Notes under the pieces: generated by a model
Databases searched by the model: none
What the model was told of the DNA's origin: nothing
What the model saw: only the letters and a program-made list of their open reading frames with translations
Virus record (IMG/VR): IMGVR_UViG_3300047509_000127
Location: 1-41,896 of that record
DNA from: a virus
Length of the DNA: 41,896 nucleotides
Reading direction: 5' to 3' (one strand)
Translations under genes and position numbers: made by a program
Shown here: positions 1 through 41,896 of the stretch, in pieces
Position numbering within the stretch: position 1 is the stretch's first letter
How the letters are laid out: the number at the start of each line of letters is the position of its first letter

Positions 1-153
1 TACTCCAACTCCAACTCCCACTCCTACTCCAACTCCTACTCCTACTCCTACTCCAATTCCTACTCCCACTCCCACTCCAACTCCCACTCCCACTCCTACT
101 CCAACTCCTACTCCTACTCCAACTCCAACTCCCACTCCTACTCCTACTCCCAC
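1..153. repeat. Terminal overlap, left copy (hexanucleotide repeat)
   Basis: Tandem ACTCCN hexamers. Bases 1-120 match 41750-41869, and 127-153 match 41870-41896. The left copy carries one extra unit (AACTCC, 121-126). This is the signature of a circular or circularly permuted genome opened inside a repeat, with copy number differing by one unit. The repeat is the coding sequence of a minus-strand gene. Confidence 0.9.
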
Positions 154-205
154 TCCTACTCCTATTCCAATAGTCCCTTAAAAGGGATGCTTGGTATTGG
201 TTCAT
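1..205 (-). CDS. RS/WS/GS dipeptide-repeat protein, N-terminal part (crosses circle junction)
   Basis: ATG at 205-203 is preceded by a strong Shine-Dalgarno (GGAGGA, 211-216) that overlaps the stop codon of the upstream gene (216-218), so the two are translationally coupled. The protein opens [14 protein letters not shown] and then becomes an uninterrupted X-S dipeptide repeat with X = R, W or G and one N. Each hexanucleotide encodes one dipeptide. Read through the circle junction (base 1 joins 41749) the frame stays open to TAA at 41723-41721: 77 residues, about 31 repeat units. The composition (Arg, Trp, Ser, Gly) is that of a low-complexity, probably disordered, self-associating or nucleic-acid-binding peptide, but function is unknown. 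The alternative GVGV frame has no ATG, GTG or TTG start after its upstream stop. Confidence 0.75.
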
Positions 206-215
206 CACTTTCCTC

Positions 216-566
216 CTACGGCAGGTTGTGCGTCCAGACGAAAGCGTCCGAAATAGCACTCATGTTGATAAACATTTCCGAACCAACCGTTTCAACCTCA
301 CTTAGCACCCCTTTGGCTAGGGCTTCGGCAATGTTTCCGGTATCAAATACGCAAGCCGCATTCTCTAACACCAAAAAGTTCCCAACGATAGCCTTTACTT
401 GACCAGTAGCGAAGTAGGTGACCGTCCTAATTAGATACTTTCCTCCGACCTTAAAAGGCACTTCCAGGTTTTTATATTCTTGGGCGGATTTCTTGCTGTC
501 GACTTTCTTTTTCAGTTCTTCTAACTCAGCTAGCTCCGAGAGTAGTTGTTCTTTGGTTTTACTCAT
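216..566 (-). CDS. Small globular phage protein, partner of the RS-repeat protein
   Basis: 116 residues from ATG 566, chosen because AGGAGG lies seven bases upstream; a longer frame to 590 lacks such a site. Residues 1-30 form a charged helix (SKTKEQLLSELAELEELKKK). The rest looks like a compact beta-rich domain with GGKYLIRTVTYFATGQVK, then NFLVLENAACVFDTG and a C-terminal SAISDAFVWTHNLP. I recall the IRTVT...LVLENA...DTG pattern from uncharacterised phage proteins but cannot name a function. Its stop overlaps the ribosome-binding site of the dipeptide-repeat gene, which suggests the two products act together. Confidence 0.75.
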   Translation of the reverse strand: MSKTKEQLLSELAELEELKKKVDSKKSAQEYKNLEVPFKVGGKYLIRTVTYFATGQVKAIVGNFLVLENAACVFDTGNIAEALAKGVLSEVETVGSEMFINMSAISDAFVWTHNLP

Positions 567-608
567 TAAACCTCCTAATAACCCTGGCATATTCTGATGT
601 AAAGGTGC

Positions 609-1004
609 CTAGTTAACGCTCTCTTCCTTATTTTCTAACAGTTTCGGGTTTTCGTAGATGTTTCCTATAACCTTGGCTTTGTTCGCGGACATCCAGAGGT
701 ATGAGTCCATGTACAAAGGATCTATGTCGCTCCTACCAAACATAAACGCGCCTTCCTCGAACCCCACGAGGCAGTTCTCCCGACCGGCTCCTATCATTTC
801 GGTCCATTCCTTGTCTAACTTGATAATATCGTTTTCATACACTTCCCTGCCGCTCTTGTCTTTCAGTCCGGTATATTGCATTACTATCGGAGTGTGCTCC
901 CACGACCCTATATGTGACCAAAACATGTAATTCAAGTCGTTCGCATACATGATCTTGCGGTCGGTATCCCAAGCTCTGAACTTAATTTGTAAATATCGGT
1001 CCAT
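609..1004 (-). CDS. YopX family protein
   Basis: 131 residues with the hallmarks of the YopX family of phage proteins: IKFRAWD near the N-terminus, MQYTGLKDKSGREVYENDII in the middle, and a C-terminal VIGNIYENPKLL. Family members are small beta-rich proteins of unknown biochemical role, common in phages of Gram-positive bacteria. ATG 1004 has AGGAGG six bases upstream. A 17-bp direct repeat covers its last codons (613-629) and recurs just upstream of the gene (1022-1038), as if the gene were a cassette. The promoter at 1292-1320 is the nearest upstream signal. Confidence 0.85.
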   Translation of the reverse strand: MDRYLQIKFRAWDTDRKIMYANDLNYMFWSHIGSWEHTPIVMQYTGLKDKSGREVYENDIIKLDKEWTEMIGAGRENCLVGFEEGAFMFGRSDIDPLYMDSYLWMSANKAKVIGNIYENPKLLENKEESVN

Positions 1005-1038
1005 AAATCCTCCTGTAGTGCTTAACGCTCTCTTCCTT
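613..1038. repeat. 17-bp direct repeats flanking the yopX-like gene
   Basis: TTAACGCTCTCTTCCTT occurs at 613-629 and 1022-1038, 409 bp apart, bracketing the YopX gene. The first copy encodes the end of YopX; the second sits upstream of its ribosome-binding site. It could be a footprint of cassette insertion or a substrate for deletion. Confidence 0.7.
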
Positions 1039-1582
1039 TCCTCCAGTATTTAGGTATTACCCTGGGAACCGGAAGAAGGGAAGATGGCGCTATCCTAGCG
1101 GGGCTTTTCCTGACTCTAAGTCTAATCGCTAGCACCGTGGCCCTTTAAGGTGGGTTGGTTTATCAACCTCCTAGGGTAGCTATTTGACAGCCTCCCCAGG
1201 TCTCATGTCCGGTGATCCGGTCGCCTAGATTCTGAGTGTCGAACCTAGATAGGTAGCGATGACAAAGGTTATTAACTTAAGGTACGACATAACCATATCA
1301 CGTTGTTATGTGTATGTCAAGCCCTTCGCCTTGCACCCGTCGCTCTGAGAAGGAATACGAAGGGTAAACATGGAAATTTATTCCTGTTGAGTTCTTTCAA
1401 GAGCTTGCTCCGTTGTCTCTCGGACTCTTTGCATCTACTAACTCTAGCAAGTGTGTCAGGCCGCGTGGTTAGGGGACGCTTACGTTTATCACTTGCCGCC
1501 GCTATCGCTTATAGAGACGATAATTGCGGATTTAGCCGCTCATCGTTAGGTATCCGATGGGTAACTATCCCTCCAGTCGTTT
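1039..1582 (-). ncRNA. Non-coding interval rich in stem-loops
   Basis: About 540 bases with no convincing gene on either strand. Perfect short stems are dense: CGCTA/TAGCG (1088-1100), CCGG/CCGG (1209-1220), CCCTTCG/CGAAGGG (1322-1328 with 1358-1364), GCAAGTG/CACTTGC (1447-1453 with 1490-1496, enclosing GCGT/ACGC), GCGG/CCGC (1526-1539) and CATCG/CGATG (1541-1559). It lies between two minus-strand genes and holds a promoter, so it may encode a structured RNA or long leader. I recognise no known RNA family. Confidence 0.35.
1292..1320 (-). promoter_or_regulatory. Early promoter/operator site 1
   Basis: On the minus strand TTGACA (1320-1315), a 17-base spacer and TATGGT (1297-1292) make a textbook promoter spacing. 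The spacer contains ACATAACAACGTGATA, the block shared with sites near 3160, 38120 and 39470. A GATATG box at 15-base spacing would match the other members better. Confidence 0.65.
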
Positions 1583-2254
1583 TTATAGTCGTTCCGTCCG
1601 ACTGCCCTCTGGAGGCTTTTCATCTATGGTAGGGCTAGAGCTAAAGGTTAGCTCCTTGTAAACCGGAATAAAGTCTGTTTGTTTAGGAATGTTGGAAACC
1701 TTGACCGTCAGTACTTCAACTACAGCCAAGTCACTGTTAAGTGGAGGTTTTAGTTTAGATATGAAATAGCACTCTAATATCGGCGCGTCTGCGGGTGATA
1801 GGCAGTCCAGAAACTTAACGAATTGAGGTTTAGACTCGGACCGTTCCTTTAAGGACCCGAGCACTCTCGTAGCAAGATTGAGAGACTTTCCTATATACAG
1901 GATCTCTTTCTCTCTGTTGAACAAGAAGTAGACCCCTGGCTTATTGAGACGGACGTTTAGGGACCGAAGGAAGTCGTCAGAGAATTCTGGTAGTAGCTTG
2001 TTCCTGGTGAGTCTAAACTCTTCTTCCAACTGCCGTCGAAGAGTTTTCGGAAAGTGAGGATCGTAAAGTATTTCCGGACTCTCTCTGACTCGCCAACTAG
2101 CTACATCAGTGGCCCAGCCATTCGTGTAATGGTCAGACCATTGATAGAAGGTTAGGAGTTCTGAGGAAAGTCCTCTAGGAGGGGAGATTCCTAGCTCACG
2201 GAGGGCTCTAGAAAAGTAGTTTATGAAATGCTCAGGAGACTTTATGTATGACAA
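1583..2254 (-). CDS. GIY-YIG nuclease domain protein
   Basis: 223 residues. The C-terminal half has the GIY-YIG signature: GVYFLFN, a short spacer, then LYIGKS and a downstream Arg (about residues 107-132), followed by LECYFISKLKPPLNS, where the Glu is in the expected catalytic position. The first 100 residues are unassigned. Such domains occur in homing endonucleases and phage nucleases that cut or nick DNA. The start used is TTG 2254 with only a weak upstream AAGGGC; the frame stays open about 30 codons further upstream without any ATG, GTG or TTG, so the N-terminus is uncertain. Confidence 0.75.
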   Translation of the reverse strand: MSYIKSPEHFINYFSRALRELGISPPRGLSSELLTFYQWSDHYTNGWATDVASWRVRESPEILYDPHFPKTLRRQLEEEFRLTRNKLLPEFSDDFLRSLNVRLNKPGVYFLFNREKEILYIGKSLNLATRVLGSLKERSESKPQFVKFLDCLSPADAPILECYFISKLKPPLNSDLAVVEVLTVKVSNIPKQTDFIPVYKELTFSSSPTIDEKPPEGSRTERL

Positions 2255-2408
2255 AGAAAAGACGCCCTTGGCTGTAAACCCCGCCGCGTGTGGTTCAGGG
2301 AAGAACCAGACGAGGCTTACAACTAAAAGCGTCTAAATTCCCTGATTTCACGCACCAACATTGTATCAAATTAAACCAAAACCGCAAGTATCAAGCAGAA
2401 CGGTGCGC
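2255..2408. other. Intergenic gap, no clear gene
   Basis: Only very short frames are seen here. The minus strand is open into the GIY-YIG frame over the 2255-2340 part but has no usable start codon. Confidence 0.4.
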
Positions 2409-2570
2409 TCACTGTACCCTCCATAGATCCTTGAAGACTTCTCTAACCAGCTTCTGGTATGGAGTAAGGATCCTAGGCACTATCACTTCCTTTTTAGGAC
2501 CGACCTTTTTCTTGATGGCTTGGATGCTAGCTCTTCGTTGAGATGGAGTGCGGTACTGGAGTTTAATCAT
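2409..2570 (-). CDS. Small basic protein
   Basis: 53 residues, MIKLQYRTPSQRRASIQAIKKK onwards, rich in Lys and Arg with no recognisable family. The ATG at 2570 overlaps the TGA of the upstream 34-residue gene (ATGA), which decides the start over two upstream candidates in the same frame (ATG 2594, TTG 2621). Its basic charge would suit nucleic-acid binding, but that is inference. Confidence 0.55.
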   Translation of the reverse strand: MIKLQYRTPSQRRASIQAIKKKVGPKKEVIVPRILTPYQKLVREVFKDLWRVQ

Positions 2571-2671
2571 CTGCCTATTATCATCCCTACCCATACACCT
2601 ATTAAAAACCACACCCCGCAACAGGCTATTACTAAGAGTCCGATAGGTATTTTGTTAACTAGAGTGTTCAT
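2567..2671 (-). CDS. 34-residue single-pass membrane peptide
   Basis: ATG 2671 follows a perfect AAGGAGG (about seven bases upstream). The product starts MNTLVNKIPIGLLVIACC and is almost wholly hydrophobic after residue 8, ending in GR: one transmembrane helix. Its stop overlaps the start of the next gene and its own start overlaps the end of the preceding one, so it sits in a tight minus-strand operon. Function unknown. Confidence 0.6.
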   Translation of the reverse strand: MNTLVNKIPIGLLVIACCGVWFLIGVWVGMIIGR

Positions 2672-2865
2672 CTAACCTCCTTAAGTTGCTTCAATATCCG
2701 GTCGCTCAGCAATGAATCAATCTTCTTCTGGGCAAAATCTCCCGTTATGCGGCAATATCTGTGGACCATGTCCTTATCGGCCCAGGTCTTGCACTTAGCG
2801 TGTTCCTCATACTTTCGTATGCCGGGGTTGCAGATGCAGCAATTGGAGGAATCGATGTTTGTCAT
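2668..2865 (-). CDS. Small cysteine-rich (zinc-binding-like) protein
   Basis: 65 residues with Cys clustered as CCIC near the N-terminus, then Cys, His and Cys further on (HAKCKTW, HRYC), which suggests a metal-binding fold. ATG 2865 is preferred over TTG 2889 because GAGG lies five bases upstream. That ribosome-binding site sits inside a hairpin (2870-2882). The gene overlaps the following 34-residue gene by four bases. Confidence 0.6.
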   Translation of the reverse strand: MTNIDSSNCCICNPGIRKYEEHAKCKTWADKDMVHRYCRITGDFAQKKIDSLLSDRILKQLKEVR

Positions 2866-2869
2866 ATAA

Positions 2870-2887
2870 GCCTCGTGGAGGCTCCAC
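2870..2887 (-). promoter_or_regulatory. Two mutually exclusive hairpins over a ribosome-binding site
   Basis: In the mRNA, GCCTC (2882-2878) can pair with GAGGC (2874-2870), burying the Shine-Dalgarno of the gene at 2865. The overlapping GTGGA (2887-2883) can instead pair with TCCAC (2879-2875), which would free it. A switchable translational control is possible. Confidence 0.4.
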
Positions 2888-2913
2888 AATGACCGTAGAG
2901 CCTCGTACGTGAC

Positions 2914-3105
2914 CTACAACATGTATGCATACTCACTTCTCTTTTCCTCGGCTTCTAAGGCTTCCTCTTCCGCTAGATACTCATTCCACTTCTTAGCTAG
3001 TATACCTAGCTCTCTTTGTGTGACATCAACCTCGTGTGGAAGATGGCCCCCATTCTCTACCACCTGCATCCATAACTCGGACAGTCTATCGTTTAGATCT
3101 TGCAT
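2914..3105 (-). CDS. Small helical acidic protein
   Basis: 63 residues, two predicted helices (MQDLNDRLSELWMQVVENGG and the Glu-rich REL...AEEEALEAEEKR region). It faintly resembles Spo0E-like helical hairpins but lacks a clear signature motif. It is the first gene of the leftward unit below promoter site 2. A 16-codon frame starting at ATG 3146, directly below the promoter, overlaps its start and could be a leader peptide. No Shine-Dalgarno is seen for ATG 3105. Confidence 0.55.
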   Translation of the reverse strand: MQDLNDRLSELWMQVVENGGHLPHEVDVTQRELGILAKKWNEYLAEEEALEAEEKRSEYAYML

Positions 3106-3149
3106 TTTCGTTTATTCACCCCTCTTTCTATTGGCAGTTGATACATATA

Positions 3150-3175
3150 TATATTAACACGTTACGTTGTTATGT
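3150..3175 (-). promoter_or_regulatory. Early promoter/operator site 2
   Basis: Reading leftward: ACATAACAACG, TAACGTG, TTAATATATA. This is the same block as at 1292, 38109 and 39464. The AT-rich -10 region lies just upstream of ATG 3146 and about 45 bases from the gene at 3105. Confidence 0.6.
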
Positions 3176-3216
3176 CTAGTGGGTATTTAAAGGTGGTGAA
3201 CTCGAGGTCTTTATCC

Positions 3217-3222
3217 TATAAT
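3217..3222 (+). promoter_or_regulatory. TATAAT box for the late operon
   Basis: Perfect TATAAT in the divergent region, about 60 bases before the small terminase frame. The -35 is poor (TGGTGA at 17-base spacing). Confidence 0.45.
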
Positions 3223-3233
3223 TAAGTGGAGCT

Positions 3234-3336
3234 GGTTGGGCAAGAAATACCAGAGGTATTAGTTGGGCAAGAACTTAGAGTATGGTTGGGCAAATACCCG
3301 AAAAGGCAACCGAAAGTGGTTGCGTGGTTGGGCAAA
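3234..3336 (+). repeat. GGTTGGGCAA iterons (four copies)
   Basis: GGTTGGGCAAG at 3234-3244, GTTGGGCAAG at 3262-3271, GGTTGGGCAAA at 3284-3294 and 3326-3336. Four directly repeated decamers immediately before and inside the 5' end of the small terminase frame. That is where pac or cos binding sites for a small terminase are often found, or operator sites for a regulator. Confidence 0.75.
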
Positions 3337-3908
3337 CTAAGATATTGTGCCAATATATGGTTGATTTAGTGACTCGTTCTCCTAATTCCACAAAAAAAGG
3401 CATTAATTGGAAAAACGTTGAAAAGATGTATCTCGTTGATGGTTTACCATACCGTGAAGTTGCAAGACTCGCTGGTGTTAGTAGGCAAATGATCGAGAAA
3501 AAGGGTAAGGAGCTTAAATGGGCAGAGAAGAGAAAACAGGTAGATAAGGTAGCTTCCCAGTCGTTTGATGAGGCGGTGTTAATTAAAAGAGAAGAGTTGA
3601 AGAAGGAAGTTGTTTTAGACGCTATTGATAGGATAGCGAGGGTTAAGACTGAACAACTAGATCAGTCAGTAAAGCTGATTGAGATTGGTATGGCGAGGTT
3701 AGGTGGTGGTAAACCAATTAGTGATGCTACGGCTATTTCAGCTATTAGGTTAGGTCAAGAGACTATTAGGGAGCTGGAAGGTATGAAGAAGAATATTGAG
3801 AATCAAACGAATATACAGATTAATGTTAGTCCTGAGGAAGCAAAGGAAAGGTTAAGGTTGATTGCGAAGGAATATGGGCAGATAAATGATGGAGTAAATG
3901 CGGTATGA
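3282..3908 (+). CDS. terS: Terminase small subunit (putative)
   Basis: 208 residues from ATG 3282, or 183 from ATG 3357. The second is more likely the real start, because the first 25 codons are made from the GGTTGGGCAA iterons. Neither start has a Shine-Dalgarno. After residue 40 comes a helix-turn-helix (LPYREVARLAGVSRQMIEKK), then a long charged helical region (KKEVVLDAIDRIARVKTEQL) and a C-terminal EAKERLRLIAKEYG. This is the arrangement of phage small terminases, which bind the packaging site and recruit the large subunit. The gene is distinctly AT-richer than its neighbours. It could alternatively be another HTH packaging or regulatory protein. Confidence 0.7.
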   Translation: MVGQIPEKATESGCVVGQTKILCQYMVDLVTRSPNSTKKGINWKNVEKMYLVDGLPYREVARLAGVSRQMIEKKGKELKWAEKRKQVDKVASQSFDEAVLIKREELKKEVVLDAIDRIARVKTEQLDQSVKLIEIGMARLGGGKPISDATAISAIRLGQETIRELEGMKKNIENQTNIQINVSPEEAKERLRLIAKEYGQINDGVNAV

Positions 3909-4322
3909 TAGAAGGTAGAGTAAGGGATACGATTATAGTACCGCCGAGTGCGCCAGCGGACTCAGAACGTTCTAGATTAGTTACTTTAATTAATTACCTA
4001 TTATTACTAACTCTACGTTTATACAGGATTTCAACATTTGTAACTGTGTATTCCGGGATTTTACCTAGCCTAACCACTGCATATAGGCCTGTAGGCGTAC
4101 CAACACATACCCACCTGAGTAGACAACTTCGTACATTAACCAATATACGAAGTTACGGGAGCATAAAGCATTCCTTAAGCATTCTTTCACGGGGTATTGT
4201 GCCCAGGGGGCGGGGATGGACATACGATATATCCAGATCATATATGTATCTGTTCCACCTAATCCATATATATTTTCATATAAAATTAAATAGTAATAAT
4301 ACTATAGGACTATATACCTAGT
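3909..4322. other. AT-rich non-coding interval with recombination-site-like sequence
   Basis: A 138-codon plus-strand frame exists, but its amino-acid composition looks random, so I treat the interval as non-coding. It holds the loxP-like site (4123-4156), a direct repeat of AAGCATTC, palindromic GGCCT/AGGC, and a very AT-rich tail before 4323. It could be a recombination or replication locus. Confidence 0.5.
4123..4156. other. loxP-like recombination site
   Basis: Left arm ACAACTTCGTACA (4123-4135), 8-bp spacer TTAACCAA (4136-4143), right arm TATACGAAGTTAC (4144-4156). Against P1 loxP arms this is 11/13 and 12/13, with the exact 13-8-13 geometry and a perfect 9-bp inverted core AACTTCGTA/TACGAAGTT in place. 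No tyrosine recombinase gene is recognisable in the window. Confidence 0.65.
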
Positions 4323-4547
4323 ATGAAGAATATCTCACACACTAAGGTAGACTCTAGCCACGTATCCTCGGTTGGCTATGACCAGGAAGATCAAGTGTTA
4401 GAAGTGAAGTTCAAGAATGGTACCACCTACCGCTACCTAGATGTATCTCCTAATATCCATCAAGACATACTTAAAGCTGATTCCGTAGGTAAGTTCCTTC
4501 ACGGGAACCTTAGAGATCACGCCTACCACCGATTGGAGGAAGGATGA
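4323..4547 (+). CDS. KTSC domain protein
   Basis: 74 residues matching the KTSC domain: KVDSSHVSSVGYDQEDQVLE, then FKNGTTYRYLDV and a C-terminal LKADSVGKFLHGNLRD. KTSC proteins are small, widespread in phages and bacteria, and of unknown mechanism, sometimes fused to or near nucleic-acid enzymes. It opens the four-gene cluster that separates the two terminase genes; its TGA overlaps the next ATG (ATGA). No Shine-Dalgarno is visible. Confidence 0.8.
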   Translation: MKNISHTKVDSSHVSSVGYDQEDQVLEVKFKNGTTYRYLDVSPNIHQDILKADSVGKFLHGNLRDHAYHRLEEG

Positions 4548-5128
4548 CCTTAGAGGACTTTAAAGGAAGATTAGCTAACCGCTACGTCACCTTCGAGCTG
4601 AGCGTTCAGTGGTTTAAGGAGCACCGTGGCTGCATCATTGTTGAGACTGGCTGTGTTAGGTTAGAAGATGATTGGGGAGGGGCTGGGATGTCCACTATCG
4701 TCTTTGACCATGTCATTCAAAAGGAGAAGTTACGACTAGCCGGTACCACCCATCTCGAACCCAAGTTCTATTCTGTGGATCTTGATGAGAAGAACGTTTC
4801 GTTAGCTAGGAATCTCACCAAGGAAGCTGAGATATCCGTTGGGGACTCCGTAGCGTTCCTTGAGGACTTCCACGGATCGATTGACCTGCTCTACCTAGAT
4901 TCCTATGACTGTGACCCTGAGGGGGATTCTACCCCCGCACAAGAACACCAATTAGCTGAGGTTAGAGCATCTCTGCCTAAGATGGCCCTGCATTCCGCTA
5001 TCCTTCTAGATGATCGGGGAGATCCTCCATTTCCTGGTGGTGGAAAGACCAGGCTTAGTGAAGAATATCTACGCGATAAGGGTTGGGTTAGTTTATGGAC
5101 TGGGTATCAATCCCTGTGGGTTAGATGA
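4544..5128 (+). CDS. Class I SAM-dependent methyltransferase
   Basis: 194 residues. Motif I is IIVETGCVR (about residues 31-39), followed by FYSVDLDEKN (acidic residue at the end of strand 2), ISVGDSVAFLEDF and LLYLDSYD, in the order expected of a Rossmann-fold methyltransferase of the Methyltransf_24 type. The neighbours are glycosyltransferase-like, so the substrate is plausibly a glycan or sugar donor rather than DNA; that is inference. It overlaps the genes on both sides by four bases. Confidence 0.8.
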   Translation: MTLEDFKGRLANRYVTFELSVQWFKEHRGCIIVETGCVRLEDDWGGAGMSTIVFDHVIQKEKLRLAGTTHLEPKFYSVDLDEKNVSLARNLTKEAEISVGDSVAFLEDFHGSIDLLYLDSYDCDPEGDSTPAQEHQLAEVRASLPKMALHSAILLDDRGDPPFPGGGKTRLSEEYLRDKGWVSLWTGYQSLWVR

Positions 5129-6126
5129 ATATCCTCTACCTTTCCTGCCACTCGATAGCTGAATATGACGAATGCAAGCTCTTCCACGAGTTAGGACACA
5201 ACTTCTTCTCCCCGGGAGGATCTTATGAGAATCCGCAGAATCCTACCGATCCTAAGAGACCCCCGATTGATGCTCCGGTCTACCAACAGCTAATGGATGT
5301 GTCGAGGCAGAGTGATAAGTCTAATCTTCATCCCGAGTTAGTATCTTGGGCTGATGTGATCATTGACCACTTTATGCCTAGCTGGATTTCCGGCAACGCT
5401 CACCTTCTTGGTAGGAAACCACTCATCTGGCGTACCAATGGACAAAACGTTGGGGCTACCGAAGCCGATATGCAAAGGTTTAGAGATAAAGGACTAAAGA
5501 TAGTTCGATACTCAGAAGCTGAGCGCAACCTCCCAAGTTACGCTGGAGAGGACGCAGTCATTAGGTTTGGCAAAGATCCGGATGAGTATGGGGGATGGGT
5601 TGGAAACCATGCCGTAGTCTGCAACTTCACCCAGTCAATGAAACAGCGCGGGCCGCACTGCCACTACGATACCTTTAAACTGGTGACTGAGCCCTTTAAA
5701 ACCTACCTCTACGGACCTGGTAACGAGGATTCCGGCTTTGAAGGTGGTCTAATTCCCTACGATAAACTCAAAGAGGTCTTGCGTAACTGCCGAGTATATT
5801 TCTATTGCGGTACCGAGCCCGCTCCATACACTCTTAATTTTATAGAAGCATGGATGACCGGCATTCCAATCGTCGCACTTGGTCCAAAACTAGCTAATAC
5901 GCTCTTTCCAGACGTTAATACCTACGATATTCCTAACTTAATCACCAATGGAGTGGATGGTTTCTATTCCGATGACATAGAAACACTCAGGGACTATATA
6001 AAACTCCTGCTGACGGACGTTACAGCGGCTCACCAGATAGGAAGTATGGGTCGGCAGAAGGCTACCCGGGTATTCGGTATCGATAAAACTCGGGAGGGTT
6101 GGAAAAACTTCTTAGAAAGCTTATGA
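5125..6126 (+). CDS. Glycosyltransferase (GT-B type), first of three
   Basis: 333 residues. The N-terminal strand MNILYLSCHS and the C-terminal donor-binding region (NFIEAWMTGIPIVALGP, about residues 238-256) fit GT-B glycosyltransferases; the usual EAMA.G.P pattern is recognisable with a Trp variation. The C-terminus has MGRQKATRVFGIDKTREGW, typical of the closing helix of GT4-like enzymes. Likely transfers a sugar to a virion protein or cell-surface glycan. ATGA overlaps at both ends suggest a single co-translated cassette. Confidence 0.75.
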   Translation: MNILYLSCHSIAEYDECKLFHELGHNFFSPGGSYENPQNPTDPKRPPIDAPVYQQLMDVSRQSDKSNLHPELVSWADVIIDHFMPSWISGNAHLLGRKPLIWRTNGQNVGATEADMQRFRDKGLKIVRYSEAERNLPSYAGEDAVIRFGKDPDEYGGWVGNHAVVCNFTQSMKQRGPHCHYDTFKLVTEPFKTYLYGPGNEDSGFEGGLIPYDKLKEVLRNCRVYFYCGTEPAPYTLNFIEAWMTGIPIVALGPKLANTLFPDVNTYDIPNLITNGVDGFYSDDIETLRDYIKLLLTDVTAAHQIGSMGRQKATRVFGIDKTREGWKNFLESL

Positions 6127-7169
6127 AAATCTTTACTGACCTACATCACGGCAGTCTTTTCGAGTCACTAAGAATCTTGTTTGAAGATCGTTTAGGCCAT
6201 GAACTCTATCGTCCGATTGGTAAGGAGTGGCAGGATGCTGGATTTTGGGAGATAGCTCGTCCCTATAACAACGCTGCCGACACCACCGATCAGTATCTAG
6301 GCTTCCATACCGGTGTTTGGAATGCTGAAAAAGCCCTAAATGGATCAAGAGAAGAACTCGGTGACGGCATATACAGCGTTTTTGATACCTTTCACGGTGT
6401 TAAACAGAAAGCCATCACCTTTGAGGAGTTCAAAAAGCACAACTTTGACCTAATCCTCGCTACCTATCCCACCCACGGGACCGTCTATAAGAACTTAAGG
6501 GACCTTTACCAGCCGCAAGCTAAGCTCGCAGTCCAAATTGGCAATGGTGACCGCGATCCAAGCGAGGATCTAGCCGTTACGGACAATATTTTATATTCCG
6601 TGACCGACCCAAAACCCAAATCCGCATCAAACTACGTCATTTACCACCAAGAATTCAACCTTAAACCATTTCTAGCCGCCCGTAGGGTCACTCTTAAGAA
6701 AAAGATCGTCAATCTTATGCCACTACTAGTCGGAGAATCCTTAGAGTATTGGAACATGTTACGTGACGCCTTTCCAGAATTTGAGTATGAGTCTTGGGGA
6801 CCAGGAAATGAGTTGGGTAGTCTCCACAGTTTGAGAGAAATCGCCGATAAGATGGCTGAGGCAATGTTTGTCTTTCACGTGAAGTTCTTTGATGGATACG
6901 GGCACCTAATTCATAACGCCTACGCTGCCGGTAGACCTGTCCTAACTGTTGGTAGAGCCTACCAAGGAAGAATGGGCGGTAAACTATTTAGCCCTCGTAT
7001 CACTGGTATAGACCTAGACGAATCGGAGTGGAAGGAAGAACTCGAATTCTGGTCCCAACCTATCAACAACGAAACCTTAAGACGAAGTGCGGCGGCAAGG
7101 TTTGATACGGTGGTAGATTTCGCTAAGGAAGCGGAGGAAGTCCGATCATGGATACAGAACTTACGGTAG
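6123..7169 (+). CDS. Glycosyltransferase-like protein, second of three
   Basis: 348 residues from ATG 6123 (ATGA overlap with the preceding gene); an earlier in-frame ATG at 6099 is buried in the previous gene. It begins MKIFTDLHHGSLFESLRILF, a pattern I associate with phage GT-B-like proteins, and carries GYGHLIHNAYAAGRPVLTVG (about residues 258-277), equivalent to the nucleotide-sugar-binding end of GT-B folds. Function is inferred from fold-like motifs and context; the acceptor is unknown. Confidence 0.65.
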   Translation: MKIFTDLHHGSLFESLRILFEDRLGHELYRPIGKEWQDAGFWEIARPYNNAADTTDQYLGFHTGVWNAEKALNGSREELGDGIYSVFDTFHGVKQKAITFEEFKKHNFDLILATYPTHGTVYKNLRDLYQPQAKLAVQIGNGDRDPSEDLAVTDNILYSVTDPKPKSASNYVIYHQEFNLKPFLAARRVTLKKKIVNLMPLLVGESLEYWNMLRDAFPEFEYESWGPGNELGSLHSLREIADKMAEAMFVFHVKFFDGYGHLIHNAYAAGRPVLTVGRAYQGRMGGKLFSPRITGIDLDESEWKEELEFWSQPINNETLRRSAAARFDTVVDFAKEAEEVRSWIQNLR

Positions 7170-8548
7170 ATCCTAAGCAGCTAGTCCAAGACGAGTCCGC
7201 TTTGGGACTTCAGTCACTTTTCTTTTTTGATAAATACATTCTTGGATACAAAGAAATGGTTGAGCCACTGCACCGTGACATGACAACTTTCGTATCTACC
7301 AATAAACATCGTAATAAGCTATGTCTTCTTCCCCGTGGCAGCTTTAAGTCCTCCTGTATCACTGTTGGGATGTCTGTTCAAGAAGTCACTAGTGATCCCA
7401 ATATTCGTATCCTAATAGCCTCTGAGACCTACGCTAACGCCCAGAAGTTCTTAAGAGAGATAAAGGGGCACTTCGTAGGTAATACTAACTTTAAGGACCA
7501 CTACGGGGACTTTATGGCCGAGGTGGGATGGACTGAGACTGAGATCACTGTCTCTAGACGTACCAAGAACTTTAAAGAACCGACTATCACAACCGCTGGT
7601 TTAGACGTGACCAAAGTTGGTATGCACTACGACCGGATCATCATTGATGATCCTGTTTCTCAGAGTAATGTCACGAACAATGACCAGATCGAAAAGACTT
7701 TAGAGTGGTGGAAGCTCCTTTTCTCACTTCTAGAACCAACTGGTAGGATGATTGTTATTGGTACGAGGTGGCACTATGATGATTTGTACGGGTATATCAT
7801 CGAGAATGAACAGGACCATTTCGATGTTTTGCACCGCCAGGCGATTCAAGCTGATGGAACTCTGCTCTTTCCGGAACGTTTGACACACGAGTTCCTAGAA
7901 ACACAACGTAAGCGCCAAGGGTCGTATATTTTCTCTTCGCAGTATCAAAATACCCCAATCTTAGACGAAGACGCGGTACTAAAAGGCGTCCAGAAATACT
8001 TTCCTGAGAACTTAATGGGCCGTAAGTTATATAAGTTTATGATGATCGACCCCGCTGTTTCAGAGAAGGAAAGTGCCGACTACACCGCGTTTGTGGTAGT
8101 TGGGGTGGACGAAGAAAAGAACTGGTGGGTGTTGGATGCTATCCATAAACGTTGTCTACCAGGAGAGTTAATCGACACTGCCTTTAGTCTATATACACTA
8201 CACCGACCTCTTATCGTTGGAGTCGAGGTCCAAGCCTTCCAGAAAGTTCTGGTATATATCTTTAATCAAGAGATGGTTAAGAGACAGATCCACCTACCAA
8301 TTCGTGAGGTTAAGGCCGACACCGATAAGTTTAGGAGGGTCCTTAATCTGCAACCACGAGTCGAGGAAGGGAAGCTCTTTATTCGTAATGACCATGCCGA
8401 CCTTGAACAAGAAATGCGTAGGTTTCCTCGTGGTAAACACGATGACCTTATTGACGCCTTAGCATCTCTTGATCAATTAGTTTATTACCCCCAACCGGAA
8501 CGCCGCACTCCCGTCTATGTTCCGGAAAATGATGTGACGGGTTATTAG
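7148..8548 (+). CDS. terL: Terminase large subunit
   Basis: 466 residues. The ATPase domain shows Walker A-like LLPRGSFKSSC (about residues 58-68), Walker B YDRIIIDDP (about 159-167) and the coupling motif VIGTRWHYDDLYG. The RNase H-like nuclease domain follows with MMIDPAVSEKESADYTAF (first Asp), GVEVQAF and PRGKHDDLIDAL near the C-terminus. This is the motor that cuts and packages phage DNA into the prohead. Length is usual. Start ATG 7148 overlaps the upstream gene by 22 bases and has GGAGG in the preceding codons. Confidence 0.97.
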   Translation: MDTELTVDPKQLVQDESALGLQSLFFFDKYILGYKEMVEPLHRDMTTFVSTNKHRNKLCLLPRGSFKSSCITVGMSVQEVTSDPNIRILIASETYANAQKFLREIKGHFVGNTNFKDHYGDFMAEVGWTETEITVSRRTKNFKEPTITTAGLDVTKVGMHYDRIIIDDPVSQSNVTNNDQIEKTLEWWKLLFSLLEPTGRMIVIGTRWHYDDLYGYIIENEQDHFDVLHRQAIQADGTLLFPERLTHEFLETQRKRQGSYIFSSQYQNTPILDEDAVLKGVQKYFPENLMGRKLYKFMMIDPAVSEKESADYTAFVVVGVDEEKNWWVLDAIHKRCLPGELIDTAFSLYTLHRPLIVGVEVQAFQKVLVYIFNQEMVKRQIHLPIREVKADTDKFRRVLNLQPRVEEGKLFIRNDHADLEQEMRRFPRGKHDDLIDALASLDQLVYYPQPERRTPVYVPENDVTGY

Positions 8549-8556
8549 GAGGTTTA

Positions 8557-8787
8557 ATGATAAATAAAAAGGAATGGGGAATACTAACAACGTTAGAGAG
8601 TCGTAGTGTTTACTACGTCCACCTTAATTGTATGAGCAAGTTCCCTGCGCTTAGTGCGGAAGGTGAAGACTTTCTTCAGACTGCTTCAAAGCATTCTTGT
8701 GATAGAAAGGAGGTTTATGATTCCCCCAGACGGTCTCACACCAGAAGAAGTAACGATAGGCCACATCGGGATGCTGCGGATCTATAG
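8557..8787 (+). CDS. Small protein of unknown function
   Basis: 76 residues, MINKKEWGILTTLESRS onwards. ATG 8557 has a perfect AGGAGG eight bases upstream, directly after terL, so translation is likely. The C-terminal third is Arg/Asp/Ser-rich and lies over the start of the next gene (71-base out-of-frame overlap), so its last 20 residues may be non-functional or the frame may end differently in relatives. Confidence 0.5.
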   Translation: MINKKEWGILTTLESRSVYYVHLNCMSKFPALSAEGEDFLQTASKHSCDRKEVYDSPRRSHTRRSNDRPHRDAADL

Positions 8788-8941
8788 ACAACAGGAAGAT
8801 GATTGGGAGAGAGTAGTAACACTTATGAGATTCGAGCTGTGTTGGCCCATTAGTGATATAGCTTATTCCACCGGACGCACTACGCAGTCAGTACGGTCCG
8901 CGATCTCTCAGATAAAGAAGCGGCTGGAACCTCAGAAGTAG
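8717..8941 (+). CDS. Helix-turn-helix protein (sigma-region-4-like)
   Basis: 74 residues from ATG 8717, chosen because AAGGAGG lies just upstream; an earlier ATG at 8654 has none. The C-terminal half, WPISDIAYSTGRTTQSVRSA followed by ISQIKKRL, looks like the helix-turn-helix of sigma factor region 4. It could regulate late transcription or be a small packaging accessory. It overlaps the preceding gene in another frame. Confidence 0.65.
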   Translation: MIPPDGLTPEEVTIGHIGMLRIYRQQEDDWERVVTLMRFELCWPISDIAYSTGRTTQSVRSAISQIKKRLEPQK

Positions 8942-8942
8942 G

Positions 8943-8948
8943 TATAAT
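8943..8948 (+). promoter_or_regulatory. TATAAT box upstream of portal gene
   Basis: Perfect TATAAT 24 bases before the portal start, immediately after the previous stop codon. No -35 element is visible. Confidence 0.4.
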
Positions 8949-8971
8949 AAGTATTAGATTGGAGATAGAAA

Positions 8972-11203
8972 TTGGCAACTGAAATTCCTAACGATCAAGA
9001 TAAGGCTGTTGAACAGGTTGTTCGACGCCTTAATCTTGCTCAACAACGTCAAAATCCTGACTTTCGGCGCTTTGATCGCTACTACAAACTATTCCGAAGC
9101 TATATCCCGGATGGTCGTTGGCCGTGGCGTAGTAAAATCTTCGTTCCCTACGCTTTTTCTACCGTTATCACCGTTCTTTCCAAGATGGTGGCTAATGACC
9201 CAACGATTGAGTTCGCTCCTCGACCCAAAGACGAGGATCCAGACCAGAAAGTCGTTGAAAAAGCGAAACTTCTTTCCAAACTGTTCTCATATCAGTGGAG
9301 CAACGCCAAGGGATTTGCCAAGCTAGTCGACTGGGTTTTAATTACGCTTATCTTTGGTAAAGGCGTCGTTAAAATCTACTGGCGGTACGAGAAAGATGAA
9401 GTTAAATACAACAAATATGGCGTTCTCGGTCGTAAAAGTGTTGGGGTAAGAAATAAAGTATTGTTTGATGGCCCGGACTTCGATGTCGTTGACCCACTCG
9501 ATCTATTCATAGATCCCCAAGCTAAAAAGGTAGAAGACGCCGTCTGGATTATCCACCGCACTTACCCAACTCTAGAAGAACTTAAAGATATGAAGGACTC
9601 CAATGGAGATCCTTTGTACACCCTTCCTTCAGATGAGGAACTAACTAATTCCAAACTAGACCCCTTCTATAACGAGGGAATGGGTAACTTCAAGCAACGT
9701 CGGGCTAGAGTTACTGGCCCCGTTCCTTCCATTAAAGACACGACTGTCGACCGACTAGAGCTACTTGAACACTGGACTAACGGTGAGGTTGTAACTGTTG
9801 CTAATCAGTCCTACATCGTGCGTAGAGAAGAAAATCCCTTTTGGGATAACAAACACCCCTTTGTTGAAATGGTGGATACCCCACTGCCATTTGACTTCTA
9901 TAAGATCGGTACTATTGAGCCTATCGAAAGGCTCCAGCACGCTCTAAACGATATTAAAAACCAGCGCATGGATAACGTTAACCTTAACCTCAACCGTATG
10001 TGGAAGCTTTCTAAAACTGCGGATGTTGATGAGTATGAGTTAGTTAGTCGCCCCGGTGGAATTATCCATACTGGGGATATGGCTGGGATCGAACCAATCG
10101 AAACTCCAGATGTCACCAATTCTTCCTACACCGAAGAAGAAAACATTAAATATGATATTCAACAAGCTACGGGGGTCTCCGACTACTATGCTAAAGGCGT
10201 TGGAGGGGACTCGGTCACTAACCGCACTGCCACGGGAGCTAAGTTAGTGGTTGAGGAAACAAATACCCGAGTTAAATTTAAGATGAAGTATTTAGATGAT
10301 GCCCTCCAAGCTCTTGGAACTAAGTGGCACGCTAGGAACGAACAATTCATAGATAGTGACCAGGTCCTACGTATCACCGGCGCTAGTGGAACTAAGTTTG
10401 TTAAGTTATCCCCTCAGGATATTCAGGGTGACTACGATATCATTGCAGTCTCTGGTTCTACTGAACCTCTGAATAAGCAGGCGCAAACTACCCAGTATCT
10501 CAACTGGTTCCAACAACTGTTGTCTTCTTACGCGGTTTGGGGGCGACAAGTTCAAGTAGACTGGCATGAGGTTATCACTGAGTTCTCTGATAAGTTTGGT
10601 ATCACCAATCTCGAACGTATTTTCCCAGCGGCCCGCGCTCCTTTACAGCCTGGAGCCACTAAAGGTGGCAATACAGGGATAATTCCCGCGGAACAGCCAG
10701 ATATGACACCCGCTGAGAGTCTACCGCAAGGAATGGTGCCGCCAGAACAAGCTAATGAAACGCAAGCCGCTACCGGAGCTCCAGGGGCCCAGATTATGGG
10801 TGGTGGGGATGAGCAGGAACAGGAAAAGAAACCTGACAGCGTATCCATCCCTGGTAATAGTGCGGTTGGTATCGAAGTACTATTAAATCGCGGGGAGATC
10901 ACTCCAGAACAGGCTGATCAACTTCATCAAATAGTGAGTCTTCCACAGGCCCAGCAACCTCTACATAAAGCTGCTTTAGATGCCCAAAAAGTGCAGCAGA
11001 AAGGGCAGATTGACGTACTGCAACAAAAGCACAATGCAACTAAGTTAGAGGTAGAGTCTGCTCAGACTCATCGTGATAGTCAACTGGCTCATGAACAAGC
11101 GCTGGTTCCCCACCGCGTCGGTATAATGCAAACTCTTCTTAGTAGGATTGGGTTAGGAGGAAAGAATGGTCAAGAACCACCGAACGGAAATAGCCAGAGC
11201 TAA
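8972..11203 (+). CDS. Portal protein
   Basis: 743 residues starting at TTG 8972 with GGAGA nine bases upstream. The N-terminal region (RRFDRYYKLFRSYIPDGRWP, about residues 25-44, then SKIFVPYAFSTVITVLSKMV) and the stretch TPLPFDFYKIGTIEPIERLQ are typical of podovirus-type portal proteins, the dodecameric ring through which DNA enters and leaves the capsid. From about residue 560 the tail is Gln/Pro-rich and then coiled-coil-like (KGQIDVLQQKHNATKLEVES), reminiscent of the barrel helices of P22-type portals. It overlaps the next gene. Confidence 0.9.
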   Translation: MATEIPNDQDKAVEQVVRRLNLAQQRQNPDFRRFDRYYKLFRSYIPDGRWPWRSKIFVPYAFSTVITVLSKMVANDPTIEFAPRPKDEDPDQKVVEKAKLLSKLFSYQWSNAKGFAKLVDWVLITLIFGKGVVKIYWRYEKDEVKYNKYGVLGRKSVGVRNKVLFDGPDFDVVDPLDLFIDPQAKKVEDAVWIIHRTYPTLEELKDMKDSNGDPLYTLPSDEELTNSKLDPFYNEGMGNFKQRRARVTGPVPSIKDTTVDRLELLEHWTNGEVVTVANQSYIVRREENPFWDNKHPFVEMVDTPLPFDFYKIGTIEPIERLQHALNDIKNQRMDNVNLNLNRMWKLSKTADVDEYELVSRPGGIIHTGDMAGIEPIETPDVTNSSYTEEENIKYDIQQATGVSDYYAKGVGGDSVTNRTATGAKLVVEETNTRVKFKMKYLDDALQALGTKWHARNEQFIDSDQVLRITGASGTKFVKLSPQDIQGDYDIIAVSGSTEPLNKQAQTTQYLNWFQQLLSSYAVWGRQVQVDWHEVITEFSDKFGITNLERIFPAARAPLQPGATKGGNTGIIPAEQPDMTPAESLPQGMVPPEQANETQAATGAPGAQIMGGGDEQEQEKKPDSVSIPGNSAVGIEVLLNRGEITPEQADQLHQIVSLPQAQQPLHKAALDAQKVQQKGQIDVLQQKHNATKLEVESAQTHRDSQLAHEQALVPHRVGIMQTLLSRIGLGGKNGQEPPNGNSQS

Positions 11204-11525
11204 GAGCATACAGGAAAAGTTCGCCCTAGCAGTTACAGGATTCGCTGGAACGATGCTTTTCGTGTACATCCACGTAATTGTATTTGCTGTCTGGATTATT
11301 TCCGCGGGATTTGGCCACGACCCGTTTCCGTTTCAGTTCCTTACTATGGCAGTTAGTCTTGAAGCGATCATCCTCTCCACATTGGTGATGATCGGGCAGA
11401 ATACGCAGTCTAAACACGCGGATATACGTGCTGAACTAGACTATCAAGTCAATGTTCAAGCCGAGAAAGAGAATCAGGATATAATTAAGCTACTTAACGA
11501 AATAAAAAACCAGAGAGGTGGGTGA
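11166..11525 (+). CDS. DUF1003 family membrane protein
   Basis: 119 residues with two hydrophobic segments (about 20-45 and 55-78) and the conserved DUF1003 tail: FPFQFLTMAVSLEAIILSTL, MIGQNTQSKHADIRAELDYQ and VN. This family of bacterial inner-membrane proteins has no assigned function. ATG 11166 has AGGAGG six bases upstream and overlaps the portal gene by 38 bases. Carriage inside a morphogenesis operon is odd; it may be a host-derived membrane factor expressed late. Confidence 0.85.
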   Translation: MVKNHRTEIARAKSIQEKFALAVTGFAGTMLFVYIHVIVFAVWIISAGFGHDPFPFQFLTMAVSLEAIILSTLVMIGQNTQSKHADIRAELDYQVNVQAEKENQDIIKLLNEIKNQRGG

Positions 11526-11530
11526 TAAAT

Positions 11531-11731
11531 ATGGAAGAAAACGTACAAACACAGAACCCAGAACCACAAAGCGTTCAGGTTCCTGCTTCTACTCCAGAGG
11601 TGGCTAATGCGCTTACAAACGTGGCTACTGAATTGGAACGAGCTGTTGCAAACGCTAAGAACTCTGTCCTTCAAGAGGTTCGTGCTAAGGTGCAGGAACT
11701 GGTTAACCTTCTAGAAGGTAAAACTAATTAG
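11531..11731 (+). CDS. Small helical protein
   Basis: 66 residues from ATG 11531; GTG 11522 in the same frame is an alternative. A Gln/Pro/Ser-rich N-terminus is followed by one long amphipathic helix (EVANALTNVATELERAVANA onward to LEGKTN). No recognisable family. Position among head genes suggests a minor head or assembly component. Confidence 0.6.
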   Translation: MEENVQTQNPEPQSVQVPASTPEVANALTNVATELERAVANAKNSVLQEVRAKVQELVNLLEGKTN

Positions 11732-11747
11732 AAAGGAAGTGATATAA

Positions 11748-11984
11748 ATGCCTAGATACGTAGACAACCCTTTCAAAGGCTCTCAGAGGGGTAAGGCGGA
11801 CGCTACTAATAATGCGCAGTCGATTAGTGCTTTAGAAAATGATGAGTCCGGTAAAGCCAGCCCAGGCCGGCAGAATGGTGGCAATTACGATCGCAAGCAG
11901 TATGCTGAAGACCTCGAGGAAGTCGGAGACGATAACGATCTCGGGATGTATGGCTATCGTCCTAATGATGCTGTAGGAGTTTAA
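11748..11984 (+). CDS. Hypothetical hydrophilic protein
   Basis: 78 residues, MPRYVDNPFKGSQRGKADAT onwards; acidic, Gly/Asn/Asp-rich and probably disordered. AAGGAAGTG lies upstream of the ATG. It sits between portal and scaffold genes. Function unknown. Confidence 0.6.
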   Translation: MPRYVDNPFKGSQRGKADATNNAQSISALENDESGKASPGRQNGGNYDRKQYAEDLEEVGDDNDLGMYGYRPNDAVGV

Positions 11985-12235
11985 TGAAAGGTAAAAACAT
12001 TATCGTTGCGGAAGACTCTATGTTACGAGAGCTGCTACTTTCCGATGGTTGGAAAGTGGTTTTAGAGCCGTGGTTGCATGATCGTTTAGATGCGGTTAAG
12101 GACCGATTACTAGAGAAGTTAGACTACGATTCTTACCTAGTAACTGTAGGAAAAGCGCAACAAATCAGGGAGATAGTGCAGGAGGTCAACCGCCGTGGAA
12201 ACAGGAAATCCGACGATATCCTTGAACCAGAGTGA
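11984..12235 (+). CDS. Hypothetical small helical protein
   Basis: 83 residues. The ATG shares its first base with the preceding TAA stop (TAATG), so translation is coupled. WLHDRLDAVKDRLLEKLDYD and a C-terminal VQEVNRRGNRKSDDILEPE suggest a helical protein, comparable in size and position to small head-region proteins of unknown role. Confidence 0.6.
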   Translation: MKGKNIIVAEDSMLRELLLSDGWKVVLEPWLHDRLDAVKDRLLEKLDYDSYLVTVGKAQQIREIVQEVNRRGNRKSDDILEPE

Positions 12236-12485
12236 ACTCCCTTCTTTATATAAAGAAGGAGAGTACCAAACTCTCACGCCAAAGGTCATAGCCAACGATC
12301 CGGCTAAATGTGACCACCGATTTGTTATTATGGAAGGAGGAAGCAGAGAGCTTGTTTGTCAATTATGTCCTTATGGGGGATACTTCCGACTTGGAGTAGA
12401 CCTCGACGAATTGAGAGACGGTATTCCTTACTTTAAAGGAGAGAGGGTATATTTTAAACGTGTTGGTAGATCCCCTCTTGGGTAG
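12195..12485 (+). CDS. Small protein with a C-H/C-x2-C metal-site pattern
   Basis: 96 residues from GTG 12195, supported by AGGAGGT nine bases upstream. CDHRF (about residue 39) and CQLCPYGGYF (about 55-64) make a plausible zinc ribbon. It overlaps the preceding gene by 41 bases. Function unknown. Confidence 0.6.
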   Translation: METGNPTISLNQSELPSLYKEGEYQTLTPKVIANDPAKCDHRFVIMEGGSRELVCQLCPYGGYFRLGVDLDELRDGIPYFKGERVYFKRVGRSPLG

Positions 12486-12499
12486 TCGGGCAGTACTAT

Positions 12500-12531
12500 C
12501 CAAGGTGAGGTCTACGAACCTCGTAGCTTGG
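12500..12531 (+). promoter_or_regulatory. Bulged stem-loop before scaffold gene
   Basis: CCAAG (12500-12504) pairs with CTTGG (12527-12531) and CTACGA (12512-12517) with TCGTAG (12521-12526) around an ACC loop, leaving a 7-base bulge. No T-run follows, so it is more likely an mRNA processing or leader element than a terminator. Confidence 0.4.
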
Positions 12532-12582
12532 TACAGCGTAAAAGTCCCAGTCTTGTCCTGATAGACATGAGAAAGGAGATTT

Positions 12583-13317
12583 ATGGATAATCCAGAATCT
12601 CTAGACGTAAATGCGGGGAATGCAGAGACCCCGGCGGGTTCGTCACCAGCAGAACAAACGCCTACTACTCCAGTAGAAACTTCAGCTCCAGAGACAGGAG
12701 AGCCTTCTGAATCAGCACCGTCAGATGCATCTGGCTCAGAATCTTCTGGGGAGCCCAATGTACCGAAGTCTCGACTTGATGAAGTAATTAGAGAACGTAA
12801 CGAACTACGTACTCAGATTCAAAGTCGTGCTCAGGTACAAACTCCGAGCCCTTCGGCTCCTTTCCCTTCCTTTAACCCGGCTGTGGGCTATCCGGAAGAC
12901 CCCAAGGAGTACGCTCAATGGGTGGCTCAGAGCGCGTCAGTCCAGGCTCAAACGAGCGTTGAACTTAACGAGTTCCAATCCAAGTATTCGGACTTTGTTA
13001 AAGACCCCGCTTTTGTTGGAGCTGTCGTTGGCCTCAGACAGAGTGCCGCAGCCGAGGGTAAACCTTTAAGTTTTGCTCAAGCTGCCGACATCTTCATGCG
13101 AGACGTGGCTGGCAAGTACAAGAAAGAAGGGATGGACGAGGTTCGTAACGGTGAGGTCACAAAGACCTCGGCGGTAGTCTCTAAGTCCCAACCAAAGTCT
13201 TCCACCGTTGGAAGCAACGTTAGAAAGTTAACCGCCGCCGATATTGCTGCTCTCCCTAAAAAGGAACAGCAGGCTAAGTGGGGGCAACTTCTAGCGCAAC
13301 TGCAAGAAGATAGTTAG
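12583..13317 (+). CDS. Scaffolding protein (putative)
   Basis: 244 residues directly upstream of the major capsid gene. The first 60 residues are acidic and Ser/Pro/Glu-rich, then VPKSRLDEVIRERNELRTQI forms a coiled coil, and the C-terminus (KLTAADIAALPKKEQQAKWG) is basic and helical. This is the classic plan of scaffolds that template prohead assembly and then leave. Strong GAAAGGAG site before ATG. Confidence 0.75.
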   Translation: MDNPESLDVNAGNAETPAGSSPAEQTPTTPVETSAPETGEPSESAPSDASGSESSGEPNVPKSRLDEVIRERNELRTQIQSRAQVQTPSPSAPFPSFNPAVGYPEDPKEYAQWVAQSASVQAQTSVELNEFQSKYSDFVKDPAFVGAVVGLRQSAAAEGKPLSFAQAADIFMRDVAGKYKKEGMDEVRNGEVTKTSAVVSKSQPKSSTVGSNVRKLTAADIAALPKKEQQAKWGQLLAQLQEDS

Positions 13318-13396
13318 TCCGCTATTAGAAAGAATCGAGATCTAGAGGATAGAGAGATCCTTGTGATCGCAGGACATGAAAGGTGGGTGAGATTAA

Positions 13397-14242
13397 ATGG
13401 CATTAGGTACAAACCAAATGACCACTACGACTGGCGCTAAGTTTTTGCCAGATGTATGGTCAACACAAGTAGTTAAGGCTACCGAGAACAATCTGGTCAT
13501 GGCTGATAAAGTCATGCGATTCGACGAACAGGTCGCGGAAAAAGGTCAGACCTTGCACATTCCAAATGTATCGAACCTTACGGCTAACGATAAGGTTGCT
13601 AATACTCAGGTAACTCTGCAAAGTCCTACCGAGGCCGAACAAACCATCTCCATCAACAAGCACAAAGAGACGTCTTTCGTGATTGAGGATTTGCTTAAGA
13701 CCCAATCTGCGTATAATCTACTTTCGGTGTATACCGATAAATCAGGTTACGCGATCGCCGCACAGTTTGATAGTGATATCATCACTGCTGCGACTTTCAC
13801 ACAGGTTCAAGGTACCGTTAACACTCCGCTTGTTGACTCAGTGATTCTAGCTTCCTTCCAGAAGCTTGACGAGGCTAACGCCCCTGTCACTGACCGTCAC
13901 TTTGTTATCGCTCCGAAAGGAAAGAAAGAGGTGATGAGTATCGACAAGTTCACGCTCCACACTGGCCCCGGTTATATGACTGAGGACTCTCCAATCCTTC
14001 ACGGAGTATTCGGAGATATGTATGGAGCTGACGTGTCTATTTCTATGCAAATTCCAGGAGCTACTGGAACTAGTACCAACAATCTTCTTTTCCATAAAGA
14101 AGCGTTCGCGGCAGCTATGCAAGAACAGCCTCGTGTACAGTCACAATACAAACAAGAGTATCTCGGATGGCTCGTTACCGTGGACACGATCTACGGTGTT
14201 ACTAAGCTTCGCGATAAGTTCGGTGTTGTAGTGCTTGACTAG
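13397..14242 (+). CDS. Major capsid protein
   Basis: 281 residues with a HK97-fold type pattern seen in podovirus coat proteins: ALGTNQMTTTTGAKFLPDVW at the N-terminus, AEKGQTLHIPNVSNLTANDK, VTLQSPTEAEQTISINKHKE, IEDLLKTQSAYNLLS and a C-terminal LGWLVTVDTIYGVTKLRDKF. Forms the icosahedral shell. It follows the scaffold gene and has an AGGTGGG ribosome site. A strong hairpin lies just after its stop. Confidence 0.9.
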   Translation: MALGTNQMTTTTGAKFLPDVWSTQVVKATENNLVMADKVMRFDEQVAEKGQTLHIPNVSNLTANDKVANTQVTLQSPTEAEQTISINKHKETSFVIEDLLKTQSAYNLLSVYTDKSGYAIAAQFDSDIITAATFTQVQGTVNTPLVDSVILASFQKLDEANAPVTDRHFVIAPKGKKEVMSIDKFTLHTGPGYMTEDSPILHGVFGDMYGADVSISMQIPGATGTSTNNLLFHKEAFAAAMQEQPRVQSQYKQEYLGWLVTVDTIYGVTKLRDKFGVVVLD

Positions 14243-14246
14243 TTTC

Positions 14247-14293
14247 GATGTTCTGTCTCTCTAGGCTCTCCTTCCAAGGGAGGCAGAAACATC
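14247..14293 (+). promoter_or_regulatory. Long hairpin after the capsid gene
   Basis: GATGTT (14247-14252) pairs with AACATC (14288-14293), CTG with CAG (bulged A between), and an inner CTCTC/GGGAG stem lies near the tip. No T-run follows. Placed between the capsid gene and a glycosyltransferase, it may attenuate transcription or stabilise capsid mRNA. Confidence 0.5.
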
Positions 14294-14318
14294 TGAACTA
14301 GCTTTAAGGAGAAAAGTT

Positions 14319-15491
14319 ATAAAGATTCTTTGGGTTAGTCCCGCACTTTGGATGAACACGGGATATGCCGTACAGTCCAGACGAATAATTCCCGAACTAC
14401 AACGCCTCGGACACGAGGTGGTCATCTTTTGCACCGCTGGTCTAGAAGGCGCTGAGCTGACTTACATGGGAGTTAGACACTTACCGAGGGGTAAACACTC
14501 CAATGGTGCTGATCTAGTACCCATTTACTTCTCTAAGGAGCACTGTGATCTGTTAGTTACGGTCCAAGACAATTGGGTGATGCCATATAAGATCTACCAA
14601 CATCTCCCTTGGGTTCCATGGATTCCAGTTGATGACGACCCCCCATCGAGAGAACTGGTTAAGACTTTAATAGGCACGGAATCTCTTGAAGCCAAGTCCA
14701 AACCGACAGCTAAAAAGACTCTCGTATATTCCAAATGGGGGGTGGGACAGCTTAAAAAGGTTGGTGTTGAGTCAGTCTATGTACCTGAGTCGGTCGACAC
14801 TTCGGTTTACATAGATCGAGGTAAGGAAGAGTCTAAAAAGAAGTTAGGATTTAAACCTGAGCACTTCGTGGTGGGAGTGGTAGCTGCTAACTTTGGCTAC
14901 CCTATGCGTAAGGCCTTTGATCGAATGATGATTGGGTTTGCTAAGTTTGCCGAGAACCACCCCAACGCTGTTCTTTATCTCCATACTAACGCTGACGAGT
15001 CCTGGCGCGGACATGACGCTTTTGACCTAATCGGACTTCTTAAACTGATCTCCGACGAGTATCCGAGTTTAGTTGGTAAAGTTATGTTTCCAGATCAGTA
15101 CCAACTATTTAGGGGTATTTCTGATGAGAAAATGTCTGAGATTTACTCAGCCTTCGATGTTTTACTTGCTTCTACCGGAGCGGAGGGGTTTGGGTTGCCT
15201 ATCCTAGAAGCTCAGAGTTGCTCAAGACCGCCAATAGTCACGGACTTCTCCTCAATGCCGGAGTTAGCCGACCATGGTTGGAAGGTCAAAGTTAAAGATA
15301 AGATGCTTACCGGACGTATGAGCTACCAGGTTTGGCCAGATGAAGACGATATTGCGGAAATACTAGAATATGCATCTAGGTCGGATCTCAAGTCTCGTGG
15401 TGAAGTCTGTAGGGACTTTGCCCTCCAGTTCGACAATAAAGTGGTAGCGGATACCTATTGGAAACCTCTTCTCACCTCCCTTAACGTATAA
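14319..15491 (+). CDS. Glycosyltransferase family 4-like, third of three (ATA start)
   Basis: About 390 residues. The first ATG is 14352, but the frame upstream reads KILWVSPALW, the conserved first beta strand and loop of GT-B enzymes, before MNTGYAVQS. A perfect AAGGAG (14306-14311) lies seven bases before ATA 14319, whereas no ribosome site precedes the ATG. ATA is therefore the likely start. The C-terminal domain has MSEIYSAFDVLLASTGAEGF and GLPILEAQSCSRPPIVTDFS, the GT4 donor site with its paired Glu. It may glycosylate capsid or fibre proteins, given its position between capsid and adaptor genes. Confidence 0.85.
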   Translation: MKILWVSPALWMNTGYAVQSRRIIPELQRLGHEVVIFCTAGLEGAELTYMGVRHLPRGKHSNGADLVPIYFSKEHCDLLVTVQDNWVMPYKIYQHLPWVPWIPVDDDPPSRELVKTLIGTESLEAKSKPTAKKTLVYSKWGVGQLKKVGVESVYVPESVDTSVYIDRGKEESKKKLGFKPEHFVVGVVAANFGYPMRKAFDRMMIGFAKFAENHPNAVLYLHTNADESWRGHDAFDLIGLLKLISDEYPSLVGKVMFPDQYQLFRGISDEKMSEIYSAFDVLLASTGAEGFGLPILEAQSCSRPPIVTDFSSMPELADHGWKVKVKDKMLTGRMSYQVWPDEDDIAEILEYASRSDLKSRGEVCRDFALQFDNKVVADTYWKPLLTSLNV

Positions 15492-15492
15492 T
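15487..15492 (+). promoter_or_regulatory. TATAAT box upstream of adaptor gene
   Basis: TATAAT overlapping the preceding TAA stop, 21 bases before the next start. No -35 is seen; AAGGAAG follows as ribosome site. Confidence 0.35.
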
Positions 15493-15512
15493 TAAGGAAG
15501 AAAGAGAGGATC

Positions 15513-16235
15513 ATGGCAACTCTAGCTACAGTTGATACATACACTGACGTTTTAACCAAAGCAGCTTACAAGGTAGGCGAAACTTCTGTTGATACCTCTC
15601 CCCAACGTATCGCGTGGTTAAAGGAGGCTCTTCAAGATATATATAACCGTAGACGCTGGACTTGGAGCCTCACCACAGCCCCTCCTCAAGTAATTAATAC
15701 TTCTCTTTTGGTAAATAACCTCTATACGATAAACCTTCCGGTTGATTACACCGAAGACGCTATGTATGAACTAAAGATTACCGATCCTGTCACTAAAAAT
15801 GACTACTTTTTCCAACCGATCTTTGAATGGCAGATGAATAACTTCACTAACACCACTGGGACCCCGGCTCTCTACTTTGTAAGAGGAAACAGAGCCGATG
15901 GGTTTACCGCGACTATTCTGTCGCTGACTGCCACCAATAACGGTTGGAGTATAAACGTGAAATACACTAAGATGGTGACAGACTTCCAGAGTCTCACCGA
16001 TGGAGTTCCCCTTCCTGACTCGATGGCACTTGTTCTGGGTATCGCTAAAGAGATATTCCGTAGTCAGAATCGTTTAGACCAGTATGAGTTAACCCGGCAG
16101 GAGTATGAGGCTGCCATAGACGAGCTAAGTGACACTGACGTGGAGCTAGAACGTGCCTTAATGCTTAATTTACGAAGTTGGCAAGAATACGTGGGAGTAC
16201 CAAGTGACGCTAGGCATATCTATGAGTTGGGGTAG
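15513..16235 (+). CDS. Head-to-tail adaptor (connector) protein
   Basis: 240 residues. The N-terminal RIAWLKEALQDIYNRRRWTW is typical of podovirus adaptor proteins (gp4/gp11-like), where an amphipathic helix docks beneath the portal; the middle is beta-rich and the C-terminus helical (RLDQYELTRQEYEAAIDELS). Position between capsid and nozzle genes agrees. Exact family not certain. Confidence 0.7.
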   Translation: MATLATVDTYTDVLTKAAYKVGETSVDTSPQRIAWLKEALQDIYNRRRWTWSLTTAPPQVINTSLLVNNLYTINLPVDYTEDAMYELKITDPVTKNDYFFQPIFEWQMNNFTNTTGTPALYFVRGNRADGFTATILSLTATNNGWSINVKYTKMVTDFQSLTDGVPLPDSMALVLGIAKEIFRSQNRLDQYELTRQEYEAAIDELSDTDVELERALMLNLRSWQEYVGVPSDARHIYELG

Positions 16236-16243
16236 GAGGTCAC

Positions 16244-18268
16244 TTGAGAAAGTATCCTAAGCTCACCCTTCCAAGAACCAAAGAGATTAATGCCACTTCC
16301 CCTAACTTTGTAGGAGGACTCAATAAGTTTGTTACCGATACTCATATTCAGGATAACGAAGTTTCGGACCTTCTAAATGCAAAACTCACAGAAGACGGTG
16401 TCATCTCAAAGCGGGATGGGCAGGTTCTCAAGCTAACACAAGGATCTAGAATTACTGGAGTTACCGCTTACTATCCATCCAGCGGAATAAAGTACGTTGT
16501 GTTTACCTCTGGCCAAGCTCTCTATAAAACCTCCGATCTTAGTTCCGTTACAAGAATTGGCGCACTTAACCAGTACACTGATACGCTACGTACGGAATAT
16601 GCCCAATATAACGACTTCCTCTATGTTCTTAATGGGGTTGATCCTCTTACGAAAACTGATGGAACTAACATTACCGTCTTTTCCCATGTTAATGACCCCA
16701 GCGTTTCTCTTACCTTAGCCACGGTAGGAACCGCCGGTACAACCACTTACGCCTATCGCTATTCCTGGGTAACTAATACCGGTGAAACAAATGTCGGAGC
16801 GGAAACGGTTATCACAACGGGTAACGCTACCCTTGATAACACGAATAAAATTAATGTCTCCTTGAACACTACCACCCCCGCTAATACTGTTGGACTTAAC
16901 CTTTATGGCAGGTTTCAAGGTAAAGAGACATTTATGCAGTTTATTGCTTTTCCTGCGGGAACAGTAGTTAACGGGGTTATCTTTACAGACACGGGTTTAG
17001 TTGTTCCATCCACCTTCTTCGGTGTGCCTTTGGGTAATAATACTTCCGGTCAACTAGGTAAGTACATCAAGATATATAAGGACTCTTTGATAATTGCTGG
17101 AGATCCTAACGCTAAGACTAGGTTGTACTTTTCCGGCGGTGGAGACAAGATCGACTCCTTTCTTATCTCTGATGGAGGTGGATTTATTGAGGTTAACCGC
17201 AATGGACTAGACGGAGTGCTAACTGGTATGGAAGTCTGGCAAGATAAGTTAATTGTCACTAAGGAACGGTCTATCTGGCAGTTTACCTTCTCTAGTGCTG
17301 GAAGCCCGTCGCTTGCTTCTATACAACCCTTGCACGGGTGTGTTGATCAGCGTACCTTAGTGCCGGTTGAGAACGACTTAATGATGCTTTCCCAGATCTC
17401 TGGTAAGTATGCCATCATGACTCTCGGGTTTGAGCCTAACTTCTTTAATATCATTCGTACCAACCAAATCTCTATTAAGATCTCCCCATTATTCGACGCA
17501 GTTAACCCCCAGCAAATCCAGAATGCCTGCGCGGCCTACTTCGACTTTAAATACATACTCTCGGTTCCTGAAGGGTCTTCTCCAACTAACAATGTTTGTT
17601 TTGTATTTGATCGTCGCTACAACGCTCACCTAGGAAGGTGGACTAATATTACGGCTAATGGGTTCGCTAAGTTTAGTCCTCCCGCCGGTCCGGAGATTCT
17701 TCTTTACGGATCTGATAACTCTGGGGGACTAGTACAACTAGGTCTTGGCACTAGTGATATGGGAAGTGCTATTACTTTTAAGCTTGATACTAAGAACTAC
17801 AACTTTACCCAGTTCTTCTCCTCGAAGTTCTTTATTGATGTGTTTTATCAGTTTCGCAACCTCACAGGTCTAGTAAATATAACTCTTCTTATGGAAGATA
17901 GTACGGGGCAGTCGTCGATTCTTACGACGAGTTCTATCTTACAGAACGTGGGCCAACGAGGATGGGGGACAGGCAAAGACTGGGGACTAGGTTCTGATTG
18001 GGGTGATACTTTAGGACCAAGCACTCAGATAGGATCCAGCTCAGTACCGATTAGACAGCCCATTGCTAAGATTGGCAGAGGCATTAAGTTTGAGATAATG
18101 AACACAGGAGTGAACGATCAAGTGGGTTTTATGGCCCTTTTCATGAGAGGACTGTTGTTCTCCCCGTATTACTTCCCGCAGTCACTCACGATTACTGGTT
18201 CTAGCTCCAATGTCTTCCCGATTGGATTAAGTACCGAACAGGGACAGCCAATTTTGACCGAAGGTTAG
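16244..18268 (+). CDS. Tail nozzle / stabilisation protein (beta-propeller-like)
   Basis: 674 residues from TTG 16244, with GGAGGT immediately upstream. It opens with FVGGLNKFVTDTHIQDNEVS and LLNAKLTEDGVISKRDGQVL, a pattern common to podovirus tail nozzle proteins (T7 gp12/P22 gp10 type), followed by repeated beta blades (ITGVTAYYPSSGIKYVVFTS; DKLIVTKERSIWQFTFSS). Such proteins form the hexameric tube tip through which DNA leaves. The family call is by pattern and position. Confidence 0.75.
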   Translation: MRKYPKLTLPRTKEINATSPNFVGGLNKFVTDTHIQDNEVSDLLNAKLTEDGVISKRDGQVLKLTQGSRITGVTAYYPSSGIKYVVFTSGQALYKTSDLSSVTRIGALNQYTDTLRTEYAQYNDFLYVLNGVDPLTKTDGTNITVFSHVNDPSVSLTLATVGTAGTTTYAYRYSWVTNTGETNVGAETVITTGNATLDNTNKINVSLNTTTPANTVGLNLYGRFQGKETFMQFIAFPAGTVVNGVIFTDTGLVVPSTFFGVPLGNNTSGQLGKYIKIYKDSLIIAGDPNAKTRLYFSGGGDKIDSFLISDGGGFIEVNRNGLDGVLTGMEVWQDKLIVTKERSIWQFTFSSAGSPSLASIQPLHGCVDQRTLVPVENDLMMLSQISGKYAIMTLGFEPNFFNIIRTNQISIKISPLFDAVNPQQIQNACAAYFDFKYILSVPEGSSPTNNVCFVFDRRYNAHLGRWTNITANGFAKFSPPAGPEILLYGSDNSGGLVQLGLGTSDMGSAITFKLDTKNYNFTQFFSSKFFIDVFYQFRNLTGLVNITLLMEDSTGQSSILTTSSILQNVGQRGWGTGKDWGLGSDWGDTLGPSTQIGSSSVPIRQPIAKIGRGIKFEIMNTGVNDQVGFMALFMRGLLFSPYYFPQSLTITGSSSNVFPIGLSTEQGQPILTEG

Positions 18269-18284
18269 AGAAAGGATTTAGAGA

Positions 18285-21200
18285 GTGCCGAAGATTTCAG
18301 AACTTCCATCAGATTCAAATCCAACACCTAGTGATTACATGGTGTTGGTTAATCTAGCTACGAAGACCACCTCACGTATCACGTTAAGCGAAGCTCTAGC
18401 CTACTCTGTCCCAATCGGCGGCGGCACTATGTTAGGACCTCTCGTTCTTAATGGAGATCCTGCTGTAGCTCTTGGAGCCGCCACGAAACAGTATACTGAC
18501 ACGGGTTTAGCTACAAAACAGCCTCTTAGCTCAACTTTGACCTCTCTAGCAGCGTTTAACACCGACGGTCTTCTAACCCAGACATCTACTGGTAGTTTTA
18601 CGGGTAGAGTTTTAACTGGAACCACTAATCAAGTCACGGTGACAAACGGAGACGGAATCGCTGGAAATCCTACCTTATCCCTTCCCCAAAATATCCACTC
18701 TGGGTCATCCCCTACCTTTACAGGATTAACACTTAGTAGTCTCACGGGTGTTCTAAAAGCCCCCGGTGGTGTACTAACTGGTTCTGCTACCACTAGTGAC
18801 ATGCCTGAGGGTTCTAACCTTTATTACACAGATGCTAGGGTTCGTGCTAACCGTCTAGATCAACTAACAGCACCTAATGCAGACGTTTCCTGGAATAACC
18901 ACAAAATTACCTCACTACTAGACCCAACATCCGCTCAAGACGGCGCTACTAAAAACTATGTCGACACGCAGATAACCTCTAATGCTACCCCCGATGCAAC
19001 CTCCTCTGTCAAAGGTAAATTGCAGCTAACAGGTGACTTGGGGGGTACCTCTGCCTCTCCCACTACTCCTACCGCGGTGCACTTAACTGGTACCGAAACA
19101 GTTACCGGGATAAAAACCTTCAATACCCTAGCTTTTAGAGACAAAGGAAACGTAGTCTTTCATCTTTCTGCTTATGGGGCGGTTGGGGATGGAGTGACAG
19201 ATGACGCACCGGCTATTCAGAGCGCCATAAACGCGGCTAACGCGGCTGGTGGTGGGGATGTTTTAGCTAATCTTCCTCTATACGCGGTAGCTACAAGGAT
19301 CGTACCAAAAGATAATGTGCGTCTTCGTAGTATCTGTAAAGGAGGCACTGTATTAAAGGGCGGCGTAGCTTTTGATTGGGTATTTCTAAATCCCACAGGA
19401 ACAGTCACTAACTTTTGCCTGGAAGACATCACTTTTGACCTGAATAATACTAATCACGGGTCCGCGGTTCAGCTGAGATCTGCTACTGGGTGTTGGTTGG
19501 ACAGAGTCCTATTTAAGAATGGGGCTACTGGCGGATGGATGTGTGTGATAGGAACTGCTAATAGCGCTACTGATGGAGTAACTAGTGTCGACAACGTTTT
19601 ACGTGATGTCGAGTTTGATACGCATACAGGTTCTCTTGAAATGCTGCTTATCTACAATGCTCAGAATACACGAGTCATCCGTCCTAAGTTTCGAAATAAA
19701 ACAAGTGGTCCGGTATTTGGATTGTGGCAAAAGTGTTACGGAACATATATTGAACGCCCCGACTTTCAAAACTGTTCTGGTCCCGGTCTCTACTACTCTA
19801 TTACGGTAGAAGATACTCAGATCACAAATCCTTACTTTAATAACTGTGGAAACGGAATTCAGGGATCTAACGTTTCTGATAATGGGGCTTTCGGTCTAAC
19901 TCAGGCTCAGGGATTAGTTATAACTAATCCCCATATTATCGGAGGTTCAAATTCTACAACCTCCACTGGTATCCAGTTGGGAGCTGTGAATAACGCTACC
20001 ATAATCAACCCGATTGTTGAAAAATACCAGATTGGTATTATCGTAAACGCTGGAAATAACGGAATTAATACGGCCGCGACTAACTGGGCAATTATTAATC
20101 CGCAGATAAGAAATAATAACGCCTCTAATAACTCTCCTTCTCTTCACCCAGGCATTCTCTTCAGTAATATCGGGGGATCCTTATTTGGAAAGATACTCGG
20201 AGGGTCTATTTACGACGACCAGGGTAGTCCTACACAGGTGTATCCAATCTCTTTTGATGGATCTTTTACATGGGACTATCTAGATATAAAGAATGTTCGC
20301 CTTTCCGCAATAACTGGAAGCGGTGGAACCTCGGTTCGTTTGAACTCTCCAGCAGCCCTTGGCTCTCATGTGAATATTAGTGAAAATTCTGACTACTCTG
20401 GCACTAATCCCTCCCAGAACACTCCGTCTGGTACTGTAGCGAAGTCCGGTGACACCATGACCGGACCCCTGGTAATCACTCCGTCCGCTGACTCAACCGC
20501 TGTCTTAAAGGTAACTAACTCTGCTAGCACAAATAACGTTCTAACTGTTGATACGACCAACGGAAGAGTAGGAATTAACCTTAAACCAACTGAAAACTCC
20601 GGTCCTCAAACAGCTCTTCACCTCGGTTCTGGGGCCGGTATACGCATTAATATGGAAACTCCTTCTGGTGTCGCAGCAAACTTAGCCTCAGGAGGAACGC
20701 TAACTGTTGGAACCCCTCTTTTTTACAAGGTGTCTGCTCTAGATGGAGTGGGCGAGACGGTTGCTTCTTCAGAGGTTTCTGCCACGCCAACTTCTGGTAA
20801 TCAAACGATTAGCGTGACCTGGACAGCCGTTCCTGTAGCATCCTCTTACAAGGTATATAAAACTACTACCTCTGGAACTTACACGACCCCCGCTCTTATT
20901 AAGACAGTTACCACAAACTCCTACTCCGATACAGGAGCGGACAGTTTAGTAGCAGGTTCTCCAGCCGCCTCCACAACGGCATTAGTGGTGAGAGTAAATC
21001 ACAATGGTAGCAGCTGGCTACTTGGTGGGAACGTAGGAATTGGTACTACGAACCCGACGAATAAGCTTAGCGTGGCTGGAACTATCTCAGCTGCTCAGAC
21101 AGGCGCCAATAAAGTTGCCTTTGCCGATGATGACAACCACACCTGGGAAGGTGCTGGTAACGGTATCTGGCGTTTTAGGAATGCTTGGAATCAAGGAGAA

Positions 21201-24017
21201 GGGTCCGGCTTTGCGTGGTTTGCCGGTGGAGGTGCTTCCGTTGCGGAGATAGCTCGACTGACTGGATCAGGAAAGCTCCTTATAGGAATAACCTCTCCTT
21301 CTGGAAACTATCTGGATGTTAGAGGAACCATTAATGGTTTAGGTGGTCTTACCACAGCCGGAATATCCTCTCCATCACAGCCTACGGTTGTTAACGTCGG
21401 AACTGCGGGCACTACTTCCTATACGTATGCAGTTACTGCACGAACAGCGGTTGGCGAAACACTGATTTCAACAACACGCCAAACTGCTACCGGGAATGCC
21501 ACTCTCGATACAAATAACTTTAATACGATAACTTGGTCTGCGGTTGCGGGAGCTAAAGATTATAGAATCTGGCGAATCGCCTCTATCGGAACCCCTAGTA
21601 CTCTGGGAGTTATAGGGACAGTTAGTGGATATGCAGCCCTTTCGTTCAATGACACCGGCCTAGCTGGAGACAGCTCTTCTAGTCCTGCCTCAAATACAAC
21701 TGGAAACGTTGGTCACGGAGTTAGTTCTCCAACTGCGGTACTTCATCTAGCCGCTGGAACATCAGCACCAAGTACCTCTCCGTTCAAGTTCACTTCAGGT
21801 ACTAATCTAACTACTCCGGAAGCTGGAGCAATGGAATGGGATGGTACGAGCTTGTATATAACTCAGACAACCGGTCCAACCAGAAAGACTCTCGCATACC
21901 TTGATTCAAATATTACTGGTACATCTTCAAATATAACGGGAACCGTAGCAATCGCGAATGGCGGTACTGGACAGGTTACAGCAGCAGCAGCATTTAATGC
22001 CTTGAGCCCGATGACTACCGCAGGAGATATTATCTACGGTGGAACATCTGGTGCAGGTACTCGTCTCGCGGCAGGAACGTCCTCGCAAGTCTTAATCGGT
22101 GGCACCACACCATCGTGGGGAGCAGTCGCATTAGCTTCAATGGTAAGTGGACAATTACCAGTGGCTAATGGTGGTACCGGGTCCTCAACAGCTGCTGGCG
22201 CACGTACAAACTTAGGGACGGTCAACATTGCTGGTGATACGATGACCGGCTTGCTAATTTTGAGCGGAGATCCTGTCGCGGCTCTTGGAGCAGCTACGAA
22301 ACAGTACGTCGATGGAGTAGCAAGCGGACTAGATGTAAAAGATGCTGTTCGTGCAATTTCTACATCAGTACTTCCATCTAACACAAGAAGCGGGAATATT
22401 TTAACCGCTTCGGCCAACGGGGCTTTAGCGGCTGTCGATGGAGTTACGCTAGTTCTTAACGACAGAATACTAGTTGCTGGCGAAGCTACTGGAGCTAATA
22501 ACGGTATTTACTTTGTTTCAGCGGTTGGTGATGCTTCTAACCCATTCACGCTTACTCGAGATACTGACGCGAATACTTCATCAAAAGTCACCTCGGGAAT
22601 GTTCACCTTCATAACTGAAGGTACTTCAAATAAAGGAACTGGTTGGGTTCTAACGACAGCTGACCCAATCACATTGAATACTACGTCACTTACTTTCACT
22701 CAATTCTCAGGAGCAGGGGAAATAACGGCGGGTTCCGGGTTAACTAAGTCTGGTAATACCCTATCTATCTCAACTGGTGGTGTGACAAACGCCATGTTGG
22801 CGGGCTCTATCACAGCGGCTAACCTCGTAGGAACGGATATAACGACCGTTGGAACAATCACAGCTGGTACTTGGAGCGCTACGACTATTGCAGTCAATAA
22901 AGGTGGGACTGGACAGACCTCATATACTGACGGCCAACTATTAATTGGAAACTCTAGTGGCAATACTCTAGCCGTCGCAACAATCACTGGAACTTCCAAC
23001 CAGATTACTGTGACCAATGGAAATGGGTCCATAACCTTATCAACTCCCCAAAACATCCATACAGGTGCCACCCCTACCTTTTCGGGGCTGACCTTGAATG
23101 GTGCTTCCGGCAATATCTTGGTCGTTGACTCCCCAACTCTCGTTGTTGACGCCACAAACCACCGTGTAGGCATCGGTGATTCTGCCCCTACCTCAGTTCT
23201 TTCAGTAAGGGTTGCGACAGACAAAAACTTGAAGGTTAGAAATAATAGTACTCTTGAACTCTACGGAGGCAACAACAACGACAGTGCCTATGTCACCCTT
23301 AATATCAATGCTAATAATCTCTTCCTTAACCCCTCAGGGAGCGCAGGTAAAGTTTCGGTTGGTAGTCAAACGCCTACGGCATCTCTTCACCTAAAAGCAG
23401 GTACGGCATCAGCCAATACGGCACCTCTGAAAGTTTCATCAGGCACAAATCTTACCACTGTTGAAGCCGGTACCGTAGAATACAACGGCAATTTTTACCT
23501 CAGCACTGGTGGTCTTATAAGATACTCTGTTGGAGGAACACTCTTCGATCATTTTGCGGACGCTGGAAATACCCATACCGATGGCGCTACGTTTGATGAT
23601 TTATTCTCTGACACCCTAGCTGCCAATACTTTCAATGTAAATGGCGATAAAGTAAGGGCAGATTATTCAGGATTGTTCGTATCTTCTGCTACCGCAACAA
23701 GAGACATCAAGGTTTTATTTGCCGGAACTACAATTCTAGATACTAGCACTCTGACTACAGCCACAGCCGAGTCTTGGGACATAGACGTGCTTATTATTAG
23801 AGAAAGTAGCACGGTGGTTCGTTGTATGGCTACGGTTTGGAGTTCCACTACGCTAGGTGCCGGAGCATTTACCGACACTACGTTTACTAGAATTACCGGA
23901 CTTACTCTTTCCGGTACAAATGTACTAAAGATTCAAGCTGTGTCTGGCGGGACCGGAGCCGCTGCCAACGACGTTGTCGCCAAGTTTGGTACGGTAGTCT
24001 TTCAACCAGCAGTCTAG
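18285..24017 (+). CDS. Giant mosaic tail fibre / tailspike
   Basis: 1910 residues from GTG 18285. Modules in order: N-terminal virion-attachment segment (MPKISELPSDSNPTPSDYMV); a first GDPAVALGAATKQYTD fibre repeat; a pectate-lyase-3-type right-handed beta-helix from about residue 290 to 705 (VFHLSAYGAVGDGVTDDAPA); fibronectin-III-like domains (VSALDGVGETVASSEVSATP); fibre-shaft repeats (VGIGTTNPTNKLSVAG; VAIANGGTGQVTAAAAFNAL); a second GDPVAALGAATKQYVD block near residue 1325; and a beta-rich C-terminus. The beta-helix probably binds or cleaves a host surface polysaccharide. Internal duplications point to growth by recombination. Confidence 0.9.
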   Translation: MPKISELPSDSNPTPSDYMVLVNLATKTTSRITLSEALAYSVPIGGGTMLGPLVLNGDPAVALGAATKQYTDTGLATKQPLSSTLTSLAAFNTDGLLTQTSTGSFTGRVLTGTTNQVTVTNGDGIAGNPTLSLPQNIHSGSSPTFTGLTLSSLTGVLKAPGGVLTGSATTSDMPEGSNLYYTDARVRANRLDQLTAPNADVSWNNHKITSLLDPTSAQDGATKNYVDTQITSNATPDATSSVKGKLQLTGDLGGTSASPTTPTAVHLTGTETVTGIKTFNTLAFRDKGNVVFHLSAYGAVGDGVTDDAPAIQSAINAANAAGGGDVLANLPLYAVATRIVPKDNVRLRSICKGGTVLKGGVAFDWVFLNPTGTVTNFCLEDITFDLNNTNHGSAVQLRSATGCWLDRVLFKNGATGGWMCVIGTANSATDGVTSVDNVLRDVEFDTHTGSLEMLLIYNAQNTRVIRPKFRNKTSGPVFGLWQKCYGTYIERPDFQNCSGPGLYYSITVEDTQITNPYFNNCGNGIQGSNVSDNGAFGLTQAQGLVITNPHIIGGSNSTTSTGIQLGAVNNATIINPIVEKYQIGIIVNAGNNGINTAATNWAIINPQIRNNNASNNSPSLHPGILFSNIGGSLFGKILGGSIYDDQGSPTQVYPISFDGSFTWDYLDIKNVRLSAITGSGGTSVRLNSPAALGSHVNISENSDYSGTNPSQNTPSGTVAKSGDTMTGPLVITPSADSTAVLKVTNSASTNNVLTVDTTNGRVGINLKPTENSGPQTALHLGSGAGIRINMETPSGVAANLASGGTLTVGTPLFYKVSALDGVGETVASSEVSATPTSGNQTISVTWTAVPVASSYKVYKTTTSGTYTTPALIKTVTTNSYSDTGADSLVAGSPAASTTALVVRVNHNGSSWLLGGNVGIGTTNPTNKLSVAGTISAAQTGANKVAFADDDNHTWEGAGNGIWRFRNAWNQGEGSGFAWFAGGGASVAEIARLTGSGKLLIGITSPSGNYLDVRGTINGLGGLTTAGISSPSQPTVVNVGTAGTTSYTYAVTARTAVGETLISTTRQTATGNATLDTNNFNTITWSAVAGAKDYRIWRIASIGTPSTLGVIGTVSGYAALSFNDTGLAGDSSSSPASNTTGNVGHGVSSPTAVLHLAAGTSAPSTSPFKFTSGTNLTTPEAGAMEWDGTSLYITQTTGPTRKTLAYLDSNITGTSSNITGTVAIANGGTGQVTAAAAFNALSPMTTAGDIIYGGTSGAGTRLAAGTSSQVLIGGTTPSWGAVALASMVSGQLPVANGGTGSSTAAGARTNLGTVNIAGDTMTGLLILSGDPVAALGAATKQYVDGVASGLDVKDAVRAISTSVLPSNTRSGNILTASANGALAAVDGVTLVLNDRILVAGEATGANNGIYFVSAVGDASNPFTLTRDTDANTSSKVTSGMFTFITEGTSNKGTGWVLTTADPITLNTTSLTFTQFSGAGEITAGSGLTKSGNTLSISTGGVTNAMLAGSITAANLVGTDITTVGTITAGTWSATTIAVNKGGTGQTSYTDGQLLIGNSSGNTLAVATITGTSNQITVTNGNGSITLSTPQNIHTGATPTFSGLTLNGASGNILVVDSPTLVVDATNHRVGIGDSAPTSVLSVRVATDKNLKVRNNSTLELYGGNNNDSAYVTLNINANNLFLNPSGSAGKVSVGSQTPTASLHLKAGTASANTAPLKVSSGTNLTTVEAGTVEYNGNFYLSTGGLIRYSVGGTLFDHFADAGNTHTDGATFDDLFSDTLAANTFNVNGDKVRADYSGLFVSSATATRDIKVLFAGTTILDTSTLTTATAESWDIDVLIIRESSTVVRCMATVWSSTTLGAGAFTDTTFTRITGLTLSGTNVLKIQAVSGGTGAAANDVVAKFGTVVFQPAV

Positions 24018-24031
24018 TGAGCCTTTGGGAG

Positions 24032-24040
24032 TGGTATAAT
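24032..24040 (+). promoter_or_regulatory. Extended -10 promoter (TGGTATAAT)
   Basis: TG-n-TATAAT, an extended -10 that needs no -35, 31 bases before the next ATG and after the fibre stop. Confidence 0.55.
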
Positions 24041-24071
24041 AGGACAACAGTCTAACTATTAAGGAGGTCCT

Positions 24072-24458
24072 ATGAAAGTTAATGTCAGCAAGCCCGTTTT
24101 AGGTTACGATGGTGCCCCAGTTACTGAGCCTGATCCTAAGCCGGATAACCCACAAAACACCAAGGAAATCACTTATCTTACCGTTCTCACCACCGCGCTT
24201 AATACAACTCTTCCTGAAGATAGCCAAATGAATGCTATCGATAAAAGTCGCTGCTACCTATTGACGATGCGGGCCCATCAATCTAGTGAGGTTTTATTTA
24301 ACGAAGAAGAGCGTGCCCTTATTATGTCGAGGGTTGGGAAGGTCTATGTAGCACCTCTCATTATTGGTCGGGCCGCCGAGTTTTTTGGTAAAGGTATTTC
24401 TCAAAGCGACGATTCGCAGGTCCAGAACGCAGCGGCGGACGCTCAACCCGCTAATTAA
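24072..24458 (+). CDS. Small protein following the tail fibre
   Basis: 128 residues. N-terminal MKVNVSKPVLGYDGAPVTEP is Pro-rich; the middle (EITYLTVLTTALNTTLPEDS and EVLFNEEERALIMSRVGKVY) is helical. It has its own extended -10 promoter and an AAGGAGG site. The pattern recalls small tail-assembly or fibre-chaperone proteins found beside fibre genes; unproven. Confidence 0.6.
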   Translation: MKVNVSKPVLGYDGAPVTEPDPKPDNPQNTKEITYLTVLTTALNTTLPEDSQMNAIDKSRCYLLTMRAHQSSEVLFNEEERALIMSRVGKVYVAPLIIGRAAEFFGKGISQSDDSQVQNAAADAQPAN

Positions 24459-24469
24459 TCTCCTAGAAC

Positions 24470-24478
24470 TGCTAAAAT
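24470..24478 (+). promoter_or_regulatory. Extended -10-like promoter (TGCTAAAAT)
   Basis: TG-n-TAAAAT, 16 bases before the next ATG. One mismatch to TATAAT. Confidence 0.4.
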
Positions 24479-24493
24479 AGATCTAGAGAGATC

Positions 24494-25474
24494 ATGGCAG
24501 TTAATAAAAACTACAAACCGATCAATTTCTTTAGCACCGTGCTTAGTTCCCCGATTGATAATCTGGTAACTACATGTGTCGTTAACACTCCTCCCTCATT
24601 TCCTAATAACAAAGGCTACCTAATTTTCGATCAGGCGAGTGCTACATCCCGTGAGATATGCGAGATCACTAACGTTTCTGGTAATACTCTTACTCTTCTT
24701 CGTAACGCTGATAATACGAATAACCAAGCCCACGCAGCCGGGGCAACAGTAGACTGCGTACCAAATGCCGCGTATCTAAACGACCTAATAGACTCCTACT
24801 CTGTTGGACATAACGCAGACGGAACACATAAATCCGGAACCATCTTCCAAGCTCCTGTTTTTCAGGTTTGGGACGGGTGGGTCGACCCTCAGGAATCCTG
24901 GGTTTACGCTTCTGCCACTACAATCACAGTTCCTTCTGGAGCTACATCTAAATACAATGTTGGAGATAAGATTAAACTTACCCAGACTACCGTTAAATAT
25001 TTCTCTATTGTCGGAGTCGCTTCAACCGTTCTAACCATTACTGGAGGGACCGATTACACACTTGCTAACTCCGCTATCACTTCGAACTTCTACTCCAAGG
25101 TTGAAAACCCTCAAGGATTTCCTCACTGGTTTAATTACTCTCCGACCCCAACTTACACCGGTACTACGCCTCCCAGCTCACAGACAAGCGGATATATTCA
25201 AGACCGTTTCCGTGTTACTGGTCATAAAGTGGAGTTTCATAGCTATCACGTTTACGGTACTCCAGCAACCTCTATTACACAGGTAACCTTTCCTCCACCT
25301 GTCCCAATTGGCTCCTTCCCGACGGGTACTACTGGACAAATAGTTCCCGCAGCAAGCAGGGTCGGTGGCTCGACCAGTTCAGGCTATGTCAATGGAGAGC
25401 TGTCAGTTATTGTTGTTGAATTTCCTTCCGGAGCGGTAGTCCAATGGGGTGTGTCGGGATTTTATGAGATTTAG
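24494..25474 (+). CDS. Second tail fibre / receptor-binding protein (putative)
   Basis: 326 residues, beta-rich. An N-terminal part (FDQASATSREICEITNVSGN, TLTLLRNADNTNNQAHAAGA) with the GHNADGTHKSGT linker resembles attachment domains of phage fibre proteins; the C-terminal 150 residues alternate Gly, Thr, Ser, Val and aromatic residues like a jelly-roll tip. Context right after the giant fibre supports a second adsorption protein. Confidence 0.65.
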   Translation: MAVNKNYKPINFFSTVLSSPIDNLVTTCVVNTPPSFPNNKGYLIFDQASATSREICEITNVSGNTLTLLRNADNTNNQAHAAGATVDCVPNAAYLNDLIDSYSVGHNADGTHKSGTIFQAPVFQVWDGWVDPQESWVYASATTITVPSGATSKYNVGDKIKLTQTTVKYFSIVGVASTVLTITGGTDYTLANSAITSNFYSKVENPQGFPHWFNYSPTPTYTGTTPPSSQTSGYIQDRFRVTGHKVEFHSYHVYGTPATSITQVTFPPPVPIGSFPTGTTGQIVPAASRVGGSTSSGYVNGELSVIVVEFPSGAVVQWGVSGFYEI

Positions 25475-25475
25475 G

Positions 25476-25481
25476 TATAAT
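25476..25481 (+). promoter_or_regulatory. TATAAT box upstream of internal virion genes
   Basis: TATAAT directly after the preceding stop and 20 bases before ATG 25502. No clear -35. Confidence 0.4.
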
Positions 25482-25501
25482 TTAGAGAGAAAGAGAGATC
25501 T

Positions 25502-26599
25502 ATGGCAGACGTTGGAATAAACCCATTTAATCAGCAAGGAGGAGGCAGCGGCCTCTCACTCCAACCAGGAAATTTAAATCCTGGGGCTTTTAACTTCACG
25601 CCGCAATCTTTTAATATCGCTCCTAACTCTACACCTGGTCCCGTACAAGGACCCGTGCGCCCTGGACAGGTTCTAGGTGCTAGTTCTTACCTTTCTCCGG
25701 GCGGTAATCCCCAAATTAATGCTCCTCTTAACCGAGCTAGCCAGGACGTTGCTAATAGCGGACAGAACCAAGTTAATACCCAGACCGGTCTGACTAATGC
25801 CCAGATCCAAACTTTATCCGATCAATATGACGCTATCGCTCAACAACTAGGAATCGCTAAGACCGAAGCAGGAAATACTTATGGATTAGGTAAGGCCGAT
25901 ATTCAGCAACAGTTAGGTACTACGTTGGGTCTCTATGGTAACGCCGCTAATACTGCAACAACTCAAGAACAACAGCAACAAAATGCCGCACTTCAGAACT
26001 TCCGCGACCTTCAACTACAGAATAGGAACGTCGCTAGGTCTCAAGGAGCTCTAGATTCGTCATACTACGGAGACCTTCAGAACCGGGCAGGTCTTCAATA
26101 CTCGACTCAAACCGGTAATATGCAACAAGATCTTAGTAACTCTCTCAACCAAATCAACATCCAAAAGGCCGGGGCAGCTCAAGCCGGACAAGTGCAGCTC
26201 GCTAAATTGGCCGATGCCTACCAAAATCAGATCGCGCAGCTTCAGGTTAACGAGAACCTTACAGCCAGACAGAAAGCAGACAAGATTAACGAAGCTCAGG
26301 CGGACTTGCAGAATAAGGTGGCTAACATTCAACAAGGAGTTCAACAATTCCAGGCAACTCTTGGGGAGACACAGTCCCAGATCGCTGGTCAACTGGCAGC
26401 GGCTCAGGCTTACGCTGCTGGCATGGGCAAAGCTAATACCCCGACTCCAGCTACGCCAACAGCCCAACCGAACTTTGGGATCACTACGCCCACTCAGCCA
26501 ATGGCTCCACAAGGTGCTTCGGTTAATAACGATCCTCTCAAGCAGTTCGTGAACGGCCTCCCAGTCATCGGCGGTATAGCTAACCTCTTCGGTTATTAA
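25502..26599 (+). CDS. Gln/Ala-rich coiled-coil virion protein (putative ejection protein)
   Basis: 365 residues. A Gly/Pro/Asn-rich head (1-80) precedes a long coiled coil rich in Gln, Asn and Ala (ALQNFRDLQLQNRNVARSQG; KLADAYQNQIAQLQVNENLT) and a Pro/Thr-rich tail with a hydrophobic end (GLPVIGGIANLFGY). Such proteins in podoviruses are packaged in the head and injected with the DNA to form a channel. Assignment rests on composition and position before the 1289-residue protein. Confidence 0.55.
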   Translation: MADVGINPFNQQGGGSGLSLQPGNLNPGAFNFTPQSFNIAPNSTPGPVQGPVRPGQVLGASSYLSPGGNPQINAPLNRASQDVANSGQNQVNTQTGLTNAQIQTLSDQYDAIAQQLGIAKTEAGNTYGLGKADIQQQLGTTLGLYGNAANTATTQEQQQQNAALQNFRDLQLQNRNVARSQGALDSSYYGDLQNRAGLQYSTQTGNMQQDLSNSLNQINIQKAGAAQAGQVQLAKLADAYQNQIAQLQVNENLTARQKADKINEAQADLQNKVANIQQGVQQFQATLGETQSQIAGQLAAAQAYAAGMGKANTPTPATPTAQPNFGITTPTQPMAPQGASVNNDPLKQFVNGLPVIGGIANLFGY

Positions 26600-26608
26600 G
26601 GAGGCTGA

Positions 26609-29600
26609 ATGAACGTTCAAGATATTCTTGGACAGATCGGCCAGAAGGTACAGCAAGGTTGGCAAGGTCTAACCTCGGTTTTTAACAGGCCGACGCCTCC
26701 TCCGATAACCCCTCCCCAAAACATTCCTGGACCCCAGACCGGGCCTCTCAGTGGTCCCATAAACGCTTGGAACCAAGGAGTTGGTAACGTCGGCAATCTT
26801 TTGCAACAGGACGTCAATCAACCCCTCAAGAACTTCATCAATAACCAAGTAGCTCCTATTGGGCAAAACGCCGTTAAGCAAATTAACCAAGTCCCGGTGG
26901 CGGGTCCACTTCTTACCACGCTTCTAAACCTTAATCCCTCCACTCCAAAGCCTGGACTAACCCCAGACCAACAGCAACAAGAGGCTTTAAATAGCTTGAC
27001 CCAAAACGTAGCCTTAGGTGGCACAGGTCCTCTCAGAGCCTTAGGAGAAGAGGCCGCTCCAGGTGCAAAGGCCGCTGCCGAAACACTGATAAATCAGATT
27101 CAAAGTGGGGCTAAGAAACTTTTTCCTAGTGACCTACGTAATCTTCCAGAAAGTGAACTACCCCAGTTTGGTCAAGATCCGCTTAATCCTAATCGGCAGA
27201 TAAGAATGGAACCTCCTGAGGGTTTCCAGGTCGATCCTAGTAACGCTAACATTCTTCTTAGAACAGGTCCCGGCATTCCTACTGGCACCCAGACTAGAGA
27301 CGAGTTAGGAAGATACGGACCAATGTCTAACGGTCCTGCTTCGATGGGACTTGCGGCTGCTAAAACTCCGACTGACACCTCTCCTAGTCTCATCTCCACT
27401 CTATTGCAGGGAGCTAAGAGCTTAGTCACTCCTGACCCCAAGCTACTTAAAGAGCAGATCGACTCTTTACCACCGGACCTAGGCGGTGGGGGCGTCGTGA
27501 CAACAGCCGAGACACTTGCCTCTAAAGTTCCCCAGGCGGCATCGGACTTTCAGAGGTTCTTAGAAAGTAGTGGGGTGACCAAACCAGAGGATATTGACCG
27601 CATTCTCGCTACTAAAACCTCAGCAGCTAGGGAAGCCCCTGTTTTAGCACAACCCTCAGAAGCCGCTCATACGACCCAAGAAATGTTAGCTAGTGAGGAG
27701 TTGGGTCAAAAAGGTAGCATCCTTAATCCCCTCAAGGCTTTACCGGCAGCGGACCAGAGTGCCTTTCAAGACTTTGTTAACCACCGTCAAGCAGCGGATC
27801 TAGTAGGACAGACAGCCGCCCAGCCATTTAAGTCTTCTCTCACAGGGGGAATAAACGATATATTCAAGTATCAGGCGGGTGATAGAACAGGCAAACTATC
27901 TGATGTCGAACAGCTGTTTAACTCTCTGTATCAGAAGGAACAGGCGTCTGGTATCACATACGGTAGCAAAGCCGACTATCTACCTCAACTATGGAAAGAG
28001 CCGGAAAGTGTCGTTGAACAAAAGTTAGGACGCACCCTTTCCCAGCGGCCTTCCTTCACCTTAGAAAGTGTTATCAAAGACTACAAAGAAGGTATCGATA
28101 AAGGATTAACCCCTAAGTTCAAGGATATTTCTGACCTGGTTAGATACCGTGTCGGAGCTAGCGAGAAGGCTTTAGCCAATAAACAATACTTTGACTACCT
28201 TGTTAGCAACGGAAAGATCCTGCCGGGTGGTAAAGCCCCTAAGGGTTGGGTAACGTTAGACCCCGATCATTTCCCAACCTTTAAGAGTAGATTCGCGGAA
28301 GGTGGGCAGTACTCAGGAGTATATAAATCCCCACCCCAGTTAGCACGGGTTCTAAATAACTATCTGGGTAATGAAGCCCCAGGACTATTACAGAAGATCT
28401 CCAACTTTGCTAGTGGTACTAAAAACCTTGTTATCACCGCTGGCATCCCAAAGACCGGCGTTAATATTCACGGCTTTAATATTCTCGCTCGTGCTACCCT
28501 AGCAGCCAAGAATCCAGCTACAGCGCTAGCCCGAGTTACTGGTAGACTCCTTCACCCTGGAGCGGCCGCCAAAGAGCTGGCTTCTAACATGGAACGAGCA
28601 ACGTTTTGGGCTCAGCATGGGATGACACTTACGACGGAGGAGCACTCCTTAGACGATCTTCCCAAAAACATTGTTACCAAAGGCCAGGAGGTACTGTTCC
28701 ACGATCCACTATTTAGAAAGATTATTCCAGCCGAGAAAATACGCTACGCTGAAGAGATATTACCGACTTTGAGTAAGAGTCTGCCGAAGGATGAGGCGGC
28801 TCGCCTCGCTTCTCAACAAGCTAATAACGTCTTTGGGGGGATCAACTGGCAGGCGATGGGAAGAAGTAAATCCACCCAAGCCTTAATGAGATCCCTTATC
28901 TTCGCCCCCGACTTTCAGGAAGGTGGCGCTAGGCTAGGAGGAGGACTGCTGAAAGGTGCTACTACGCACCTGACAGATCCTAAATATGCTGCTTATCGAA
29001 CCTTTGCTAGAAACCTTCTAGGAGCCTACGTAGCCGCCAATGTCGCTAATTACAAGATGTCGGGTCACCTTATGGTGCAGAACCCAGCGGGACACGAATT
29101 TGACCTCGACACCGGGACATATACTTCCGACGGACAAAAAAGGTACGTGCGTCCTTTTGGTACATCACTAGACTTCTTACGAATACCCGGTGAGGCAGCG
29201 GCAGCCGTGGCAAAAGGAGATCCCGGCGCACTCGCAACTCTCATAAGGAACCGTACTTCAACATTAGGAGGCAGTGCGGTATCACTAATTGCTAATAAGG
29301 ACCCGTTTGGTAATCCTATCTATGGCAACGATAAGCAGGGTAATCCTTTATCAACCGGACAGTCTATTAGCGGTGTTATTGGTGCTACTGCTGGGATAGC
29401 CATGCCCCAACCAGTCTCAGCACTACTGAGCGCTGTTGGAGGAAGGCAGACCGGAGAACAGGCATTATCACAATCCTTAGGTCTTCCGATTAGATACACT
29501 AATACTGCCCAAAGTCCCGCCACTAAGGCGATGGTTGCCCAGATGCAGTCTCAAGGAGCTTCGGGGCAGCAGATAAATCAAGCATTGCAGACTCGAACTA

Positions 29601-30478
29601 GCTTCGCGACCACTATTTCAACCGAACTGAACAATGCTACACCAGACGTTAGGAAGGCCTATGAGGCATACCACGCTTCGGATTTAACTACCGACCCCAA
29701 CGATCCTAGAAATAGAGAGACTAAGGCTGCCATTGCTATGAAGAATCCTGAGGTGCTCCAGATAGACGCTAAGGCTTCGTTAGCGGCGGTGGGCGGGGAC
29801 ATGTCGAAGATCTCACCCTTCGATCAGCTGGTACTTAGTGGGGCAACAGTTAAACAAAACGGCCAAGATATTCCGGCCTACCAAGTTTATGAGACTTACT
29901 TACATGAAGACCCAAATAATGAGGAGAAGACCAGACTGAAAGAGAACTACCCCTGGATAACCTCCTTAGGAGCGCAAGAAGCACAGTTTGTTAAATCTAA
30001 TCCTACCGTTTCTGCTCCTGGTAAAGCTACCGTTCCCTACGAAGCTCCACAACCTAATGCTGGAGTGCAGGCTAAGCTAACATACATCGACCAACTAAAA
30101 GGAACTCCGGGAGCTGTCACAGCGTTTCTACAAGACCCTAAGAATGCGGATGTCGCTCAATACCTAGCTAACCAACAAGGATACAGTAACTACCAGAGGT
30201 CCCTCATCCCTGGCCTTGGCACAGTGGGACAATTCGGTATCTTTAACTCTCCAGTTACCGGTGCTCCCCAACCCTCTTCTGCCGAGAAAGCCTTGCAACA
30301 AACCATCGCCCAGCACCACGCTTCTAGCGTTAGAAGAAGTCTTAGTCGTATCGGTAAAGGGTTTGGTAAGGAAGCTAGATACAAAGGTAAGCAGTTAATG
30401 AAAGAGGCTAGTCACAATCGGAGCTCAAAGTCAGTTAAAAACCTTCTCAGTGCTGCTTCTGGATTTCCCAGGATATAA
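26609..30478 (+). CDS. Large internal virion / ejection-type protein
   Basis: 1289 residues. The N-terminal 250 are Pro/Gln/Gly-rich and probably flexible. From about residue 360 helical domains follow (HTTQEMLASEELGQKG; VGASEKALANKQYFDYLVSN), a hydrophobic stretch near 600-640 (NLVITAGIPKTGVNIHGFNI), then ATFWAQHGMTLTTEEHS and FGGINWQAMGRSKSTQALMR, a pattern I associate with large phage polyvalent or internal proteins. The C-terminus is strongly basic. Probably packaged and ejected with DNA. AAGGAGG before ATG 26609. Confidence 0.65.
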   Translation: MNVQDILGQIGQKVQQGWQGLTSVFNRPTPPPITPPQNIPGPQTGPLSGPINAWNQGVGNVGNLLQQDVNQPLKNFINNQVAPIGQNAVKQINQVPVAGPLLTTLLNLNPSTPKPGLTPDQQQQEALNSLTQNVALGGTGPLRALGEEAAPGAKAAAETLINQIQSGAKKLFPSDLRNLPESELPQFGQDPLNPNRQIRMEPPEGFQVDPSNANILLRTGPGIPTGTQTRDELGRYGPMSNGPASMGLAAAKTPTDTSPSLISTLLQGAKSLVTPDPKLLKEQIDSLPPDLGGGGVVTTAETLASKVPQAASDFQRFLESSGVTKPEDIDRILATKTSAAREAPVLAQPSEAAHTTQEMLASEELGQKGSILNPLKALPAADQSAFQDFVNHRQAADLVGQTAAQPFKSSLTGGINDIFKYQAGDRTGKLSDVEQLFNSLYQKEQASGITYGSKADYLPQLWKEPESVVEQKLGRTLSQRPSFTLESVIKDYKEGIDKGLTPKFKDISDLVRYRVGASEKALANKQYFDYLVSNGKILPGGKAPKGWVTLDPDHFPTFKSRFAEGGQYSGVYKSPPQLARVLNNYLGNEAPGLLQKISNFASGTKNLVITAGIPKTGVNIHGFNILARATLAAKNPATALARVTGRLLHPGAAAKELASNMERATFWAQHGMTLTTEEHSLDDLPKNIVTKGQEVLFHDPLFRKIIPAEKIRYAEEILPTLSKSLPKDEAARLASQQANNVFGGINWQAMGRSKSTQALMRSLIFAPDFQEGGARLGGGLLKGATTHLTDPKYAAYRTFARNLLGAYVAANVANYKMSGHLMVQNPAGHEFDLDTGTYTSDGQKRYVRPFGTSLDFLRIPGEAAAAVAKGDPGALATLIRNRTSTLGGSAVSLIANKDPFGNPIYGNDKQGNPLSTGQSISGVIGATAGIAMPQPVSALLSAVGGRQTGEQALSQSLGLPIRYTNTAQSPATKAMVAQMQSQGASGQQINQALQTRTSFATTISTELNNATPDVRKAYEAYHASDLTTDPNDPRNRETKAAIAMKNPEVLQIDAKASLAAVGGDMSKISPFDQLVLSGATVKQNGQDIPAYQVYETYLHEDPNNEEKTRLKENYPWITSLGAQEAQFVKSNPTVSAPGKATVPYEAPQPNAGVQAKLTYIDQLKGTPGAVTAFLQDPKNADVAQYLANQQGYSNYQRSLIPGLGTVGQFGIFNSPVTGAPQPSSAEKALQQTIAQHHASSVRRSLSRIGKGFGKEARYKGKQLMKEASHNRSSKSVKNLLSAASGFPRI

Positions 30479-30500
30479 AAAAGGGAGCCGTTAAGCTCCC
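30476..30500 (-). terminator. Rho-independent terminator for the small minus-strand operon
   Basis: Read leftward: GGGAGC, loop TTAACG, GCTCCC, then TTTTTT. It ends the three-gene minus-strand cluster and overlaps the last codons of the plus-strand gene. Confidence 0.85.
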
Positions 30501-30526
30501 CGATCTCTAATTCTTATATATAAAAC

Positions 30527-30739
30527 TTAGTTTGTACGTACACCACGGTTAGGTACACTTGCACCTGGACCCGGCATCGTCAAAGGGGCGTTACCTGGCT
30601 CGTGCAGGGAAGTTGCACCTGGGCCTGGTTTAACAGTCCTGAGTTTGTGCTCAGCGTTACCCTTTGGGTTTTCATACATTTCCTGCTTGAGTTGAACGCG
30701 ACGACCTTCTGGGCCGTCAGATTTAACTAGTCTTGCCAT
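30527..30739 (-). CDS. Small Gly/Pro-rich protein
   Basis: 70 residues from ATG 30739 (MARLVKSDGPEGRRVQLKQE), preferred over an ATG 21 bases upstream because AGGTGG is well placed. The tail repeats PGPGA twice (VKPGPGATSL, MPGPGASVPN). No family recognised. Last gene of a minus-strand trio embedded in the late region. Confidence 0.6.
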   Translation of the reverse strand: MARLVKSDGPEGRRVQLKQEMYENPKGNAEHKLRTVKPGPGATSLHEPGNAPLTMPGPGASVPNRGVRTN

Positions 30740-30740
30740 A

Positions 30741-30929
30741 TTATTCACCACCTCTCGCACGTACTTTTTTCCAATATATTGCAGCTGCGACCTTTTTACC
30801 TGCGTCTGCTGATCCGTACTCTTTGGCTGCTTTCTTTGCTATCCTAGCGAACCCGCCAGTTTTCTTAGTGCGACCGAGACGAGCTACCGCCTTTTTACCT
30901 AGTTTGGTTTTTGGGGTTGTACCTTTCAT
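30741..30929 (-). CDS. Small very basic phage protein
   Basis: 62 residues, about one third Lys and Arg. GGFARIAKKAAKEYGSADAG then KKVAAAIYWKKVRARGGE is a pattern I have seen repeated in many phage small proteins near packaging or structural genes; function unknown, probably DNA-binding. One base separates it from the next gene in the trio. Confidence 0.7.
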   Translation of the reverse strand: MKGTTPKTKLGKKAVARLGRTKKTGGFARIAKKAAKEYGSADAGKKVAAAIYWKKVRARGGE

Positions 30930-30938
30930 ATCTATATT

Positions 30939-31355
30939 TTAACCTATTCGCTTCGATCCGTCGAAATACCCAACCGATCCGTCAGCCATCTGTTTTCTCT
31001 GGGAGATGGCCTTAAGGTGCTTTGATCCTCCGGTGTATACCTTAGCCAACGCTGACCCGGTGCAGTTATCACACTGCCAGTATCTCCCATCTTTAACTGT
31101 TGCCTGTATATCTCGTTGTCCGATGCTAGTGCCTAACTGTCGGGGTTTAATACTTGTAGCCCCCATGGTTCCACAGAAAGGGCAAATACCAGCTTTAAGC
31201 CTACTCATTGTTGCTTGTGCCTTCTTACTACGTCGGTAGTGTCGGTACTCAATCTTCCCTGGATATTCGGAAGGTTTCATCTTACCATCCTCTATCTCTC
31301 GGTAAACCTTAGCTTTTTCTTCGGTTGGGAGTGCTAGAAAACTGTTTAAGTCCAC
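30939..31355 (-). CDS. Zinc-ribbon protein
   Basis: 138 residues with two Cys pairs, CPFC (about residue 58) and CDNC (about 95), spaced as in a zinc ribbon, in a basic context (YRHYRRSKKAQATMSRLKAG). Start is GTG 31355. A perfect TATAAT ends six bases upstream, so the transcript would begin at or next to the start codon (leaderless); no Shine-Dalgarno is present. Function unknown. Confidence 0.7.
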   Translation of the reverse strand: MDLNSFLALPTEEKAKVYREIEDGKMKPSEYPGKIEYRHYRRSKKAQATMSRLKAGICPFCGTMGATSIKPRQLGTSIGQRDIQATVKDGRYWQCDNCTGSALAKVYTGGSKHLKAISQRKQMADGSVGYFDGSKRIG

Positions 31356-31361
31356 GATTCC

Positions 31362-31367
31362 ATTATA
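31362..31367 (-). promoter_or_regulatory. TATAAT box, leaderless start
   Basis: On the minus strand TATAAT then GGAATC then the GTG start of the zinc-ribbon gene; the expected transcription start coincides with the start codon. Confidence 0.55.
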
Positions 31368-31446
31368 CTGGAAGAAGAATAAAGTATGGGGGCAAACGAA
31401 CCTAGATTAAAACGCGCGAACTCTCCGAGGAGCATTTTTTCTCTGT

Positions 31447-31452
31447 TATCAT
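31447..31452 (+). promoter_or_regulatory. Extended -10-like promoter (TGTTATCAT)
   Basis: TG-n-TATCAT 16 bases before ATG 31468, facing away from the minus-strand promoter at 31362. Confidence 0.35.
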
Positions 31453-31467
31453 GTAGGTAGGATATTC

Positions 31468-31926
31468 ATGAGTCACAACTACCACAGAAGACTCAGGGAT
31501 GAGGTATCTCTAAGAGAACATCTAGCCGCCTTGCGAGAGGCGGATAAGAGGTTTTACGACGAGAGGGATCGACGTTACGCTGAGGTTAGTATCGAGAAAG
31601 AAAAAGCTCTTAAAATCAAAGAGATAGCTGATCTTACTGCATTACAGCTAGCTCGGGAAATTCAAACATATAAAGACGGGCAGCATAATAATCTAAGGGA
31701 CCAGATTAATAGTGAACGGGGCTTATATCCCACTAAAGGAGATCTTCAGGCTCTTTCTGAAAAGTTTGAGGCTGCACAAAAACCAGTTATTGAGTTTATG
31801 GCTAGCTTTCAGGGTCATAGCACGAGAGGAACAGAGGACCGTCAACAAACTAACTGGATCATTACCACAGTTATTGCAGCAGGAGTAGCGGTAGTAGCAT
31901 TAGTAGCACTATTTTTAAGGAAATGA
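31468..31926 (+). CDS. Coiled-coil protein with C-terminal membrane anchor
   Basis: 152 residues: a charged coiled coil over the first 110 (LREHLAALREADKRFYDERD), then TNWIITTVIAAGVAVVALVA, a single membrane helix, and LFLRK. Tail-anchored topology. Such proteins precede holin and endolysin genes in many phages of Gram-positive bacteria and may be lysis regulators. Inference from context. Confidence 0.65.
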   Translation: MSHNYHRRLRDEVSLREHLAALREADKRFYDERDRRYAEVSIEKEKALKIKEIADLTALQLAREIQTYKDGQHNNLRDQINSERGLYPTKGDLQALSEKFEAAQKPVIEFMASFQGHSTRGTEDRQQTNWIITTVIAAGVAVVALVALFLRK

Positions 31927-31930
31927 GGAC

Positions 31931-32191
31931 ATGGACGTAGCCGGATCACTTGACCATATTAGTAAGCAGGGAGGTTTAATCGGGACTATAATGGTGGTGT
32001 CTTGGCTAGCCTTAGGTGTCGCTATCAAGGCTTTATGGAACGATAACCGAGACCTGAGGAAGGATCTCAAAGACTTGACTATCTCCTCTACCACTGCGAT
32101 TAACAAGTTTGTAGAACAAGCCGCTATCTCTAGTGAACAACTACGGACGCTAGTCGCATTAGTTTTAAACGGTAAATCTGGTAAGGAGTAG
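31931..32191 (+). CDS. Small membrane protein, holin-like accessory
   Basis: 86 residues with one membrane helix (GLIGTIMVVSWLALGVAIKA, about 15-34) followed by a charged helix (NDNRDLRKDLKDLTISS). This membrane-plus-coiled-coil layout recalls XhlA/BhlA-type lysis proteins. GAGGAC upstream of ATG. Confidence 0.55.
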   Translation: MDVAGSLDHISKQGGLIGTIMVVSWLALGVAIKALWNDNRDLRKDLKDLTISSTTAINKFVEQAAISSEQLRTLVALVLNGKSGKE

Positions 32192-32198
32192 ACCCTCC

Positions 32199-32381
32199 AT
32201 GCTACAGTTCATACGGCAATACATTAAAGAGATGGGGGAAATTAAAGCTCGTAAAGAGACGCATAAAAAGGCTGTCGAGAAGTTGTCTAAAGAGACAGCC
32301 AAGCTAAAAAGTGTCAATAATACCGTGGCATATAAAATCGCGGTCGCTACGGGAAGGCACAAACCAAATGGGGCTCGTTAA
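32199..32381 (+). CDS. Small basic helical protein
   Basis: 60 residues, Lys/Glu-rich amphipathic helix (KARKETHKKAVEKLSKETAK). No family recognised. It lies in the lysis block and overlaps the next gene by 14 bases. Confidence 0.5.
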   Translation: MLQFIRQYIKEMGEIKARKETHKKAVEKLSKETAKLKSVNNTVAYKIAVATGRHKPNGAR

Positions 32382-32721
32382 CGGTATTTTCAGTAACACG
32401 TTTTTGACTTATGCTTCGATAGGTGAGCAGGTAGTGGCTGTTATCATCCTTCTTTTCTTCATCCTTCCTGCTTCCTATAGAGAACTTAAAAACCCCGAGG
32501 TGAGAAAGATAGGTTGGGTTCCGTATGCCTTAACTGGTACGGTTCTTATGATGATAATTACTGATGCTGTTCCAGCGTGGCTGCAATATCTCCGGCTTAT
32601 CGGAATCTTTGATAACGCGGGAGCGATCGCCTTTATCTCTTCTATACAGAAACTTATTCTACCTATTATAGGATTGTTCTTTTACTGGGGTCCTAGATTC
32701 GGATCGAAGGATAAGCTATAA
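32368..32721 (+). CDS. Multi-pass membrane protein (holin candidate)
   Basis: 117 residues from ATG 32368; an earlier in-frame ATG at 32311 lies deep in the preceding gene. Three hydrophobic segments: VVAVIILLFFILPASY, YALTGTVLMMIITDAV and SSIQKLILPIIGLFFYWG, with a charged end GSKDKL. Size, topology and position two genes before the endolysin suit a holin. Confidence 0.55.
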   Translation: MGLVNGIFSNTFLTYASIGEQVVAVIILLFFILPASYRELKNPEVRKIGWVPYALTGTVLMMIITDAVPAWLQYLRLIGIFDNAGAIAFISSIQKLILPIIGLFFYWGPRFGSKDKL

Positions 32722-32722
32722 T
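32717..32722 (+). promoter_or_regulatory. TATAAT box upstream of surface-protein gene
   Basis: TATAAT overlapping the preceding stop, 15 bases before ATG 32738. Confidence 0.4.
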
Positions 32723-32737
32723 GGATCAAGCAAGCTT

Positions 32738-33196
32738 ATGAAACTCCTTAACGCATTTCTTCTAGCTGGCTTTGCATTCTCTGTACTGGCTGCCCCATCC
32801 TTAGCGTGGGATCATCCTTTCAAGAAAGACTTTCCTTTCCATGAAACCAACACCTTTTTATCGCAAGAAGCCACTGGGTCTGCAACACCCAATTGTCCGA
32901 ATAAAACACCCCCTCCTAGCCCGCCACCGCCTTCTCCTGAAAGTCCTCCATCTGCACCTACTCCTCCTCCAAGTCCAGCTCCAACATCTCCTGTACCGAC
33001 TCCGCCATCCCCACCGATAGCTACCGTAGCTGCTGTCACTCCCACCCCTCCAGCTCCCATGGTTCAAGAAACAGTCCCTGTTCTACCTGATACTGCTGGT
33101 CCCGTTTCAGGTCCTAACCCGATACTTATGATATTAGTTAGTCTTGGATTGGTAGCAGGCTTTATACTTAGAAAGGTAGGCAGCGGTGTTAACTGA
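32738..33196 (+). CDS. Secreted Pro-rich protein with LPXTA-type sorting signal
   Basis: 152 residues. Signal peptide 1-23 (MKLLNAFLLAGFAFSVLAAP, cleavage after SLA), a stalk of about 60 residues of Pro/Ser/Thr (repeated PPSP), then LPDTAG (about residue 117), a hydrophobic stretch NPILMILVSLGLVAGFIL and the basic stop RK. This is the arrangement of sortase substrates anchored to a Gram-positive-type cell wall (LPXTA variant rather than LPXTG). A phage-encoded wall-anchored stalk expressed with the lysis genes could mask receptors or block superinfection; that is inference. Alternatively the protein is only membrane-anchored. Confidence 0.75.
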   Translation: MKLLNAFLLAGFAFSVLAAPSLAWDHPFKKDFPFHETNTFLSQEATGSATPNCPNKTPPPSPPPPSPESPPSAPTPPPSPAPTSPVPTPPSPPIATVAAVTPTPPAPMVQETVPVLPDTAGPVSGPNPILMILVSLGLVAGFILRKVGSGVN

Positions 33197-34199
33197 TTGG
33201 GATGTTCAAGTCGGTCAGGCTTTATCCAAATCCCTCGCCTCTTTCTTAGGAGTTTCCGACCCAGACAAGGCCTGGTTAACTTTCGCTTGCCAGGCGGACA
33301 TCGAGGACTCTGGTGGTACTTCTTACGGAGCCCAGCACAATAATCCCCTTAATGTTTTACCTTCTTTTCCTCACCCCTGGAATGGTCAAACTGGAACCGG
33401 TCCAGCCGGGTTTGCTAACTTCGATACTTTAGAGCACGGCATAGAAGCCTGTGCCTACGTTTATGCTAAACAAGGTGCTGGGCAGACCTACAAAGCGGTG
33501 CAAGACTCTTTTAATGCCAACGACCCAATTTCCCTAGCCAAGGCCATCGAGGATAGTCCTTGGGATGCCGGACATTACGGAAGTGGAAACCTTAGCAAAA
33601 AGGTTCAAGAAAACCTTAACCTGATAGGGGGTGAAACACAGATGCCAATCGATAATCTAAAAATCTCATACTTTACCCTAACTGGTGCTGAAGCTCCCCA
33701 GTCCTTAATTGATTCCTGGACTTCCGCTGGATCTCCTGATCCGGTAGGGTACGTAAAAAACTTCATTCTCTCCGACCGTCACAGTGACGTCTTTCACCAG
33801 TTGGAGCAGGCGTTAGAGGTACATGACACTTACGACCTCGACAGAATTAAGCAGGAGGCAGCTAAAGCGCAATTCGACAACGACGAACTAATTATTAAAA
33901 AGCTGCAGGACCAGTTAGCCCAGGTTCCTACAGTTCCAACAGGACCTACGCCAACTATGCCGACGGCTACTAGCCCTAGCGGGCAGACTGGGGAATGGAA
34001 GAGTAAGTGGATCGTTCAAGTTATAGCACTTATAGCAGCCGGATTATCAACTTCCGGACTATTTGGAACTGATCCGATACTAAAGTCTATAGTGGATGTC
34101 CTAACAGCTTCCGTAGCTGGGTTAACGGAAATCTCCTATCAGACTGGGAGAGCACAAGTTAAAGTTGCAGCACTAACGGCTGCTGGTAAGAGTTCTTAA
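33186..34199 (+). CDS. Endolysin with C-terminal membrane segments
   Basis: 337 residues from GTG 33186 (overlap of 11 bases with the surface-protein gene). Residues 1-150 look like a lysozyme/glucosaminidase-type domain: ADIEDSGGTSYGAQHNNPLN with a candidate catalytic Glu, then GFANFDTLEHGIEACAYVYA. A helical linker (ALEVHDTYDLDRIKQEAAKA), a Pro/Thr hinge and two hydrophobic segments (WIVQVIALIAAGLSTSGLFG, ILKSIVDVLTASVAGL) follow. Cell-wall hydrolase fused to a holin-like membrane domain is unusual; it could alternatively be a virion-associated lysin. Confidence 0.7.
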   Translation: MLTDWDVQVGQALSKSLASFLGVSDPDKAWLTFACQADIEDSGGTSYGAQHNNPLNVLPSFPHPWNGQTGTGPAGFANFDTLEHGIEACAYVYAKQGAGQTYKAVQDSFNANDPISLAKAIEDSPWDAGHYGSGNLSKKVQENLNLIGGETQMPIDNLKISYFTLTGAEAPQSLIDSWTSAGSPDPVGYVKNFILSDRHSDVFHQLEQALEVHDTYDLDRIKQEAAKAQFDNDELIIKKLQDQLAQVPTVPTGPTPTMPTATSPSGQTGEWKSKWIVQVIALIAAGLSTSGLFGTDPILKSIVDVLTASVAGLTEISYQTGRAQVKVAALTAAGKSS

Positions 34200-34201
34200 C
34201 G

Positions 34202-34228
34202 AAAAAAGACTCCGGATTCGCGGAGTCT
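34202..34228 (-). terminator. Rho-independent terminator of the leftward operon
   Basis: Leftward: AGACTCCG, loop CGAATC, CGGAGTCT, then TTTTTT. Eight-base-pair stem at the convergent boundary between late and early units. Confidence 0.85.
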
Positions 34229-34319
34229 AAGAAAGTAGAATAGCCTGTCATGCGAGAGTCAACCTCAATTAGGGCTTCTACGGTCGTGTAGTTTACACCA
34301 GATAGTGAATCAGGTCAAA

Positions 34320-34538
34320 TCAGGGAAGTTGAACTGGGTGGTAGTCGGGGGATAAAATATGCGGGTCCAGCGGAAGTTGAGGGATCGTGCTCCTGAGACT
34401 AAAACTGGACACTTTGTTTTTTATCCAGTTAATTACCCACGGTGCTGCGTCCCACGCTGCGCAAGCGAGTACCACCAAGCCACAAAATACCCATAAGACT
34501 GTGAGTATAACTAGGATATCAGCGAGCACGTCCTGCAT
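34320..34538 (-). CDS. Small membrane protein
   Basis: 72 residues with one long hydrophobic segment (ILVILTVLWVFCGLVVLACA, about 8-27), then a cytosolic or outer Pro-rich tail. Directly downstream of another tiny membrane gene and the lysozyme-like gene on the minus strand; possibly an accessory lysis factor. Function unknown. Confidence 0.55.
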   Translation of the reverse strand: MQDVLADILVILTVLWVFCGLVVLACAAWDAAPWVINWIKNKVSSFSLRSTIPQLPLDPHILSPDYHPVQLP

Positions 34539-34544
34539 AGATCT

Positions 34545-34709
34545 CTATCCTGGAATGACGTGAGCGAAAGCAAAGATCGATAACCCTAAGGCGGCTATCT
34601 GAAGCCAACGAGATAGATCAAGGTTTGCACCGAAAAATGGAAGTAGAAACAGGATCAGAAATATCACACCAGCTACAATAAAGGCTAGAAAGTTGTTAGG
34701 AAATCTCAT
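34545..34709 (-). CDS. 54-residue two-helix membrane protein
   Basis: ATG 34709 with AGGAGG upstream (spacing seven). Product begins MRFPNNFLAFIVAGVIFLIL, a Pro-marked turn (LLPFFGANLD) and a second hydrophobic helix (IAALGLSIFAFAHV). Two-helix hairpin topology like small holins or pinholins. It ends six bases before the next start. Confidence 0.6.
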   Translation of the reverse strand: MRFPNNFLAFIVAGVIFLILFLLPFFGANLDLSRWLQIAALGLSIFAFAHVIPG

Positions 34710-34920
34710 GGGGCCCTCCTATACATAAACCTCTTGCAACGTGTTTTCTAGCCGATGTTTTACATCGTAGACACGCATCATATTTTCTTGACCAAGCGAT
34801 TAGATATCCCCTATCCCCAGTCCTATTATTTACTTGGAACCAACTTTTAGTCTTTGTATAACACCGTAGGCATAATCCAAAAGCTTCGTGTCTTGTATCG
34901 TTTCTACCACCAAGAGTGCT
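34696..34920 (-). pseudogene. Start-less fragment of a tandem zinc-finger protein
   Basis: A 74-codon open frame with no ATG, GTG or TTG near its 5' end, which overlaps the end of the lysozyme-like gene by 17 bases. It reads GGRNDTRHEAFGLCLRCYTK, then WSRKYDACLRCKTSARKHVA and RGLC: two copies of a C-x2-C ... H-x-A-x-GLC finger, the first lacking its N-terminal CxxC and the second its last Cys pair. It looks like the remnant of a larger gene truncated by the muralytic gene. It would need frameshifting or a non-standard start to be expressed. Confidence 0.6.
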
Positions 34921-35425
34921 CTAACCAGAACCTATACGCATTCTTCCAGGCTGAATATCGATGGATCATATAACCAGTGAAGTATCTATCATCGCATGCA
35001 TAATCAACCTTCCACTGTGGGCAAACAGAGGAGAGACGTGTGCATGGCAAGGATTGACCCAAGGAACACGCGCCCGAGCGGGGATTAACTCTTGCGGGAT
35101 CGTTCCCAGACTCCTTGTTATAAATATATAGCTTGAAGAAATTAGAACCCCCGCTGCTCAGGCTGTGGATTAAGGCAGTCTGAACTGACGGGGGGATATA
35201 CTCAGCCGAGATGAGGGTTCCATCCATAACGGAGTTAGATGGTCCGTTCATCCCAGCCTCTATTTTATCAGGAGGGGCAGCGGTCATAAAGCTGTATGGG
35301 GAAATGGTAGTAGCAGAAACAGTTTTAACCTCTGGAGTTTGGGAGAAGGGGAGAAGGGATACGATAACGAGAGCTGAAAGCAAGGCCGCTTTTTTAATAG
35401 CCCTCTTGTATATCGGTTGTTCCAT
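34904..35425 (-). CDS. Secreted lysozyme / transglycosylase-like protein
   Basis: 173 residues. N-terminal signal or anchor (AALLSALVIVSLLPFSQTPE, about 13-32). The C-terminal 80 residues resemble small secreted muralytic domains: KLYIYNKESGNDPARVNPRS with candidate catalytic Glu, then YACDDRYFTGYMIHRYSAWK and the characteristic C-terminal FWLEHSWW. Two Cys pairs may form disulfides. Cell-wall degradation or remodelling is likely. No Shine-Dalgarno precedes the ATG; the long leader is strongly structured. Confidence 0.7.
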   Translation of the reverse strand: MEQPIYKRAIKKAALLSALVIVSLLPFSQTPEVKTVSATTISPYSFMTAAPPDKIEAGMNGPSNSVMDGTLISAEYIPPSVQTALIHSLSSGGSNFFKLYIYNKESGNDPARVNPRSGACSLGQSLPCTRLSSVCPQWKVDYACDDRYFTGYMIHRYSAWKNAYRFWLEHSWW

Positions 35426-35475
35426 AGTCCCGAGAAGACTTGCTCAAGCCCATCTAAAGGAGGTTCGAACAAGTT

Positions 35476-35545
35476 AAGTTCTCGGGGGAAGGTTGTTGAT
35501 CCAAGGCACAATGCACTCCCATCAACAACCCTACTCTAAGAACTT
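35476..35545 (-). promoter_or_regulatory. Large nested stem-loop in the leader of the lysozyme-like gene
   Basis: AAGTTCT (35476-35482) pairs with AGAACTT (35539-35545), and GGTTGTTGAT (35491-35500) with ATCAACAACC (35521-35530), separated by two 8-base internal loops and closed by a 20-base apical loop. It lies between a -10 box (35555-35560) and the gene start. Confidence 0.65.
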
Positions 35546-35554
35546 GCCAGTTAG

Positions 35555-35560
35555 ATTATA
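35555..35560 (-). promoter_or_regulatory. TATAAT box for the lysozyme-like gene
   Basis: Perfect TATAAT on the minus strand overlapping the stop of the upstream gene; predicts a leader of about 120 bases holding the nested stem-loop. Confidence 0.45.
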
Positions 35561-35765
35561 CAACAAGTACCTTGCTGCGGATGCTCTCTATTACTCTCTT
35601 CTCCTGCTCGCACTTTTCAAGGTCTTCTGTTGTACTAGCAGTCGGTCTTTTCCACCGCTTTAAATTGGCTATCATACCTTCCACGCCAGTTAGCTCAAGA
35701 GCCAGCACGTTGTGTAGGTAGTCTCGTTCTTGCTTTGTCAACAACAGTTTTTCTTTCGTCAACAT
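35556..35765 (-). CDS. Small helical protein
   Basis: 69 residues from ATG 35765 (AAGAGG upstream); in-frame ATGs at 35786 and 35798 are alternatives. MLTKEKLLLTKQERDYLHNV and a Glu/Lys-rich second half suggest two helices. No family recognised. Confidence 0.55.
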   Translation of the reverse strand: MLTKEKLLLTKQERDYLHNVLALELTGVEGMIANLKRWKRPTASTTEDLEKCEQEKRVIESIRSKVLVV

Positions 35766-35769
35766 ATTG

Positions 35770-36177
35770 TCAACCTCTTTCTTCATCTTCACATACATCC
35801 TTCCAATCCTTTATAGCTTTGTCGGCCCACCCTTGAAATCTCTGGTATGCTTCATAGGTTCCGTCTTTGCTTGCACCCACCGGCTCTAGTTGGTTTATAT
35901 GAATTCTGTAAGTTGTTGCGTCTCCTATTTCAACCCATATTAAAGTTAGCTCCTCGCTTGGTGCTGCCTTTTCTTGTCTTGCATTGGTTGAGTCGGAGGT
36001 ATATCCCAACGCGTGCTCGGGATTAGTTACTAGTAAATTATCGAAATAGTCTTGGATTCTCCGGGATATTTCTGGGATTTGGTACTCGTGTATGTACCAA
36101 CTTCCATCAGCAGGACGGTCGGCATAAAAACTATCTAAAATATCTTTTAGTTTCTGTTGAAAGTCTTGGTCACTCAT
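35770..36177 (-). CDS. Hypothetical acidic protein
   Basis: 135 residues, MSDQDFQQKLKDILDSFYAD onwards; mixed alpha/beta with TLIWVEIGDATTYRIHINQL in the middle. Overlaps the preceding gene by four bases (ATGA-type junction at 36174-36177). Function unknown. Confidence 0.6.
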   Translation of the reverse strand: MSDQDFQQKLKDILDSFYADRPADGSWYIHEYQIPEISRRIQDYFDNLLVTNPEHALGYTSDSTNARQEKAAPSEELTLIWVEIGDATTYRIHINQLEPVGASKDGTYEAYQRFQGWADKAIKDWKDVCEDEERG

Positions 36178-36452
36178 AAGTTGCGGTCCTCTGTCGAGAC
36201 TGTGGGACTGTTTAGGTAGTTTTTAGTGACCTCATCTGGCCACACCTCTGCCTTCTTGGTAAAGTCCACGTTCTCAAACTCATCCTTCAGCATCTGTCCT
36301 GGGAACCTCTCAGCCCCGCAGAAAATGCAGAAGGTCAGTGCCACTAGTTTAACGTTACCATAGTTATCCTTTTCCTCCCGGACCATCTTGTGGCCTCGGT
36401 TTAGGATGCATCTAAGTGTTCTAATTGTTGGCGGTGTTGGTGTGTCCATCAC
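36174..36452 (-). CDS. Small protein with a partial zinc-binding pattern
   Basis: 92 residues. RCILNRGHKM followed by FCIFCGAERF gives a C...H...C-x2-C pattern. Four-base overlaps with both neighbours place it in an operon. Function unknown. Confidence 0.55.
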   Translation of the reverse strand: MMDTPTPPTIRTLRCILNRGHKMVREEKDNYGNVKLVALTFCIFCGAERFPGQMLKDEFENVDFTKKAEVWPDEVTKNYLNSPTVSTEDRNL

Positions 36453-36700
36453 TTGGTAAACCTTTCCAGCTTGGTCCCTTCATAAAAGGATGGTAGCGTC
36501 TTCCAGAACTTATTTACCATATCTGTGTAAGATATTTGTTCAAAGGCAGCTAGTAACTCTTTCCAGTTCTCTTCCTCGAAAATCTGATCTAGTACACTCC
36601 CTCTAAACCTATATACTTGCTCGTTTCTCAAAAGCAGGTATATACAAGCTATCAAAAACCCAAACGTAAGAAATGCTAGGATACTAAGGTATATTTCCAT
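36449..36700 (-). CDS. Small membrane-anchored protein
   Basis: 83 residues: an N-terminal membrane helix (YLSILAFLTFGFLIACIYLL) followed by a soluble charged part (FEEENWKELLAAFEQISYTD). Function unknown. Confidence 0.55.
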   Translation of the reverse strand: MEIYLSILAFLTFGFLIACIYLLLRNEQVYRFRGSVLDQIFEEENWKELLAAFEQISYTDMVNKFWKTLPSFYEGTKLERFTK

Positions 36701-36779
36701 TCAACTCCTTCCACCCTAACCCCATCGCTAGGATCTTTTGTATACGTTTAGAGTGTTTCAGTTTAGTCACAGAACCCCC

Positions 36780-37079
36780 TTAGTAGCCGTTGCCGTAGCC
36801 GTCGCCGTAGCCGTTGCCGTAGCCGTAGCCGTAGCCGTAGCCGTAGCCGTAGCCGTAGCCGTTGCCGTAGCCGTTGCCGTAGCCGTTGCCGTAGCCGTCG
36901 CCGTAGCCGTTGCCGTCGCCGTAGCCGTAGCCGTAGCCGTAGCCGTAGCCGTTGCCGTAGCCGTTGCCGTCGCCGTAGCCGTCGCCGTTGCCGTAGCCGT
37001 CGCCGTTGCCGTACTTCAGAGAAGCTTGCGATTCCTCGTAGTTAATCGTTCTTTTAGTTAAGACAGATGCTTGCTCCAT
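36780..37079 (-). CDS. GY/GN/GD dipeptide-repeat protein
   Basis: 99 residues. ATG 37079 has GAGGAGG five bases upstream, inside the 3' end of the partner gene (22-base overlap), so translation is coupled. A 23-residue head (MEQASVLTKRTINYEESQAS) leads to Gly-X dipeptides to the end, X = Tyr, Asn or Asp. Each hexanucleotide GGC-NAC encodes one dipeptide: 38 units at 36786-37013. The head ends QASL, like the RS-repeat protein (YQASL). Gly-Tyr polymers are typical of silk-like or phase-separating proteins; function here is unknown. Confidence 0.75.
   Translation of the reverse strand: MEQASVLTKRTINYEESQASLKYGNGDGYGNGDGYGDGNGYGNGYGYGYGYGYGDGNGYGDGYGNGYGNGYGNGYGYGYGYGYGYGYGNGYGDGYGNGY
36786..37013. 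repeat. GCCGTN hexanucleotide tandem repeat, 38 units
   Basis: 228 bases of GCCGTA, GCCGTT and GCCGTC with no interruptions, all inside the GY-repeat gene. Substitutions fall only at one position, always keeping Tyr, Asn or Asp. Confidence 0.95.
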
Positions 37080-37387
37080 TTATCCTCCTCGCAGTCCACA
37101 GCTAGAACAACGGTTAGATAGTCGAATCTTCCAGTTCCAAAAGGGTCTAGTTTAGTAGAAGAGGTAGGGCCGTTCTCGGCAATTTCTCCTAACCCTTTAG
37201 TTGTTCCCCAGGTTCTTATGACCGAAGCATTTTCGATAGTGCAGTCGTTACCCTCTCTTTTAAACCTTCCGACCACACACCATCCCCTCTGTAGGATGAC
37301 TATTTTAACGGGACTATCTGAGTTGCTAGACTTGCAGTCAGACTTTCTGATGTAGACTTCATCGTCTACGGTTATTTGTTTGGACAT
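37058..37387 (-). CDS. Small globular phage protein, partner of the GY-repeat protein
   Basis: 109 residues from ATG 37387 (GGAGGT upstream), preferred over a start 15 bases earlier. Contains VKIVILQRGWCVVGRF, VIRTWGTTKGLGEIAENGPT and a C-terminal YLTVVLAVDCEEDKW, a pattern I recall from uncharacterised phage and bacterial proteins (possibly DUF6948; not certain). Beta-rich and compact. Its 3' end carries the ribosome site of the dipeptide-repeat gene, as in the module at 216-566. Confidence 0.75.
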   Translation of the reverse strand: MSKQITVDDEVYIRKSDCKSSNSDSPVKIVILQRGWCVVGRFKREGNDCTIENASVIRTWGTTKGLGEIAENGPTSSTKLDPFGTGRFDYLTVVLAVDCEEDKWSKHLS

Positions 37388-37404
37388 TTGTACCTCCTTC
37401 AAGG

Positions 37405-37638
37405 TTATTTTACGTATTCTTTCTCGACGTTTAATTTAAGCTCAAATATTCGTTTCTTGGTTAACCCAAAGCTAGCCGCACACTCACCACAAGTGGGGTG
37501 TTTACCACTATGAGTCATACGTACCATACAGGTAATTGGCTTTTCTAGAGGGACACCGCAGAAGAAACACTCATCAGATATACGTAATTCAGCGGATAGC
37601 TCTAGCTCTTCGTCTGAGATTGGACTATGTAGGGTCAT
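37405..37638 (-). CDS. Zinc-ribbon protein
   Basis: 77 residues with ECFFCGVPLEKP and HPTCGECAAS: two C-x2-C pairs, a canonical zinc ribbon, between helical ends. Probably a nucleic-acid-binding or regulatory early protein. Confidence 0.65.
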   Translation of the reverse strand: MTLHSPISDEELELSAELRISDECFFCGVPLEKPITCMVRMTHSGKHPTCGECAASFGLTKKRIFELKLNVEKEYVK

Positions 37639-38097
37639 TTAAGCTCCTTCTCTAACCTGCGCCATTCGCGCATAAAATCTATCGGCATACTCAAGAGCGG
37701 TTTTAACAGGGTCTTTAGCTACATCAGACTCATTAAATGATGCTCCCATTAGTGCTACTACAATATCTGTACCTGCTTTGACACAGGTCTGATACATACT
37801 AGTTCTGTCTTTAGCATCCCAGACTCCTGAGTCGGTCGAGGAAGACGTTTTGGTAACTGGTCCAGATGGGTTAGCCTCGATCTGTTTAGTAGCTGCGTCC
37901 GACTTCTTAACGTTGGTAAACCCCTTAGCGTTAGTTTCTATATCGACCTCAATGCTTTGTCCCACCCTAAAAACAGTGAATAGGTCACGATCCCAGCAAG
38001 CAGCTTTCTGACCACCGTCATGTTCAAGAGCGATCCACGGAACTCCGGCGGTTGAGGTCTTAGTTTCTAACTTCTCGATAGTTATCGTCTTTATCAT
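37639..38097 (-). CDS. OB-fold, single-strand-DNA-binding-like protein
   Basis: 152 residues. The N-terminal 70 alternate hydrophobic and charged residues in a five-strand pattern (ITIEKLETKTSTAGVPWIAL; FRVGQSIEVDIETNAKGFTN) compatible with an OB fold; a linker and a helical C-terminus (RTSMYQTCVKAGTDIVVALM, EYADRFYARM) follow. It could protect phage single-stranded DNA; if so it is the only replication-type protein I see. Start ATG 38097 has no Shine-Dalgarno and lies about 11 bases after a -10 box. Confidence 0.55.
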   Translation of the reverse strand: MIKTITIEKLETKTSTAGVPWIALEHDGGQKAACWDRDLFTVFRVGQSIEVDIETNAKGFTNVKKSDAATKQIEANPSGPVTKTSSSTDSGVWDAKDRTSMYQTCVKAGTDIVVALMGASFNESDVAKDPVKTALEYADRFYARMAQVREGA

Positions 38098-38108
38098 GGT
38101 AGATATAT

Positions 38109-38135
38109 ATTATCACGTATCGTTGTTATGTACAA
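38109..38135 (-). promoter_or_regulatory. Early promoter/operator site 3
   Basis: Leftward: TTGTAC (38135-38130), 15-base spacer with ATAACAACGATACGT, then GATAAT (38114-38109). ATG 38097 follows 11 bases later, implying a leaderless or nearly leaderless transcript. Confidence 0.65.
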
Positions 38136-38439
38136 TATCTTTTTTATACGATCTCGCTCGTTTCATCCAGGCGGCCTTTTCCTCTGGAGATGCGGGGTTC
38201 CACTTAGCTTGTGCTTTCTCACTAATCTTTCTTTTACGTTCTTCGTCACGAGCTACGTATACAGGGTCTCCAGACTTAACTTTATCCCAGTATTCTTTAA
38301 GAGGATTTCTAGACCGTTTAGCAGATCTACGCTTCATCTCGATACTCTTCTCCTCAGGACTTAACTTAGCCCATTCCTCGATGAGTCTTCGTTGCTTAAG
38401 CAATGCTCCAAATAGAATTTCAGGGGGTGTTTTGGCCAT
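38113..38439 (-). CDS. Basic DNA-binding-like protein
   Basis: 108 residues, strongly basic. KISEKAQAKWNPASPEEKAA and WAKLSPEEKSIEMKRRSAKR form two similar helical units with SPEEK motifs, reminiscent of HMG-like or NUMOD3-like DNA-contact segments. Its end overlaps promoter site 3. Function by inference only. Confidence 0.6.
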   Translation of the reverse strand: MAKTPPEILFGALLKQRRLIEEWAKLSPEEKSIEMKRRSAKRSRNPLKEYWDKVKSGDPVYVARDEERKRKISEKAQAKWNPASPEEKAAWMKRARSYKKDIVHNNDT

Positions 38440-38723
38440 TATTTAGATCTCCTATCAAACTCTTGCCACCGTTCACTGTCTACTAAAACCAGTTCAATAA
38501 AACACTTATGGTCTCCTTTCAACGGTCCAACGAGCAAATTGTTTCCAATAACGTGGTTGTCCAGCCTACCAACCGTGCTACGTTTATCCATCCTTAGGTT
38601 CCACGCGACGGAGGTGTGTCTAAATAGCACCTTAAGCAGCCATAACCTCCACCCGTTCTTTCGCAGTAATCTAATCCTGCCGTAGGGAAACAGCTTTTCT
38701 AAACTGATAGCAGAACTTCCCAT
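38439..38723 (-). CDS. Hypothetical basic protein
   Basis: 94 residues, RIRLLRKNGWRLWLLKVLFR near residue 16 and VIGNNLLVGPLKGDHKCFIE later. No family recognised. One-base overlap with the following gene. Confidence 0.5.
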   Translation of the reverse strand: MGSSAISLEKLFPYGRIRLLRKNGWRLWLLKVLFRHTSVAWNLRMDKRSTVGRLDNHVIGNNLLVGPLKGDHKCFIELVLVDSERWQEFDRRSK

Positions 38724-38724
38724 A

Positions 38725-38952
38725 TTAGTTTTGTTCCTTGTCTAAATCAGGTTTTCTCGACCTAGCAGAGACAAGTGCTTCGTTACTTATCACCAATCCG
38801 CACTTGGTACACTTGGTACACTTTTTCAATATTTGGCTCTCTGGTTCAAAGGTATGGTACTGTAGCCGTACTATTGGCTCTTTGCTTTCGAGGCTATAGT
38901 CAATCTCCGTATAACACCTGTTGTTTTTAGCTTCTTTAAATATGTCTGTCAC
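38725..38952 (-). CDS. Small protein with tandem CxxC
   Basis: 75 residues with CTKCTKCG near residue 45 (overlapping C-x2-C repeats) and an Arg/Lys-rich tail. No second Cys pair, so a complete zinc site would need a partner. Function unknown. Confidence 0.5.
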   Translation of the reverse strand: MTDIFKEAKNNRCYTEIDYSLESKEPIVRLQYHTFEPESQILKKCTKCTKCGLVISNEALVSARSRKPDLDKEQN

Positions 38953-39203
38953 TTGATCTCCTTATCGAAAGCGGATTGGCAGGTTTCTAGGCACCTATTA
39001 AAGCTTTCGCAGTTAGACTCGTACTCACGTCCTTCTCTTGAATTTCGTATGATTAATTTTCTCTTGGGCAAAGGTCGGGTGAGTTCTTTCACGAGTACAT
39101 CTGCATCTATACTGCTCCGTCCTCCAAGTAGAATGTTAACGTTAAAGACTAATCCTCTAAGCCTATCCTCATCACAAAGAACAACCTTTCTAGTCTTTTC
39201 CAT
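38949..39203 (-). CDS. Hypothetical protein
   Basis: 84 residues, MEKTRKVVLCDEDRLRGLVF onwards; helical, with a Cys-containing C-terminal helix (NCESFNRCLETCQSAFDKEI). Overlaps both neighbours by a few bases in the early operon. Confidence 0.5.
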   Translation of the reverse strand: MEKTRKVVLCDEDRLRGLVFNVNILLGGRSSIDADVLVKELTRPLPKRKLIIRNSREGREYESNCESFNRCLETCQSAFDKEIK

Positions 39204-39453
39204 GTTTCTTCCCTCTAGTTATTAACCACTGGGAGAATAGGTCGAAACTGCAACCTGGAGCACCATAAGACATCCATCCTGCACGATTCTTTCTAGACTT
39301 AGCCGCCTCATAAACATACTCGGAACGAAACTCATTAATGAGATGTATTAGCGCCGCCTCCAAAGCTACTATAGGACTTGTGTGTGTGTGAAATTCTACC
39401 CCGCCAACGGAATCTTTCCGTACGTTAGTGGCTAATATTTTGTCCTTTTCCAT
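39190..39453 (-). CDS. Hypothetical early protein
   Basis: 87 residues from ATG 39453; TTG 39459 in frame is an alternative. VEFHTHTSPIVALEAALIHL and YEAAKSRKNRAGWMSYGAPG are the recognisable stretches; no family assigned. First gene below promoter site 4, 10 bases after the -10 box and without Shine-Dalgarno. Confidence 0.55.
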   Translation of the reverse strand: MEKDKILATNVRKDSVGGVEFHTHTSPIVALEAALIHLINEFRSEYVYEAAKSRKNRAGWMSYGAPGCSFDLFSQWLITRGKKHGKD

Positions 39454-39463
39454 ACCCAAACAC

Positions 39464-39484
39464 TATATCACGTTACATGGTTAT
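39464..39484 (-). promoter_or_regulatory. Early promoter/operator site 4
   Basis: Leftward: TTGAAG, 15-base spacer ATAACCATGTAACGT, GATATA (39469-39464), then ATG at 39453. Same layout as site 3. Confidence 0.6.
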
Positions 39485-39519
39485 CTTCAAGGGATATTAA
39501 AAACCACCCTACGGCACGA

Positions 39520-39538
39520 CCAGAGACGTTTTCTCTGG
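39520..39538. other. Hairpin in non-coding interval
   Basis: CCAGAGA / TCTCTGG with a five-base loop, in the 39.46-40.2 kb interval that lacks protein genes. Confidence 0.4.
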
Positions 39539-39609
39539 GCCGGTTGGAGTAGACGTCCGAACTGTTAGCGAGCATCTTCAGAATATCTTTACGTCCAAAG
39601 AGCTGGAGG

Positions 39610-39642
39610 AAAATACAGTTATCCGGAAAATCCGGATAACTG
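39610..39642 (-). terminator. Perfect 12-bp hairpin, probable terminator of the RNA array transcript
   Basis: CAGTTATCCGGA (39616-39627), loop AAA, TCCGGATAACTG (39631-39642). Read leftward it is followed by TATTTT, so it would stop transcripts coming through the tRNA-like elements. Confidence 0.65.
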
Positions 39643-39730
39643 CCGAGAACAAAGCTACGAATAGAGAGCCAACGAGAAGGGAACTTGAAATGTCTGGCGC
39701 AATGATTGGGTGGGATCGGGAGGGTTAGTA

Positions 39731-39765
39731 TTAACTTCGTAAATTGTTGGAATATACGGGGTTCC
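39731..39765. other. Weaker loxP-like sequence
   Basis: TTAACTTCGTAAA (39731-39743, 11/13 to a loxP arm), 9-base spacer, TATACGGGGTTCC (39753-39765, 9/13). It shares the AACTTCGTA core and the AATATACG right border with the site at 4123. Confidence 0.35.
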
Positions 39766-39813
39766 CTCTAGTTGAGAAGAACCCCCACGTAGGGTTATCT
39801 ACCTCAACCAGAG
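39766..39813. ncRNA. Nested stem-loop
   Basis: CTCT/AGAG, GTTGAG/CTCAAC and ACCC/GGGT nest in order with small internal loops between 39766 and 39813 (14 base pairs). Next to the tRNA-like array; likely part of the same structured transcript. Confidence 0.45.
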
Positions 39814-39841
39814 GCTTGTCTTTCTCCTTGATTAATCTCTC

Positions 39842-39915
39842 GGCGTAGGGCTTTCGGTTAGATTAAAAGACCTGACCATCCAGTTTAGCTGATGGAAGTG
39901 TTTACCCACCTCTTC
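39842..39915 (-). ncRNA. tRNA-Lys-like element (degenerate)
   Basis: 74 bases between the linker and the tRNA-Val-like element. Contains TCTTTTAATC as a TTT-anticodon-like loop in a stem GGTCAG/CTAACC with one mismatch, but the loop closes at six bases and the CCCTAC half of a T-stem has no partner. Not a functional tRNA by eye. Confidence 0.25.
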
Positions 39916-39916
39916 T

Positions 39917-39985
39917 CGCACTATTGGGGAATCGAACCCCGTCTCATACAAGGTAAATGTATGACCGTTACCTCACCCTACGTCC
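39917..39985 (-). tRNA. tRNA-Val(TAC)-like element (non-canonical)
   Basis: Leftward: a perfect anticodon-type hairpin (TCATACA/TGTATGA around TTTACCT, anticodon TAC) and a T-arm GGGG-TTCGATT-CCCC. The D-region GGTAACGGTC is short and no acceptor stem pairs across the ends; position 37 would be C, which is atypical. Either a degenerate tRNA or a tRNA mimic. Confidence 0.4.
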
Positions 39986-40002
39986 AAAGGTCAATCTCTC
40001 AC

Positions 40003-40085
40003 GCGTGGCTACCGAACTCTGCAAGCTTATCTCCGTCTCACGCAGAGCCTTAGATGGAGAACTGTACGGTTTTTTATAGCCACGC
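40003..40085 (-). ncRNA. Structured RNA closed by a 9-bp stem (tRNA-like, possible pseudoknot)
   Basis: GCGTGGCTA (40003-40011) pairs with TAGCCACGC (40077-40085). Inside, CTCTGC (40017-40022) can pair with GCAGAG (40042-40047) while TCTCC (40030-40034) pairs with GGAGA (40056-40060): interleaved, i.e. an H-type pseudoknot. A T-loop-like GTTCGGT is present but canonical tRNA arms are not. Confidence 0.45.
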
Positions 40086-40106
40086 ATCAAAGATCAATCT
40101 CTCTAA

Positions 40107-40180
40107 GGGTGGGAGCAGGGCTTTGCACCGCTGCAAAATTCAGGCATGACCCTAGTGTCTATACTTTCACCATCCCACCC
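40107..40180 (-). tRNA. tRNA-Leu-like element (non-canonical)
   Basis: 74 bases closed by a 7-bp acceptor-like stem GGGTGGG/CCCACCC. ATGGTGAAA...AGACAC resembles the D-arm of tRNA-Leu, but the D-loop lacks GG. The T-arm (GCAG-C-GG / CC-CTGC around TGCAAAG) has a bulge, the anticodon arm closes on a 5-6 base loop containing CAT, and the long variable arm is missing. Probably degenerate or a mimic. Confidence 0.4.
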
Positions 40181-40217
40181 TCAGAATTATCAATCAATGT
40201 GCTTGCTTGTCTTTTAC

Positions 40218-40529
40218 CTAAAAGAACCTTTCTCCAAACCAGAACTCATTCGTGTCCTCAACTAGCTCTCTAAACCGTGGGTTCTTGGCCGCCCGTTCCT
40301 CTTTATCTGGGCTCCCGGCATTCCTATTGTAATGGTCCGCTACCTCCTCCCAGCTGGAAGGCCGGACCGGTTGTCTGGAGCAGTAACAACCACTGTCATA
40401 GGAAACATTACCTTCCCTATCAAAAATGAACCCACAGTCGTATCCGCAAAGTGAGCAGTCGTGAATACTCCACTGGTAAAGATCTTTTTCTAGCGCTGCC
40501 TTTTTAAACTCTTCAGGACTTCTACCCAT
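40218..40529 (-). CDS. Cysteine-rich early protein
   Basis: 103 residues from ATG 40529 (AAGGAGG upstream). CSLCGYDCGF and SGCYCSRQPV carry five Cys in two clusters, followed by SSWEEVADHYNRNAG. This Cys arrangement with a WEEVADHYN-type end recurs in small phage proteins of unknown function; metal binding is likely. Its start overlaps the upstream 50-residue gene. Confidence 0.6.
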   Translation of the reverse strand: MGRSPEEFKKAALEKDLYQWSIHDCSLCGYDCGFIFDREGNVSYDSGCYCSRQPVRPSSWEEVADHYNRNAGSPDKEERAAKNPRFRELVEDTNEFWFGERFF

Positions 40530-40674
40530 CAGAAACCTCCTTAGCTTGTTTTGGGTTCTTCTTCCAGTCTTCTCCAAACAATAGGTACCCCACGACTGCC
40601 AGGACTTCCCGCAGAACTGCTAAAGCTCCTAACGCCATGAGTAAGTCTTTTAGTATTTCAATTAACGTTCCCAT
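40522..40674 (-). CDS. 50-residue membrane protein
   Basis: ATG 40674 with AAAGGAAG upstream. MGTLIEILKDLLMALGALAV continues into a hydrophobic helix (LAVVGYLLF) and a Lys-rich tail; one or two membrane passes. The 8-base overlap with the next gene suggests coupling. Function unknown. Confidence 0.55.
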   Translation of the reverse strand: MGTLIEILKDLLMALGALAVLREVLAVVGYLLFGEDWKKNPKQAKEVSDG

Positions 40675-40688
40675 AAACTTCCTTTCAT

Positions 40689-40901
40689 TTAATCAGCCCT
40701 TGTATGGTACTCGTTCCAATGTGTCCCCTTCGTAACGTATGTCACTTCCTTGCCTAACTTTGCCAGAAGGTCAAAGATTTCAGGTAAAGAAAGGTTTTGA
40801 GACTCAGTACCTGAAACTCTTTCTTTCATAGCTTCTAGTAAGTCTTGCAGCTCAATAACCACATAATAAGGTTCGTTGTGATCTTCATTTATTCGGGCCA
40901 T
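40689..40901 (-). CDS. Hypothetical small protein
   Basis: 70 residues, MARINEDHNEPYYVVIELQD onwards; mixed alpha/beta with NLSLPEIFDLLAKLGKEVTY. No Shine-Dalgarno before ATG 40901. Function unknown. Confidence 0.5.
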   Translation of the reverse strand: MARINEDHNEPYYVVIELQDLLEAMKERVSGTESQNLSLPEIFDLLAKLGKEVTYVTKGTHWNEYHTRAD

Positions 40902-40928
40902 AGAAACTGGAGAGGGTTTTTAAATATA

Positions 40929-40953
40929 CTCCCAGGTCGCCATGAACTGGGAG
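40929..40953 (-). other. Hairpin upstream of the gene at 40901
   Basis: CTCCCAG / CTGGGAG with an 11-base loop, followed leftward by TATATTT. Could be a leader structure or part of a promoter. Confidence 0.35.
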
Positions 40954-40967
40954 GGATTAGCTAACTA

Positions 40968-41014
40968 AAAGATCAGGAAGGATTGGGCCTGCCCAACACC
41001 AACCCTTACCTGAT
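40968..41014 (-). terminator. Long stem-loop after the lysozyme-like gene
   Basis: ATCAGG/CCTGAT, AAGG/CCTT and TTGGG/CCCAA nest between 40972 and 41014; leftward it is followed by CTTTTAG. Probable weak terminator for the gene ending at 41065. Confidence 0.5.
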
Positions 41015-41064
41015 AAATAAACGGTGCTCACGAGTCTTGCGAGTCGTGAATACCCAACTAGAGA

Positions 41065-41613
41065 TTACCTTGTTAAGTAGGCTTTGTATACGCCAGATTG
41101 AAACGTGCTCCAAGGTTGAAAGCCTCGTTCCTGCCAGAGCTTGTATGCGTCGTCTACGTTCTGCTTGTAACTAGTCCAGTTAGCTTCATACCAGTGGAGT
41201 TGAAAGACTCCAAAGGATGGGCTAAAGGTTGGACCAAACTTAGCGTCACCGTAGTCGATAGCATTAGGGTTTAACCCACTTTCCGCCTTAGCAACTGCCA
41301 GGGCAATAGAAGCGTTCCAAGCCTTAGAACGGATGTAGTTTTCTATATCTGAACCGATATTGGTTGGAACTAACTTCGAGGCTGTATTGACGCTCACAGG
41401 AGCCTGCGTACCGGCCACAGTTAGCTGTCTAACACCAGGCCCGTTACTGAAGTCCGTGATGTCAGTGCTTGGACGAACGGTACCTTTGGTTGGACAAGAG
41501 TTGTCCTGGTGACAATCCCAACTAGCAACCTTGGTGGTTGGCAAGAGGGACATACCAAAGGGCACAGCTAGCAGGAACATGAGGACAAGAATTGAAGATC
41601 TGTGTTTTCTCAT
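41065..41613 (-). CDS. Secreted lysozyme / lytic transglycosylase-like protein
   Basis: 182 residues from ATG 41613; an in-frame GTG at 41628 is less likely because its ribosome site is too close. Signal peptide or anchor SSILVLMFLLAVPFGMSLLP, a Thr/Ser-rich linker with one Cys pair, then the catalytic-domain pattern AVAKAESGLNPNAIDYGDAK (candidate Glu) and FSPSFGVFQLHWYEANW, ending YKLWQERGFQPWSTFQSGVY. Acts on peptidoglycan outside the membrane. A different sequence from the one at 34904, so not a recent duplicate. Confidence 0.75.
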   Translation of the reverse strand: MRKHRSSILVLMFLLAVPFGMSLLPTTKVASWDCHQDNSCPTKGTVRPSTDITDFSNGPGVRQLTVAGTQAPVSVNTASKLVPTNIGSDIENYIRSKAWNASIALAVAKAESGLNPNAIDYGDAKFGPTFSPSFGVFQLHWYEANWTSYKQNVDDAYKLWQERGFQPWSTFQSGVYKAYLTR

Positions 41614-41720
41614 TTGAAGATTCACCACCTTTCAAGGTAGGTACTCTCCAGTTTCCAGAGTCCGATGAGTTTTTAATGTGCTAAGTCCTTTACGACCAGA
41701 AAATACCAGGGCGTGTTCTT

Positions 41721-41896
41721 TTAATAACTCCTACTCCAACTCCTACTCCTACTCCAACTCCAACTCCCACTCCTACTCCAACTCCTACTCCTACTCCTAC
41801 TCCAATTCCTACTCCCACTCCCACTCCAACTCCCACTCCCACTCCTACTCCAACTCCTACTCCTACTCCAACTCCCACTCCTACTCCTACTCCCAC
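41721..41896 (-). CDS. RS/WS/GS dipeptide-repeat protein, C-terminal part
   Basis: Continuation of the gene that starts at 205 on the minus strand and runs off base 1. In this copy the X-S frame ends with ...SRSWSRSY and TAA at 41723-41721. The 41750-41896 part duplicates bases 1-153 minus one hexamer, i.e. two residues fewer. The longer-looking GVGV frame that runs through this end is rejected because it has no start in the circular reading. Confidence 0.7.
41750..41896. repeat. Terminal overlap, right copy
   Basis: Identical to 1-153 apart from one missing 6-base unit. See the left copy for the circularity argument. Confidence 0.9.

Follow-up and report, generated by a model that had tools for sequence, protein, structure and literature searches.

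We found that a small protein with a predicted Sm/LSm fold and a dipeptide-repeat protein, which is probably disordered, form a translationally coupled gene pair in phages. The repeat protein follows a simple plan, in which a short leader precedes a polymer of a constant Ser or Gly alternating with a variable residue. The variable residues include Trp or Tyr and, besides these aromatics, Arg (family A) or Asp/Asn (family B). This gene pair is widespread among viruses, with many unrelated phages among its carriers; it occurs in at least three sequence families and is not a peculiarity of the phage described here. From the consistency of the pairing, the two partners very probably work together.

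A two-gene module split by the ends of the record

The window, i.e., the whole stretch of 41,896 bases that was analysed, starts and ends in one and the same hexanucleotide array (Table 1). An alignment of its last 147 bases with its first 153 contains one gap of 6 nt. As the ends overlap over 153 nt with only this indel, the record is circular, and its junction lies inside the array. The sequence-only reading had placed a gene across the joined ends, starting at ATG 205 with a Shine-Dalgarno sequence that overlaps the previous stop. This is confirmed by the end overlap and by the start context (TAGGAGGAAAGTGATG), in which a GGAGG Shine-Dalgarno sequence overlaps the TAG stop of the partner gene a few bases before the ATG. 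The joined Xaa-Ser (X-Ser) ORF runs from 205 to 1 and continues from 41749 to 41721, with RSWSRSY at the C-terminus. It encodes 77 amino acids with 30 pairs in the left allele or 75 amino acids with 29 pairs in the right allele, and the true copy number may differ from that in this short-read assembly. The array that had been proposed, with about 31 X-Ser dipeptides each encoded by one hexanucleotide, is thus present with 29–30 pairs. In these units X is Arg, Trp or Gly, encoded by AGG, TGG or GGG followed by AGT. Simply abutting the record ends would give an X-Ser ORF of 126 amino acids, but because the ends overlap, the form of 75–77 amino acids is far likelier. That the two ends differ by 6 nt agrees with a hypervariable array.

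Table 1. Positions of the record, module A and module B features.
Feature	Position	Strand	Details
Analysed record, IMGVR_UViG_3300047509_000127	41,896 bases		Single virus record
X-Ser repeat ORF, 5' part	1..205	(-)	ATG 205; short leader, then RSRSGSRS...
X-Ser repeat ORF, 3' end across circular junction	41721..41749	(-)	Ends WSRSY; TAA 41723-41721
Terminal redundancy	41750..41896	(-)	Second array copy, assembly overlap; matches 1-153 minus one 6-nt deletion
Module A partner	216..566	(-)	ORF, 116 aa; ATG 566; family A, predicted Sm/LSm fold
Module B partner	37058..37387	(-)	ORF, 109 aa; family B, predicted Sm/LSm fold, distant DUF6948 relative
Module B repeat ORF	36780..37079	(-)	99 aa; leader MEQASVLTKRTINYEESQASLK, then (Gly-[Tyr/Asn/Asp])n

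Period-6 matches in the window array amounted to 56/60, against at most 33 across 100 base shuffles. A chance repeat or an assembly artefact was ruled out, as the periodicity is far above that of the shuffles and is conserved in relatives. Linear annotation lists an open-ended GVGV ORF, which the sequence-only reading had rightly called the wrong frame: the coupled start is found in the X-Ser frame only, and it is this frame that recurs in relatives. The leader motif LLRDYW of the window ORF is shared with three related loci (L101, L102 and L103, the last with LLQDYW). We consider it near certain that module A is a two-gene unit split by the contig break. Its description as a real coupled pair hidden by that break stood up, but the module extends beyond this phage to at least three sequence families. 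Contig ends or starts also fall inside such arrays in two related loci (L099 and L111), as they do in the window. As several contigs begin or end in this manner, repeat genes are systematically broken by short-read assembly, and contig ends inside such arrays are a recurrent artefact.

The phage in the window carries two such pairs, namely module A (Ser-X) and module B (Gly-X; 36780-37387). The repeat ORF of module B starts 22 nt inside its partner gene, with GAGGAGG as the Shine-Dalgarno sequence. A further in-frame ATG lies upstream of the module A partner at 590, and a YopX-family protein is encoded directly upstream of this partner (609-1004).

The gene pair in related phages

Loci were fetched from IMG/VR by partner sequence alone, with no repeat in the query, which yielded 144 relatives of the A partner and 215 of the B partner. 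We kept 80 relatives per family, of which 76 (A) and 77 (B) had enough downstream DNA to be evaluated with a uniform script. A Ser-[Arg/Trp/Gly] ORF was found near the end of the partner in 68/76 A loci, and a Gly-[Tyr/Asn/Asp/Ser] ORF in 72/77 B loci; these tallies count loci, some of them near-duplicates, and not independent events, and two of the positives (L113 and L152) are weak. The start of the repeat ORF usually overlaps the partner stop in both families, and the types match in the coupled frame, i.e., A partners are followed by Ser-X and B partners by Gly-X. The sequence-only reading had called the 116-residue partner conserved-looking and co-translated. Its conservation is borne out by the 144 relatives in viral contigs, and the module also passed the refutation test set by that reading, in which partner homologues were checked for a missing repeat frame downstream.

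Most exceptions dissolve into moved, multiplied, degenerate or contig-end cases. The repeat gene has moved relative to the partner in L107, L066 and L073, and it lies ahead of the partner in L066 and L098. In L103 (2758-3481), an HNH endonuclease gene is inserted between the two genes. L098 (1618-2451) contains four tandem paralogous Ser-[Arg/Trp/Gly/Met] genes upstream of the Sm-fold gene, which share an identical leader (MNNFPLIAGYDLYYRSRS) and differ in their arrays. These tandem genes form a multigene family inside one phage. Three tandem repeat genes are found at one partner in L145. L100 and L148 have degenerate or short repeat ORFs; that of L100 is coupled and R/S/W-rich, uses AGA codons and contains no array. 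L121 and L175 are exceptions in appearance only, as their contigs end there. Two loci, L090 and L092, have no repeat ORF near the partner and are left standing as exceptions.

The pair is found in phages of Gammaproteobacteria, Rhodobacteraceae and Chlorobiaceae, in contigs of Saprospiraceae and Verrucomicrobiia bins and in hundreds of viral contigs. MW202573 is the only named phage record with a relative of A, and its repeat peptide is encoded directly behind the partner. The B pair was found in 115 Rheinheimera phages and in all three bacterial MAG contigs examined. Neither A nor DUF6948 (see below) had a match in 369 Gammaproteobacteria genomes, which says little about a cellular origin as this search gave no positive control signal, and A had no match on plasmids. 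Genomes with both pairs are rare: B was found in 4/50 A-phages and A in 1/50 B-phages. As A and B seldom share a genome, they do not in general make up a set of two matching, oppositely charged polymers, and these counts rule out an obligate, oppositely charged A and B pair in one phage. Several Sm-fold/repeat modules of different types lie within a few kilobases of each other in L122, L177 and L142, and one 36-kb phage contig (3300010371_000024) carries two B-type pairs (L018 and L019). We found no constant third gene, as the largest neighbour family occurred in just 9/140 loci. Recognisable neighbours are early genes for replication, recombination and methylases.

A third family, DUF6948

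Window protein B matched Pfam PF22253 (DUF6948) at E=0.0057 and 17.2 bits, below the gathering cut-off of 27 bits, and the best match among B-family members was 8.8e-8; window protein A had no Pfam match. The window proteins are therefore relatives and not members of DUF6948. Family C of the module, in contrast, consists of proteins that match DUF6948 with 107-117 bits (E 1e-30 to 1e-34), and these also precede Gly-[Ser/Tyr/Asp] ORFs. We inspected six DUF6948 loci and found such an ORF behind the partner in each, in one case in degenerate form. The carriers are Iodobacter phage PhiPLPE, Pectobacterium phage Koroua, Chlorobiaceae phage CV-1-33, an uncultivated podovirus and L103; Vibrio phage IKEMa6-1 encodes a close DUF6948 relative with a Gly-[Ser/Tyr/Asp] ORF behind it. 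The repeat ORF of PhiPLPE (L181:1172-1409), behind gp84, is absent from the GenBank annotation. In profile comparisons, DUF6948 matched B at E 3e-7 (probability 93) and A at E 1e-5 (probability 82), while A and B did not match each other directly. Because the DUF6948 profile bridges to both, we group the three families into a single superfamily.

Predicted Sm/LSm fold of the partner proteins

The two families were modelled independently with AlphaFold, with 67 aligned sequences as input for B and 69 for A. The models reached a pLDDT of 90 (B) and 92 (A), and both have the strand order of the Sm fold, with an N-terminal helix and a five-stranded bent sheet. In Foldseek searches against the PDB, partner B was closest to 3by7 (E 2e-4, TM normalised to target 0.64-0.70), followed by the designed TIP60 particle and then by Lsm and archaeal Sm proteins. 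Partner A was closest to yeast and archaeal Lsm proteins (E 1e-3, TM normalised to target about 0.7), and its top 50 is dominated by Sm/LSm structures, including yeast and human Sm/Lsm, archaeal SmAP and LSM14. Both partners are therefore predicted to adopt an Sm/LSm fold. Neither the window partners nor alignments of 73 A and 13 B members matched the Pfam LSM/Hfq families, and a PDB sequence search returned no Sm family for the partners. As sequence profiles see no Sm family, this is an assignment of fold and not proof of homology. A loose pattern for the RG-like Sm2 signature is present in 38/69 family A members and absent from the A protein of the window.

The PDB describes 3by7 as structurally similar to Sm/LSm RNA-binding proteins. 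Like partner B, for which the fold is predicted, it is a small protein with one Sm domain, and it probably stems from a phage; the structural alignment of the two has 19% identity. It is reported to be a pentamer of putative cyanophage origin, from which the TIP60 cages are built. As a rule, Sm folds bind RNA; SmB, SmD1 and SmD3 carry RG-rich tails, and Hfq has a disordered C-terminus. The predicted fold likens the module to these proteins, in which an Sm fold is joined to a low-complexity tail rich in Gly/Arg or in acidic residues, and the partners may form rings and bind RNA. Unlike in SmB, SmD1, SmD3 and Hfq, however, the tail in the module is a separate, co-translated protein, with strict alternation of two residues and very fast changes in length.

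Conservation at the protein level

As judged by comparing loci, it is the protein product that is conserved, and not the DNA. The dominant Ser codon in A loci is TCG (28), TCT (15), AGC (12), TCA (8) or AGT (5). The two blocks of Ser codons are not linked by any single synonymous step, so different hexamers have given rise to one and the same dipeptide. The array thus lacks the conserved DNA unit of a DNA iteron or origin array; the unit varies from locus to locus, and the pattern of the peptide stays the same. The X residues of the A arrays are R (571), G (479) and W (454), and the variable residues of the B arrays are Y (870), D (671) and N (473), with just 22 His, even though CAY is one transition away from TAY. 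Leaders recur as well, with R-x-G-[FYW]-[DE] types before Ser-X and NFEDSQNTYG or GEDSQTTYG types before Gly-X. Some regularity is seen at the DNA level: NGG makes up 92-95% of the Arg/Gly codons in A arrays, and B arrays have GGN in each hexamer. In A arrays of low periodicity NGG falls to 70%, against 99%, while the R/S/W/G composition is largely retained. The persistence of NGG may be due to Trp, as TGG, AGG, CGG and GGG are a set connected by single steps that encodes W, R and G.

The encoded repeats are of two chemical types, with S-[RWG] as the cationic polymer and G-[YND] as the anionic one. Repeat regions have a positive net charge in 68/68 A loci (mean +8) and a negative one in 69/72 B loci (mean -9), and aromatic residues account for 14% (A) and 19% (B). 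Both compositions are of the sticker-and-spacer type (aromatic Trp/Tyr with constant Ser or Gly), which is typical of condensate-forming sequences. Partners are on average acidic in A and basic in B, opposite to their repeats, which would fit direct binding. Within families, partner and repeat charge gave no signal of co-variation (Spearman p 0.33 and 0.13), and DUF6948 breaks the pattern, as its partner and repeats are both acidic. The charge complementarity therefore essentially amounts to two data points.

Hypervariability of the arrays

The sequence-only reading had called the array hypervariable, a claim that is borne out in relatives. Five contig pairs with (near-)identical partners have arrays that differ by whole hexamers or swaps (L117/L118, L149/L151, L134/L135, L023/L024 and L067/L069), while in other pairs with near-identical partners the arrays are identical too. 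Seven cultured Rheinheimera phages have 0-2 differences in 495 bases spanning the upstream region and the partner, and their repeat proteins of 69, 71, 79 or 83 amino acids comprise at least six different sequences. Arrays with identical flanks are natural libraries of length and composition, and the gene pair is directly accessible to tests in cultured phages. The Borg elements of archaea also contain fast-evolving coding tandem repeats that make disordered protein segments. Borg repeats resemble those of the module in being in-frame, disordered and rapidly evolving, but they occur in many unrelated genes, whereas in the module the unit length and the partner family are fixed and the chemistry is of two kinds.

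Possible function of the module

Our best model, which we put forward as possible rather than probable, is that disordered multivalent tails are collected in trans by an Sm-type ring, so that an RNA/protein assembly arises early in infection. In this model, the Sm-fold partner would form a ring on which the leader of the repeat protein docks, so that the ring would carry several multivalent tails in trans, comparable to the cis RG tails of SmB/D1/D3 and the cis disordered C-terminus of Hfq. Aromatic stickers together with Arg (or Asp/Asn) could then build an assembly, condensate or granule that recruits RNA or protein, acting in the early phase of infection. The length of the array would shift by slippage of whole hexamers and, as this keeps the frame, the valency of the tails could be tuned cheaply. 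A more specific form is rather doubtful, in which the module is a phage-encoded Sm-type RNP scaffold, with a ring, hypervariable dipeptide tails in trans and a virus-made condensate inside infected bacteria, in S-[RWG] and G-[YND] versions. An earlier suggestion that the X-Ser product is sticky and possibly binds nucleic acids or membranes is compatible with the data, which contain nothing specific to membranes.

The repeat protein could instead be a host-acting polymer that the Sm-fold protein chaperones or neutralises in the producing cell. In family A, an Arg/Trp-rich peptide would then stick to membranes or to RNA, including rRNA, as a peptide of the same general kind as the toxic poly-GR/PR dipeptides. 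Strict co-translation, the strongly cationic, Trp-containing A repeats and the multiplication of effector-like copies at one partner (four in L098, three in L145) agree with this. We nevertheless consider it unlikely, as the repeats of B and C have a negative charge, are rich in Gly and do not resemble toxins, and as the repeat gene can precede its partner (L066 and L098), where a keeper would be expected first. The polymer might also be a structural, adhesive or decoy protein of the virion or cell surface, anchored or chaperoned by the Sm-fold protein, given that polymers of aromatic residues with Gly or Ser resemble adhesive or silk-like proteins and that hypervariability suits surface exposure. 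This is very unlikely, however, as the module has no conserved neighbours, the recognisable ones being early genes, and no signal peptide was seen among the leaders inspected.

Other readings place the function in nucleic acid. The array in the mRNA, with GG every six bases in both families, might be the ligand of the Sm fold, acting in autoregulation, as an RNA sponge or as a G-quadruplex, with the peptide incidental. The high share of NGG in A, the GGN of every B hexamer and the general RNA binding of Sm folds point in this direction, but the remaining hexamer positions vary freely across loci, both Ser codon blocks are used, and NGG drops in the low-periodicity arrays while composition is kept. 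As L100 moreover has its coupled ORF with no array, leaders and start sites are conserved, and the strong bias against His is a signature at the protein level, we regard an RNA element as quite unlikely. Hexamer slippage does drive the evolution of the arrays, as would be expected of a neutral microsatellite or of an origin, packaging or recombination site. Such a non-coding role is nonetheless most improbable and largely refuted, since unrelated hexamers yield the same amino-acid pattern, in a fixed position right after one protein family, with coupled starts, leaders and tandem gene duplication.

Relation to known systems

Sm-like proteins of phages are a known kind, as are low-complexity proteins, and their fixed combination fits no system known from the open-access literature; we make no claim of priority. 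In this literature, we found no paper on DUF6948, GYGDGYG, SRSRSWS or a phage Sm-like/repeat pair, and two Rheinheimera phage papers contain no mention of the gene pair under the terms searched. One of the two genes is a DUF or lacks annotation, and gene calling or assembly usually misses the other, so that the pair falls into a blind spot of phage biology. In this pair, a predicted Sm/Hfq-type fold is coupled with simple polymers of the condensate type (Tyr/Trp stickers, Gly/Ser spacers, Arg versus Asp).

Elsewhere in the window, two secreted-looking, transglycosylase-like proteins are encoded at 41065-41610 and 34904-35425, with weak SLT_3/SLT and PHROG transglycosylase matches. To judge from their translations, three ORFs in that half of the phage genome which holds the structural genes (within 5125-7169 and 14352-15491) are glycosyltransferase-like.

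Follow-up and report, generated by a model that had tools for sequence, protein, structure and literature searches.

A dif-type palindrome beside the small terminase gene of a tailed phage, predicted to be a target of host Xer recombinase

The locus and the genome carrying it

The window, by which we mean the whole 41,896-nt stretch of viral DNA that was analyzed, contains a 414-bp gap between a probable small terminase gene (terS) and a gene for a KTSC-domain protein (Table 1). The original prediction had placed a loxP-like site in a non-coding interval just past the small terminase gene, and both parts of that description agree with our analysis. Codon scores in the gap were between -0.17 and -0.26 bits per codon in all frames, whereas nearly all genes of the window scored +0.05 to +0.29. 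An ORF at 3905-4321, which spans the gap and has an ATGA overlap with terS, was ruled out as a gene by its codon usage. The assignment of the gene directly upstream as a small terminase, made from a profile match, is weak but plausible. The site lies 214 bp after terS, and terL is found 3 kb further on with four extra genes between.

Table 1. Coordinates of features in the 41,896-nt window
Feature	Position	Strand	Evidence
Left end, (ACTCCN)n repeat shared in an overlap with the right end	1-147		Identity to 41750-41896 of 144/147, exact over the first 126 bases
Small terminase subunit terS (probable)	3282-3908	+	phrog_1206, E=1.6e-6
414-bp non-coding gap holding the site	3909-4322		No frame like coding genes; no terminator-like hairpin (hairpin with T-run); no Rfam match
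loxP-like 34-bp site, 13-8-13 parse	4123-4156		loxP arms matched with 3 mismatches; no such match in shuffles
dif-type 28-bp core, proposed Xer recombination site	4126-4153		10/11 dyad; 23/28 to Halanaerobium dif
Left recombinase-binding arm (proposed)	4126-4136	+	9/11 to xer-linked arm ACTTCGTATAA
Central hexamer TAACCA, T....A pattern as in xer-linked and Halanaerobium sites	4137-4142	+	5/6 to G744 dif centre; 5/6 to L324-type centre TATCCA
Right recombinase-binding arm (proposed)	4143-4153	-	10/11 to xer-linked arm ACTTCGTATAA
KTSC-domain protein, first gene past the site	4323-4547	+	PF13619, E=1.9e-20
Large terminase subunit terL	7148-8548	+	phrog_38, E=7e-92
Right end, other half of the terminal overlap	41750-41896		Matches 1-147

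Since the two ends of the window overlap in the (ACTCCN)n repeat, the genome is probably complete and would close as a circle of approximately 41.75 kb, although IMG/VR classes the record as linear. Portal, capsid and TerL genes were recognizable in it. The phage had been described as being without a recognizable recombinase, and this stands: no match to PF00589 (tyrosine recombinases) or PF00239 (serine recombinases) was found in the window, and Cre and Xer queries (Cre by tblastn) returned noise only. Replication genes were not recognized in the window either. The early half (34.9-41.9 kb plus 0.2-3.1 kb, minus strand) consists of small ORFs only, with no polymerase, helicase, primase or repressor recognized among them; the phage may be wholly dependent on host replication. 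Nothing in the genome was recognized as a repressor or as another indication of lysogeny, and no integration joint was seen.

The signals that bear on the host are in conflict, as judged from gene similarity. The structural genes are nearest to those of freshwater cyanophages (25-36% identity), whereas the YopX gene resembles its counterparts in Firmicutes phages. The top score for TerL was obtained with ANMV-1, and clear Shine-Dalgarno sequences precede most genes of the window. The dif site of cyanobacteria is unknown (PMC3025954). The closest relative by capsid protein (L197, 52% identity) is without the site, and no relative examined has a similar one. Searches for site-bearing relatives via terS, TerL, capsid, portal or methyltransferase, via 500-bp DNA among phages, among plasmids, and by the T....A pattern in viral contigs were all negative. 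Prophage relatives sought in 398 Bacillota genomes gave capsid matches of 23-26% only, none of them close.

Sequence and symmetry of the site

The sequence at 4123-4156 is ACAACTTCGTACA-TTAACCAA-TATACGAAGTTAC. The arms had been reported as 11/13 and 12/13 identical to those of P1 loxP around a perfect inverted core. Recounting gave the same values (23 of the 26 arm bases identical, three mismatches), and the core is a perfect 9-bp inverted repeat, AACTTCGTA/TACGAAGTT. When the window was scanned with the loxP arms allowing up to three mismatches, this was the sole match, and 100 dinucleotide shuffles of the window produced none. The arm counts of the 13-8-13 geometry thus hold, but an 11-6-11 arrangement at 4126-4153, ACTTCGTACAT-TAACCA-ATATACGAAGT, is the better parse: its arms form a 10/11 palindrome, the only one of that geometry and quality in the window. 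The site can also be read as 13-bp arms with one mismatch and a 4-nt loop. Both readings indicate a dyad that reaches deeper into the site than is apparent from the lox parse.

In Markov-simulated sequence, 11-6-11 palindromes of at least 10/11 with a T....A centre occurred at 0.03 per window (two in 60 simulated windows). Combining this with the eight outer arm bases gives, by simple arithmetic (0.03 x 4^-8), a chance of about 5e-7, which is a per-window figure, the number of windows screened being presumably large.

A second lox-like candidate, at 39733, was rejected as a chance occurrence: it has a AACTTCGTA half-site, a poor right arm and 9-bp spacing, and the arm belongs to another hairpin. 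This lone half-site lies in a second non-coding stretch (39460-40200), in which there is also a strong hairpin, ACAGTTATCCGGA-AAA-TCCGGATAACTGC, at 39615-39643.

loxP-like cores in viral and bacterial collections

The exact core AACTTCGTA-N12-TACGAAGTT was found in 75 stretches among 2.9 million viral contigs of IMG/VR. Every viral copy other than that of the window is loxP itself or one of its rare spacer variants, keeping the P1-type 8-bp spacer ATGTATGC or a close variant; that spacer is absent from the window site, which has TTAACCAA. In bacterial genomes most core copies among the matches listed are exact loxP, and natural copies form a minority. Many exact loxP copies are found in public isolates and MAGs, at unexpected positions and in many cases close to the end of a contig (L077-L196); Gemmata sp. 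IIL30, Paracaedibacter symbiosus, Legionella tunisiensis and Rickettsia MAG DYDT01 are examples of the carriers. We take these to be, probably, leftover 454 paired-end linker. The copies from Pedobacter, Saprospiraceae and Psychromonas among the matches listed look like unrelated hairpins.

xer-linked palindromes in Clostridia and the dif site of Halanaerobium

Among the matches listed, two Ruminococcaceae MAGs and one other Bacillota MAG have the core approximately 50-105 bp from the start of a gene for an Xer-like tyrosine recombinase; natural copies adjacent to xer include L157, L195, L183, L282, L362 and L363. In L157 and L195 the 28 bp are identical, whereas the flanks have diverged. The best solved relatives of the Ruminococcaceae enzyme are XerA, a XerC-like protein and XerD, and the similarity to Cre of the clostridial Xer encoded beside a lox-like site is marginal only.

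The surroundings of relatives of these xer genes were then compared at 60 clostridial loci (L290-L349). A perfect 11-6-11 palindrome is present within 450 bp upstream of xer at 33 of the 60, with a T....A centre in 31 of them, against 3/60 in a far-upstream control of the same loci. The arm sequences vary, ATTATACAAAA being the commonest and ACTTCGCTAAA, ACTTCGTATAA and ACTTCGTAAAA also occurring. On this evidence the single Xer-like genes of Clostridia with their upstream palindrome apparently make up a xer-linked dif system; a literature search found no description of such a clostridial xer-linked 11-6-11 palindrome. Another palindrome, its arms of the TTATGT type (for example AATTTACATAA-TATATA-TTATGTAAATT), lies just 3′ of some clostridial xer genes (L332, L338, L342) and resembles a double XerD arm.

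In the Halanaerobium genomes checked, the sequence ACTTCGTAAAA-T....A-TTTTACGAAGT is present exactly once per genome. G581, a closed chromosome of 2,309,262 bp with dnaA at the start, has a one-base variant of the site at 1,144,107. The GC skew flips at this very position (+0.134 and -0.092 on the two sides within 4 kb, 8 kb being read). Location at the GC-skew shift point has been tied to dif, and single occurrence was a criterion of earlier dif predictions (PMC3025954). Its location at the skew switch opposite dnaA identifies the variant site of G581 as dif. One copy per genome and the skew-switch location in G581 together show that loxP-like palindromes are natural dif sites in at least the Halanaerobium group.

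Comparison of the phage site with known recombination sites

The phage 28-mer matches the dif of Halanaerobium genome G744 at 23/28 positions (5/6 in the centre), loxP at 22/28 (3/6 in the centre) and a Ruminococcaceae xer-linked site at 22/28, so that Halanaerobium dif exceeds loxP as a match by a single base. A full match was not found in the samples of Bacillota, Clostridia and Halanaerobiia. Halanaerobium dif and the clostridial xer-linked palindromes share with the phage site the 11-6-11 layout, a near-perfect dyad, ACTTCGTA outer arms, the T....A centre and a non-coding location. They differ from it in the inner arm bases, which are AAA or TAA in place of the phage CAT/TAT (a combination matched by no dif site seen), and in adjoining xer or the replication terminus rather than terS.

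P1 loxP, in turn, shares with the phage site 23/26 arm bases (arms ATAACTTCGTATA), a position near packaging genes and a directional spacer. However, the phage spacer is unrelated, there is no cre and the phage arms are equally close to dif. Of the P1-type lox reading originally offered, the part that survives is that the site looks like the target of a tyrosine recombinase; membership of the P1 loxP/Cre system is not supported, the nearest natural counterparts being bacterial dif sites of the single-Xer type. Beyond identity, the dif reading gains from the 11-6-11 dyad, from its TNNNNA centre and from the lack of a cre gene.

Single recombinases acting on strongly dyadic sites are also known from streptococci (XerS/difSL, in which difSL is linked to its gene) and Legionellales (XerL/dif). 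According to the literature their arms differ from the phage arms, and the present site is on a phage. Like the window phage, IMEX elements (CTXphi, TLCphi, Legionella LME-1 and gokushovirus and filamentous prophages) are mobile and carry a dif-like site; they rely on host Xer (PMC5357621, PMC9765430, PMC7062461), and PMC9765430 describes a case of integration that involves a single recombinase. Their characteristic feature, a dif mimic without a recombinase, is present in the window phage, the ends of which overlap. Unlike the window, however, which is the genome of a tailed phage and has the site next to terS, the IMEX phages are either filamentous phages or microviruses, and LME-1 does not belong to the tailed phages.

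Xer-type palindromes in other phages

The clostridial palindrome ATTRNACAAAAT-N4-ATTTTGTNYAAT was found in 30 viral contigs of IMG/VR (L403-L432), against a roughly estimated chance expectation of less than one. It is intergenic in 25 of the 30 (no ORF of at least 80 aa across it), and its central bases differ widely among them. In the stretches examined, a xer gene is present in one contig and absent from the other 29.

In four distinct tailed phages (L410=L411=L423; L421; L406=L422=L426; L428) the palindrome is located between terS and terL, 45-164 bp from the former and 281-861 bp from the latter; in L428 the place of terS is occupied by an ORF that has no annotation. L414 and L429 have the palindrome no more than about 1.1 kb from terL. 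This terS-side placement, common to the window and to four phages with different arms, is the strongest contextual support for the dif reading.

Five further contigs (L408, L412, L417, L418, L427) have the palindrome about 2 kb downstream of terL. In L405 an Xer-type palindrome at 3200 has as its neighbour an FtsK/SpoIIIE-like gene (3685-4734); FtsK/SpoIIIE-like motors are the class that activates Xer in bacteria.

Proposed function and alternative explanations

We consider it somewhat probable that 4126-4153 is a dif-type target, predicted to be active, of a single Xer tyrosine recombinase of the bacterial host. A dif-like site and no recognizable recombinase of its own suggest that the phage may borrow the host enzyme, and such a tailed phage would most likely represent a variation on the IMEX theme. 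As regards the source of the enzyme, for which the host, a helper or a small gene had been suggested, supply by the host appears the best option, and no small gene of this kind is recognizable in the window.

The phage site would mimic the site at which the host resolves chromosome dimers. Two host Xer protomers would bind the 11-bp arms, with strand exchange taking place across the 6-bp centre. Headful packaging usually starts at terS; if it does so here, a terminally redundant genome would carry a copy of the site, which adjoins terS, at each end. Recombination between the two copies would then circularize the DNA or resolve concatemers, whereas exchange with the dif of the chromosome would insert the phage there, as happens with IMEX elements (PMC5357621). 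We infer that the outcome would be one of these three: circularization, resolution or integration.

A broader proposal, which we put forward tentatively and at a little less than even chances, is that a host-type dif between terS and terL is found in several lineages of tailed phages. In place of an integrase or Cre, these phages would rely on the single Xer of the host, whether for closing or resolving the genome or for entry into the chromosome at dif. The window phage would be one of them, with loxP-like arms.

It is also conceivable that the palindrome is a coincidence or has another job, as an RNA hairpin, an operator or a TerS-binding pac element, and we regard this as unlikely. The expectation of about 5e-7 per window for arms plus centre speaks against coincidence, as do the missing terminator T-run and the agreement of the terS-side position with the Xer-type sites of independent phages. 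It has to be set against the fact that 11-6-11 palindromes of at least 10/11 are common, relatives having 13 of them in 870 kb, that the strand at the site can form a hairpin (-9.5 and -14.6 kcal/mol), that the Pedobacter, Saprospiraceae and Psychromonas copies of the core resemble unrelated hairpins, and that conservation of the site is not demonstrable among the relatives found.

In P1, Cre acts at loxP to circularize the genome or resolve concatemers, and Cre tolerates non-canonical arms. A true lox site, at which a Cre-like recombinase from a plasmid, helper phage or host would do the same for the present genome, would account for the 23/26 arm identity and for the location near packaging genes, which recalls P1. 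We nevertheless hold it to be improbable: the remaining viral copies of the core are all loxP or rare spacer variants and the phage spacer is unrelated to theirs, the near-complete genome has no Cre-like gene, and the clostridial Xer beside a lox-like site is barely Cre-like, which means that lox-like arms do not imply Cre. As to contamination of the assembly by a loxP-bearing 454 linker, or a decayed relic of one, linker-like loxP is abundant in public assemblies; yet the artefact copies are exact or near-exact loxP with the GCATACAT/ATGTATGC spacer, and the window differs in both spacer and outer bases. The window sequence itself thus largely refutes this explanation, to which we give hardly any weight.

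The phages so far known to exploit Xer are filamentous or tailless, plus microviruses (literature compared: PMC5357621, PMC9765430, PMC7062461). If the dif-type reading is true, a site of this type beside terS would provide a tailed phage with a route to circularization or lysogeny that needs no recombinase of its own and is missed by integrase-based searches, and such a phage site could be used to predict the dif of its host. The natural occurrence of loxP-like arms as chromosomal dif has implications for the origin of Cre/lox and for the reading of "pseudo-lox" sites. Should the broader proposal for several lineages hold, P1 loxP would share sequence space with natural dif sites.
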